DNA of 64,000 bases, taken from Cunninghamella blakesleeana. Taxonomy: Eukaryota > Mucoromycota > Mucoromycetes > Mucorales > Cunninghamellaceae. The stretch is from contig JAFCIZ010000001.1 of the NCBI GenBank assembly GCA_017871115.1, positions 539,501 through 603,500 of the forward strand, given 5' to 3'. Under the pieces are notes generated by a model. That model had not been told where the DNA came from, ran no database searches, and saw nothing but the letters and a program-made list of their open reading frames with translations. Shown in pieces: positions 1 to 64,000 of the stretch (position 1 is the stretch's first letter; each line of letters begins with the position of its first letter). A program made the position numbers and the translations under genes.

Positions 1-118
1 GATAACACGAAAAAAATTGCCTAAATCAATATGCACTCAAACAATGAACCATGTTTATTTATAATAACTATGTCTTTATGTATTATTTGTTTTTGTTTTT
101 TTATTTATGTTTTTTTAG

Positions 119-247
119 AGTTCATATAATGGTAATCAACAATCGACATACAAGCCATTACACGCTGAAACTGATACTACACCCACACCTACACCAGTAG
201 CTGATCAACCGGGTGATTTAACAAAATCCGAATTTACTTCGTCATGA
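119..247 (+). CDS. 3'-terminal exon of an unidentified protein (partial)
   Basis: Last exon of a gene that begins before the window. A T-rich intron ends in TTTTAG at 118, and from 119 an open frame of 42 codons runs to TGA at 245-247 (129 nt, phase 0). The encoded tail is hydrophilic and rich in Thr, Pro, Gln and Ser (for example a TTPTPTPVADQP stretch), typical of a disordered C-terminus. Nothing in it identifies a family. The P450 gene starts about 215 nt downstream on the same strand, so the two are tandem. Bases 1-118 look like intron with no visible donor. Confidence 0.6.
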   Translation, partial: SSYNGNQQSTYKPLHAETDTTPTPTPVADQPGDLTKSEFTSS

Positions 248-463
248 TTTTATTATGCAGACCAAATTTTAAGTTTAAAATCTAGTTTTCCTTTTTTGAT
301 CACTTTATTTTTATTTTATTTTTCCAATTCTTTTATGTTACCCAATTTTATATTAAAAAATATATGAATATATAAAAAAAAAAATTGTTTATTTTTCTTC
401 TTTTTCCTTTTTTCTTCTTTCTATTTTATTTTCTTTTATTATCTTTTTTTTTTTTTATTTTTC

Positions 464-2819
464 ATGTTTAATACTACTGATTTATCTCCTTCCCACTTCA
501 AAATACCGATTATTGCCGGTGCTATTCTTCTTACTTTATATGGCCTCCGACAACATAGTCAAGCCACAAAAGATGCCAACGAAAAAAAGAAACTTATTCC
601 AAAACCTAAAGGTCTTCCTCTCTTTGGTATGCGGCAATAAAATACATGTAATTAAATATTTATTAAACCATTTTTTTTTTAATATTGTTACTATTTTATT
701 TTATTATATAGGTAACTTATTATCTCTAGGAAGCACCCCTTTTCTTCAACTATTTAATTTCCAAAAAGCTTTAGGTACTTTAAATATAAATATACTGGGA
801 TCATATGATTTGAAAGATTAAAGTTGTACTCATCCAGTCTCTGATTACGTAACTGCTTATTTTTGTAGGTCCTATTATTCAACTGGATATGGGACACCAA
901 AAATGGATTGTCATCAGTGATCCTTTTATTGCTCATGATATTTTTACAACAAATGGTGCAAATACCTCTGGAAGACCTTCAGGTACATTTGGACATGATA
1001 TCTATGGCAGGAATGGAAGGTAAATAAATAAGGAAATAAGGAAATATTATATGGCTTATACTGTATTTATTTATTTCATTATAAACAATATTTATATATA
1101 GAGGAATCGTTTTTGCAACCAATAATAAAAAATGGAAGGATACAAGGGCAGCTGGTAAATAATAATAATAAATATTCTATTTACATAAAAATAAAATCTA
1201 AAACTAAACACTTTCAAGTAGACTAATCATAAAATTCCATTTATATATATGCGCGTGTATCTATTTATATATTTATCCATTTCGTATTTAGCTTCTACCA
1301 TGCTGTCAAATAAGAGTGTGGATGAGTTATTAGATACTATTGTATACGAAATAGATATACTTATCAATAAATTACTTGATACAAAAGGACAAAATCTTGA
1401 TCCTAAAGAGCATTTTCAGTTAGTCTCCTATAATGTTATCATGACCACTTGTTTTGCAACACGAGCACCAACTACTGAAGATCCTACATTTCAACAAATT
1501 ACAGAAATGTTGCATATTCAAAATAAAAATGCGGCGGCCATGCAGTATATTGGTTCCTTTATACCTTGGTTAGGTTGGCTGGATGTCATTACCGGAAAGA
1601 AGAGAAAATTGCGATATCTTAATCAAAAATATAGAGACACTATCTTTCCTGCTTTAGTGGATGAATCACGAGCACATGGTAAAGAATGTATGGTAAATAG
1701 ACTATATAGCCTTCAAGATGAATATCATTTGGATGATGATGATATTTTGGTTACTATGAGTAAGTTGAATATATTTATATAAAATAGTTGAAAGAGAGAA
1801 TGAAAGGAAAAAAAAAGTTAAACAGCATATTTTTTTTAATAACAATAGGTGATTTAATTGTTGCTGGAAGGTAAATCATTATTGCTATTATTATTATGTT
1901 ATTTAACAATAATAATAATAAATGGATGATAATATTAATGATATATCATGTTTTTTTATTTTTACTAATATTATTCCATTATTCCATTTATTAAAATAGT
2001 GATACTGTTTATGTAACATTATTATGGGCTTGTGCTATCTTTGCCAATCATCCTGAAGTACAAAAAAAAATTTGTAATGAAGTGGATCAATTCTTGAAAA
2101 CTTATCAACGTTATCCTACTTTTGATGAATATACTCAATTCCCTCATTTGATGTCTTCTTTAAAAGAATGTATGCGGTATAGATCTACTGTTCCATTTAC
2201 TGCTCCCCATATGGTCACTAGTGATTGTAGGTTGATTTTTAATTTATTGGAAATAATATAAACATATACATATGTGTTTACATTATTTTTATTATATATA
2301 ATAGTTGACTACCAAGGTTATCAATTCACTAAAGGTGATATATTATTGGCTGATATTTATACTTTAAACAAAACTTCATCTGTTTATCAAGACCATGATA
2401 CTTTTATTCCTGATCGTTATATTGATGATCAAAAAACAATGACTGCCTCTGCTAATGGAAGTGTTCAATTAAGAGATCATTATAACTTTGGTTATGGAAG
2501 GTAGTTTTATACTTTATTTCTTTAATAGTAATGACTGTCAAAATATAATATAAAATAATACATACTAACATATCAAACTTTTATTCTATTTCCTTTTTCT
2601 TCTTAAAGACGTATTTGCCCTGGAATTTATCTTGCTGAAACTGAAATGTTTAATATCTGGGTAAGAATCTTTGCAAGATTTACTATTGAACCTGCTATTG
2701 ATGAACAAGGAAACAATATCAAACCTAATATCGAAGATATCGTCGATAGTGGCATTGTATTAGAACCAGAAAATTATAAAGTTAGATTTGCTGAACGTGA
2801 TAATTATATTTCTATTTAA
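464..2819 (+). CDS. Cytochrome P450 monooxygenase, 517 aa
   Basis: Haem-thiolate monooxygenase, probably ER-anchored: residues about 13-30 form one hydrophobic N-terminal segment followed by a basic, Pro-containing linker. Nine exons: 464-626, 712-774, 869-1019, 1102-1154, 1292-1759, 1849-1870, 2000-2226, 2305-2500, 2609-2819; all introns are GT-AG and the total is 1554 nt. Diagnostic motifs are all present: oxygen-binding I-helix AGSDT (305-309), K-helix ExxR as ECMR (363-366), a PDRY meander, and the haem loop FGYGRRICPG with ligand Cys451. The haem loop is split by the last intron inside the codon of Arg448. Exon 6, encoding the I-helix core, is only 22 nt. Length is normal for a class II P450. 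The substrate cannot be told; no neighbouring biosynthetic genes suggest a pathway. Confidence 0.93.
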
Positions 2820-3107
2820 TTATAAATAAATATATATTTAATGATTATTTCACAATAAAAAATTAAGAGATCTTGAAAGATCTATTTTTTTTTAAAATTC
2901 CGATTTTTTAAAAAATACTTTTTACCGAATAAGGTTTTTTTTTCTCTTTCCCTTATTTTTTTTTTTTTTCTCAGGCCTTATAAAAATCTGTGATACTTTC
3001 TTTAGTTTATGGTCTTTTCTTTTTCTTTTACTTTTTCAAAATTAAATTCTTATTCACCTAAAGTATATCGTTATTCAGTAAAGTTTTTTTTAAATAAACA
3101 TTTCATA
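2820..3107. promoter_or_regulatory. Intergenic region with promoter of the C1-THF synthase gene
   Basis: Short tandem intergenic stretch between the P450 stop and the next ATG. It contains T-tracts, a CT-rich block and a TATA-like element (TTATAAAAAT, about 2979-2988) roughly 120 nt before the start codon at 3108. A TTCCGATTTTTT element at 2898-2909 resembles elements upstream of other genes here. Confidence 0.4.
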
Positions 3108-4354
3108 ATGACTACTTCAACCGCCACTGTTATTGATGGAAAAGCAATTGCTCAGTAAGTTCTATATTATTGTTTACATATATTGATAAAATAAGAACGC
3201 GTGAATAATAAAACAAAACAAACAAACATAAAATATCACCTTTATATATATATATACTTGTATATTCATTTATATTATTTATTAATCCTTTTTTTTTCGT
3301 TTTTGTGTTCATTTTCGTTTTATATTTGTATAGACGTGTACGTGATCAAGTTAAAGAAAATGTTATCAATTTAAAAGCAAAACATCCTCATTTTAACCCC
3401 CATCTTGCTATTGTTCAAGTTGGTGCTCGTGAAGATTCTACCATTTACGTTCGTATGAAAGATAAGGCTGCTAAAGAAGTAAATATATATTTATATTTAT
3501 AAAGTTTGTTTTTGTTTTTCTTTTTTTCAAGTACATACATAAAACAACTTATTTATCTATTTGTTTATTTATTATTTTTACTTGTTATCTTTTATTTCAG
3601 GTTGGTATTGATATCACTACTCAAAAGTTGCCAGAAACTATTACACAATCCGAATTATTAGCCAAAGTAAAGGAATTAAATGATAACTGGCGTATTCATG
3701 GTATTTTAGTTCAAATGCCTTTACCCAGTCACATTGATGAAACTGCCGTTATTGAAGCTATTGATTATAGAAAAGATGTAGATGGGTAAATAAAAGTAAA
3801 TAAATAAACATGATTCGCAGCATAAATAATAATAAAGATGAAACATCTAAGCCGTTCTTTTTTTCATATTATTTTTATTCATATTATAGTTTTCATGCTA
3901 TTAATATTGGTAACTTATCCAAGAGATCTGGTCAACCTCTTTTCTTACCTTGTACACCAAAGGGTATTATCACCTTATTAAAGTCTACTGGTAATACATT
4001 ATCATTATTATTATGTGTTTACATAAACTTGCATCTAATGGCTTACTTACCTTCTCTTTTTTTAATACTTAGGTATTGATATTAGTGGAAAAAATGCTGT
4101 AGTTGTTGGACGTAGTGATATTGTTGTAAGTATATAAATGCATGTTTAAAATTACTAAAAATAAATAAACAGATAGGTAAGGAATATGGCTTGTGGATAT
4201 GAATATTTATAAATATATATACATATATATTATATAGGGATCACCTGTTGCTGCATTACTTACTTCCGAAAATGCTACTGTTACTGTTTGCCATTCCAAG
4301 ACTCAAAATATCCAAGAAATTGTAAGCAATTCAAATACAATAATTATTTATTTC

Positions 4355-4399
<45 letters not shown>

Positions 4400-7383
4400 A
4401 CGTTATTCATTCCATGTTATTTTATTTCGCAATTTTTTTTACTGCTAATTAAAGGTATCGAAAGCTGATATTCTTGTTGTAGCTATTGGTAATGCTGAGT
4501 ATATTAAAGGAAGTTGGGTCAAACCTGGTGCTGTTGTCATTGACGTTGGAACTAACGCTGTCACTGGTAATATATATACATATATTTAAAATATATATAA
4601 AGAAAAATAAAACGAAAAAAGTTTCTTATTTAATATGCATATATATGTGTTTATATGAATAGATACAACAAAGAAATCTGGTATTCGTTGGGTTGGTGAT
4701 GTTGAATATGCCGAAGCCGCTAAAGTAGCCAGTGCTATTACACCTGTTCCTGGGGGTGTTGGACCTATGACTGTAGCTATGTTGATGGAAAATACTTATG
4801 AAAGCGCTAAGCGTTGGTTTGAAGAAAGTCGCAAACGTGATATTACTCCTTTACCTCTTGAACTCCTTACACCTGTTCCTTCTGATATTGATATTGCTAT
4901 GGCTCAAAAACCTAAACATTTAGGTACTTTATGTAAAGAAATTGGATTAAGTGGAAGTGAAGTAAGTATTTAAATAAAAATATGGGTATTTATATATGTA
5001 TTTTTTATATTTATTTATTTATTTATATATGATCATCATACTAATCATCGATTTTATTTTATTTTTTTATTTTTTGAAACCACCATAGTTTGAACTTTAT
5101 GGTCCTTATAAAGCAAAGATTAATTTAGATGTCCTTGAAAGATTACAACATCGTAAGAACGGAAAATATATCGTTGTCACTGGGTAAATATAACATAAAA
5201 TAAGTTATTATAATACAATGTATCTTTTCAATTGATATAAATATAAATATAATAATATATATATATATATATATATTAAAAAAATTAGTATTACTCCTAC
5301 TCCACTTGGTGAAGGTAAATCAACTACCACTATTGGTTTAGCACAAGCCCTTGGTGCCCATCTTAAAAAAGCTACTTATGCATGTGTACGTCAACCTTCT
5401 CAAGGTCCTACTTTTGGTATCAAAGGTGGAGCTGCTGGTGGTGGTTATTCTCAAGTGATTCCTATGGATGAATTCAATTTACATGTAACTGGTGATATCC
5501 ATGCTGTTACTGCTGCTAATAATTTATTGGGTAATACTAAAATTTAAAAAATAGATTAAATTGGTATATATATGTAACGAAATATTGATCTTAATTAATT
5601 CTATATTGACTTATATATTATATTTAGCTGCTGCCATTGATGCTCGTATGTTCCATGAAAATACTCAATCCGATAAAGCATTATTTAGTCGTTTATGCCC
5701 TGCTAAGAAAGGTGTTAGAAAGTTTGCCCCTGTTATGTTGAAGCGTCTTAAGGTAAATATATAAATATTATTATTTTATATAACTGTGTTATACTATATA
5801 TATATATATATATTATTTTATTTTATTTTTAAACTTAATATGTATATTTTAGAAACTTGGTATTAATAAAACTGATCCTAATGAATTAACTGAAGAAGAA
5901 ATTAAAAAATTCGCTCGTTTGGATATTGATCCTGCTACTATTACATGGCAACGTGTTATGGATACAAATGATCGTTTCTTACGTAAGATCAGTATTGGAC
6001 AAAATCCTACCGAAAAAGGACAAGAAAGACAAACTGGATTTGATATTGCTGTTGCTAGTGAAGTGATGGCCGTTCTAACCTCTTCTACTGATTTACAAGA
6101 TATGAGACAACGTTTAGGTAATATGGTAGTAGCTAGTTCAAAACAAGGTGAACCTGTTACTGCTGATGATATTGGTATTGGTGGTGCTCTTACTGTCTTG
6201 ATGAAGGATGCCATTAAACCCAACTTGATGCAAACTTTAGAAGGTACACCTGTATTGGTTCACGCTGGTCCTTTCGCTAACATTGCTCAAGGTAACTCTT
6301 CTATTTTAGCTGATAAGATTGCTTTGAAATTAGCTGGTACTGAAGGCGAAGATATGGAGCCTGGTTATGTTTTAACTGAAGCTGGTTTTGGTGCTGATAT
6401 GTAAGTTTTATATAAATGTATATTAAAGATAATTAAAAATATGGATAAATGGTATAATATGTTGTTTTCTTTATTAACTCTATTGATTTATTTTTATTCT
6501 TTACTATAGGGTAATAATAATATGCAGCTTTTGTTTAATATATATAAAAATTAATATGTATACTAAATAAATATATGTATATGTATATTATTTTTTTCAT
6601 TAGGGTATGGAAAAATTCTTCAACATCAAGTGCCGTACATCTGGATTAGTCCCTGATTGTGTTGTTTTAGTGGCTACTGTTCGAGCTCTTAAGATGCATG
6701 GTGGAGCTCCTGAAGTTGTTGCTGGTAAACCTTTACCTGATGCTTACACAGAAGAAAACGTTGAATTTTTAGAAGCTGGATGTTCCAATTTAGTTCGTCA
6801 TATTCAAAACGCCAAGAAATTCGGTGTTTCTGTTGTAGTAGCTGTCAACCGATTCTCTTCTGATACTGACGCGGAAATGGAATTAATCCGCAAATTAGCT
6901 ATCGAGGCCGGAGCTGATAATGCTATAGCTTGTGACCATTGGGCTCGTGGTGGTTTAGGAGCTGTAGATTTGGGTAAAGCCGTAATTGAAGCCTGTGCTA
7001 AAGAAAAGGAATTCAAGTTCTTATACGACGTGGATCAACCTATTGAAAAAAAGATTGAAATTATTTGTAAAGAAATTTATCGTGCCGATGGTATTGAATT
7101 AAGTGATCTTGTGAAAGAAAAAATTGCTACCTATACAAAACAAGGTTTTGATAAGCTTCCTATTTGTATGGCTAAAACACAATATTCCTTCTCTCACGAT
7201 CCTAATCTTAAAGGTGCTCCTACTGGTTTTACAGTTCCCATCCGTGATATCCGTGCTTCTGTAGGTGCCGGTTTCTTATATCCTCTTTGTGGCGCCATCC
7301 AAACTATGCCTGGACTTCCTACCCGTCCTTGTTTCTTTGATGTGGATTTGAACGAAAAGGGCGAAGTTGTCGGCTTATTCTAA
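3108..7383 (+). CDS. ADE3: Trifunctional C1-tetrahydrofolate synthase (MTHFD1/Ade3 type), 938 aa
   Basis: Cytosolic-type one-carbon enzyme: 5,10-methylene-THF dehydrogenase and methenyl-THF cyclohydrolase (residues about 1-300), and 10-formyl-THF synthetase (about 315-938). Motifs in order: YVRMK with the catalytic Lys58 (family Lys56), VQMPLP, KDVDG, the NADP-site GRSDIVGSP, the ATP P-loop [13 protein letters not shown] (about 376-388) and [15 protein letters not shown]. No mitochondrial leader is evident. Exons: 3108-3154, 3334-3478, 3601-3785, 3890-3990, 4073-4125, 4238-4321, 4455-4566, 4663-4961, 5089-5183, 5289-5530, 5628-5752, 5853-6400, 6510 (one base), 6604-7383. They sum to 2817 nt, and the 938-residue length agrees with animal and yeast homologues (about 935-946). 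Without the one-base exon the frame breaks at Met679. The enzyme supplies formyl groups for purines and methylene groups for thymidylate. Confidence 0.97.
4357..4395. repeat. (AT)n microsatellite in intron 6 of C1-THF synthase
   Basis: About 39 nt of uninterrupted AT dinucleotide within the intron between exons 6 and 7. Similar arrays recur in introns and intergenic DNA throughout the window. Confidence 0.8.
6510..6510 (+). other. ADE3: Predicted single-nucleotide exon in C1-THF synthase
   Basis: Exon 12 ends at 6400 with GAT AT before donor GTAAGT. Exon 14 starts at 6604 with GGT ATG GAA after acceptor CATTAG. The family sequence Gly-Ala-Asp-Ile/Met-Gly-Met-Glu requires exactly one extra base. 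Inside this interval the sequence ACTATAG, G, GTAATA presents an acceptor AG at 6508-6509 and a donor GT at 6511-6512 separated by one G. Using it gives introns of 109 and 93 nt, typical of this gene, and codon ATG for residue 679. Confidence 0.78.
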
Positions 7384-8181
7384 ATAAAGCAAATATATAT
7401 ATATATATATATTTAGATTTGTATTTATTTATTTTTTATACATGTTATTGTTATTATTATAAATATTTTTGGGAATCAAACTTTTCTTTTTTTAAAAAAT
7501 TCTAAAAAAAATAAAAATAACAATTTTTCTTATATTAAACTTTATTTAAACGCGCTTTTAAATCAAATGATCTATAGGATCGTTAAGATGAATTGGAATA
7601 ATCGTACAATACATAAAACGTTTTAAAAAAAATAAATAAATAATTATCGTTCGATCTTTTATTTATTTAATGATTCCTTTTTTGTAAAAAGTAGTAATAA
7701 TAAATGATTTTTTTATAAGCTAAAAAAAAAAAAAAAAAACAAAACGGATAAAGACAATTTACAAATAAAAATGTTTGTAATTGAATAAGTTTACAAAAGT
7801 GGCTGTATTTTTTATTTTTTATCTTTTACATATTTAGAAAAAAAAAAGTGTAAATAAATAATAACGTACAAAAAGGATACATTTTCGGGAATTTTGGATG
7901 CAAGCATAAAATCTTATATAGACATACATAAAAAAATTACAAAAATAATTAGCATACAGGATCAAAAACGGTAGTTTTTTTTTTAAAAAAAAAAATACTA
8001 AACTAAACTAAGCAAAAAAAAAAAAAGGAAAGCGTGTAAGAGATTGTGTGTGAGAATAAAAAAATAAAAATAAAAATAGAAAAAGGTACGTAAAAAAACA
8101 ATAAAAAAAACTAATCATAGATACATATATCATAACAATATACATATATATATATATAAAACACGTTGATCATTCGTTATG
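7384..8181. other. Convergent 3' intergenic region
   Basis: About 800 nt of AT-rich sequence between the convergent C1-THF synthase and RhoGAP genes. It holds poly-A and poly-T tracts, a T10A11 junction (7975-7995) and a TTTTCGGGAATTTT stretch near 7882. I see no ORF with coding character. Both 3' UTRs must lie here. Confidence 0.5.
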
Positions 8182-9412
8182 CTAACGTAAAGAAGATACT
8201 GAAGCCAATCTTCTCAAAAACCCATGACTCGATTTATTACATAAAGAAATTCCAGAAGCAAGGATGGATTGATTAGAAGGCTTTGATCTTAACTTGGCAC
8301 GTGAAGATCGATGATTAAGCAAATTACGCGAACTTATTGAAGCTGAGTCTGGCGAGGAGGGACCGGTTGCTGTTGTCGTATAAAATTTATCTGATGATGA
8401 TAATAAAGTGGAAGATGATCCAAGTATATGATGTGTATCAAAAGGTAATTGAGATATATCGACAATAGAAGAATTTGAAACATGATGATGATGAGAAGTA
8501 GAAGGAGAAGGAGGTGAAGGAGAATGATGTTGATGATGATGATGGTTATAATAAGAATGTAAAGAAAGTAAAGAATGAGTGTGATGTAAAGATGAAGAAG
8601 TAGTAGATGATAATGTTGAAGTAGCAGTAGAAGTGGCTGTCGAAGAAAAATCAATTTTGATATCAATTTTTTCAAGAATAGCATCACTATTTTCAATCAT
8701 CCATTTCCAAAATAAAGTCCATTGAGCATTCTTTTTAATTAATTGCTGAATGTCATAGGGATTGATTCGTTGGCGAGGATGTTGTTGGTGTTGTTGTTGA
8801 TGATAATAATGCTGATGATTGTTTTTAGATGGATATAATTTTATGTTTTTCTTTGACATTGGTTTTTTAGTAACAGGGGAAGAAGTAAATAATTGTAAAG
8901 TTTTTTCTAAACCAGTACAAACAGGGGCCAAAACCACAGCGAGAGCTTCAGGATTCATCATATTGATATGTGCATCATGTTGGATATGAGAAGATAAGGA
9001 TATAATAGCGTAAAGTAAATGACGATGTTGTTCAGGAAGTAAAGCAATTAAATCCATTAACAGAGGGATACCTTTTTCTTTTGAGAAAATTGGTAGATTA
9101 CTATTTAAAAAGGCATCATGATAGGCTAAAGGTATTACACTATCAGGTAAAAAGTGTAAGTATTTTTTCACGACACTTGTAATGGTATGAATGTCATAGG
9201 CTGATAAATCTGCAATTGTAGTTGTTGTTCCTGTTAATGATTGTTGTTTTTGTAATTGTTCAAATTCCAATTGTAATTGAATCACCTCGGAAGTTGCTCC
9301 AGAAAGTCGAAATAATCCTTCTGTTTTTAATCCTTATAAAAATAATAATAACAGTAATAAAAAGATGATGGTGATGATGATAACAATTAGTAAATAGTAT
9401 ACTTTTCGTTTA

Positions 9413-9450
<38 letters not shown>

Positions 9451-9809
9451 TATAATGATCACCCTTTATTTTTTTGTTATGTTTATCTATTTTTTAACTA
9501 TACCTCTTTTAATAATTTCATTAAAACAAAGTTGAACAGTATATGGAATGCATAAACCTTTATTATTTTGTTGAATAGTGTTTTCTAAAGGTATACCAAA
9601 TAAAGGGCTCTTCATAGATTGAGGGTATTTTTCTATATATAAAATAAAAAAATTCTGAATTTATTTTTATAATTTATCTTCTTACTATTTCTTATCATTT
9701 TACCTTCATTAGCTGTTGTTGCTTGATTATTACTGTTACTCCATTTAGTCCATAAGAATTGTAAAGGGTTCCTTGAACGCTTTTCTGAAAATATTGACGT
9801 TGTAGTCAT
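8182..9809 (-). CDS. RhoGAP-domain protein, 461 aa
   Basis: Predicted GTPase-activating protein for Rho-family GTPases. Three exons on the minus strand: 9704-9809, 9504-9632, 8182-9332 (1386 nt). The RhoGAP domain spans residues about 55-235: the start (GIPLEN), the arginine-finger region GLFRLSGATSEV, the YLHFLPDSVIPLAY segment (a variant of LRxLPxPLIP) and the helix MNPEALAVVLAPV. The arginine is present. The usual Asn of the NLAxxFxPN motif is not: the sequence reads VLAPVCTG. The remaining C-terminal half is low complexity, rich in His, Ser and Thr, and ends with a basic Ser-rich tail. No PH, SH3 or BAR domain is visible. The head-to-head neighbour is the small ORF at 9998. Which GTPase it acts on cannot be inferred. 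Confidence 0.85.
9415..9448. repeat. (AT)n microsatellite in RhoGAP intron 2
   Basis: About 34 nt of alternating AT in the intron between exons 2 and 3 of the RhoGAP gene. Confidence 0.8.
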
Positions 9810-9997
9810 TTTACTTTTTCCTTTTCTTTCCCCTATTTTTATTATTTTTATTATTTTTATTATTATTTATTATTATTTATTATTTTTAATATGTTATGAT
9901 TATGTTTATATAAGATTTTAATAAAGAAGAAAAAAAAAAAAGGAAGGGAAAAAGAAAAAGAATGAAATAAAAAAAAAAAAGAGATTGAATTATTAAA

Positions 9998-10234
9998 ATG
10001 CACGCCCCCACTAGAGAAGTTCATACTCCGGCTGATCTTTTTTATTTTTTTGGATCCAACTGTGGAAGTCGATTTTTAACTTTTGGTATGTGTAACAATA
10101 ACATAGCACCATATTTGATTTTTTGATCTTTTTTGAAATAGTATTATTTTTTATCTAATATATTGCATTAACGTTAAGATTATTTATTATTAGGGGTGTA
10201 TATTAATGAAATATATCACTTTTTTAGTAAATGA
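9998..10234 (+). CDS. Possible small spliced gene, 42 aa
   Basis: Candidate two-exon micro-protein. ATG at 9998 opens 29 codons plus one base, ending at 10085 before a good donor (GTATGT). A T-rich intron of 108 nt ends in TTATTATTAG at 10193, and the spliced frame continues for 12 codons to TGA at 10232-10234. The first exon is richer in G and C than its surroundings and uses varied codons, which argues for selection. The product is 42 residues, with a hydrophilic start (MHAPTREVHTPAD) and an aromatic, weakly hydrophobic remainder. I recognise no family. It lies between the divergent RhoGAP gene and the elongase, with about 370 nt before the elongase ATG. It could be a small mitochondrial or membrane protein, a 5' leader of the elongase, or a relic. 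Confidence 0.4.
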
Positions 10235-10605
10235 AAAAAAATATATAAAAAAGATGAAAATGAAATAAAAATTAAAATAATATATTTTCCTGAATTACTT
10301 TATTTGAATCATATTAAAGTATATGTATATATATATGTATATATGTATATATAATATCCCCTTAAGCAATTATGCAAAAAGTGTATAAAAAAAAATTAAA
10401 TCTCCCTTTTTATTAAAAAAAACTTTTATTCCTTAACAAAATAATCGTAAAGATCATTTTTACTCCCGTAATTATAATAATTATAATAAAAAAAAACATA
10501 TATATATAAACTTTTTTTTACAATTTTCTTTTTTTTTTTTTTTTATTCCATCATCTTTTTTTTTTTTTTTTTTTTTAATTTTATAATCATCTTTTTTATT
10601 TTAAT

Positions 10606-11642
10606 ATGCCTTTGATCGAATTTTCAGCTGAAAGACCTTTTGGTGTAGAACTTTATCCCATTTTTGATAAAGGGTTTCAACTTGTTACTGGTAAACCTAC
10701 AAGTGAATGGGCTTTTACCGAAGGTGTTACACCTTTTTCAACTTATACTGAAGGTACATATAAATAAAATATACAAAAACAAAGTCATCCTCATCACTTA
10801 TCCATTAACTTTTATCGCCATTATTATATTTGTAGTTATTTTAAGTTGTATTATTTATTATACAGTTATTTTCGGTGGTCAACATGCATTAAAATATCTT
10901 CCAACTTATAAACCAAGCTCTCTTAAATTCCCTTTCCAAGTTCATAATTTATTATTAACTATTGCCTCTGGAAGTTTATTGGCTTTATTAGTTGAACAAG
11001 TGTTTCCTAAAGTTTATAACAATGGCTTAATGTTTGCTATTTGCAGTCCTGATGCTTGGGATTATAAAGTCGAAATCCTTTACTATTTGAACTATTTATG
11101 TAAATACTGGGAACTTTTAGATACTGTCTTTTTAGTTTTAAAGCATAAAAAGTTGGAATTCTTACATTATTATCATCACAGTATGACAATGGCCCTTTGC
11201 TTCACCCAATTAGTTGGTAAAACTTCTGTTGTAAGTGTTACTATATCTTCATATTCAATCCAATCCAATATATATTCGTTTTTCATTAATCTTTTTTTAA
11301 ATATACATGTAGTCATGGGTACCAATTATTCTTAATTTATCCGTTCATGTATTAATGTATTATTATTACTTCCGTACTGCTTCTGGTGCCAAGATTTGGT
11401 GGAAGAAATACTTGACTACATTACAAATCACCCAATTCATTATTGATTTAGTTGCTGTTTATTTCTGTACTTACACTTACTATGCTTTTACATACTTCCC
11501 CTTTATGCCTAACAAAGGTAGCTGTACTGGTGAAACTGTTGCTGCTTTCTTTGGCTGTGGTTTACTTAGTTCTTATTTAGTTCTTTTCGTCAAATTCTAC
11601 AATAACACTTATAAGAAAGCCAGATCTCTTAAAAAAGATTAA
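10606..11642 (+). CDS. ELO-family very-long-chain fatty acid elongase, 290 aa
   Basis: 3-ketoacyl-CoA synthase of the ER fatty-acid elongation cycle, condensing malonyl-CoA with acyl-CoA for sphingolipid or phospholipid acyl chains. Exons 10606-10753, 10836-11230, 11313-11642 (873 nt). Family signatures are clear: FGGQ after the second transmembrane segment, YLNYLCKYWELLDTVF, the catalytic histidine box HYYHH (about 160-164) and a Tyr-rich TYTYYAF segment before the last helix. Several hydrophobic segments fit the usual seven-helix topology. The C-terminus ends KKARSLKKD, a KKxx-like ER-retrieval context. Intron 1 separates the cytosolic N-terminus from the first full helix. Chain-length specificity (ELO1, 2 or 3 type) cannot be assigned by eye. 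Confidence 0.94.
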
Positions 11643-12023
11643 GCTCACTTCAATCATAATATTCTTATTTTATTTTCATTTTTATTTTATTTAATCACAT
11701 TTTAATATTCATTCCTTTTTATAATATTGAATTAATTCCAAGTGAATCATTTTTTTATTTTTTTATTTATTTATTTATTCTAATAAAAATATAATTTTCT
11801 AGTTTGATACTATTAAAAAAAAAAAATACAATTGTAAAGAAAAGAGAATTTTGGCATTGCTATTCTATTCTATTCTATTTTTATACTTTATTTCATTTCA
11901 CTATTTATCATTATGTGTACTCTATCCTATATGAATATGTATACTACGATCACTTACTATTATAACTTTGTACATAAATTTATATATTTAAAAAAAATTA
12001 AATTGAATTAGATCATACTGTCA
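11643..12023. other. Convergent 3' intergenic region
   Basis: About 380 nt between the elongase and the esterase-like gene. AT-rich with short direct CTATT repeats near 11860-11880; no coding signal. Confidence 0.5.
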
Positions 12024-13553
12024 CTATATAGCTAATTCTTTAAATAATTGATATAATACATCCATCCAACTATCCAAGGGACCAGGAATACAATATCTTA
12101 TACAATCTTGGTTACCAACATGACCATCTGGTCTTACATTCACTAGAGCTGCTAAATCAATAAAGATTCCACCCGCTTCTTCAACAATACTTTTAGCTAT
12201 TTGATTCCTTCTTTCTAATTCACTCCATCCATAAGGTAATCTTTTCCATTCTTCCTCCGTTAAAGGTTGTGTTAAAGGTGCATTAGCATCATTACAATAA
12301 GGGTGACCAATAGGTGAGGATCGATAAATAATTAGTGTTTCTGGTGTTGTTTTTCTTATATGCGTCATAGTTCTGATTAAACTGGTGATAAAATCTTCAT
12401 CGCTTTCAATAATAGGTGATCGGTTTAAGATAAGGATAGGGTATGCTTTTAATATATTACTTGCTACAAATGGCCAAGTAATAATTGATCCTGCTGGATG
12501 TCCATCATTTTGTACATGTTTTGGATTATTTAATAATATATCGTTCCGAAGGTATCTTAGTCTTGTATCAGGTTTTGAACAAAGAGTATGATCTATATAT
12601 GCAATTTTATTTTATTTAATTTTTTTTTTAAAAAAAAAAAGAAAAAAGATGTATGAATAATTATTTATTTATTTATTGTTAAACTTTTATTTTTATTTTA
12701 TTGATTTTATATATATATATATATATATATTACCTTTGCAATTCAATTCACCAAAACAAACGGTAGGGCCATCTCTTAATGTATCCAAAAAGATTTCATG
12801 GAGTTGATATTGTAATAGATCACCCACCAATAATATATGCCTACCATTTAAAAGAGAACACCATTGATCAGGTGTAGCATGATACTGTAATGGGCACATC
12901 GATGATGATAATGAAGGCACCCATTGATATTGAGTTTCAGGTCGAACCATCTGAGGATCTCTGTTTTTCTTATAAAATTTTTTATCACACATAGCATAAA
13001 GAGGATCTTGTACGTGATTTAAAAGCTGTTGTTTTGATTTTTTAACAGGTTGCCAGCTACCTTGTGTCCAACAAGCTATCTTTTCACGTAATACTTTTAC
13101 TTGTTGTTCCGTTTGTACGTTTGTTCCTGGTATGCCTAATGATATATAACCAATGGATGCTAAAGACTTTTGTGTCTGTTGTTTTGCTTTATCTATTAAA
13201 TCATATTGCAACTGTTGTCGCTGCTGTAAAGTTAAATCAATAGTACTTGCTTCTCCTTTGAATAAGAATCTATTATGTGGTTGCTTATACCATGGAAAAT
13301 CGCGATACAATGGCATAAATGATGTGCGTTCATCTTTTTCTTTTTTTTTAAATGATGGTGGTGGCGATGCGTTCTTGTCAAGCTTTTCAGGTGGTACCAA
13401 GTTATTATATTTATTATTATTATTATTATAAGATAGTGGTGTTGGTGGATCAGGAGTGGTTAATAAATTTTCAAACGTTTTATATAATAGATAAAATATA
13501 AATAGGTATATTATAAAGCGAAACCATTTATATAACGGCCGTAAACCATTCAT
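12024..13553 (-). CDS. PC-esterase/TBL-like SGNH-fold protein lacking catalytic residues, 462 aa
   Basis: Type II membrane protein: one hydrophobic helix at residues about 12-28 (FRFIIYLFIFYLLYKTF), then a Pro/Asn-rich stem, then a lumenal domain of the PC-esterase (trichome-birefringence-like/Cas1) type. Exons 12734-13553 and 12024-12592 (1389 nt). Family landmarks: CWTQGSWQPV, Cys-containing YQWVPS and MCPLQYH segments, RHILLVGDLLQYQ at the position of the usual GDS block, and a C-terminal DCIRYCIPGPLDSW. In active members these are GDS and DCxHxCxPG. Here the nucleophile Ser is Leu246 and the catalytic His is Arg439. The fold is therefore probably kept while O-acetyl transfer or esterase activity is lost. 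The start at 13553 was chosen because an upstream in-frame ATG (13610) would add a Lys-rich stretch before the anchor. Confidence 0.75.
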
Positions 13554-14379
13554 ATTGTACTTATGAATATTTATTTCAACGTATTTGACTTTTTTTTTTT
13601 TCTTAAGCAAAAAAAAAAAGAGAGAGAGAGAGAGAAAGGGAAAAAAATGGAAAATTAAAAAGGAAAAATTGAAAAATTGAAAAATTTATTTTTAACTATC
13701 TATTCCCCGCCACTTTTTTTTCTTCATATAAAAAGAATATCACTTTTTCTCTATATTTAGTAAATTTTATCTATTCCAACAAAAGGAAAAATAAGGTTTT
13801 TCAACATCTTTTTTGCTAAAAAAAATATATTACTATATAATTTTTTAAACAGATATTTAAAATATAAAATGTCATTATTGTTGTTTATTAAAATAAGTAG
13901 GAGGAATTTTTCTCTTTGGGTGAATTTTATCATAGAAAATACAAAGAAAAAAAATATTTATTACGAGATTTTTTTAGTCTTATAAAAAGTCAACTGGCAC
14001 ACACTTAAAACAATGTTATACCATATTTGAAGTATCATGTACCTTTTAATTCTATTAGCGATTTTTATATTTTTTTAAACGACACAATAAAATAAAATAA
14101 AAATAGAATGTAATTTATGACCATATAATCCATACACAATAATGATGGCTATGTAAATCATTTAACAAGAATTTCAAGTCTTGCTTTTGATCAGTTTGAG
14201 ATATTTGTAGTAGTAAACGATATTTCATATTAAGAGTGAAAACTCCAATGAAAACCTTTTTTTTATAATATATAAAAAAATATCTATTTATTAAATAAAA
14301 TAATAATAGCAATTATATAATGTATATATATATATATATTAAAAAAATAATACAATTTTGAAAATAAAATAAAATAAAT
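13554..14379. other. Intergenic region with one unexplained minus-strand open stretch
   Basis: Promoter of the esterase-like gene (GA-repeat at 13620-13636; CCCCGCCAC near 13706) and the 3' flank of the metallophosphoesterase gene. Between about 14115 and 14260 on the minus strand is an open, protein-like stretch ending in TAA at 14115, preceded by AAAAAG. It could be an alternative last exon of the phosphoesterase gene, but no donor joins it cleanly. Otherwise nothing is supported. Confidence 0.4.
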
Positions 14380-15419
14380 TTACAAGTCAAATACAATAGG
14401 TGTTTGGTTTGGTTGGTATCTATAATTTGAGGTGCAAGCATTAATAAAAAGGATGTCATCGTGGTATACATATCCACCAGCTTCATGAATATGGCCAAAT
14501 ATTGATACTTTTGGTTTAATTTCATATATACGCTTTTCTAAAAATTCACATCCAACGTTTTGACCCCTACGAGTAAGATCTAATGTACCTCTTGGCGGTG
14601 TATGAGTAACAATAATATCTATATCATCCGGTACATCATCCCAACGTCCTATATATATAAATTAATGGCTTTATTAATTTTATTTATCCTATTTTTATTT
14701 TATTTGATATATATATATATATTTGCACTTACCTCGTAATCCTTTTATTGGCATAAAAGCGCCCCCAAGATGCAAAGGGCTATAAGGTGATACAAATAAA
14801 CGGTATCCACCAAATTCATCTGGTAGCTGATATGATTCGTGTTCTAAATATATAATACCTGCTTGTTCAAATAAAGCTAAAAGTTCTTGCTTTGCATTTG
14901 TTGAATTGGTAAGTCGTTCATCCAAATAATGGTCATGGTTTCCAGCTGTTATTATTTTAATCCTATTTTAGATAAATAAAATAACAATAATTAAAATAAT
15001 AAATAAATGGCAAAGTCAATATTGAATTATCAGTATTATCGACCTTATAATAATACTAATAGTATTTATTAGGTTGAATTTGTATATTTACTTGTGGGGT
15101 AAAGATTCTATCCAATCAATTGTTGCTCTGAATTCATTATAATTACCAACACGAGTTAAATCACCAGCATGAACTACAATAATAATAAAAACAGTAAAAA
15201 AAAAAAAAAGAGAGGGAAAACACACATTGAGTATAAAATGGTATGTATATGTATATTATGTTTAGTAATAAAATAAAAAAAATTATGCGTACTGAAAACA
15301 TCGCCATCGGGTATAGGAAATTTGAATTGAGTTTTTCCATGAGTATCTGACATACATACAAAACGTACAGTTCCAGGTTGTTTTGGTATTAATTTCTCTA
15401 TATCATTAGTTACAAACAT
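14380..15419 (-). CDS. Calcineurin-like metallophosphoesterase (MPPED2-like), 235 aa
   Basis: Dinuclear-metal phosphoesterase of the small MPPED1/2-like group, probably cytosolic. Exons on the minus strand: 15293-15419, 15092-15173, 14733-14962, 14380-14648 (708 nt). All five metal-binding blocks are present in order: SDTHG (24-28), HAGDLT (44-49), AGNHDHYL (76-83), VTHTPPRG and FGHIHEAGG. The protein ends with PIVFDL, which matches the family's usual end, so the model is complete. There is no signal peptide or membrane segment. The physiological substrate is unknown; animal homologues hydrolyse cyclic nucleotides in vitro. It shares a 365-nt divergent promoter with the RGS/membrane protein gene. 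Confidence 0.92.
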
Positions 15420-15784
15420 GGTACGTGTTTAAATAATAATAATAATATTATAAAAAAATATGAGAAAGTGGAAGAAAAAGAAAAAGTTCGTCGCAGCGCA
15501 TTTATATTTAGATTCTTTTTTAAAAATCAGCCTACAAAATTTTTGAAAGCGCCCAGATCTCTTTTTTTTTTAAAGCTAAATAATGATCAAAGGATTTTTT
15601 ATTTTATAAAATAAAAAAGGAGAGCAAAATATCAAAGTTTAATTGGCTAATTGAGTTTTAATTTTTTATTATAAAATGAAAAAATGATATATATTTTTTT
15701 TTTTTTGCCTTACCTTTTTTTTTTTCTCTCTCTCTCACTCTTTTCCTTTCACTTTTTTTTTTTATTTATAAAATAAAAAAAACA
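15420..15784. promoter_or_regulatory. Divergent promoter between metallophosphoesterase and RGS protein genes
   Basis: Head-to-head intergenic region of 365 nt. It contains GC-richer words unusual for this DNA (GTCGCAGCGC near 15490, AAAGCGCCCAGATC near 15547) and a CT-rich block with TCTCTCTCTC just before the RGS start. I see no strict TATA box. Confidence 0.45.
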
Positions 15785-16930
15785 ATGAGTAAAATAGATA
15801 ACAACAATTTACCATCTTTAGAACAAATATTAAAACGAAAAACGTTGCCACCAATATGTTTATATAATTTTTATATTGTTATGAGGGATCGATTACATAT
15901 GGAAGAAGTATTGGATTTTTATTTAGATGTACAACATCATGAACAGTTATGGAAGCGATATGTAAAGTCTATGCACAAAACCGGTATGTTATCAGAAGAT
16001 GATTTAGTTGAAGGATTTCATTCACCAAGAGTACTTAGTCGACTATCTGATTTACCAACTAATGAAAAATCACCTTCTCCTTCTTCACCTACCAATAATA
16101 ATAATAATAATAGATTAAATGATATTAGCGAAGAACGTTATGATCTTGTAAATAGTCCTCAACCAACTACTGAATCCAAAATCCCAAGTCGACAAGATGT
16201 AACCGATGCAACACAACATATATTATTGAGATATTTAGTACCGTCTGCTTCCAAAGAATTATCACAACTTCCTATAGGATTAAAAAAGGCTACTCGCTCG
16301 TTAATAGAAGATCAACATAGAGATGATCCTGCCGTCTTTTTAGAAGCCAAAGAATACTTGTTTGAATTAATGCAACGTCAAGCTTATCCAAAATTTTTAC
16401 ATTTAAGAGTATGGGGAAATGTTACCTTATGGCAACAGCTAGGTAGACTTGTCTTTGGTTTGGTTGCTTTATTAGCGGGATTTGCTACTGGCCTTAGTCT
16501 TATCTTTTTAGGTTATCCTCCTTGGGGAATAAGATGGTGGGTTTTATTACCTCTTTGGTTTGGCGTGATGAATGTTTTAATCTTTTTGACAGGTTTAAAT
16601 CCATTATGGGTATTGTTTTTCAATGTTAGGTATGTATATTATATATATACATATATATATATATATATGCGTGTGTGTGTATCCATGAGTCTATGTGTCT
16701 GTATATAAAAAAGGATATTATTATTATTATCAACTAATTTTATAAATTACATTTTATTTATTTATTTTTGGTAAAATAGTGAAACAACCACTTTTAAATT
16801 TACTAAAATTAAGCAACCACAAGTGAAAAAAATATTATGGTCTCGATCAATTTGGTTACTTGTTATTAGTTTAGTGATTACTGTAGTTTTATCTGTTATA
16901 TTTTGTGCTGTACCATCGAGAAGACTTTAA
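15785..16930 (+). CDS. RGS-domain membrane protein, Rax1-like, 331 aa
   Basis: Exons 15785-16629 and 16780-16930 (996 nt). The N-terminal half carries an RGS-like fold: a first block (residues about 8-60) with the helix-rich LHMEEVLDFYLDVQHHE, an Asn/Ser-rich insertion (about 85-125), and a second block (about 130-215) with DATQHILLRYLV, KATRSLIED and EAKEYLFELMQRQAYPKFL. Three or four hydrophobic helices follow (about 225-330), including one in the second exon. This order, a split RGS domain followed by transmembrane segments, is that of yeast Rax1, a bud-site-selection landmark protein. In a filamentous fungus a polarity or cell-surface landmark role is plausible, but that is inference. Acting as a GAP for a G-alpha subunit is not established for this group. 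Confidence 0.82.
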
Positions 16931-17341
16931 AAAAAAAGACACACATACACATACAATATGATTCCCCTCCTAACTTTTCAATATTTTTTTTTATTAATTA
17001 GTTCATTCTTTATTTTAATCTTTTTATTTCTTATTTTATTATTTATATAGAGTTATAGTATTATTATCAACATGATAACCATTTTTTTAATAATTCAATT
17101 CAATTCAAAATACCATCATTAATAAATATATTCTTTTATATATATATATATCCATTACTATATTTTAACATTCGCCCGTTTTATTTATTTTGAGTTTTAA
17201 AGTTTAAAAAATAAAAACTTAATATGCGTATTTAAAAGATATAAATTCAACCTAATTTTTTAAGCCTTTTTTTCTTCTTTTTCCTCTTTTTTTTTTTTTT
17301 TAAAAAAAAAAGAAAAAATTGTATTTTTACATTTAGACATT
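16931..17341. other. Intergenic region (tandem genes)
   Basis: About 410 nt, AT-rich, between the RGS protein and the next membrane-protein gene. It includes a T15A10 junction (about 17287-17311) thirty bases before the downstream ATG. No ORF is supported. Confidence 0.5.
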
Positions 17342-18504
17342 ATGGTATCACCTACACCACTTTATCCATTGAAAGGGATTGTCTTTTTTTTCCAACATCC
17401 CAAGGTACATAGAATAAATTTATAAACAAACGGGATATATATTTAACGAAGGATTGATATTTATTATTATTCATTATTTATAGCAATTATGGTTAAAAAC
17501 TTTATTACCCTTTTTACTTACACTTGGATTTGGATTAGTATCTCTTTTTATATGTTTAACTTATTTACTTCATTGGCAAGCCCATGCTTTAATGGAAATT
17601 CACTTTCCTAGTTGGTTAGCCCACACCATTGCTGTGGTTCTTAGTTTAATCGAAAGTGGAATCCTTGATATTTTATGTTTTGCCATTTTATTACCCTTTT
17701 TCCAAGATGCTTTGTTTGATGCAACATTAAAGGCACGCGGTTTAGATAGAATGTTGAAAGATTTAGATATTCCCCGTCTTGTTGTTTGTTGTCGTGGTAT
17801 CACGTCAAGTCTCTTGGTGGCTAGTCTTGTGGTTTTTATTAGAGTAAAGTTTTATTTATTTATTTATTTATATTTTTCGAAAAAAAAAAAAAAAATTATT
17901 AATAGATCATCCTTCTTTTCTCTTTTTTCTTTTTGTTTTCTTTAAAAAAAATTAGGTATTAATTTTAATTCTTACTTTACCTTTAAATCTAATTCCCATC
18001 GTTGGTACCGTGATAGCTTGTTATATTAATGGGTTCCCAGCTACGTAAGTGTTTTTAAAAAAAGAAAAAGCTGATATAATTTTTTTTTAAAAAAAAATTT
18101 GTATACACAAAAAGTTCAAAAGAAGGATGTTACACCAAGATCTGATATATATTACATATATTTATAGATGGTCTCTTACACTTCATCATGATATTGAACT
18201 TAAAGGAATGACAGTAACAGAATCAAGAAAACATGCATGGCATAATAAATTTACTTTTTGTAATTTTGGGGCTGTAGCAGTTGCTCTTGAATTAATTCCT
18301 ATTGTTAACTTATTATTTATGTGGACAAATATTGTTGGTGCAGCATTATGGTTAGGTGATATTTTTGTTGAAACTGAACAATCTTCTTCTGTTGATGCTT
18401 CTACTAAATCTTTATATCCTTCTTCTTCTGGTTCCGCTGATAATGAACAAACTCGTTTACTTCAACAACAACAAAAAGACCAAGATTATGGTTCTGCTGT
18501 TTAA
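17342..18504 (+). CDS. EI24/CysZ-like multi-pass membrane protein (Rrt8/Lds family), 282 aa
   Basis: Exons 17342-17404, 17484-17843, 17956-18044, 18168-18504 (849 nt). The protein has several long hydrophobic helices: LLPFLLTLGFGLVSLFICL, HTIAVVLSLIESGILDILCF, VLILILTLPLNLIPIVGTVI and FGAVAVALELIPIVNLLFMW. The NLIPIVGT and ELIPIVNLLF repeats are typical of the EI24 domain, where each pore-like half ends in a Pro-containing segment. In fungi such proteins include yeast Rrt8, Lds1 and Lds2, which sit on lipid droplets and contribute to the outer spore wall; that role here is inference. The C-terminal 45 residues are Ser/Gln-rich and presumably cytosolic. It lies in tandem with the RGS protein gene. 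Confidence 0.75.
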
Positions 18505-19442
18505 ATATAGATATTAGCTTCATTCCCCCAATTTTATTTTATAAATTTATCATGAAATGATTTCTTTATCTCATCTTTTTTTTTTCACTTCATCATTTTT
18601 ACTAGTTGCTTTTTTTTTTATTTTCTTTTTTAAAATATAAACCAGCTTTTGAAACAGTATCCTTTTTTCTTTTTTTTATCTCTTTGTTCCCTTATTATTC
18701 ATTTATACATAACAAAATCAATATAAATTGTATTTTAAGTAAAGAAAAAAAAAAAGTCGCGTATACAAAAATTGAAAAACCATCAGCGTCCTTTAATGGC
18801 TTATGCATTCTATTTGACTATTTGAAAAGTATAATTTTATGTTTTTTAACAAAGATTGTAAGCATATATATATTATGTATTTATTTTTATTATTTATATC
18901 TTGTTTGCACATAAATTATGTGTTAGATAAAGCTTATACCACTTTACAACCTATGCTTAGTTCTAGCCATTAAAACCAATTATGCAGAAAAAAAAATTGC
19001 ACCTGGGTTTCAATACTTTCTAAGTATAAAGCAACTTTGAAGTTTTTTTAAACATTTGATCAAAAAATTAAAAGATAATTTATTAATGGAAATGTTAAGG
19101 AGGAGTAATAAAATAAGCGATATCTACTAATCATTTTTCATTCTTCTTTTTTTAAAGTACTCGATAACTTTTACTACTCACCTAAAAGCAGTATTAAACT
19201 CAAAAACTTTTTTAAATAATGCAATAAATTTATCATAATCTTTAGAAATATACTTTAAATATAGCAACGAACAAAGGTATCTTTAAACCTACTAAAAAGT
19301 ATAGCCCATTCATTTATAATATGGTTAAGAAATCAAATATTGACATATGTAACATTATCAGTTATTGATAAAAATGAAAATATTAATATTAAATAAAAAT
19401 AAATAATTTATATTGAGTTACATTATCCTTATTTTTTATTTT
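18505..19442. other. Intergenic region, no supported gene
   Basis: About 940 nt of AT-rich DNA after the EI24-like gene. One plus-strand open stretch (18606-18914) is dominated by Phe/Leu/Ile/Lys codons from T- and A-runs and looks non-coding. A slightly GC-richer patch (about 18920-19030) has no recognisable product. Confidence 0.4.
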
Positions 19443-19695
19443 TTATTTAATGATAGGTGGCGGAATAATTAATATCCAAACTACAATAAAAATCATCAAT
19501 AACCAGAATACGTAAAGACAAATAAGTGTAAATATAAAAATGGTGGGGCCAGTCCAATTTACCACCGTCTATATCACTGATCCAACTATCTGATCCACTC
19601 GAATGGCTTGTATAAAGAAGGATCAAAAGGTAAAGAGAAAGTAATATGAAATAGCCAATTGAAAAGGAATAATATAAGGCAAAAAATATTAAAAT
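19443..19695 (-). pseudogene. Frameshifted relic of a small two-helix membrane protein
   Basis: On the minus strand a splice acceptor-like CTTCAG is followed by an exon-like frame encoding a hydrophobic helix (FSIGYFILLSLYLLILLY), then a polar loop (SHSSGSDSWISDID). A second hydrophobic helix (PTIFIFTLICLYVFWLL and on to IIPPPIIK, stop at 19443) is in the +1 frame. The two parts would be one protein if a single base were absent near the loop, around 19568. No start codon or upstream exon could be joined before reaching the MOG1 3' end. I do not recognise the family. A real frameshift relic is most likely; a sequencing error is the alternative. Confidence 0.45.
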
Positions 19696-19969
19696 CTGAA
19701 GATGGATAAATATAAAGTTATATCATAGCTTATGGGATGTTGAGCTCCTTTTTTTTAAAAAATAATAATACTATTTGAAATTCATTCAAGTTTAAATAAA
19801 ATAATACTCGATATTACTTTAAAAAATTATATTTTTAATTTTTATACGCGATTGTATTATTCTTATTTATATCATTGTATAAATCGAAAGATAACCTTTT
19901 TTTATTATTGTTTATTTTAATTGTATATAGTTAATTTCCAATATAAAATAATAATACAGGTAATATATA

Positions 19970-20780
19970 TTAGATACCAAAAAGACCCCAATCCTGAATT
20001 TCTAACTTTTGAACTATTAACTTGATTTCTTCTATAAAGGATGACTCTACCACTGGGGCTACGGCATCATTATTTTCACTACTATTTGGTGCTACATGAA
20101 TGGGTGCATTAAGGGTTATTATAAGATCCGTTTCTACCTTTTCTAACCTAATTAAAGCTAATATTATTTCTACTTGGTTGATGGCTTTTTCATTAAATTT
20201 AGCTATGTTTTGAAATCCTCGTATAAAATAAACTTTTGTATCTTTTCTATATATAATAAAGAAAAGTAAAAATAGATAAATAAATAAAAACCATTCTGAT
20301 TTATTGGCATCAATATATTTATTTCTTTTCCTTTTTTATTAAAAAACCTACGGTAATTTAGGTGCTGCGGTATCAACATTTATATGTTCTATATTTTCGA
20401 TAGTATAACCAGTGGCATCATTTTGCTCAGCAAGTTGCTCAAAATGAAACCTATAAAAGTATAAATAAATAAATTCTATTCCTCCAAAAAGCTATTTTTT
20501 ACTATATATTATTATCACTTACTTTGCCGCTTCTTCACCCAAGTATTCTACCTTTTCTAACAATTCTATTATTAAACTCTGTTGAGTATTCATATCAATA
20601 AATACCTCTTGGTTATCAGGGACTTGTCTTAATTCACTAAATAGGTGTAAAATGAAGTATAAAGAGTAAGTGAGCGAGCGAGTAACGTTTATGAATATTT
20701 ACTTTTTATTACCTAGCATCAATGTAAGAGGATCTAATAACTGAAGATATAGCACCTCCATAAAATAATTGATTATTCAT
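19970..20780 (-). CDS. MOG1: Mog1-type Ran-interacting protein, 185 aa
   Basis: Nuclear transport factor that binds Ran/Gsp1 and promotes nucleotide release, supporting nuclear import. Exons on the minus strand: 20713-20780, 20523-20636, 20352-20450, 19970-20246 (558 nt). Recognisable landmarks: the start MNNQLFYGGAISSVIRSSY, then SELRQVPDNQEVFID (family pattern DFRQVPDNQEVF), an acidic helix ELLEKVEYLGEEAA, and the strand ALIRLEKVETDLIITLNAP near the C-terminus. Length matches Mog1/RanGRF proteins (about 185-220). The third donor is GTAGGT, also used in the P450 gene. It is divergent from RPB6 with 258 nt between the start codons, a pairing of two housekeeping nuclear genes. Confidence 0.93.
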
Positions 20781-21038
20781 AGTAATATAATATAATGTAT
20801 ATATGTGGTATAGAGTAGTAATAAAAATAAGAAAAAAATAAAGAAAAAAAATGAACTTTTTGCATATTTAAATTGAATTTAAGACTCAGCCATGAACCTT
20901 TAATTATTTGTGGCTTTTTTTCTAAAAAAATTGGGCATTATTATATTTTCTATTTCAGCTCATATTATTTTTTCTTTTTCTTTCCATTTTTTTTCTTTTT
21001 TTTTTAATAAATAAGCATATATATACAATTAATTAACA
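20781..21038. promoter_or_regulatory. Divergent promoter between MOG1 and RPB6
   Basis: 258-nt head-to-head promoter. Contains TATATATATAC about 20 nt before the RPB6 ATG, T-rich tracts on one side and A-rich tracts on the other. Confidence 0.45.
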
Positions 21039-21883
21039 ATGTCTGATTCAGAAATTGATGTAGAACCGTAAATACATAAAATAAAATACACATACAATAA
21101 TAAAAAAAATGCCCTGATTCCATTCTATAATAAAATTTATATTAATACTTTATTCATTTTGTTTTTATTATTTATATATATATATATATATTTGTTTAAT
21201 CCATTTAGCTATGATATGGTAAGTTGTTAGATGTGTTATTAATGGAAAGGAAAAAAAAAATTATATATATATATACATTATATTTTATAAAACTTTAAAC
21301 TTGTTAAAAAAAATATATATTTTTTCATACATATACATTTTATTTATTTACTTATTTATTTTTTTAAAAAAAAAAGTACTACGATGAAGTACTAGACGAA
21401 CCTGTAAATTATATGGAAGAACCAGATGAACCACAAGTTGTAATTATTGAAGAGGGTTTGAATCAAACTGTACGAGAACCTACTGAACTTAAAGAAAAGA
21501 CAACTACACCTTATATGACTAAATATGAAAGAGCAAGAATTTTAGGGACAAGAGCACTTCAAATTAGGTAATTAATCATCTTTTATCTATATTCTTTGAT
21601 CATTTTTATTTTCTATTTTTTACCATATAATAATGAAAGATTACAAATATAGAAATTCAAGAATCTATTAAAAAGATACATACTTACAGATGATTCATTT
21701 TCTTTATCTTTTATATGTACTAGTTTAAATGCACCAGTAACAGTAGAATTGGATGGTGAAACGGATCCTTTAGTTATTGCAATGAAAGAATTAAGAGAAA
21801 AGAAAATACCATTAATTGTACGACGATTTATGCCTGATGGTACTTATGAAGATTGGAATGTAAAAGATTTGATTGTAGAATAA
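21039..21883 (+). CDS. RPB6: RNA polymerase I/II/III common subunit Rpb6 (ABC23), 129 aa
   Basis: Shared subunit of all three nuclear RNA polymerases, in the shelf/clamp base. Exons 21039-21067, 21209-21218, 21377-21567, 21724-21883 (390 nt). After an acidic N-terminal tail (residues 1-60) comes the conserved domain: [18 protein letters not shown], then [30 protein letters not shown] and [13 protein letters not shown], ending at Glu129. Length and motif order are those of yeast Rpo26 and human POLR2F. Exon 2 is only 10 nt (CTATGATATG) and encodes most of Tyr-Asp-Met in the acidic tail. It is needed to keep frame: exon 1 ends at codon position 2 and exon 3 starts at position 1. Confidence 0.96.
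21209..21218 (+). other. RPB6: 10-nt micro-exon of RPB6
   Basis: Flanked by acceptor CATTTAG and donor GTAAGT. It joins exon 1 (CC) and exon 3 (TAC TAC) to give Pro-Tyr-Asp-Met-Tyr-Tyr in frame. Direct joining of exon 1 to exon 3 would shift the frame. Confidence 0.85.
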
Positions 21884-22348
21884 AATGTTGAATAGTGTGG
21901 ATCATCTATAATATATATATTTATATATATAACGATAAAAATAAATTAAAAAAAGATTATCCTTAGGATTCAATCTCTATTTTTTTTATTTTTTTTTTTT
22001 TGGGGGGGCAAGTATCAATAAAATAGAGTGATAATAATACGTAGGATGAATAGGTTCTTTTTTATTTGAGAATATATGATCATCATCAATAAACAATGCA
22101 TGGATTTTTTTAATCACAAGAATGATTATATGATAAATTGGTTTTTTGTTTTTTATTGATTCACGGGGTATATTTTGAAAATATAGGGGGAGAGAGAAAT
22201 AGAATAATAATTCTTCATATGACAGTTTTTTTTTTTTTACTTGTGTACTATACCATATTGAGTCATTCCATAATTTTTTTATATTCGATAACAACCCTGC
22301 AAAACAAGAAGTATATAGTATAACTATATTTATATTTATAGAACAAAC

Positions 22349-22380
<32 letters not shown>

Positions 22381-24004
22381 CATTAATATTATCGATGCAT
22401 TCGCATATTTTATATTTCTTCGATTATATAGAAATACAAACAATGTTGAGCTTGTCACTTTTTATTCTTTCTTCTACTTAAATGAAAATATATTCCTTAT
22501 TTAGAAATATAAACTGTAAAAACCATTGACCATTTTATATATAAAGAATACCTTTTCATTGGCTGCTGTCATTTAATTTATTCTTAATGAATTTTAACCA
22601 CACCAAGAAATAAGGATATTGTGATGTTTGAAATTCATTTTATTTAAAGATCATGTATCGAAGAAATTATACCAATTATAATATATTTAAATTATAATCG
22701 ATAAATGAACTTGATTCATTTCTATAATGATTGTTTTTTACACAAGATAACATTGAGAATCCTTGAAGCATAAAGTGCTTCATTGAGTTTTAAAGTAGAA
22801 AAGTTATACGTAGTAAAAAAAAAAAATGTCTACAAGTATTTAATGTATATCTATTTATATTAATTATATAATAATTTCTATATATAATAATTTATATATA
22901 TATATATATTTACATATATTAATATAAGCCACTTTTCTCATTTTATTTTATTGTCAATTAAAAAAAAATAACACACATATATTCACATAACGAAATCATA
23001 CACACATTATTAATTGAGCCGGATTGCCTAATTCCGAAGTTCAAAGAAAAAAAAAAAAAAATAGAAAAAGATCTACTATTACCATCTTTGGGTTAGTTAG
23101 CAACTTTTTTTTTTATATACAAATATAATTTTTTTTTTTTTTTACTCGGGAACCTTTTTTTTTTTTTAAAGTTCAACGCTTTGGTTACACAGAAACGGTT
23201 GACTCCCCCCATCAAATCTAGTATCACCCATTTACATTCATTTACAACAAGAGACACACGTTATAAGTTTTTTATTTATTTTTGTTATTTTTTTTTCTCT
23301 TTCTTTCTTTCTTTCTTTTTCTTTTTTTTCCCTTTTTCTCTTTCTCTTCGTCTTTCTCTAACTCACTCACTTACTTTCTTATTCTTTGTAAATTTTTATA
23401 TAATATTTTCTATATCTTTACTCTCTTTTTATTATAAAAAAAGATATTAAATATATATATAAAAGTATATACCTTAGTAAGGAATCTTCGCTCAAACTTC
23501 TTTAACGTAAAAAGGAAAAGGTAAGGTAAATAAAATAAGAAAATTACCTTGGTTGGAGTTTAAATATAAAATATCACTATAAACAAAAAAAAAAAAAGTT
23601 ATTATTATTAGTTTTGGTTTGTGTAGGAGTATGATTATAATTATTTTTTTTTTGGGGGGAGTAAATATGAGGAGATAATTTGGGCTGTGACGTATAGAAA
23701 ACGAAAAAAAAAACCTAACTTTCAATTTTTTTTCTATCTCTTTCTTTTTTCTCTCTCTCACTTTTTTTTTTATTATTATTATTTTATTTTCCACACTTCT
23801 TTGTGCCTCCCCCTTATTTATTCAATATTGTTATTATAGATTCATCAATCATCTTTCTTTTTTCTTTTAATATATAAATAAATATATATTTATAATTTAT
23901 TTATATATTAGTAAAATCATCTTAACAACTATTACAACAACAAACAAAAGCTTACAGCTAATCATTTAATCATAATAATATTCATTTAAAAAAGAGAAAT
24001 TAAT
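21884..24004. other. 2.1-kb intergenic region upstream of SSN6
   Basis: Longest gene-free stretch together with 33663-35910. It contains T13G7 (about 21989-22008) and T10G7 (near 23650) junctions, a T12A16 junction (about 22353-22380), and a strongly CT-rich block (23280-23420) that resembles a promoter or 5' leader pyrimidine tract for SSN6. A minus-strand open stretch (21986-22351) is compositionally non-coding. I see no further gene. SSN6 may have a long 5' UTR or large regulatory region here. Confidence 0.45.
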
Positions 24005-26058
24005 ATGGCGACGACAGGACCTCAGCAACTTGCAAATACTGCTCAAAAGTTAGCTACCATCAATGAACAAACTTGGTTAACAATGGGTACATACACATAC
24101 ACACACACACACATATATATATATATAATATATATATATTAAATATTAAAAAAGCGTGTTTAAATTTTAATCTTTCTTCTTTGTTGTGCATGTTTAGGTA
24201 ATCTTGCTGAAATGATGACTGACTATGAAAAAGCCATGAACTGTTATGAATCAGCTTTAAGACACAATCCATATTCTATTATTGCTTTAACTCAAATAGC
24301 TTCTCTTTGTCGTGGAAGAGAACAATTTGCAAGGGTAAATATATATATATTATTCCTATACTTTTTATTTTAAACAAGAGATGAAGATGATGAACTAACC
24401 TACTTTTATTTTCTAGGCTGTAGAATATTTTAAACGTATATTAGCTATCCAAGAAAACAACGGTGAAACATGGGCAGCATTAGGACATTGTTATTTAATG
24501 ATGGACAATCTTCAAGAAGCCTATCATGCCTATCAACAAGCCTTATACCATCTTTCTAATCCAAAAGATCCTAAACTTTGGTATGGTATTGGCATTCTTT
24601 ATGATCGTTATGGATCCTTAGAACATGCTGAAGAAGCCTTCTCTGCTGTCATGAAAATGGATCCCAAGTTTGAAAAGGCAAATGAAATTTATTTCCGCTT
24701 GGGTATCATTTATAAACAACAACAAAAATTTGATCTTTCTTTAGATTGTTTCAAATATATTCTTCATTCTCCTCCTCGCCCTCTCACTGAATCAGATATT
24801 TGGTTCCAAACTGGTCATGTTCATGAACAACAAAAACAGGTAATTCTACATAGATATAGCTGTTTATATTTATTTTTTTAATATATCTGTAATAATAATA
24901 ATGATAATAACGTATCGTTCATCATCCTTTTCTTTATTTTTGTTTTATATAGTATGAACAAGCAAAAGAAGCTTATGAGCGTGTTTTAGCAGAAAACCCA
25001 GACCATGCCAAAGTACTACAGCAATTAGGATGGTTATATCATCAACAAAATACATCTTTTTGTAATCAATCATTAGCAATTCAATATTTAACACGCTCTT
25101 TAAAATCAGATAGCGATGATGCTCAATCTTGGTACCTTCTTGGTAGATGTTATATGGCTGAACAAAATTATAATAAAGCGTACGAAGCTTATCAGCAAGC
25201 AGTTTATCGTGATGCTAGAAATCCTACTTTTTGGTGTTCCATTGGTGTATTATATTATCAAATCAATCAGGTAAATAAATTATAAAATAGGTGCATAGAA
25301 AAGTATTAACGTTTAACTAAATATTAACCTAAACATATTTATTGTTATATATATATATATAGTATCGTGATGCCCTTGATGCCTATAGCCGTGCTATTCG
25401 TTTAAATCCTTATATTAGTGAAGTTTGGTATGATCTTGGTACTTTATATGAATCATGTAATAATCAAATTCAAGACGCTTTAGATGCTTATCAACGTGCT
25501 GCTGAACTTGATCCAACTAATCCTCATATTAAACAACGTTTGGAATTATTAAGAAAATCTCAATCTCATACCCCACAAGCGTAAATATATATTATTATTA
25601 TTTTTTTTTGGTGTTATATTTGTATAATTGATTATATATATATATATATATATAAATGTATAGTGGCTAATTATTTATATATATATACTCTTAATTTATT
25701 TAGACCTGGAAGTGTTCCTACTCCTCAAGATGTAAGCAACCCAAGTCAATATCAAAATGGATCAAATGCTCAGCCATTAAATGGATCACCTTATGGACAG
25801 GTAGATAAATATAAAATAAAAATAACACCAATTAGGAAAAAAAAAAAGAGAAAGAGAGAGATGTGTATATAACGTTGATCAATGATATTAATAAAATATA
25901 TGTTATAAAATAGACTTCTGCACCTAGTGGACCTCCTAATGGAATGAGTGCTTATCATACTAGTTCAACATCTTCTCAACGACCTGGCGATGATCGTGGT
26001 CCACCTCCTCAATTACCTGTCGTAAGTCAAATAAAGTTTTATAAAATATCATTATTAT

Positions 26059-26101
<43 letters not shown>

Positions 26102-28059
26102 CATTGACTTTTTTATTTTTATTTTTTTCATTATAGTCACTTCCTCATGAAGGTAGCGCCGGTCCCGGTCGTGATCTTCCTATGCCAAGTGGTCCTCCAC
26201 CTCCATCATCTTCTGGTAGACGTTCTCCTGGACCTTACCCATCCTCATTCCCTCCCCCTTCATCTAGCGGTAATAGTCGTGAAGATGTTCGTATTCCTAA
26301 TATTGGTTCTGGCGGCGGTCGTGCACCCACTCCTTCTGAACGTTCACAAATGAATCCTATTGTACAAGATAATGGTAGAGGCCACAGTCAACATATATCT
26401 ACATCAGGCCCACCTCCTCATCCTCATAGTAATCAACCTGGCTTACCTGCTTTACATCAACCTTATGGAAAACCTGGCCAATCTGATAATATGCGATCTC
26501 CTAATATTTCAAGTGGTGATAATAGTAGACCTCATACGTTAACATCTCCTCATTCAAGACCTTCGCAACCTACTTTACAGCATGGCTCTTCTCCTAAACA
26601 ATATGAATCTGCACCTCATCATCAATCTTTACCTCCACATCGTTCTCCAGCTCTTAGTCATTCAGAGCAACAGCAACACCACCAACAACATCAACAACAC
26701 CCATCTTCACATTATGAACAAGCACCACATCGACCTGAATATGAACAACAACATCCTTCTCAACATGGTCATGGTAATAACCGACCTGGTCCTGAAAGCC
26801 ATTATTCTCATCGAAATGAATCTGCTAATCATTCGCCATCACCAGCTCCTTATTCAAGACCACCTCATACTAATGATCCTTACCACCGTGGTCCTTCAGC
26901 TATTAATGAAGATGTGCCCAATGGACCTCCACCACCATCTTCTCGTCAACAACCACCTTCATCTCATCCTGTTGATATTAAACAAGAACATGAACGCTCT
27001 ATTCGATCTCCTCATCAAGAATCTAAAGAAACCTCTTCACCTTATAATAGATATCATCATCCTGCTGTAAAACAAGACAACAGTAATAATAATGATCGTT
27101 ATGAAGAACAACAACATCCTGCACCTACTAGAGCACCTTTACCTCCTCCTCCATCTTCTAATTCTCGTACAACAGATGACGATTATGATGCCAGCGCTGC
27201 CGATATGCTTTTAAGCATTGGTCAATCACGTGGTGATAAACGTGCTTATCCTCCTGATGAAAGTCAACCTGCCGAAGAACCAAAAAGATTACGTTCTACT
27301 CAAGAGCAAGATAATGATCATCCCATGTCATCTGTTCCTCCTGTTAAAGAAATGAACCACCATAAACCTGCTCCAGTAGAGGAAGAAATGAAACCATCTA
27401 TTTCAAATATAAAATCATCATCGCCTCCACCACCATCATCTACACCTACTACAACTAATACTACTACAACTAATACTAATAATAATAATACTAATAATAA
27501 TAGTACACCAGTAACAAATACAACAACTAATAATAATAATAATAATAATAGTACATCTTTACCACCATCTAAATCATCTTCTCCAGCACCTCCTACTTCA
27601 ATAGCAGCTAGTTCAGAAACCAACTATCCACCACCACCTTCTTCCTCAGCACCTGTATCCTCCTCTTCATCATCACCTAAAGTAGATGTAGCTTCTGCAT
27701 CCACTACCAGTGAGCCTGGTATGTCAACAGCTACTAGCGAAAAGACCCCACCTCCAAAGGAAGTATCTAATGAATCATCAAATCAAGAAACACCTATTTC
27801 ACAACCACCACGATTACCAACACCACAATTACCATCACCACAACCAAACACAACAAATAATAAGTCACACCAACAAGAAGAAGAGGAAGAAGAAGAAGGT
27901 GAAGTAAGAGATGATTTAGATCAAATGAAAACAAAAAAGGAAGATAGTGGTAAAAAAGAAGATGATAAAGAAGAAGGTGAAGTGACATCAAATAATCAAA
28001 CAGATGGTGATAATAAAAAGGAAACAACTCATTCTGAATCTGCTACTACATCTTCATAA
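24005..28059 (+). CDS. SSN6: Ssn6/Cyc8-type TPR transcriptional co-repressor, 1101 aa
   Basis: Partner of Tup1 in general transcriptional repression. Exons 24005-24086, 24198-24334, 24417-24839, 24953-25270, 25363-25580, 25704-25800, 25914-26021, 26137-28059 (3306 nt). Residues about 20-395 are tandem tetratricopeptide repeats, with typical W-LG-Y and A-xxx-Y/F-xxA-xxx-P patterns (WAALGHCYLMMDNLQEAYHA, WYLLGRCYMAEQNYNKAYEA, DALDAYSRAIRLNP); ten repeats are expected for the family. The TPR block matches Ssn6/Cyc8 and UTX/UTY-type repeats. The rest (about 400-1101) is disordered: rich in Pro, Ser, His, Gln and Asn, then acidic with two EEGEV motifs. The last exon carries the whole tail. Introns lie mostly in the TPR part and between it and the tail. 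Confidence 0.96.
26062..26102. repeat. (AT)n(GT)n microsatellite in SSN6 intron 7
   Basis: About 28 nt of AT dinucleotide followed by about 12 nt of GT dinucleotide in the intron between exons 7 and 8. Confidence 0.8.
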
Positions 28060-28476
28060 AAAAAAATATAAAAAATTAAAGAATACTCATAAATAAATTA
28101 AAAAATAAATAAAATAAAATAATCAATAGCAATAATAATCATTATTCCTCAAGCTTGTTTTTTCTTTTTCTTTTTTGAATTAAATTGTTTTATTATATAT
28201 ATATACATATACATATATATATATTTATATTTATATTTATTATTATTAGAAAAAAAAAATAAAGTCTCCATCATTTTTAAATATAGTAAACTCATCTTGA
28301 ACCCTTTTTATATATAAATCTCCTTTAAAAAATAAACATTATTATTATTTCAAAAAAAAAAAAAAAGATCATGATATCAAGTGATTTTACATTTTATTAT
28401 TATTTTAATTGATGATATACATATAAAAAAAATCAGGGGGGGGGAAGAAGGGGGAAGTATCTAAAGTTGTAATGCG

Positions 28477-28523
<47 letters not shown>

Positions 28524-28633
28524 GAGAAATGAAGGAGTTTATATATATGTATGAAAGAATGGGATGAATAATATATGTTTTTTTAAGGGGACAAAAAGAA
28601 AGAAATAATCCATATATAGATATTTTCATTCAA

Positions 28634-28665
<32 letters not shown>

Positions 28666-28794
28666 TTATTTATTCATTCATGTTATAATTTTACTATTGT
28701 TGTTGATGATAATTATTGATGTTGAAGAAGAGGAGAAGAATGAAAAGAAAGATCTGCATGTTTTTGTTTTTATATTTAAAATGTAGGCAAGATT
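28060..28794. other. Convergent 3' intergenic region with (AT)n and G-runs
   Basis: 735 nt between SSN6 and the uL13m gene. Holds a G9 run plus a G5 run (about 28436-28455), an AT array of about 39 nt (28480-28518) and a second near 28636-28660. No ORF is supported. Confidence 0.55.
28480..28518. repeat. (AT)n microsatellite
   Basis: About 39 nt of alternating AT, followed by a few further bases of TA-rich sequence, between the SSN6 and uL13m 3' ends. Confidence 0.85.
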
Positions 28795-29509
28795 TTATTT
28801 GTCTTGAATACCATGTTGTTTAATAATATTGGCTTCGTATGGATGTTCAGAACCTTCAAATATTAATAAGCGGTTTAATCGATCATCGCGAAGTCTATTC
28901 TTTGGTAACATACCAGAAACAGCTTTACGAATAGACTAAAAAAATAAAATAATAAAAAGAAAAATTAAAAATAAATACCTCTGATTTATATTGTTATGGT
29001 TATTTTATGACTTTATATTTTTTTACCTCAGTAGGATCTTTTTTCATCAAGTTTTCAAAATTGATTTCTTTTAATCCACCAGGATGACCAGTATGATGAC
29101 GATAAAGTTTTTGTTCAGCTTTTTTTCCACTCACTAATATATCCTTTGCATTAATTACTACTACATAATCACCACAATCAGCTAATTATTATAAAAATAA
29201 ATAAACAAGTTAAATAATATAATTGTATATTTATAATTATTTTATTTTTATTTTTATTTTTTTACCAGCAGGATCATAAATAGGTTTATGTTTTCCCATT
29301 AAAGTAGTAGCTACATTGGTGGCAAGTCTACCAAGTATACGTTGACGAGCGTCGACGACATGCCATACTCTAGCATATGCAAGTGCAGTCTAATATATAT
29401 ATATATATAAATTAATTATTATTATTATTATTATTATATATAAATATGATTATAATTTATTCATTTCAGAATAAAAACATCTAATTACATTTCCAACAAC
29501 TTGGGACAT
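28795..29509 (-). CDS. MRPL23: Mitochondrial large-subunit ribosomal protein uL13m (MRPL23/MRPL13), 146 aa
   Basis: Mitoribosomal protein of the L13 family. Minus-strand exons: 29489-29509, 29266-29389, 29027-29181, 28795-28935 (441 nt). Key blocks: [15 protein letters not shown] (strand and helix at the domain start), [36 protein letters not shown] and [19 protein letters not shown], all diagnostic of uL13. It belongs to the organellar rather than the cytosolic (Rpl16) type: the length (146), the [12 protein letters not shown] block and the C-terminal HPYEAN are bacterial-like. The first exon encodes only seven residues. There is no cleavable leader, as in other MRPL13 proteins whose N-terminus serves as the targeting signal. 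Confidence 0.95.
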
Positions 29510-30305
29510 AGTTTATATATATTACAGAATAAAAATAAAATACAAAAAAAAAAAAAAATTGACAGGCGGGTATGAAAAAAAAAAACAAGAGAGAAAGAGA
29601 AAAAATTCAAAGGGGGAAAAAAAGTATATCAAAATTTTTAGTGGCTGAGATATAAAATGGATTATATATTTTTTTTTCTTTTTGGCCAATTTATAATTGA
29701 AATAAAAAAGAAGGAAAATCTTTGTGCATGAATAAATCTGTCATATATATATTTATAACATAGTTTTAATTTTATATAAAAATATTATTTATTTTTTTAA
29801 AAAAAGTAAATATAAATAAAAAAAAAAGAAAGGTGAAACGTAATAGAAATAAATAAATAAATACGTAATAAATAAATAGAACGAGAAAAAAAAAAAAAAC
29901 AAAAAAACAAAAAAAACAAAACAAAATAACAAAAAAAAATAACAAATATTATACGTAATATTAAAAAATAAAATATAATAGAATAAAATAAAAACAAATT
30001 GTTTACAACAAAAGTTAAAAAAGTAATAACAATAAGAAAAAAAATAAGAAAAATAAAAAGGGAGGGGTATATCACTTTTTTTTTTAAAGTTGTATGAGTT
30101 TTAGGAAAAAGGTAAAAAAGGGAGGGGGGAGGGAATCATTTTTTTTAAATGTATATAAATAAGGATAAAGTAATAATTAAGGAGACAGTTGATGATAACA
30201 ATAATGATGATACAAAACATAAAAATAGTGTATATATATCAAATTATAATATAAAAAAAAAATATATGAAGAAAATATATATAAAAAAAAATGTCGAGGA
30301 ATTAT
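29510..30305. other. Intergenic region (uL13m promoter, Pumilio 3' flank)
   Basis: About 800 nt. The part next to uL13m (29510-29780) is its promoter; then A-rich repeats of AAAACAAA type; then a G-rich patch GGGAGGGGTAT (30059-30070) and G3-A-G6-A-G3 (about 30120-30133). These G-runs would be C-runs in a Pumilio transcript extending past its stop. No gene is seen. Confidence 0.45.
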
Positions 30306-31770
30306 TTAAGGAAAAGGGTAAAGTGGATGGGAATTGCCAAGTAAACCCATATTATAATTTAATGGAATGCCTACCATTGAATCATCTTGATGATGTTGAT
30401 GATGATGATATCCACTTAATCCATTATTATTATTATTATTAGCATTCATTCTTAAGGATGGCATACTTGGGAAATGCATTTGTCTTGATACATATCGGTT
30501 ATTATTATTATTGGTATTATTATTGCCTTGTTGTTCCCTTTGAATTTTACTATGAATTCTTTTTCCATAAGGAGTGCTTCGAATAGAGGCTAAATGGGGT
30601 CGAATACGTTCTACCAACTATTTTTTTTTTTTAATAAAATAAAATAAATAAAAAGAATATAGAGGTACATTAATAAAATGAAATAATAAGCCTTAATAAG
30701 GAGAAGAAAAAAAAAAGTTCAATTTACCTGCACTTTTTGATCTTGATCTGCATAATCCAAACAAGTCTGAATAACATAATTGGCAAAAGAATCCCTTAAT
30801 AACTTTTCCATATTTGATTGATTAATAAGTTCTGTAATCAATGCTCTTCTAATTTCTGGTTCCGAAACTCGAATACACTATTATTAAAAAAGAAAAAGCA
30901 GATATTGATTAAATGAATTATTTTTTTTTTTTTTCATGTATTATAATAAATAATATAGTTTTTTCTTACCTTTTCAATGACATTGGAACTGAATTTTTGT
31001 ACAGATAAATCACATACATGTTCGATTAAACGACGAACTAATAAATCAGAATATTGAACTTCTCCCAAATCCAAAACATATTGTACTACATAGTTACCAA
31101 AAGGATCTTGTACTAAAGGTAAAGCATTACAAGTAACAACTTGAACCAATTGAGACTATGTATAGAAAAGAAAATGAATAATTAGTTTACTTATTTCTTC
31201 TTCTTTTAGTATATATGTATATATTTATTTATTTACCTTTTGAGCATCTACAGCATGATCAATACATCTTTGTAAAACACAACATCCATGACGATGTGTA
31301 GCAACTTCAATACAATGTTCACTAACAATATCATAAATAAATTGATTATGTTCCGCTGATAAACGATGAAGACATTTTTGAATAACATGATTGCCATTTA
31401 AATCTTTAATCAAGGTTACGACATTAGGATGTAAAGCAGATGTCACGGTTTGGATTTGATGGGATGTAGAAAGATATTCAATTAATTTTTGAATGGCTCT
31501 TGTTCCATGCATACTTAGACAAATTTGTAATAAATCTGGTGAGATGGTATCCACTATAGCCGTTCGTTGCGTATCATTACATCGCTCTACTAATTTTTGA
31601 CAAAGGTAATTCCCAAATGGATCTACACACACACACAAATAACAAATGAAAATAAAAAGGAAGAATAAGAAAAATATAAAAAGTTTAAGGTTGTTTTCCT
31701 TTTCTCACGCCAAACATATGTATTTTTTTTCCCTCTTATTTATTTACTTTTATTTGTAGTCTCCTTTTTT

Positions 31771-31803
<33 letters not shown>

Positions 31804-33662
31804 GTTATTATTTTTATAATTTCCTTACCTGTCATTAATTCCACAAAATGAGGATGAATTTCATCAAAAATAGTTTGTAAATGTTGGCCATTAGGGTCTT
31901 CTAATTTTTTTTGTAAAAAGCGACACCCGTTATGATCTTTACATAAATCATATAATTTCCCACTAAAATCCTCCAATTTAGCGCCTAAAAATCTATTCGC
32001 CTCAGGGTCAGCAATAGAACGACGATGAGATGAAGTTGGAGGTGGTGGTAAAGTGGATGATGAAGGAGAAGTACCACTTAAATCCAAAGAAGGAGATGAA
32101 TTAAAAGAGGAATGCATCATCATCATTTCATTTTTCATGCTACTATTTGATAAATCATTAAATGTAGAGGGTTGACCATGAATTCCAGAAGTAGCAATAG
32201 AGTGCCTTGGCAGCATTTTACCGGTAGGGAAAAAGGATGAAGAAGATGGATTAGAATCAAAAGAAAATGGAGGGGGAGGTTGATGGAGGTGATGATTCAT
32301 TGAAGGTGATGTTGAAGAAGAAAAGGAGCCTAAAAGAGGATGCTGATGGGAAGAAGCAAGATAGTTTTGCTGCTGTTGGTACATTGTATTATTAGTAGAT
32401 AAAGGATGTGGAGAAAACATGGTTGAATGAGTATAAGGGCACTGTTCTTCCATGGTACACATTCCATACTGCTGATATTGAGGGCAAAGAATGGTATTAT
32501 TTTCTTTTGATATATCTGGGGAATCATAAGGTCCAATAGAAGAAGTAGAAGGGCGATGGCTTATATTAGTTGTCGTATAAGATCTTGAAGCAGCCGCAGC
32601 GGCATGTAAATCCGAATAAGATTGGGAAGTGGTTAATCTACTTTTATCATTTACAAAATAGTCATAAGAGCCTTCCATAATAGAGGGAGAAGCAGGGACA
32701 GTATTGTTATTATTATTATTAGAAGTACATGACGATGCCGATGAATGATTGGGAGGTGGCCATCCATAGGAGAAGCGTCGTTGTTGGCCAAACAGAGATG
32801 CCTGAGCACGTGGAAGCATCATATCTCGTGAATTGGCTAAAGGAGAAGGAGAAGTAGTAGTAGTAGTAGAAGTAGATGATGATGAAGAGTTTTCCAAATA
32901 TTGAGCCCAAGATTTACTACGTAAAGATTCCACGCTTTTATTTTGTCTAGAAGACGATTTTCTTAAGGAGGAGACCATATCTAATTCACTTGAACTTGGG
33001 GAGAACTAGAACAAAAGAGGATTAATAATAAAATAAATAAATAATGAATCCTTTTTATTAATAAATGTGAAGTATGAAATAAATATATAAAAAGAATTCT
33101 ATTATTTCTTCTTACCAATCCATTATATGTATCATTATGTACAAGAGAAGGTAAAGTATCAGTAGATTCACCATAATGTCTCAAGTAAGGGTATTGTTGG
33201 GATCTTGAAGAATCTAATTTAAATTAAAAAAAAAAAAAAATTATTTTAATATATCTATGCCTATGCATAAATAAATAAAAAAAAAAAAAAAAACTTTTTT
33301 TTATTACCAGAATCATGATCAAATAAAAGACGTTGTGTACCATGAGGATCGGTATTATCAACCGTTGTTGAGCCGATGATTAATTTTTGTTTCATAGCAG
33401 TTTCATCAATACTCATAGAACGATGGGGAGATAAAAAACGTATAGTATCTTGATGATGGATTTTTAGTTTTGTTTCAAAAGCATCAATAAAAGAGGTATC
33501 TTCAGCATCGGTTGAATTTCTACGCGATCCAGGAAGTGAATAAGAAGCTTGTGAAGTTGTAGGTAAACTATCAGAAGATGAAAGTAAAGACGAGTGATCT
33601 CGAGTTTCAGTTTGAATAAGACTACTATAAGCATCTACTTTAAATAAATCGTCTCTTTCCAT
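30306..33662 (-). CDS. Pumilio-family RNA-binding protein with CCCH zinc finger, 887 aa
   Basis: Post-transcriptional regulator expected to bind 3' UTRs and promote repression or decay. Exons: 33308-33662, 33116-33213, 31829-33005, 31237-31622, 30970-31155, 30728-30877, 30306-30617 (2664 nt). Residues 1-480 are disordered and Ser/Asn/Pro-rich, containing one C-x8-C-x5-C-x3-H finger (CPQYQQYGMCTMEEQCPYTH, about 325-346). Residues about 490-830 hold eight PUF repeats; their recognition residues read NGCRFLQ, FGNYLCQ, HGTRAIQ, NGNHVIQ, HGCCVLQ, FGNYVVQ, FSSNVIE, FANYVIQ for R1 to R8. By the PUF code this predicts 5'-UGUAU-N-UA. The tail is Asn/His-rich. Fungal Puf4/Mpt5-like proteins are the closest class; exact orthology is uncertain. 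Confidence 0.93.
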
Positions 33663-34215
33663 TTCTTTTTCTCTTTCAGTCTGTTTTTGTTGTTTGTTTG
33701 TTTGTTGAATGTTGTTTGATGTTGTCGTTTATTATTATTGGTTTTACAAAAGATTAAATAAATGAAAGGAAAGTAAAATATAAGATTACAATAAGTGTTA
33801 TATATTACAATATAATAATAAAAAGAAGAAGGAAGGAAGGAAAAGGAAAGGAAATAAAAGAAAAAAAAAAAAAAATTAAAAATAAAGAGAGAAAGAGAGA
33901 AAAAAGAGTAAGGGAGAAAAAAAGAATTTTTTCATAAAAAAAAATAAATAAATAGGGGAAAGAAAGGGGATAAATAATAAGATTCCAATAGTCTATAAAA
34001 CGTAGATCATCATTTACTCCTTGAAAAATTGAAAAGGCAAAATGTATATTAACAATCATCATGCGGTTTGTTTTTGCCTCTCTATTAAAAAAAAATAAAT
34101 ACATCTGATTGGTTAAAGTCTTTTTTTTTCATATACGCTTTTTCTCTTTCTTTCCCCCCTTTTTAAAACTACTATATATCGTTATAATAAATAATAATAA
34201 ATAATGATACTCCTT

Positions 34216-34276
<61 letters not shown>

Positions 34277-35910
34277 ATTGTTATGAATGACTTGGATTCT
34301 ATTGACTTCATCATTTCTGTAATTATGTAATATTTTACTTTTCTTTCTCTTTTTCCTTTCTTCTTTATCTTGTATGCTTGAAAAAGACAATAATAAGCTC
34401 TAAGAAAATAAAAACCTTCATATTTTTATATTTATTAAAAATAATGATGCGTTCAAATCTTAGAGAACGGAGGGTTTGTATAATAGAAATGCCTTTTTCT
34501 GATACATGTATTTGATTTGATTTTATTACGTAAAAAATATATTTATTTTAAAAAGAATGCAATGGATAAGAATAAATTAAATCGTAATGTTATCAATAAG
34601 AGTCAATAAAATAAAATAAAAAACAAAATAGAACCATATGAATATTTATATATATTAAAATTGACAGAACGACTTTATAACATTCCAATTTTTTTTTACT
34701 TGTCACTCAAAGTAAAATGTAGTTACAGACTAAAAAAAAAAAAGATGAAAATAATTACAAGCAAATGCCTAAATATGTGTCTATTTTTTAAATTTATTTA
34801 CGTCAATTCTCAATGTATTTCAGTATCTAGTTATTTTAAAAAAAATAAAATATATGATTTTATGAATTCTATTAGTGATCAAAGTATTAAGAAATTAAAA
34901 AGAAAGCATGAATTAAATAATAGTAAAAAAAAAAAAAATAGATGTTTAGAAAATCTCTATTTTTTTTTTTAATTTAAATAGGAAGAACCATCATCGTCTA
35001 CTACGTATTGTATAAAAATCAAGAAACAACCAAAATCATCATTGTCATTATTATTATTATTATTATTATAAAAATTACTCTTCAACAACTTTTAATAATA
35101 AAAGATATAATCGTAAATATTAATAATATAAATTTTCTTGAAAGAATTCGATTCTGAACCATCCAATACTAAATTTAATAAGAATCATATGAAACAAGAA
35201 ATTATGGCTATCACTACATTTCATAATAATATTTCATGCGACGCTGATATAAATGGGTAAATAATAAAATAAAATTGGGTAATATTTAATATTGAAAAAT
35301 GACTTTTAAAAAAAATAAAATAATATATTCATTAATTTTTTTATGTAGGAATTGTTAAAAAAAATTTTTTTTTTGCTGAATTATTAAATTTTTAGAAACG
35401 TTTGATCAACTATTTGTAGAAAGAAAGAAAAAGAAAATATTCTCGATAATCGAAAAGAAACAGCTTTTTAATTAGTTAACAAGCAAGGTATATTCATCTA
35501 TCGACCATATTTATTAATAATAATCAATATATTAATATAGTTTTAGCATTCTATTGACGAATGAAAAATAAAAAAAAATACATTTTTCAAACTCAATTTT
35601 TTACAGCGGGGGATAAAACCTATCTTTACTATCGGCCTTTTGACCCTTGGGTTGTACAAAAGAAATTATTATTTTATAAACCTTTTTTTTTTTTGGGTTT
35701 GTTCATTTTTCTTTTTCCTTTTTTTTTTTTTTTTTTTCACCTTTCAACACTTTCTTTCTTTCTTACCCTTTTTTTTTTTTTTTTTTTTTTTAAATTCTTT
35801 TAAAAAAAAATTCGTAGAGTTGTTTCAACAACAACTTTTTTTTTTTTTTCTCTTTTTAATTTCATCTATTCATTCTTTTTATTTTTAAATTCCTACTTTT
35901 TTAAAAGAGA
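33663..35910. other. 2.2-kb intergenic region with decayed coding-like islands
   Basis: Upstream region shared by the divergent Pumilio and HMG-CoA reductase genes. It holds (AT)n followed by (ATT)n (34216-34275), many homopolymers, and T-runs up to about 23 nt before HMGR. Two patches look like broken coding DNA: 35133-35258 (open, hydrophilic, ending at a GG/GTAAAT donor) and about 35590-35660. The latter encodes AGDKTYLYYRPFDPW, loosely like the GDKV block near the end of retroelement integrases. Neither extends into a full gene. Confidence 0.4.
34216..34275. repeat. (AT)n-(ATT)n compound microsatellite
   Basis: About 27 nt of AT dinucleotide directly followed by about 33 nt of ATT trinucleotide repeats. 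Confidence 0.85.
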
Positions 35911-36842
35911 ATGGCTCAACTAATTAATAGATCTAGAGCAACTGTCTTCCAATCAGCATCTACTTTATTCGGTAGAGGTGTTCACTATGCAGCAAAAGTG
36001 TCAACTCGTAGTCCTTTAGAAATGATTGTTTTTATTTTAATATTGGGCTCCTTTTGTTATTTCTCTTTATTTAATTTGGCACGTTCATCCGATCTCTTCT
36101 CAGGTACAGTGACTCGTTTATACCCAACCACAGTATATGCTTCATCTCAAGATGCTCAATTCCAACCTATTATAAAAGATGATCTTGATAAGGTGACAAC
36201 CGATGATATAGTTCATGTTCAATTGAAACAAATTGTTATCTCTGATCCTCAACGTGGCAATGTTTTGAATAAAGAAACCCTTCAATCCGTTTTACAGTTT
36301 CAACACTTTATTGAACATGAAATCTTTGTACCAGAAGATACTACTATTGGTGGAAAACAATATGGTTATGCTAAAGATTTGTGCTATATGGTCGATCAAC
36401 AAGTTTGCTTTGCTCCTTCTGTCACTGACTTTTGGTTAAAAGATCGTCAGGTTTTACAAAAGGATTCCTCTATTCTTGATACCATTGCCCAGCATCATGA
36501 TCAAGCTACTTATTTACTTGGCGATTTTAATAAAGACAGTAATAATGCAAAATCATTGACTTTATCTTATGCATTCAATGCTTCTACTAAGGCCCATCAA
36601 TACTTGACCGACTTATGGATTCATAAAGTCGCTACTATGGCCCCTGGTGATTTGGTTTCTTTATCTAATACTGCTGGTCTTCAAGATAATATCTTTGTTT
36701 GGTTCTTTATTCTTGCCCGCAATGTCGTTTATCGTATTAAAGAACTTTTAGATGTAGGTTCTTTTTAAAGCAACAACATCAATAACAGCAATACATAAAT
36801 ATCATTTATTTGAGAGATAGAGGTCTCATTTTAATAATCATC

Positions 36843-36873
<31 letters not shown>

Positions 36874-39800
36874 ATCCTATTTAGTTGGCTGATAAGATTG
36901 ATATTATTGTTGTGTTGGCTGGTTATTTAATGATGTGTGCTACTTTTATTTCGCTTTATATCAATATGCGTGCTCTTGGATCTCGATATTCTTTAGGTAT
37001 GTTATAAAAAAAATAATAGACATATAAATATAAACACAAAAAAAAAAACTCGTTTTTTAACCTTATTTTTTATTTATTTGTTTATTTATTTATATAGCCA
37101 CTGCTGTTGTTATCAATGGATTTTTCGCATTTATGCTCTCATTATTAACTGTACAAGCTATGGGTATTAATGTTTCTCCTCATGTACTTGCGTAAGTAAT
37201 AAAAAATATCTTACTACTACTGTGTTTTTTTTTTTTTTATCATATATGTTTATATAAAGAGGTTGAAAAAAAAAGTAGTCATAATAACATCCGTTACTAT
37301 TTTTATATATTTGATTTTATTTTTTAAAGCGAAGCAATTCCATTCTTGGCTGTAACCATTGGTTTTGAACGACCTTATAAACTTACTAAGCGTGTATTCC
37401 AATATAGTAAAGAAACACCTTTAACCAAACAAGAAATTAGAAAAACAATTATGCGTGCTATCGATTCTGTTGCTTTATCTATTGTTGGTGATTGTTTTAT
37501 GGAAATCACTGTTCTTGTACTTGGTGGTAAATCAGGTATTAATGGCCTCCGCGAATTTTGTTTACTTAGCGCTATTTTATTAGCCTATGACTTTATCCTT
37601 TTGTTTACTTGGTATACTGCTGTTTTGGCTTTAAAATTAGAGGTACATAAATAAAATAATAGTAATAATAATATTAATATATAGATTTATATATATATAA
37701 TACAATAATAATAGTTACACTAAACTTAAACTTTTTTTTTTATCTTGCTTTTTTCATTTTAGCTTCTTCGTATTCGTGAAATCAACGGCGCTTCTTCCAG
37801 CAAAAAAGGACAATCTAATACCCCTGGTACTAGTATTATTGGTCGTACGTTTATCAAGGCATTTAGCGATGATACTTCCGCTACAGTTGCAGCTAAAGAC
37901 ACCAACCCTAAAAAGAAACCTGAAAGTACTACTGCTAGTCGTGTCAAATTATTAATGGTAAGTTATATAGATCATTTTTTTTTGGGGGGAGAGGAGGAGG
38001 GATGTCGATTGACTAAAAAAAAAAAAAAAGGAAAAAAGAGAGTATTTATTTATTTATTTATTTATTTTCTCACACCCAACTTTTTATATATTATATTTAT
38101 TATTTTCTATAGTTAGTGGGATTTGTAGCATTGCATATATTTAATATTTGTTCTCCTTTCAATGCTCCTCAAGTAAATATTGAAGACGTCAATATTTCTA
38201 ATGTACTTGATCAACTTTTAAAACAACACCGATCATCCCCTATGGCTTCACGCCCTATTTTAGTAGAAGTATTTCCTCCATTACCTTTCCAAGTAGCCAT
38301 GTCCCATATTAATTGGGTTCCTTCTTTTATTGTTGAACCTATTGAATTATTATTATCTGTTTCAGCTGGTTATATTCAACACCCTGTTATTAGTAAATGG
38401 CTTACCCTTGGTCTCTTTGTTTCTATTTTCCTTAATACTTATTTACTTAAATTAGCCCGTCAACCAAAATCTGCTACTACTACTACTACTGCTACTACCA
38501 CACCTGCTGCTGCATCTACTGCTTCTACTACAACTGCTTCCGTACAACAACCACCATCATCTTCAACAGCAATTACACATCAAAGAAAACCTCGTCGTGC
38601 TACACTTGAAAAGAAAGATTTCCCTCTTCGACCTATTGAAGAATGTATGTCTTTGATCTCCACCCCTGATGAATTACATGATGAAGAAGTAATCACTTTA
38701 GTTCAACAAGGTAAAATGGCCTCTTATGCTCTTGAAAATGTTCTCGGTGATTTAGAACGTGCTGTCAAAATCCGTCGTGCTTTAATCTCTCGCGCCTCCG
38801 TCACTAAAACCTTAGAATCTAGTTTATTACCTTTACATAATTACCATTATGATAAAGTGAAAGGTGCTTGTTGTGAAAATGTCATCGGTTATATGCCTCT
38901 TCCTGTTGGTATTGCTGGTCCTTTAACTATTGATGGTATCGCTACTCATATTCCTATGGCTACAACAGAAGGATGCTTGGTTGCCTCAGCTGCAAGAGGA
39001 TGTAAAGCTATTAATGCTGGTGGTGGAGCTTCTACTGTGGTTACTGCTGATGGTATGACCCGTGGTCCTTGTGTTGAATTCCCATCTGTGATTCGTGCTG
39101 CTGAATGTAAAAAATGGATTGAACAAGATGGTAATGCTATTTTAACAGATGCTTTCAATTCTACATCTCGCTTCGCTAGACTTCGTAATTTAAAGGTAGC
39201 ATTGGCTGGTAAATTAATGTTTATTCGATTCTCTACTACTACTGGGGATGCTATGGGAATGAATATGATTTCAAAGGGTTGCGAAAAGGCTCTTGGTGTT
39301 TTACAAGAACATTTCCAAGATATGCAAATCATTTCACTTTCTGGTAATTATTGTACAGATAAAAAACCTGCCGCTATTAATTGGATCGAAGGACGTGGAA
39401 AATCCGTTGTAGCTGAAGCTGTAATCCCTGGTCCTGTTGTTGAAAAAGTCTTAAAAACTACTGTTGCTGCATTGATTGAATTAAATATTAGTAAAAACTT
39501 GATTGGGTCTGCTATGGCCGGTTCAGTAGGTGGATTTAATGCTCATGCTGCTAATATTTTAACAGCCGTTTATTTAGCTACTGGTCAAGATCCTGCACAA
39601 AATGTTGAAAGTTCCAATTGTATTACTTTAATGTCAGCTGTTAATGAAGGAAGAGATTTACATATCTCTTGTACTATGCCTAGTATTGAAGTAGGTACTA
39701 TTGGTGGTGGAACAATTTTACCTCCTCAACAATCCATGTTGGATATGTTGGGTATACGTGGTCCTCATCCTACTGAACCTGGTAAAAATGCCCAACGTTT

Positions 39801-39957
39801 GGCTAGAATCATTTGTGCTGCTGTCATGGCTGGAGAATTGTCTTTATGTGCTGCTTTAGCCGCCGGTCATTTAGTTAAGGCACATATGGCTCATAATCGT
39901 GCAACTCAACAACCTGTAGTTAGTCAACCTGTTGTTGGTTCTTGTATCAAGTCATAA
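35911..39957 (+). CDS. HMG1: HMG-CoA reductase, 1133 aa
   Basis: Rate-limiting mevalonate-pathway enzyme of the ER membrane, for ergosterol and, in zygomycete fungi, carotenoid and trisporic acid precursors. Exons 35911-36753, 36885-36996, 37098-37191, 37330-37642, 37763-37957, 38113-39957 (3402 nt). One helix lies near residue 40, then a lumenal region, then a sterol-sensing-like membrane block (about 282-430: [22 protein letters not shown]). After a Thr/Ala-rich linker the catalytic domain runs from about 690: [25 protein letters not shown] (Glu about 805), [17 protein letters not shown] (Lys about 936), GQDPAQN (Asp about 1012), GTIGGGT and [15 protein letters not shown] (His about 1105). 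All catalytic residues are intact. The Ser following HNR, target of AMPK/Snf1 in animals, is Ala here. Confidence 0.97.
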
Positions 39958-41348
39958 ATAACTAAAAAAATAAAAAAAAAATTGAATCATCAGATTAGAC
40001 GAGAGAAAAAATAAAATAAAAAAGAGCCATCATCCAGATAGTTTTTTTTTTTTTATAATTTTTTTACTCTCTCTTACACAAATACACACACATATATATA
40101 TACTTATTTTAATTTATATCTACATTTTTTTTTCTTTTTCTTTTTTTCTATTTTCTTCTGTTTAATTGAAACTATTACTTTTTTTTTCATAATCTACACA
40201 TTACATTCCATAATTAATAAACAATAATAAAAATAAAAATAATGCTTTTATAGACAATAAAAAGCTTTTATTCATCGACTTAGTTTAATTTAAAATACTA
40301 TGTTCAAATCTTTTTTAATATAAATATAATTATTCTGAAATTGATTATATATGTATTGTCGATTCTAAGTATCTTTTTTTTTTCTAAAAAAGAGAAAAAA
40401 AAAGTATTACATGTAGATTATATCTATGCTATTGATCAACGTAATAAAATTTCAAATCATCTGGTTTCACTAGTCATTTGCATGTAAGAGTTGTTGCTAC
40501 ACACAAATATACACATTTTGGGATTTTTTTTGACAACCCGTAAAAGGAAATTATCATGCTATGAATTGATCTATCTAATATTACAGAATTTTCATCACCT
40601 AATTGTATAAGTAGTACATTAAATAAATTTAGTTGAATTTTTAACTATTCTTCCTAACGGGAATACTCAAGACGAAGCTAGAAAAGTCCAAACCGATTAG
40701 GATTCTAACTATACCGAGTGAGTAGTGCATTGCTTTTTTAACAATATAATAAAATCAACCACAACCGAATAGTGGATACCGGCTGAGACTGTATGTTGGA
40801 ATTTTTTTTTTTCATTTATCATTTTATATTTCCATTTGTATTATTTTTAATAAATATATATTTTATATTTCAATCCTTTATTTTTTCGATTATCATTATA
40901 ATTAAATTTATATTGATGTTTTTTTTTTTTAATTTTATATATATATATATATTTTAATTTTATATATATTTTTTTTAATTTTATGGTTATCATTGATAAT
41001 ATAACTTTTATTATTATTTTTAATGTTGCTCTTATTTTATTAAATTAAATGAATATAGTAATATATAAAGAAAAATCATTGGTTTTTAATATCTATTATT
41101 ATTAAAAACAAATTATTTTTCTTTTTTTTTTTGTAGTAATATATATATTAAATTAAAAGATAGAAAAAATCTATAATATAGGAGAAAAGAAAATAGAGAC
41201 ACGGAGATAGACTGATAATATATATACATATAAATATATATATAAATCATAAATTTTATTATATTAATTAAAAAGGGGAAGAGAAAATAATAACATTAAA
41301 AATAATAACATTAGAAATAATAACACTAAAAATAAAGATACATTTTTT
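39958..41348. other. Convergent 3' intergenic region with a GC-richer island
   Basis: About 1.4 kb between HMGR and the secreted-protein gene. Mostly AT-rich. A patch at about 40640-40800 is richer in G and C and ends in a T12 run, but has no long ORF and does not fold into a tRNA by eye. Short ATAATAACATTA repeats occur at 41288-41335. No gene is supported. Confidence 0.45.
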
Positions 41349-42695
41349 TTAAGATTTTACAAAATCCTTCCATTGCTCAATAGTAGTAAAAGAAGAAGCA
41401 TGACTATTTAATTTTTCAAGGCTTCTTTTTAATTTAGGATCCATGGACGCATAACGTTTTGTAATCGTAGAAAATTGGGATTTGATTTCATTTAAATCCA
41501 CATCATGCTGATTTAATTGTTGTTTCAAATGATCAACTTGATTTTTAATAGATCTTTTTGCAATAACCTTGGTCAAAAATTTGGCGGGGAGTGGTTGTAG
41601 TTGAGGTTGAGGTGGTTGATTTTCATTGACAATAGGCTCCTTTGACATAGTAGTAGAATCTGTATTATCATTTTCTGTAGATGTGTTAGGTTGAGTGGCG
41701 GGTGGTGATGTAACGTTTTCATTAACAGGCTGCTGATCCTTATTTCCAGTACTATTACCATTACTATCAGTATTAGTATTACCGTTATTAGATATGGGAT
41801 TAGGTTTAGCGTTAGTAGCAGTTGTGGCTGTATCAGTAGTGGTGGTAGTTGTATTAGGTACTGGTGATGTCTGAGGAGATGGTGTTTTATCGTTTCCAGT
41901 AGCAGTTGATGGAGCGACATTTTGTTGGTTCACTTTTTGTTGTTTTTTAGTAGAAGGCTCAATTTTAGTAACATTACTTGCAGAAGTTTGAGGAGGAACA
42001 TGATCGAATGTATTGGTATCTTCGTAATTACCAGGAATGACCACTCTTAAACAACCATATTCTAAAAATAAAAAAATAAAAGTTAATAAAAGTTAATCCA
42101 ACTATCCATGCTATCATTATTATCATTATTATTATTATGATTTAATAAATGAAAAGTTGTATATATATTTACCAGATCTACCGGTAGGGCAGTCTTCATT
42201 ATTTTTACAACAGCGCAAACAAAAACGATTATTAGAAGGTTCGATTAAACTAACAAAATGTGGATAACCTTTACAAATAGCATCAATAGGTTTATGTTTA
42301 GCATGCGCATCATATTGACCCCCACCATCGTTTGGACCCAATTGATAGGCATCTCTATTAAAAAACCCGGTAACTTGTTCATAGGCATCGGTTTTATAAT
42401 AATGAGCCGTTGTAATAAAATTTTTAGGGAAGAGTTTGACACCTGGGACGCTATTGGCCTTTAAACAAAAGGGAATACTATTATCTTCATTTGGAGCAAT
42501 GAGCTGACCAGGTTTAGGTGGTAAAAATAAACAAAAGTTGTTTTCATTTTGAATCATAATTTGTGGAATGGAAGAAGTAGAAGTAGTGGTATTATCAGTT
42601 GTAGTTGCTGTTGTATTAGATTGGTTTTCCTGCTGTTGTGCTTTTACTGTGCATAGTAAAAATAATAATGATAACAATTTTTTTTGATAATACAT
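41349..42695 (-). CDS. Secreted cysteine-containing protein with Thr/Asn-rich stalk, 411 aa
   Basis: Minus-strand exons 42173-42695 and 41349-42061 (1236 nt). Residues 1-20 form a signal peptide (LLSLLFLLCTVKAQ). A globular region (about 45-190) has the pattern NNFCLFLPPKPGQLI, IPFCLKAN, then a C-terminal Cys cluster RFCLRCCKNNEDC and YGCLRV. Proteins with an FCLFLPP block after a signal peptide are widespread in fungi as uncharacterised surface proteins, often described as cell-wall associated. The second half is a Thr/Pro/Asn-rich linker, probably O-glycosylated, ending in a charged coiled-coil segment (KNQVDHLKQQLNQHDVDLNEIK and beyond, about 345-410). No GPI signal is seen. The function is unknown; an extracellular matrix or wall role is inference. 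Confidence 0.8.
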
Positions 42696-43891
42696 ATTAA
42701 ATGAATAATAACAATCTATATGTTAAAGAAATAAAATAAAAACACAAAGAAAAAAAAAAAAAAAGAGAGAAAGGGAAGGAAAGAAGGAGGGGTTAGTTTT
42801 TTTTTAAAAAAAAAAATGAAATGAAAAGAAAAGAAACGAAAAAAAAAAAAATCAAACTAAAATGGGTTTTTAAATTTTTTTTTCATGCCCGAATTTTTAA
42901 ATTTCAACTCCATAACTTTAATATTTCTTCTCAATTTTTTTTTATGCTGGTTCTTTTTATGTCATAAAATTAATAGGTTTGTGTTGCCTAGATATTAATT
43001 TACGTATCAATTTTAATCAAGTAATTAAATAATTTCCATTATGGTTATTATTGCTATTATTGTTATTATTGTCATTATATATTATTATACAAATAATGTT
43101 ATTATATTTATATATGTAATTTATCAAAAGCATTATGATTTAATATTACTATCGAAGAAGAAAAAAAAAAATCGAACCATTGTTCTAGGTTTAGAAGGTT
43201 TTACAATTGGTTTTACTCCTTTTATATATAAGATTCTATTTATTAACCTAGGAGCAAAATAAAAAATAAAAATAAAATAAACTATTTAAAGAAAGTATAC
43301 GAATGATTATATAATGTTTTTGTATTTAAAAAATAAGTACAATGATCATAAATTGATCGAATTTAAAAGTCAATCTCTATTCTCCTCATAAAAACGAGTT
43401 TTTCACTCTTTCTTCCCCCACTCCTCCTCAATCTATCTTTCTCCTCCTCCTTCTTCTTTTCTTCCCCTTTTTTTGATAAAAATAAATAAATATATAAAAC
43501 TCTATTGTTTTTCTAGTTTTTTACTTATTAAACTACTTTATTTACACGTTATTTTTAATTTATTGAATACATACATGTAACCTTTTTTTTTTATAAAAAG
43601 TAATTTAGTTGACTCAGTTAATTAATTTAATTTTGAGAGAGAGTGAGAGAGAGTGATAGATGTTACTTTAAAAAGTAATGTTAGTTATTGTACACTTTTT
43701 TTTTTATTTTATTTTTATTGTTACTATTATTATTATTATTGATCGTGATAAAATAAGAATAAATAAATAATACCTTTTAAATATAATTTATATGAATTTA
43801 GGATAGATTGATTTGTTGTAAATGTTGGTATATTAAGTAAATAATAATATTAATTAGAATTAGAATTAAATAATAATAATAATAATAATCC
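42696..43891. other. Intergenic region with CT-rich leader and AP-1-like site
   Basis: About 1.2 kb between the bZIP stop and the secreted-protein start. Near the secreted protein: a T9A11 junction (42797-42816) and CCCGAATTTTT (42888-42898). Further out: a strongly CT-rich block (43390-43470) resembling a plus-strand promoter or leader, TATATAAAAC (43491), a perfect TGACTCA (43610-43616) and a GAGA block (43636-43656). No ORF of coding character follows the leader. Confidence 0.4.
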
Positions 43892-45622
43892 TTAACTTAT
43901 TGTATCCATCCATTTTAATACAATATTTAAATCATGCTGAGAAAAGACAGGGCCAGTGTTGGAACATTTTGCTATTTTTTTTAATTCAGTACACAGCATA
44001 TCCACATCAATTACTTCAAATTTAGGATGTGTAGAGAGGGATTTCCAAGCTATTGCACAGGTAATTAATTCATTGTTAGGAAGAAGTGTGTCAGGATGTG
44101 GTGATGAAAAATCAAAATTGTCATCATTAGCAAGTGATTCATTCAATCGATCTAAAAAGGATAACGTATTTATACTACTACTATTATTATTACTATTATT
44201 ATTATTGTTATTGTTGTTGTTGTTGTTGTTGCTGTAGTTGCTATTACTATTATTTTCTTTGATACGTTCAGTGACTATAGGTACTGGATGATCAGTTACT
44301 TTTTCATTAAATGTTCCAGAAGCATCAAATAGTGGTTCAGATAATAATTGATTAAATGCTGATGAACATACTTCTTCTTTTAATCGTTCACAAAAAGAAT
44401 GCCCATCTTTATCTCGGATACATGCAACAGCAGATGAGAGAGGTTTATTGTATTGATGGTACTTTGGTAAAAATTTTAAAAATTGATCATCGTCATCATC
44501 TCTATTATTATCCACTTGTTTTTGTTCCATCATATCTAAATCATGTAATTCACTATCAGTATCATCATCATCGTTTATTAACATCATCATTGTATCATCA
44601 TTATTATTTTGAAGACTGTCATTTTGATTATTGGTATGGTTGCCTTTATTATCATCGTTATTATTATCATTACGATTATTGTTGTAATCATAATCATCAT
44701 GAATGGTTGTTGCTTGCAGTGCTGAAGTAGTTATATCAATATGATTATTATTATTATTATTATTATTATTATTGTTATTGTTATTATGTACACCTTTGAT
44801 TTTATTTAATTCATTTTCTAATTCGGTAACTCTATAAAGTAAGGTTTCTATTTCTTTTTCTTTAGATGCTAATGCTTTGGTATGTTCTATTTCCATGTCC
44901 TTTATCTTGGTTTCTAATTCTTTTACATATCTTTCTTTACGTTCCCGAAACGCTCTTTGTGCTGCTCTATTTTGTTCCTTACGCCTTGTTTTTTGATCCG
45001 TTGACAAAAGCTAAAATATAAGTAGATATGAATAAAGTATACATATATATTTTAGTATTATTAATCATATGATATTATTCTCTTTTTTATGTTTTATTAT
45101 TATTATGGTAATTGATATATCTTGTACTTACATCGTCTATTCATTATTAATAGTTGAATAAAAATAAAAACAAAAACAAAACAAAACAATATTAAATAAA
45201 ATAGGATAAAATAATAAAAATAATATATATATATATATATATATATTAATATTAGTATTTGTGTATGTATTTACTATTTTTAAAAATATCAACACTTTTT
45301 TTTTAAGCGTTACCCATAGTTTCGTCCATATCTATTGCAAAATTAAAATAATAGAGTACCTGTTAAAACGCCATTTACATAAAGTTTTTTCTTTTTTCTT
45401 TTCTTTATATTAAAAATAAAAATAAACAAATTAAATGATAACATAACACTTACGAAAATGATTAATAGTTGGACTTGCACTATCTCTTATTCGTAGCTCA
45501 CGTTGATTACTATTACTGCTACCACCATTAGCTTGCCAATTACTTCCCGCAGATGCTATTAATGGTGCAATAGGTCTATATGGTGTTGAAGAAGATTTTG
45601 TTCGTGTATGATGAGTTGCCAT
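43892..45622 (-). CDS. AP-1 (Yap1/Pap1)-type bZIP transcription factor, 436 aa
   Basis: Nuclear stress-response regulator. Minus-strand exons: 45454-45622, 45314-45331, 45132-45136, 43892-45010 (1311 nt). The basic region KTRRKEQNRAAQRAFRERK (71-89) has the NxxAQxxFR signature specific to fungal AP-1 factors, followed by a leucine zipper to about residue 135. Two cysteine-rich parts are visible: ACIRDKDGHSFCERLKEEVC mid-protein, and near the C-terminus CAIAWKSLSTHPKFE with DVDMLCTELKKIAKCS. These fit the n-CRD and c-CRD that sense peroxide by disulphide formation and mask the export signal in Yap1/Pap1. Long Asn and Asp/Asn repeats separate the domains. The start lies in exon 1 (MATHHTRTK). 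Exons 2 and 3 are only 18 and 5 nt. A role in oxidative stress is inferred from the family. Confidence 0.9.
45132..45136 (-). other. Predicted 5-nt micro-exon of the bZIP gene
   Basis: Minus-strand ACGAT between acceptor AATAG and donor GTAAGT. Exon 2 (18 nt, 45314-45331) ends with codon position 1; exon 4 starts at codon position 1 with CTT TTG TCA. Exactly two bases modulo three are needed, and ACGAT gives Asp-Asp, yielding MDETMDDLLSTDQ just before the basic region. Confidence 0.65.
45314..45331 (-). other. Predicted 18-nt exon of the bZIP gene
   Basis: Minus strand, acceptor GCAATAG, donor GTAACG. Encodes (H)MDETM(D) in frame between exon 1 and the 5-nt exon. The donor is weaker than the neighbouring ones. 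Confidence 0.62.
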
Positions 45623-46007
45623 TACTGAAACAATGAAAAAAGATTTATTTTTCCTTTATCTAGAAAAAAAAAAGTAAAAAAAAAAAAAAAAAAAAAATTA
45701 AAATTTTCTTCCTCTATTAAAAAAGATGGGGTTTAAAATTTTTTCGATCACTATTTTTTTTTCTTAAAAAATAAATACATATTTTATTTTAAAACATAAG
45801 ATCATATAAAAGAAAATAATATTAATACTAATAATATTAATATTAATAATAATGTATACATATTAATCATATAAATAGATAAATGAATAAAAGAAAAATA
45901 AAAAAGAAATATTGTTGGATATATATATATAGATAGATAGATAGATAATTAAGTAGATATCGTATAAAAGTTTTATAATGTATAATATAATAAAGATGAT
46001 GATTATT
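45623..46007. other. Intergenic region (tandem minus-strand genes)
   Basis: 385 nt between the methyltransferase stop and the bZIP start. Contains an A22 run (about 45678-45699), AAATTTTTTCGATC near 45740, ATAATATTAATA repeats and a GATA tetranucleotide run (about 45930-45947). No gene is seen. Confidence 0.5.
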
Positions 46008-47680
46008 TTAATAAGGTTTTTGTCCATAAACAGCATAAACATTGGTAAATGCTTTAACATGATCTAGTTCTGATTTATATCCATGCCACATATTTTTACA
46101 TTCATTTGGTGTAATGCCTAATGCCATAGCAAAAGCAGGTGTCGAGGCTGCAATAAATGCTTCTAAATTTTGTTGCCATAATATCCCTAAATCTAAACCC
46201 CATGATCCAAATGGTACTGATATTTGTTTCTTACTGACATTACTTAATCCATGTTTTTTAAGTAAATGGTCAATATTCCCGGCTATATAAGGATCCAACC
46301 CTTTTGTTTTTTTCATAATATCACATACTATTATAAATGAATAAATAAATAAATAAAATAATAATGATGAATATTTTTTCTTTTCTATCTCATTCATATA
46401 TTCATTTTTATTTTATTTATATTTACATTTTTCTTGCCAAGCTTGGCCTTGAGGACCTAACCCTTGAGAATTATAATCAATTTCAATAAACTGTAAATAG
46501 CCGCCAGGTTCTGTAACACGAATTAATTCATCAATTACAAAATCCCATTGATCTACTGAATAAGCCGAAGTAGATAACCGTTGCATAACAAATTGAAAAC
46601 TATTATCAGGAAAAGGTAATTTATATTTACGTACGTCCATAACATAAAAATCTAAATTATCAAAAATAGCTTGATTGGTGAAATACTCATTAGTTGTGGT
46701 AGAAGAAGATGTATTTGAATAACAAGTATTATAACTTCTTGTATGATCTGTCAATGAAGTAGTGCTGGCGCTGGATGTGATGGAAGAAGTAATATCTATG
46801 GAAGACTGGGTTGAATTATATAAATCATCCAAACTACTACTATTATTATTATTGGCTCTTTGTTGTTGCTTTTGTTGTTGTTTTTGTGCTTCTTGTTGAT
46901 ATTTTTGATGATAAGAGCTACAAGGGATATTGGAACCTAACAACGGATGTAAAGGTGAAAAACTATAGCTTGGTTGATATGATGTTGCTGTTTTTATAGA
47001 TGAACCATTATTTATATTATCACTATATGCTGGTTCATCAGGTAATAAATTAGCTATATCTATGGCTGTAAAGTGTGAATTTTTAAAATCCAAAGCAAAA
47101 TCAATAATAGGGTGTCCTAACTTTATTTTTTAAGTATGAGAATAATAAAAAGAGAAGATCGTTAAAATAAAACTCTAAAAAAATCTGAGTTATATTTTTT
47201 GCATTTTTTATTTTTTTTTTTATTTCAATTTTTACCCAAATACCAGGACCACAGCTATAGAAAAAAAAAAAGAAAACAGAATAGAAAAGAAAAAAAAATA
47301 TTTTAAAGTTAATTCCGATTGATTTAGTATATTTAAGAGAATATAAATAAATATAAAATCTTTACCCAACACTTAAAACATGTGAACCACCTAATAAGGT
47401 ATTTTTGACAGGTGCTACTATATCTCTATCATAAAAAATAAAATAAAATAAAAATGAAGTGCATAAGTTAGTTTATATTATATATATATTATTTATTATT
47501 ATTAATTTTTATTATATATCAAAAACTGAGTTTTTTCTTTTACCCTTGAAAACACCATCGTAATATATAATTCAAAACTCTTAATCTATCCAATTCCCTT
47601 TGATCATTTGGTAAAAATATTCCAGTCTAACAATATATATATATATATATATATTGAGAAAAATCAATAAATGACTAGCT

Positions 47681-47712
<32 letters not shown>

Positions 47713-48389
47713 TATGTCTCTATTTTTTTTTCTTTTTTAGTAAATATATGTACATGAATTATATATGCCTATTTTGTACTTGTATTCTATAATAAATTAT
47801 ATACCTGATTTTGAAATGGCCTTCCTTCAAACCATTGATATGCTATTTTCGGACCATCAGTATCGTTTATTGTCATAATATCTTGTTGAGAATTGATCAT
47901 ACTAAATCGAGTCGGATCAGGTAATGCAAATTCACTAACATCACTATTGGATTGATGCATAGAGTGGTCATGGCGCTCGAATTGATGAAAAGAAGGAGGT
48001 GCATGCGGGGATAATGGTTTGTTTGGTTGTAACTGTTGTTGTTGTTGATGATGGTGATGGAGCTGCTGTTGTTGCTGATGATATTGTTCTTGCTTATTAC
48101 TTTTTTGATAAAATTGTTTAAATTGTTGTGTATAATCTACTTGACTAGGCTGATAAGGTAAAGCTATACCAATATTTTCTTTAGATTTTTCACTTTGTAA
48201 TTTTTCTAATTGATGTCTTTGTTGTTTATTTAAATGTTTAGTCTTTTTTAAATGTTTTGGTACATGTGTTAAACTTTGATTTCGGTCACTATTATATTCT
48301 ATTGGTTTTCCTTGTAGTGATGGTGATGATGTTATTGAAGTTGACGATGATTTCGATGATCCCTGTGATAGTGATACTTTGTTACCCAT
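46008..48389 (-). CDS. SAM-dependent methyltransferase with possible N-myristoylation site, 586 aa
   Basis: Minus-strand exons: 47805-48389, 47544-47626, 47366-47425, 47236-47254, 46427-47120, 46008-46327 (1761 nt). The start MGNKVSLSQ fits an N-myristoylation signal (Gly2, Ser6). Residues 1-195 are Gln/His/Ser-rich and disordered. The Rossmann methyltransferase core follows: HVLSVGCGPGIW (motif I, about 233-244), TAIDIANLL, the motif IV-like MDVRKYKLPFPDNSFQFV and ELIRVTEPGGYLQFIE. A Ser/Gln-rich insertion lies between motifs I and IV. The C-terminal helical part (KTKGLDPYIAGNIDHLL and on) is typical of a large zygomycete methyltransferase group. Motif I is split over three exons, one of them 19 nt. 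The substrate is unknown. Confidence 0.85.
47236..47254 (-). other. 19-nt exon encoding methyltransferase motif I
   Basis: Minus-strand exon between acceptor CTATAG and donor GTAAAA. Supplies Cys-Gly-Pro-Gly-Ile-Trp of the SAM-binding motif I; frame is kept on both sides. Confidence 0.85.
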
Positions 48390-48923
48390 GATTAATATAT
48401 ATATACATATATATATGGATATATATACAAGTTTAGATATAGATGTATATACAAAAAAAAAAAAATTCGAAAAAAAAGGAAACTTAAAAAATTATAATAA
48501 CAATAATAAAAGGGAAAAAGGAAAAGGGAAAAGGAAGTTGAGAAAATTTTAAAAAAAGAATATAAAAAGAAAAAAGAAAAGTGATCGGACAATTTAGACA
48601 ATATAGATAAAATAAGTTGGTATAAAATTATTATAGGTTTGGGTGATCATAAAATAAAGTTTTAATTAAACATTACACGAAGTCAAGATTTTTTTTTGGG
48701 TATTTGATGAATGACAATTTAAAAATAAATATATATAGTAAAATAATAATAATAATAATATTAATATATATGTATGTATATGAAATTGTAATAATAAAAA
48801 TAATTATAATGGGGAGATGATAATAAAAAATAAATAAAAATCCATTAACACCGACCATATTTATAAAAAATACTGTGCAACCTTAATTATATATTTTTTT
48901 TTTAACTAAGCATTGTCTTCAAT
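48390..48923. other. Intergenic region (tandem minus-strand genes)
   Basis: 534 nt, promoter of the methyltransferase gene and 3' flank of the Derlin gene. AT-rich, with TATATATA arrays at 48397-48420 and A/G-rich tracts. No ORF is supported. Confidence 0.5.
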
Positions 48924-50420
48924 TTATTGGGAGGGTGGCTGTGAATTTGTGAATGTTTCATTTTGAGCATGCTGCTGAGTGTTGGTGTCATCAAAAGAAA
49001 CATCATTATTACTATTATCATTCATAGTAGCGGTAGTAGCAGCAGTAGATGGTGCTGGGGCCATATCATCATCTTGGTCATCGTCACCACTATTACCATT
49101 TTCATCTTGTGTTTCTATTTCAACTTCATCTCCATTTCTATTTCGATTTCCTTCTATAAGCCATCGCCTATCAAAAAATAAAATAAATTTTTAAAGTTTA
49201 GTACGTAATAAATTACTTAACATCATTATTTTATTTTATTTTTTTTGCCTTTCACCCCCCAAAAAAAGAAAAAATAGAAAAATATAAATAAAAAATTAAC
49301 TTACACTATGCGTGGAGTGCTTAAATATCTTTTTCCACCACTTGCAGGATCACGTGGCCAAACATCTTCCAAGAAATAATATATATGTCCAACAATTATA
49401 CCAAGAATATCACCTGTAGGAATATGACCACCAAGAACTAATGAAAAACATAATAAGACCCAAGGAAGATGGGGTGCGCTAAATACAACTAAACCCAAAA
49501 AATTCAATCGAACATAAGTATTACGTCTTGCCCATATATAAACCATAGTAAATGCTAATGGTGATCCAAGGAACGGCATATATGCAAAAGGTATTATTAA
49601 CTAAAATAGAATATATAAGTATTCATATATCCTGTCAAATAACGATAGTATTTTTTTGTATTTCTATGCTTTTCTTTTTTTTTACTTACTGAAGATAAGA
49701 TAAGAGTTGTACCGGCGAAAATCATTAACCATACATAATCGGCAGGTTTATTTCGGTAAAAATTTTCTTCCATCATTCTACTGTATCGAGCTCTATATAT
49801 ATATATTTAAAATAAAAAAGAGTGAAGTGAAGAATAATAAATCTGATTAGCAGCAAAAAAAACACGTATATATCAATTTTGGGTTATAAAACGAATATGG
49901 TAATCTTTTATCTTCCCAGATTTACGCTTTAACTTACAAAAAAAACATATGAAAGAAAAAATCAATGGATAATGGCCCAAAATATAAAAAGTTAGTTATT
50001 AATCGCCACCACTATTAAAAAAATCAAAATAGCATAAATATTTTCAAGTTAATAAGCCGAAGTTTAATTGCGCTCCAATATTTTAATGTTCCTATTCTTA
50101 TTATTACTTGTCCATTCAAAACGCTTTCAAAATTAAGCCATAGTTGTAATGGATGGATTATTCCCAATTGCTTTAATATATATATATAAGAATATATATA
50201 AATAAATAAACGAAGAGATTTACAAATAATAGAGTGAGTACGTATTTTTTTGTTATAAATGGATGATTTATGGATTTTAAAATGTTTTATTGTATTTTTT
50301 TACTGTATATATTTTTATTTTTAAACATACAATTGCTAAGCTAGTAAGACAAGCTGCTGTTACATATATTCTAGTGATAGGTGGAATTTCTGTATACCAT
50401 GTTTCTATTGGCGTTGGCAT
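48924..50420 (-). CDS. Derlin/Der1-like ER membrane protein, 289 aa
   Basis: Rhomboid pseudoprotease of ER-associated degradation, acting in the retrotranslocation complex. Minus-strand exons: 50331-50420, 50108-50170, 49938-50011, 49690-49792, 49305-49600, 48924-49167 (870 nt). Family blocks in order: ETWYTEIPPITRIYVTAA, QLWLNFE, WWRLITNFLYFG (derlin WR motif), FFFHMFFLARYSRMMEE, the membrane helix VWLMIFAGTTLILSS, PFLGSPLAFTMVYIWARRN and the C-terminal GHIYYFLEDVWPR. No serine-histidine dyad is seen, as expected for derlins. The tail after about residue 220 is acidic and Asn/Gln-rich, and could recruit the p97/Cdc48 ATPase, but no clear SHP box is visible. It shares a 215-nt divergent promoter with the NTF2-like gene. 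Confidence 0.94.
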
Positions 50421-50635
50421 TATGTATATGTATATATATATATTATTTTAAAAAAAATTGAAGAAAGAAAAAGAAGCGAAAAAAAAATAAGTGGATAAAA
50501 TTGAATGGCTAAAATTCAAAACTCCGATATTTTTAATTTTCGTTAAAAGGGGATTTTGACCAAAAAAAAGTTTCAACTCCTCTTTTTCCTTCTTCCTTTT
50601 TTTTTTATCCTTCCTTCCTTTTATTATATTAAAAT
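50421..50635. promoter_or_regulatory. Divergent promoter between Derlin and NTF2-like genes
   Basis: 215 nt head-to-head. Contains CCGATATTTTT (50524-50534) and a CT-rich tract before the plus-strand ATG. Confidence 0.45.
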
Positions 50636-51947
50636 ATGTCTGACCTTGATACTGATACACAAATAGAATCCTCTTCTTCACTTATTAGAAGTAAATATAA
50701 AATAAATAAATACAAAAAAATTGTAAAGTTTATCCTAACTATTTATTTATATATATTGTATAACTTTTTCTTTTTAAAACCAGGTATTATTGAAGATCTT
50801 TTTTCATATAGTGCTATTCGACGAAAACGAATATTAGAATATTATTTCTTTCCTGATGCAGTATTAACTTCTCCTGTAATGAGTACTGAGGGAATTTTGA
50901 ATATTCAATAGTAAGTGGAATAATAAAAAATATGTTTGTTAGAAGGCTAAGGATATAAAAGAATAAAAAAAAAGATATTAAAAAGGGTCAGGTGGCCTCA
51001 CAAATGCTATATTATGAATTATGTTTTAAACTTTGATTTATTTATATTATTTCTTTTTTTTATTAAAAAAAAACATATATATAAATTAGCGTTTATACAG
51101 TATGGCAAGCATTAAATCGACAAGAACCTACCATTACAAATATCGTTTTCGATGGGTAAGTAAAATAAATAAATAAATATTATTGTTTTATTTATTATTA
51201 TTATGATTTTGATTTTAATTTCACATGATTTAATGTTTTTATTATGATGCTTTTAGAAATACTGCAGTGATACATATGATACAAAACCTCTCACCACGTA
51301 TATTTCCAGCATTTTTACACCTTCAAGTACCGGCTATAACAACTTTACATTTCAGAGAAACTGAGCAAGATAGTGAATTATTAAAAATCTATAAGCAAGA
51401 AGATAGTTGGACATTGGAAGGTATATATTTATATATATAAATATATATGTAGGAATTTAAAAATATAAAACAGGAAATAGGTTTGGAGGGAACCGATGGA
51501 CTAATAAGGCAATCACATGAAAAAAAATGAATTTTTTAAATAGATATTAGCGTTTAATCATTTTTTTAATATATATATTTTATTTTATGAATGATGATAG
51601 GACTTATTCAATCAGTACCTTTAATATCATTTTGGTATAATCATGTTTTACGAGTAGCTATGGGGAAAATTGTTACTTCAGCTGGAGATTTATTGGATGC
51701 AGCTTTACAACACGCACAAAAAATGTCAATACGTGGTAGAGAAATACAACGCATAGGACGTGATTTAGCCATTGAAAATATGGAAAAATTAGATGAATAT
51801 CGGGCCAATTTACATGAAAATTATTTAGAGGGTGTACGAGGATGGCGTGAAACCTATATTGATGATGACTATGTAGATTCAGAATCTCATTATTCACCAA
51901 AAGAACGTGGTAATTTAATTGAAGGTATAGTTGTATTAAATGAATAA
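50636..51947 (+). CDS. SigF-like NTF2-fold protein, 252 aa
   Basis: Exons 50636-50690, 50784-50910, 51090-51155, 51257-51420, 51601-51947 (759 nt). Residues about 20-160 look like the NTF2-like domain found in uncharacterised filamentous-fungal proteins (SigF-like): IIEDLFSYSA, LEYYFFPDAVLTSPVM, YVYTVWQALN, a beta-rich segment with VIHMIQNLSPRIFP, then a hydrophobic LISFWYNHVLRV. The C-terminal part (about 170-235) is a charged helical region (MSIRGREIQRIGRDLAIENM) likely to form a coiled coil. No signal peptide is seen. Catalytic function is unknown; NTF2 folds serve both as enzymes and as binding modules. The assignment rests on pattern recall rather than an alignment. Confidence 0.68.
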
Positions 51948-52400
51948 AATTATATATATACGTTAATATATGTATTGTATTTTTTTATTTTATTTTCTTC
52001 AACATTCATTTTTCAACTTTTTCTTTATTATTTTTATTCAGATTGCTAAATAGTTTAGCATAATCGTCATCATTATCATCTCCATCACCATCACTATCAT
52101 CATTATTATTATCATTATTATTACTGTACCTTCCTTCCTTTCGAATTCCTTCCTTTATCACCATATTTATTTTTATTATCCATTAGATTATTATATATAT
52201 TTTTCAACACTCCTTTTATACAATATTTACTTTCCATATCTTTATCTATTTATAATTATTCATTCCTCACATGTTATGCTACTTTTATTATTATTATATT
52301 CTTATTATTCTTATTATTTATATTTATTAAAGGAAAAAAAAAAAATTAAAAAAAACGGTGTATATTATAATAGTTTAAAAAATTCATATATAAAATTATA
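51948..52400. other. Convergent 3' intergenic region
   Basis: 453 nt with (ATC)n/(ATT)n-type repeats near 52068-52120 and repeated TTCCTTCC. No gene is seen. Confidence 0.5.
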
Positions 52401-54209
52401 TTAACAACTAAATTCACGATGACTAGCATCTTTTGGTATCCAACCTTGCTCGTAACCTAAAGAATAATCCCAATGAGGATTAATATTATTTTCGGTTTTA
52501 TATGTCCAAAAGAACCATCCATAAGTTGTTTCATAGGCAGACATTTGCTTTTCGGCAAATTGTTTTAAAAATGTTTTATACTCTTGATCATAGCTTTGCC
52601 AATTTTCACTTTCACCACACACACAAGATTGACAAACAGCTGGTACCTTTTCTCCATTTTCAATTAGCGTACCTTCATATCTTGTACCTAAACCTACACC
52701 ATTTAAATATTTACCACAGTCATTGGTAGCAATAGAAAACTCACCCACCATGGTAGCTATTCTTTTACTTGATTGTGTTAAATCATTTAGCCATCCAGTA
52801 CAAGGGAAATTAGCTTGTTCATCCTTTGGCTTAGATACTAATCCTTGATCAAAAATAAGATACATATGTGTTTCTAAATAGAAATAAAAAATATTGCAAA
52901 AATAAATATAGTTATATAAACATAAATTAATATATATTTATATTCTTTTTACCAAGTATAACACGCTTATAAGTAGCAGGATTAAAAAAATCATCCCAAG
53001 AAGAAAGACCCAAGAAACCTTCATGATATGTAAGCCAAGGGGTTGGATTGCTAGCATTGGCAGGATGATTTCTTAATGTATCATAACTTTTTGCATACCA
53101 TTGTTGCACTCTTTTTGTATCTAATCGATAAATAGCGGGTTCATTTAAAACACCAAAGAGAGGTGTCACAGGTGCCCATTCAGGTTGGCTAAAATAATCC
53201 ACTAATTCTTTGACAATGTCTAAGGTATGTCCAGCATTTTCATCGCCCTGGGTCCCATTTAAAAAGCCAATCTTTCCTAATCGACCAGAATGATTAAATC
53301 CATTTTGGGATCCAGGAGCTGTGTGTAATTCTACCATGACTCTTAACCCATATTTTCTTGCCCATTGAATCCCACGTAATAAATATTTAAAACTTAATTT
53401 TGGTACAAAAGGTTCCCCAGGAAATACATGTATAGCCCAATGACCAACAGGGATTCGTACATGATTTAATCCCATTTCTGCAATTTTTTTAAAATCTTCT
53501 TCCGTGATAAAAGTATCATAATGGTGTTCAATTTGTTTTTTGGCTTCTTCAGGACCTAGTTTCTCACATAATGTCCATTCATCCACAATATTGTCAGATG
53601 GTTGAAATTGATCAAATAAACCAGGTGTAATAAAAGGTTCAATCACTAACCAGCCACCAAGATTGATACCACGGATTTTATCTTTACCACCATAATCAAA
53701 AGGCTCACTTAAACTAGGTGTCCATGCATTGACACGGGCAGAATTATTAAATTTATCTTTCCCAAATATGGCAGGATCCTTTAGAATAGATGTATCTCCA
53801 TTATCAATAGCAGCACCATTCTTATCTAAGTTATTATTGATAAGTTCTTGTCCTCCATTATTATTAATATTGTTATTGTTATTATTCATGACTACAGCAA
53901 TGGGTATCACTATAACGCATAGAAGAATAAAGGTTACAATAACAGCTAATAGAACAAGGTTTTTTCGTTTCAATCCGCAATATGTACGTTCTGAAGGGTT
54001 ATTTGTTGAAGTAGAAATAGCTTGAGGATATTTTTCATCCTCCATATAGGTATTACTTTCTCTAGTAGAAAGTTCTTGCCGATTATCTATATACAATTGG
54101 AAAGAAACAAAATACAGTATATTTTATATAAAAAAAGAGTATGTTAATACACTATATATAGTAATAAGGGACTAAAAATATAAAATATAAAATATCAATA
54201 CTTACCCAT
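52401..54209 (-). CDS. GH5 exo-beta-1,3-glucanase, type II membrane form (exgD-like), 536 aa
   Basis: Cell-wall glucan 1,3-beta-glucosidase. Minus-strand exons: 54206-54209 (ATGG only), 52953-54086, 52401-52873 (1611 nt). A cytosolic N-terminus (about 1-42) precedes one membrane anchor (LVLLAVIVTFILLCVIVIPI, about 45-65) and an Asn-rich stem. The GH5 barrel starts with IRGINLGGWLVIEPFITP, then NHVRIPVGHWA, ELHTAPGSQNGF, the acid/base FGVLNEP (Glu317), ETHMYLIF, the nucleophile MVGEFSIATNDC (Glu424) and YGWFFWTYK. All catalytic residues are intact. The anchor, with the enzyme outside the plasma membrane, matches the exgD type. Only four coding bases precede intron 1. Divergent from MND1. Confidence 0.95.
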
Positions 54210-54487
54210 GACTAAAACAATTTATATTATTAATTTACTTTTGATTATATATAAATTGAGAATATATATTGATAAAAAGAAAAGAAAAAAAAAAGAGACA
54301 TTTTATTTTGAAGACTCTATATAATTATATAATTTTTTTTAATAAAAATGAAAGAGTTAAACAAAAAAGTAGAACAGACGAGGTAATTTTTTTTAGAGAC
54401 GAATTTTTTAAAACCCAGCGCTGTCCATAAATGTTAGCCCAGCTGCTTTAATTTTTTTTTTCTTTCTTGATTAAAACATAATTTTAC
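54210..54487. promoter_or_regulatory. Divergent promoter between GH5 glucanase and MND1
   Basis: 278 nt head-to-head. Has ACGAATTTTTT (54399-54409) and a GC-richer stretch CCCAGCGCTGTCC (about 54414-54426), in which AGCGCT is a palindrome. Both genes then have an intron immediately at the start codon. Confidence 0.45.
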
Positions 54488-55822
54488 ATGGTATATTAAT
54501 ATAAAAATAATAATAAAAAATTAAAAGTTGAATATAGAAAAGTACTAAACAATTATATATTATATAAATAAATTTTGTACAGTCGAATAAAGGTGTGCCA
54601 TTTGAAGAAAAACGAAATCGTTTATTAGCAGTTTTTCATGAATCGGTAACTTTTTTTTTTTTGTTTTCAAATATATTCTGTTTTATTGTTTCACCTAATA
54701 GCAATATGACACCTCACGAATAATAACTATATTAACTAGTGTGAAGTATATCAATTGAAAGAATTGGAAAAAATTGGACCTAAAAAAGGCATAAGTAAAT
54801 TTTATTAAAAACAATGTAAAATATATACGTAACTGGTGAAAATCAGAAAAATGAACGAGTTTTTTTTATATTTATTTATATGTATTTTATTCGTATATAT
54901 ATTTTAAAACATTAATGTATAAGCTTCACAATCAGTTAAGGATGTAGTACAAAGTTTGATAGATGATAACTTGATTGTAACGGATAAAATTGGTATCTCA
55001 AACTATTATTGGTCATTCCCCTCGGAAGCTATACGATCTGTAAGCTCAATAAACAGTTATATAAAATAAGTACAAGGTTTAATCATAACCTGGTTTTCTA
55101 CGCATTTTATTTTCTAATAATAAAGAAAAAAAACGTGGCAGAAAATCTCCAAAAACAAATTACTCAAGGGCAATCAATCATTGACCAATTGACCAATGAT
55201 ATAAATAAAGAAAGCAAAGGACGTGATCCATCTGTAAATAGCTATATAATAAATAAATGAATAGAATAATAATTTTTTATTAATGTTTTCCATTCTTCTT
55301 CCAATTCTATAATATATATATATATATATAACCATGATAAAGAATAAACGTACAGATTTATTAAATCAACTAAAAGAAGCCATCGATAGGCAAAAGGAAC
55401 TCTCAGCAGAATTAAAACAACGCCATAATTCGAGTCATAGACTATTTGATATAAAAGGCAAATTATTTTATACATGTTTTTTTTCTTTTGCACGCAACTA
55501 TTTATAATGAACATATATGCATATATATTAATATATTGATATTGTTATATATTTAAATTAGCAAAATCAGCTAAAGTAGCAAAAGATGCAGCCAATCGAT
55601 GGACAGGTAAGATTTTGTTAAAAAGAGAAGGCATATTTTTCTGAAACATATATAAATAGTTATATATATTTGTATAAATATATATATTTACTCATAAACT
55701 TTGAAAATGATGAAGATAATATATGGGCCATTCAATCTTATTGTACAAATCACCTTTATATGGATAAACAAAACTTTAACCAAGCATTCAATATCACGGA
55801 CGAATTTGATTATATTGATTAA
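54488..55822 (+). CDS. MND1: Meiotic recombination protein Mnd1, 203 aa
   Basis: Partner of Hop2; the complex stimulates Dmc1/Rad51 strand invasion at meiosis. Exons 54488-54490 (ATG alone), 54583-54645, 54740-54794, 54924-55039, 55126-55233, 55343-55457, 55562-55606, 55716-55822 (612 nt). Length 203 equals the human protein almost exactly (205). Conserved blocks: GVPFEEKRNRLLAVFHES and the winged-helix YQLKELEKIGPKKGI, SVKDVVQSLIDDNL, IGISNYYWSFPSEAI, a coiled-coil middle, KVAKDAANRWTDNIWAI and the terminal DEFDYID. The intron after exon 6 has no usable GT; a GC donor (AAG, GCAAAT) restores both frame and length. Presence of this gene implies a meiotic cycle. Confidence 0.93.
55458..55561 (+). 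other. MND1: Predicted GC-AG intron in MND1
   Basis: Donor AAAAG/GCAAAT, acceptor AAATTAG. Splicing here gives FDIKAKSAKVAKDAAN, matching the spacing of Mnd1 homologues. The only nearby GT dinucleotides (GTCATA, GTTTTT) are poor donors and change the length. Confidence 0.65.
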
Positions 55823-55997
55823 AATTTAATACCGTGATTTGCAAAATATATAAATTTTAAAGATTTCTTTATCCGCTATTTTTTACTTTTTTTTTTCCCT
55901 CACCACTTTTTTATCTTCCCCTCTCTTTTTCATTTATATATACATTTATATTTCTTTCACTTTATTATTTACATAGCTATATATATTTATCCATACC

Positions 55998-56685
55998 ATG
56001 TCAAATAAAAGATTATCTTTTGCTAATTTTCCTATACCTTTTGACCATCCATATACTTTACCAACACTCATAACTACTGTGACAGTGTCAGCTATTGCTT
56101 ATTATTCGTTACAGGCGTCTTATAATGCAGAAATGATAGATGCTCTCAGGAAACAGCAAATGAAAAAAAGAAAACGTATGAATCGGCCTGAAGATAGATA
56201 TGCTAGTCTCCAAGTAATAATAACAATATTAAGTATATGAAAAAAAAAATAAAAAAAAAAATAGTTTGATCATTAGTATCTACATCTCATTATATATACG
56301 TATATATATATATTATAGATTGAAGCTACATTTGTTAACCCTTTTGAATCGTGGCAAGAACCCTCATGGAAAGAGCTTCTCTTATATTGGATAAAAAGAA
56401 ACTGGCATAAAAGTTTTATTTACAAAAGGGTAATAAAATAAATAATAATTATATATAATTATATAATCAAATATAAATATTAAGCTTAAATAAGTAAAAT
56501 TCACGTTTCAATATATATTTGTATACATATATATATTTGATTATTTTAGAACTTGAATAAAGAATACCCAGTGGATCAGCCTGATTTTGATCAAATATTC
56601 CCAAAAAATATGATAAATAATTCATGGGCTGATGCCGAAGATAAAAACACAAAGAAAAATACAACTTTTACATGGCTTGGGTAAG

Positions 56686-56727
<42 letters not shown>

Positions 56728-58083
56728 GTAAGGGTTTTGTATATTTATATTTTGTTTTATTTGCATAATATAGCCAATCAACATGCCTTGTTACATTAGA
56801 CGATGTTACAATATTAACGGATCCTATTTTTGATGGCACTCCTAATACAAAAAAACGTATCTCTTCTTCTCCATGTTCACTATCTGATATACAGCAACAC
56901 ATAGACATTGTTTTAATTTCACATGATCATGCTGACCATTTGGGTAAATTAATAATAAACAATTAATAATTTCATTACGAAAAATAAATATATAAAAAAT
57001 ATACTTTTCATTTTATTGATCAACATTTTACTTATTTATTTATTTATATTTTTTTAAAAAATAAAATAGATAAGCAAGTGGCCCATCAATTAGGTAATTC
57101 TGTAACTTGGTATGTTCCCCTTGGTCTTCGTGATTGGTTTACGAAACAAAACATAGATAATGTAAATGATATCACTAAAAGTATATATATATATATATGA
57201 AATCCAATAGATTATTATTTTAGACAATATATTTATGTTATATATATATTTGAATAGGTTATTGAAATGGATTGGTGGCAAGAAATTAGACATAAAGAAC
57301 GTCCTGAAATTGTTATTGCTTGTGTACCAACTATGGTAATAAAATAAAATTACTTTTACTAGATATATATAAAATAATTTACTCATTTTTATACTATTAT
57401 TAATATTATTTATTAATCCAAAATATAAATAGCATTCTAGTGGTGGATGGGTATTTAATAGAAATCAGTCATTGTGGTGTGGTTTTGTGATAAAAAACCA
57501 GCATGAAAGCTTTTTATTTTGGTATGTTATGAATAAAATAGAATAAATCGCATACACGCATACACACACATATATATATACATATACATATACATAAAAA
57601 ATGCTTCTGGGTGATAAAAGTTAATATTTTTCATTTTTTATTTTCTATATATTTATATATAGTGGAGCTTCGGGATATGATAAAGATTTATTTAGAGCAA
57701 TTGGAAAAATATACTCACCATTGACGTTAGCCGCATTACCAATTGGAGGATATAAGCCTAAAAATATATTTAGAGCATTAAATATGGATCCAACAGAAAC
57801 CATTAGAGCACATCATGATCTTAGATTACCACACCTAACAGTAGGGATACATTGGGGAACTTTAAATTCTGAAGAACCATTTATGGAACCAAGTCGTATT
57901 TTAGAAAAAAATTTAATTCGAGATAATATATTCACTACTTTATCATCCACACCTTCATCTTCACCTTCATCTTCATCATCTACCCTATTAGTAAACCCTG
58001 AAATAGACACAAATAATAGCTCTAATGAAACATCATCGTCTTGTATAACTTCACCTTTAGGAAAGTCAATTTTTATTTCGTGA
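55998..58083 (+). CDS. NAPE-PLD-like metallo-beta-lactamase hydrolase, 435 aa
   Basis: Exons 55998-56213, 56319-56429, 56550-56680, 56774-56943, 57070-57161, 57258-57335, 57433-57521, 57663-58083 (1308 nt). A hydrophobic segment near residues 22-38 (TLITTVTVSAIAYYSLQA) may anchor it. The metallo-beta-lactamase core contains HDHADHLD (His203, His205, Asp207, His208, Asp210), TWYVPLGLRDW, the VPTMHSSGGW block, SGYDKDLF, LAALPIGGYKP and IHWGT. These are the landmarks of N-acyl-phosphatidylethanolamine phospholipase D, which releases N-acylethanolamines. Homologues in fungi are often mitochondrial or membrane-bound. The Ser-rich tail (about 390-435) is disordered. The substrate assignment is by family only. 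Confidence 0.9.
56691..56721. repeat. (AT)n microsatellite in intron 3 of the NAPE-PLD-like gene
   Basis: About 31 nt of alternating AT in the intron. Confidence 0.8.
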
Positions 58084-58960
58084 TATATAGTTTATAATGA
58101 ATTTTGTGGTCATTTCTTTGTTGAAAAACAATAACATAATAAATGAAATAGATAATATTACCACCAAGAAAAAAACTCGATTAATATTAATTGTTATTAT
58201 ATATATATTATTTTCCAGTTACGAAACATAAAAGATTATTTTTGGTGGAATAATGTTTCAATTCTAAAAATAATTTCCTACTTTTACTTGAATAAAGTAC
58301 TTTAATTATTATTCAAATATAAAAAAATTCTATGAAGAACAGTTTTTATAACAATAAGTAAACTTCTTTATTATAATGAATAAAAAAAGGATGCAATTTT
58401 TATAGAAATATTGACATACCATAAATAATTGGTAAATGTTTCTAACTCTATAGCGAAATATTATGAATCAGGCTTTTTTTAATTTTTTGCATAATTTCGG
58501 GAATTCAAAAATCACAAACTTAAAAACAATAGAAAATCAAATATATATAGTATAAATTTTCAAAAAGCAAAAAAAAAATAATTCATCACAAAGTATCTTT
58601 ATTTGTAAGTTAAATGTTTAGTATGTGAATTTTAATTATTATACTTTTCTTCGTATATTACTTTTTTTAGTACTTTAATTCATCATAATGTACATATAAT
58701 TAAAGTAAAAGATTTTTATTTTTAAATGAAAAGTATAAGATAAATTATTTCTTTTTTTTTTTGATATAATAATAATTACAAATATATAAATAAAAATAAT
58801 AATTAAGAGCCTTATACGCAATTTATTCCAGACAACAGCATAATCAATAATTTCTCATTTCATTTTTTAAACGCCAAGAAACATAACATTTTTCCCTGAT
58901 ATACATATATATATACATGAATAATAACCATATCGCAACTATAATGATTCTATATACATT
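58084..58960. other. Convergent 3' intergenic region
   Basis: About 880 nt, AT-rich, between the NAPE-PLD-like gene and POP5. Contains TTTCGGGAATTC near 58496. No open frame with coding character. Confidence 0.5.
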
Positions 58961-59781
58961 TTATCTAGCAATACTATTAATTTGATGTGTTGACGTTTGT
59001 ATTTTATCTACAATATTGAGAGTTTTTCCTAAAGGTATCCATAAAAATAGGAATAGGAATAGAAATAATATTTAATAAAATATTATTACTTGCACTATTA
59101 TAAAATCAAACTATCTATTGGTCATTCATTTACCTAGTTTTTCCATTTTTTCTTGTTCCTTTAAATAAAACGATCTATCTCTTTCAATTGCATATTTTTG
59201 AATAAAGACAATAGTACCTATTCATCATGATTCAAAGAAAATAAATATAAAATGAAAATGAAAAATGATTACTGTTATTTACTGTTGCATTTTTATATTT
59301 TTTTTTTAAAAAAAAAATTTAAACTATAAATACGTATCACCAATATCTTACCTGATACTTGAAGAATATTAAAATGACAGGGTATAGTTTCAATTTGTTT
59401 AACAAAAAACATAGAGGCAAGTAACATATCAGCAAATTCTCGAGGTGTTCTTAATATTCCTATTCTCGTTTCTGGATTATACCATTTCACTATAATAAAC
59501 AAAAAGATAAAGCAATAAAAAGTAGAAGGATGAACAAAAACAAATAAATAAAAATAAATCAGTGTTGAACTTGTAAGTCAAACATATATATTACCATTTG
59601 TAAACTTTAACAATCCTACTCCCATCTCACCAAAAGTTATTTCATTAGATTGTTTTAAAGCTTGTGAAATCATACGTTCATTTATTAAAAGAGGTATATT
59701 TTGTTCAACTACTTGATCATTTTGTAAGATAGGATCTTGAGTAAGTTCAAATAATATCCAACGTGATTTAATTCGAACCAT
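58961..59781 (-). CDS. POP5: RNase P/MRP protein subunit Pop5, 158 aa
   Basis: Protein subunit shared by nuclear RNase P (tRNA 5' maturation) and RNase MRP (rRNA processing). Minus-strand exons: 59595-59781, 59352-59489, 59134-59217, 58961-59028 (477 nt). The start MVRIKSRWILFEL matches the family's VRxKxRYLLxE strand. Then come LIGxx-like helices, GEMGVGLLKFTNG, the central VKWYNPETRIGILRTPRE (family YxxxTGxxIIR-type block), and FNILQVSGTIVFIQKYAIE. Length is normal for Pop5. The N-terminal 60 residues carry the RNA-binding RRM-like strands. The tail is polar. It lies upstream of THR1 on the same strand, with separate promoters. Confidence 0.88.
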
Positions 59782-60407
59782 TTATAAAAAAGTTTTGAAA
59801 TGAAAAAAGAAAATTTGGAGAAAAAAAATTTGTGCGCCACTATTTATTATTTTAAAAAAATTTACATCCCGAATTTTTTTGAATTTGGATAATATATAAC
59901 CTAGTATTAATGTGCTTTTTTCTTCTGGGAGACATTATATTCAACCCAGTTATTTTTATTTCAGCTGTTTAATTAGTACTTTCAAAGCGTATCGCTAATT
60001 TTTGTGTAGCATAATCGCAGGCAAGATTTTATTTCTATTTTTATTATAATATTTCATTTTATTTTTTATATTTTTTTATGCATGAAAAATTGTAATTTGA
60101 AATTTACACATAGGAATTTTTTAATAATTAATTCAAAAAAATAAAAACTATTCTTCTGAGGATAAATTCTTTTTTTAAATTATATTAAATAAATTTAAAT
60201 CCTAATACATAACGATGATAAAAGGAAAAGTAAATAATATATTCAATATTTTCATATATATCAAATGTCAAATATTACTGGTTACTTTGAATAGTTTATG
60301 TTTCTTATTAAAATTGTCAAATACTATATTTTATTTAATAAATACATTATTTATTTTATTTTTTACAAAAAAAAAAAATATAAAAAAAAGGAAAAAAAAA
60401 TAATTTT
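59782..60407. other. Intergenic region (POP5 promoter, THR1 3' flank)
   Basis: 626 nt. Near POP5 is CCCGAATTTTTTT (59867-59879). The plus-strand open stretch 60215-60403 is a product of A/T composition (Ile/Asn/Lys/Phe) and is not called. Confidence 0.45.
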
Positions 60408-61716
60408 TTATAAATCTATTTGAGTAGAACCATCCTCAACAACATCCAATACTTTATAAAAACTATCTTGTATACCATGTTCTTTAAAAACAGCTTGAGC
60501 AGCTTGAGCAATACTATCAAAATTCTTTGTTGCTAAGGCTAAAATAGTTGGTCCAGCTCCAGATAAACAAATACCCAATAAACCATCATATTTTTCAGGT
60601 GTAATAGATGAAAGTACTTCAGGTAATCCAGGAATCTAAATTAAAAAATTTAGTAAAAAAAACCCTTTCATTAGTATTTTATACATAGCTCCCTTAAGTT
60701 CTTTTATTATTTTGTTTACCAAAGTCTTTCTATAAGGCTGATGAATTTTATCTTGCATAGCATTATAAATAAGATCAGCATCAGGTGGCGATTGACCTAA
60801 AGCAGTTGTTAAAACAGCTAAACGTTGGAAATTAAAGATCTATATTTTATATATATCAATAAAAAAATTCAAAATTTAATATTAAGCTTCGACTGTAAAC
60901 CTTTTTTATTTTTAAAAACAAATAAAAGTGAAAAAGAAAAAAAAAAAAAAACTCGGCAACGCTTTTTTTATCTTTTCCTCGTTCCTTTTTTTTTATTATT
61001 TTATTTTCTAACCCACTTACCACATCCTTTCTTTCATAAGTAGTAGGTAAAACAGATCTAGCTTCAGCTGTAGCGACTTTAAATTGAGGAACAATAGCAA
61101 TACATTTAATATCTTGATTCCATTTCAAACGAAGATAATGGCCAATACCTAAAGGAGGTTGAGGAGCAGGGTTTTTGGGATCAACTTCTAATAAAGTTTC
61201 TGATTCTGGGATACCTTCCATATCTTTAGGAGATAACTCACGTAAATAAGAAGCAACAAATCCACCCATCAAAGCAGCAGCCACATTATCAGGATGACGT
61301 TCAATCATTAAACAATAATCCAATAATCTATTTCTATCCAAATTTAATTGACCAAGAGCATTACCTAAAAGAATACCGGCTACTACAGCAGCACCAGAAG
61401 AACCAAGACCACGGCCTAAAGGAATAGGGTTGTCAACATGGATTTTTAAAGGACTTGGTAACTGTTGAATCCCATTGGCAGAAAGTACATAAAGAGCGGC
61501 CTTGGTAATCAAGTTTTGCTCTGGAATAAGTGGAACATCCTTTGCACCTTCTCCCGAATAAGTCATTTCAAAACTGTTGGTCATATCCTTTCCATGCACT
61601 TCGACATCTAAAGTTAAATATAATGATAAAGATATCCCTAATACATCAAATCCAGGCCCAATATTGGCTGTAGAACATGGTGATCTGATTTGAAAGTGTC
61701 TATATGTGTTAACCAT
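60408..61716 (-). CDS. THR1: Homoserine kinase, 347 aa
   Basis: GHMP-family kinase phosphorylating L-homoserine in threonine biosynthesis. Minus-strand exons: 61021-61716, 60720-60839, 60408-60635 (1044 nt). N-terminal IRSPCSTANIGPGFDVLG (family PATSANLGPGFD), the ATP loop NPIPLGRGLGSSGAAVVAG (about 94-112), HPDNVAAALMGGF, the C-terminal GLLGICLSGAGPTILAL (SGSGP loop) and a short tail. Length is near yeast Thr1 (357). The pathway is absent in animals, so this is a typical fungal gene. A TTAGTCA element (61824-61830, about 108 nt upstream of the start) resembles Gcn4/AP-1 sites, which would fit general amino-acid control. Confidence 0.95.
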
Positions 61717-62946
61717 GCCCCTTCTATATATATGATTTTAAAAAAAAAAAAAAAATAGAAAAAAGAAGAAAAAGAAAAATAGATTATTATTTTTTTACCA
61801 AATAAATTCTTTTTGACATTGAGTTAGTCACATATTTTTTGATTGGCTCTATTGATATGCGGAGATCTTTGTACCTATTTTAACTCTTTTCCGATCAAAA
61901 TAAAAAAATCATGCAAGTAGAAAATGTTCTGATTGCTATATTTAATATATAGTTTATTTGATTATATTAGTAAAAATAACTATATTATATTGTTTTTTAA
62001 TATATATATATGCATTTATTTATATATATATAAAATAATAATGAATGATCTAACAAATAAAAAGATTAATAGGTACATATGAAATCTGATTAGCAAAATA
62101 TTAATAATATCCTAATATAGAAAACACAAGTTTATAAGCTCTGAGTGTACATAAATTTATTAATATCTAATGAAATAACGTTATGCTATTTTACTATTAT
62201 TTTATATTACTCTATTAAATAGAAATTATGGGTATAATGTAATTATATTTTTAATTGGAAACCAAGATTAAATGTGGTTTTTTAAATAAAAACTAGCAGC
62301 TTTGGTCATTATATTTTCTATTTTATTTTTTATATTTACTAAAACATATAGAAGATGTTCTTGCAATGAAGTTGTAATGATTTTAAAGTAGTATATTATT
62401 TATGGAGATAAATGAATATTCTCATTTATATTATATACTATAGAGATAATATATAAAAAAAATAAAGATACTTAATTAATTATAATCAGTTATTGATTTA
62501 TATATATTATAAAAGAGTGTAATTTTGTATACACTCAGTTATTTTTTTCATCATCAACATATTTTTATTTTTAAAAAAATGCTTTATACAAAAAAAAAGA
62601 GTTATATAACGGTCTTTTATTTTCTAATGTGTTTTTTAACAAGTAAAAAAATAAAGTAATCAAAGGGTTATATATAAAAAAATTGTATTTAAAATTATAA
62701 AAAAAATAAACACCTTGTTTTTCTTTTACTTTTACTTTTTGAAAGAAAGTCAGTGGATTATGCAAAAAAAAGATCCATATAGTTTGAGATTAGTATTGCT
62801 CACCAGTTTTCGGGTGATTTTTATCAGTGGGACTAGAAAAGCAAATTTATTAACGGAGTTTTAACGCGCTTTTTTTAAAGAAAAAGAAAATTTTTCATAT
62901 TTTTTTTCCTCGCTTTTTTTATACTCAAAGAAATATATATTACAAG
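61717..62946. promoter_or_regulatory. Divergent intergenic region between THR1 and the beta-trefoil protein gene
   Basis: 1.23 kb. THR1 side: TTAGTCA at 61824-61830 within GAGTTAGTCAC. Beta-trefoil side: GC-richer GCTCACCAGTTTTCGGGTG (about 62798-62816) and TTAACGCGC (62861), then a TATA-like TTTTATACTC before the ATG. Between them is AT-rich DNA with no supported gene. Confidence 0.45.
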
Positions 62947-63566
62947 ATGCAATCAAAAGGATGGTTTTATATTGTAGCTCCTTCACAACATGGCCATGTT
63001 TTAACTTTATCAAATATGTCATATGAAGTAATATAAATAATTCTTTCTCTTTATTAATCTAATAAACCATAACAAACTTTATTAATATCACCTGTATACA
63101 TATAAACTTTACATTTTTAGTCAGGTATTCGAGTAGAATTAAGACCTAATAGTCAAGGTCCTCATCAGTTATGGTATTTAGATGAATATGGATATATCAT
63201 AAATAAACACTCGGGCTGTGGTAAATATATAATAATAATAATAATAATAATAAGCTATAATTAAATATAAAGGTGGATTATTTACAAGAAAAAAACAAAT
63301 TACATTTCTACTCTTTCCATTTTCTTTTAGTTTTAGCGGTTAAAAATATAACAAAAAAAAAATCAGTAGAAGGACAAAATATAATACAAACCTCTAGAAA
63401 AAATGAACCAGCGGCAAAAGAGCAACAATGGGAATTTATATCAACAGATAAAGAAAATACATTTCGTTTAAAATTAAAGGCCATCAAAGATTATTATTTA
63501 ATAGATAAACAAGTACCTTCTTTTCAACTGGATGATAGTGTAGAATGGTCAATTTTATATAAATAA
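62947..63566 (+). CDS. Ricin B-like beta-trefoil protein, 138 aa
   Basis: Small protein of one beta-trefoil domain. Exons 62947-63027, 63121-63220, 63331-63566 (417 nt). Strand pattern: GWFYIVAPSQHGHVLTL, then VELRPNSQGPHQLWYLDEYGYIINKHSGCVLAV, where the QxW-type QLW and the GYIINKHSG turn are typical of ricin B-like repeats. A second repeat is EQQWEFISTDKENTFRLKL with an ending EWSILYK. There is no signal peptide, so it is probably intracellular, like the abundant zygomycete ricin B-fold proteins. No toxin A-chain is linked. Carbohydrate binding is not established; the binding pockets cannot be judged by eye. Confidence 0.75.
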
Positions 63567-63914
63567 ATAAATAAATATATCACAACCATACTCAGTAATT
63601 ACAATAATGTAATGAAAACAATTTTTAAGAGCAGCAAGAAAAAATTATTATGAATATCATTTTATATAATTATGCAAGAAGATTTCATCGTTTTTGTAAC
63701 TTTTACAATAATAACTGATTTATAATATTGGATTATAAAACTATTAATTTCAACACATTCATACACACATATATATAAAGTAAGCTGATATTATAATATA
63801 AAAGATATATAATATATAAAAAAGGTATGAAACTTGTCAAAAGTTTTATTTAATACTAGATATTTTATTTTAATATATAAATATATATATCACATATTTA
63901 ATTACTATAATAAT
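63567..63914. other. Convergent 3' intergenic region
   Basis: 348 nt, AT-rich, nothing recognised. Confidence 0.5.
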
Positions 63915-63980
63915 TTACAACTTAGCCTTAATAGCTCTATTAACCATATCTTTATTTTCACCAATGAATGAAGTAGCCAT
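63915..63980 (-). CDS. Last exon of an unidentified protein (partial)
   Basis: Minus-strand exon after a pyrimidine-rich acceptor (TTCTTCCTCCATAG). It encodes 21 residues beginning MATSFIGENKDMVNRAIKAK and the stop at 63915-63917. The amphipathic, basic end could be a C-terminal helix. The rest of the gene lies beyond 64000; the family is not recognised. Confidence 0.5.
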   Translation of the reverse strand: MATSFIGENKDMVNRAIKAKL

Positions 63981-64000
63981 CTATGGAGGAAGAAAAAAAA

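Follow-up and report, generated by a model that had tools for sequence, protein, structure and literature searches.

The C1-tetrahydrofolate synthase locus

The stretch of DNA from the soil fungus Cunninghamella blakesleeana analysed here (the window; 64,000 nt, positions 539501-603500 of contig C1 in a 31.9 Mb genome of 12 contigs) contains a gene of folate metabolism, a C1-tetrahydrofolate synthase of the MTHFD1/ADE3 type, placed by a gene model and Pfam at 3108..7383 on the forward strand. The model has 14 coding exons, one of which is a predicted exon of a single nucleotide, and 13 introns of 82-179 nt, with intron 1 being 179 nt long. When this nucleotide, G6510, is included, the coding sequence amounts to 2817 nt (938 codons and a stop), and the Pfam families THF_DHG_CYH, THF_DHG_CYH_C, and FTHFS are each matched as one stretch in the 938-aa protein, the FTHFS profile over positions 2-556 of 556. 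A profile search of the contigs, confined to the best-scoring candidates, found one FTHFS locus in the genome, and a genome similarity search in which the best candidates were scored found no paralog or second allele of the intron 12-13 region. Nine short AT-rich stretches elsewhere (e.g., C6:4048209, C5:3478329, and C6:4491859) are 72-87% like parts of introns 12-13 and are probably simple AT-rich sequence. Among the protein matches listed, two distinct C1-THF synthases occur in several other Mucorales (Halteromyces, Chlamydoabsidia, Absidia, Apophysomyces, and Lichtheimia); the one FTHFS locus found here would mean either that this lineage has lost a copy or that one was missed.

Sixteen genes were predicted in the window, and nine of them, in addition to the 938-aa protein, were run against Pfam. 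One of the nine is a fusion by the gene-finding HMM of two neighbours, an Mnd1-like meiotic protein and a metallo-beta-lactamase-fold protein (54488-58083, forward strand; HMM and Pfam). An HMG-CoA reductase with a sterol-sensing domain lies at 35911-41383 on the same strand (HMM and Pfam), its domains intact and its predicted tail doubtful. At 22826-28743, again on the forward strand, the HMM also predicted a long protein that is repetitive in its first part and ends in a low-complexity tail; we take it to be reminiscent of the Cyc8/Ssn6 TPR co-repressor.

The feature of interest lies between exons 12 and 14 of the synthase gene, where all elements are read on the forward strand. Exon 12 (5853..6400) ends in phase 2 (...GGT GCT GAT AT) and is followed by intron 12 (6401..6509; 109 nt, GTAAGT...TACTATAG), the acceptor end of which reads ACTATAG. 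The predicted one-nucleotide exon 13, a G at 6510..6510, would be the third base of the Met679 codon (AT/G), as judged from the reading frame and the enumeration of splice sites. Intron 13 (6511..6603; 93 nt, GTAATA...TTCATTAG) starts at the next base and has the acceptor end CATTAG, and exon 14 (6604..7383) begins in phase 0 (GGT ATG GAA) and carries the last 259 codons and the stop. A single base at 6510 therefore separates a canonical AG from a canonical GT (ACTATAG-G-GTAATA). The coordinates and letters given in a preliminary description of this DNA were rechecked against the sequence and the gene model and are correct base for base. A 7-nt direct repeat, TAGGGTA, is present at 6507..6513 and again 94 nt on at 6601-6607, so that its two copies span the 3' splice sites of introns 12 and 13. 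Candidate branch sites, both weak guesses, are TTAAC in intron 12 and CTAAA in intron 13, some 32 and 37 nt from the respective 3' ends.

Removal of 6401-6603 as a single intron causes the frame to be lost after ...FGADM, with stops following, and residues 680-938 (259 residues) depend on G6510 for their frame. At this place the motif GAD[MI]G, with no gap, is found in all of the homologs listed in the alignment (120/120). The best protein match among those listed, an NCBI protein from C. echinulata (P0001; 938 aa), differs at 5/938 residues and has the same residues at the motif. Omission of G6510 thus breaks the frame and its inclusion gives the conserved protein, in agreement with the preliminary description, which had stated that a single GT-AG intron destroys the last 259 conserved residues (borne out by the gene model and the 120 colinear listed homologs) and that the added G gives 938 codons plus a stop, colinear with the family (borne out by the model, Pfam, and the homolog alignment).

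Splicing alternatives and the properties of the two introns

To which other splicing patterns could the conserved protein be attributed? Single introns with GT-AG, GC-AG, or AT-AC ends were enumerated for donors in 6350-6459 and acceptors in 6470-6669; this gave 11 other in-frame introns, all of which delete 3-28 residues of the conserved region. The exact 938 aa result from single cuts only with GT...TA (6401-6602) or TA...AG (6402-6603). When the interval bounded by donor 6401 and acceptor 6603 was scanned for micro-exons (1-60 nt) that leave an intron of at least 45 nt on each side, G6510 was the only frame-restoring solution. Finally, all two-step GT..AG removals within 6381-6640, in which the first intron removed was at least 40 nt, were tried by brute force, and the conserved protein was obtained only via 6401-6509 plus 6511-6603, in either order. 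The brute force found no parse as a stwintron, which is thereby excluded; in that arrangement, the internal intron interrupts the donor, branch site, or acceptor of the external intron, and the two are not separated by any exonic base. Because both removal orders yield an identical message, a one-nucleotide exon and stepwise splicing amount to a single reading; the preliminary description was right to propose each of them, but not to set them against each other as alternatives.

The properties of the two introns were compared with those of other introns of this genome by means of a gene-finding HMM built on 212,862 bases, comprising the window, 36 of 42 other loci, and 40 kb from elsewhere in the genome. 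The 42 loci came from an FTHFS search, a similarity search with the intron region, and a search for YAGGGTAATA; six of them (L001-L005 and L015) were dropped as repeats of the window, two that were kept in the intron-statistics set (L039 and L040) share about 0.5 kb, and 29 loci of this set had been chosen by the YAGGGTAATA motif. The HMM output contains 366 introns, of which 117, all predictions, are of higher confidence in that they have two clearly coding flanking exons. Nine of the 117 come from the C1-tetrahydrofolate synthase gene, introns 12 and 13 not being among them, and the splice-site matrices were derived from the 108 introns of other genes, with the synthase gene excluded. Although the HMM recovered the one-nucleotide exon itself, this is not independent evidence because the HMM was seeded with the same gene, at the end of which it also placed a false 209-nt intron that replaces the stop codon.

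The higher-confidence introns have a median length of 111 nt and a 95th percentile of 175 nt. The 109- and 93-nt introns, which had been described as ordinary in size, are indeed near this median. The companion statement that 203 nt would be unusually long is true to the extent that 95% of the 117 introns do not exceed 175 nt, but intron 1 of the same gene has 179 nt and 4/117 introns reach at least 203 nt. The donor hexamer GTAATA is the third commonest, present in 14/117 higher-confidence introns. When scored with the 108-intron matrices, the donor at 6401 falls at the 75th percentile and that at 6511, which is below average strength, at the 19th, whereas the acceptors at 6509 and 6603 fall at the 92nd and 91st. 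On both length and splice sites, the introns that flank G6510 (109 and 93 nt) resemble the functional introns of this genome, as represented by the predicted set. Branch sites carry little weight in this comparison, as there is no strong consensus: CTAAY occurs in the last 60 nt of 7% of the 108 introns and a loose form in 59%.

A plain AG-N-GT is common in these AT-rich introns, occurring in 44/364 of the other predicted ones. The 101 other predicted introns of at least 130 nt contain six AG-N-GT places with 60 nt or more to either end, and at none of the six do both sites score above the 10th percentile. When 203-nt introns were simulated (200,000 in all), 0.0065% contained a pair, again no closer than 60 nt to either end, that equalled or exceeded the one at 6510 in both sites, and 0.053% contained one that did so in summed score. 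Since 29 loci had been selected by the motif, the count in real DNA was repeated on unselected sequence only; over 207,850 positions, counting both strands, the summed score is reached at three places, namely 6510, the acceptor of exon 14 (6604), and one elsewhere. The motif YAGGGTAATA is not enriched genome-wide (133 places, against 167 for the reversed pattern), and the HMM placed no one-nucleotide exon in the 29 other loci of the data set that contain it. An AG-G-GT with sites of this strength within the interval is more than chance.

A probable one-nucleotide exon and its rivals

As read from the DNA, G6510 is most probably a constitutive one-nucleotide coding exon of the C1-tetrahydrofolate synthase gene that is spliced in two obligatory steps, and we put the probability of this reading at roughly 0.8. 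The same interpretation had been offered in the preliminary description, and it is supported by the enumerations, by the ordinary character of the introns and their sites, and by about 39 kb of conserved coding sequence that contains no unexplained frameshift.

The last of these observations bears mainly on the most serious rival, which is that the assembly, or the DNA of the strain, is one base short at a splice boundary, so that a single ordinary intron is present and its internal AG-G-GT is there by chance. The missing base would be a G, either from the exon 12 boundary (6400/6401) or from the G run 6603-6605, and because both boundaries adjoin G, the loss of one base there could easily escape notice. 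Introns of about 203 nt, though rare, do exist among the higher-confidence introns (4/117), and annotation of the C. echinulata protein met with no difficulty. However, matches to HSP70 (28/30 rows, 16,926 nt) and to TCP1 (36/36 rows, 15,876 nt) are free of unexplained frameshifts, as are 2,145 aa of Pfam matches, counted over the matched parts only and each in a single stretch, in the nine other window genes. The HSP70 and TCP1 matches form 40 neighbouring pairs; the three with the smallest gaps (45, 53, and 53 nt) overlap in their profile ranges and represent introns of 93-137 nt. From the approximately 39 kb as a whole, we estimate by the rule of three that indels occur at a rate of at most about 8 in 100,000, and an error would also need to strike one of a few bases. 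It would further demand a coincidence, in that a strong, frame-restoring AG-G-GT (0/101 comparable introns; 0.007-0.05% of simulated ones) would have to split the interval into two halves of normal length. With about 39 kb devoid of unexplained frameshifts, an assembly error at the exon 12/14 junction is unlikely. The two HSP70 rows excluded from the frameshift count belong to one copy, read as decayed (L047, C6:1383101-1385200), which is matched from profile position 203 and has several internal stops and a frame change without an intron-size gap; it looks like a decaying pseudogene.

A single non-canonical intron that provides the base is far less probable still. GT...TA (6401-6602) and TA...AG (6402-6603) have in their favour that no other single cuts yield the exact 938 aa. 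However, canonical sites able to do the job exist (6401-6509 and 6511-6603), and the ends GT...TA and TA...AG fall outside the GT-AG, GC-AG, and AT-AC classes of introns. Moreover, a cDNA aligner unable to place one-nucleotide exons would be expected to report exactly 6401-6602 or 6402-6603; an annotation with GT-TA or TA-AG coordinates would therefore not prove such introns. Similarly improbable is the view that the transcript is mostly spliced as a single 203-nt intron, with the out-of-frame message being degraded and the one-nucleotide exon arising, inefficiently or under regulation, as a by-product. Both outer sites, the donor (GTAAGT) and the acceptor, are strong, and 6400 could in principle be joined directly to 6604. 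On the other hand, this would be the fate of the only FTHFS locus found among the best-scoring candidates, in a housekeeping pathway, and it calls for an intron of 203 nt where 95% of the 117 higher-confidence introns have no more than 175 nt.

The protein of C. echinulata does not discriminate between these structures: its correct residues could be encoded in that strain with a one-nucleotide exon as well as with an ordinary intron. The annotation of its gene is correct and presumably automatic, which would be easier to achieve with an ordinary intron there than with a one-nucleotide exon. For the single-nucleotide exon of CYP621A in Fusarium, the authors describe all automatic transcripts but one as wrong at the exon (PMC12940212). 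In three protein searches, with the best 120 rows of each inspected, no broken Cunninghamella gene model came up, and because automatic annotation usually fails on a one-nucleotide exon, their absence counts mildly against conservation of the exon. A search with the 18-mer from the end of exon 12 returned stretches in bacterial (27) and viral (9) contigs and no fungal copy; five of these stretches are bacterial FTHFS genes.

Mechanism, origin, and known single-nucleotide exons

If G6510 is a one-nucleotide exon, it would be abutted by two ordinary GT-AG introns of 109 and 93 nt. The acceptor AG (6508-6509) and the donor GT (6511-6512) could hardly be recognized by splicing factors at the same time, as the footprints known for acceptor- and donor-reading factors require them to alternate when one base lies between. 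With AG and GT one base apart, introns 12 and 13 would have to be removed one after the other. Removal of intron 12 first would leave ...GATATG/GTAATA, a usable second donor, and removal of intron 13 first would leave ...TATAG/GGGTATGG, a usable acceptor. We would guess that intron 12 precedes intron 13, because the donor of the latter is weaker. In either case, G6510 would complete the Met679 codon within the GAD[M/I]G motif and the last 259 residues would stay in frame. We infer both the use of the one-nucleotide exon by the spliceosome and the order of removal from sequence.

How such an exon came into being is a more speculative matter. One possible, tentatively held route is a compensated frameshift, in which the end of exon 12 lost a G (...ATG/GTAAGT becoming ...AT/GTAAGT) and a pre-existing AG-G-GT took over recently, which would have left a housekeeping gene dependent on two-step recursive splicing in a fungus with short introns. 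The loss of a G followed by rescue is the kind of scenario that Nelson and Syed proposed for Fusarium (PMC12940212). If the compensated frameshift is true, related strains may keep the ordinary single intron, and the birth of a one-nucleotide exon could be compared between strains. A second intron gained one base inside exon 14 would also fit. The TAGGGTA repeat at the two acceptors may be a trace of such a gain of intron 13, or a matter of chance. An origin of one intron by tandem duplication of the other was considered and rejected; the two share only short AT-rich matches and this 7-nt repeat.

Single-nucleotide exons are already a known kind, in a handful of genes, and a study of placozoan mitochondrial cox1 reportedly describes a one-nucleotide exon between two introns. 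The preliminary description had cited the functional single-nucleotide exon of Arabidopsis APC11, correctly (PMC4674806), and had known of no fungal example, a statement that the Fusarium CYP621A exon (PMC12940212) and the snoRNA transcripts of Candida (PMC5033589) have made outdated.

The CYP621A exon, published by Nelson and Syed in February 2026 with 18 SRA reads (PMC12940212), is much like the one proposed here: a single G in an AG-G-GT within a conserved motif of a fungal protein-coding gene, a combined interval well above the usual intron, and a frame that breaks upon omission. It differs in being from Ascomycota and from a P450, in providing the middle base of a Gly codon, and in having 20 orthologs (PMC12940212), whereas the present case concerns a housekeeping gene of Mucoromycota and the last base of a Met codon, and is known from the DNA of one genome. 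In Candida parapsilosis and its relatives, single-base exons were described in 2016 in snoRNA clusters II and III (PMC5033589). According to the same source, these are likewise fungal nuclear transcripts with two spliceosomal introns one base apart, and in cluster III both introns leave by classic splicing, but the exons are non-coding and free of any frame dependence, the introns carry snoRNAs, the species are Ascomycota, and cluster II also uses nested and recursive routes (PMC5033589).

Two plant examples are documented by experiment. In APC11, one base between AG and GT is needed for the frame, as it would be here, and Guo and Liu (2015) gave proof by cDNA and GFP constructs; in contrast to the present case, the base is an A, the interval is 422 nt, and the exon is experimentally proven in a plant (PMC4674806). 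The 1-nt microexon of VPS55 in land plants, confirmed by RNA-seq and RT-PCR, is likewise a nuclear one-nucleotide exon, one that annotations had missed, but it belongs to plants, is conserved across flowering plants, and is used alternatively in some species (PMC8831610).

Several related systems share part of this arrangement. Fungal stwintrons also consist of two adjacent introns that need consecutive splicing, but there the internal intron splits a splice signal of the external one and no exonic base lies between (PMC5639578, PMC9024468). At the ratchet points (0-nt exons) of Drosophila, an acceptor and a donor are juxtaposed and the first step presents the second donor, whereas the junction is AG/GT with no base kept, the introns are mostly long, and recognition relies on a cryptic exon that has a donor downstream of it (PMC8605326). 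In the synthase gene, one base would be kept and the introns are about 100 nt. With AG and GT one base apart and that base needed, G6510 does not fall under the definition of a ratchet point, although it may still work like one. Ophiostoma rnl-576/577 also has one base between two introns, but these are self-splicing group II introns of a mitochondrial rRNA gene and not spliceosomal (PMC12308204).

Besides Fusarium CYP621A, we found no protein-coding one-nucleotide exon of a fungus in the open-access library searched. If confirmed, G6510 would be one of very few protein-coding one-nucleotide exons known and, within the open-access literature found, the second protein-coding case in fungi and the first from a fungus that does not belong to Ascomycota. 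As a housekeeping gene, the C1-tetrahydrofolate synthase gene should be expressed at a level sufficient for easy RNA tests.
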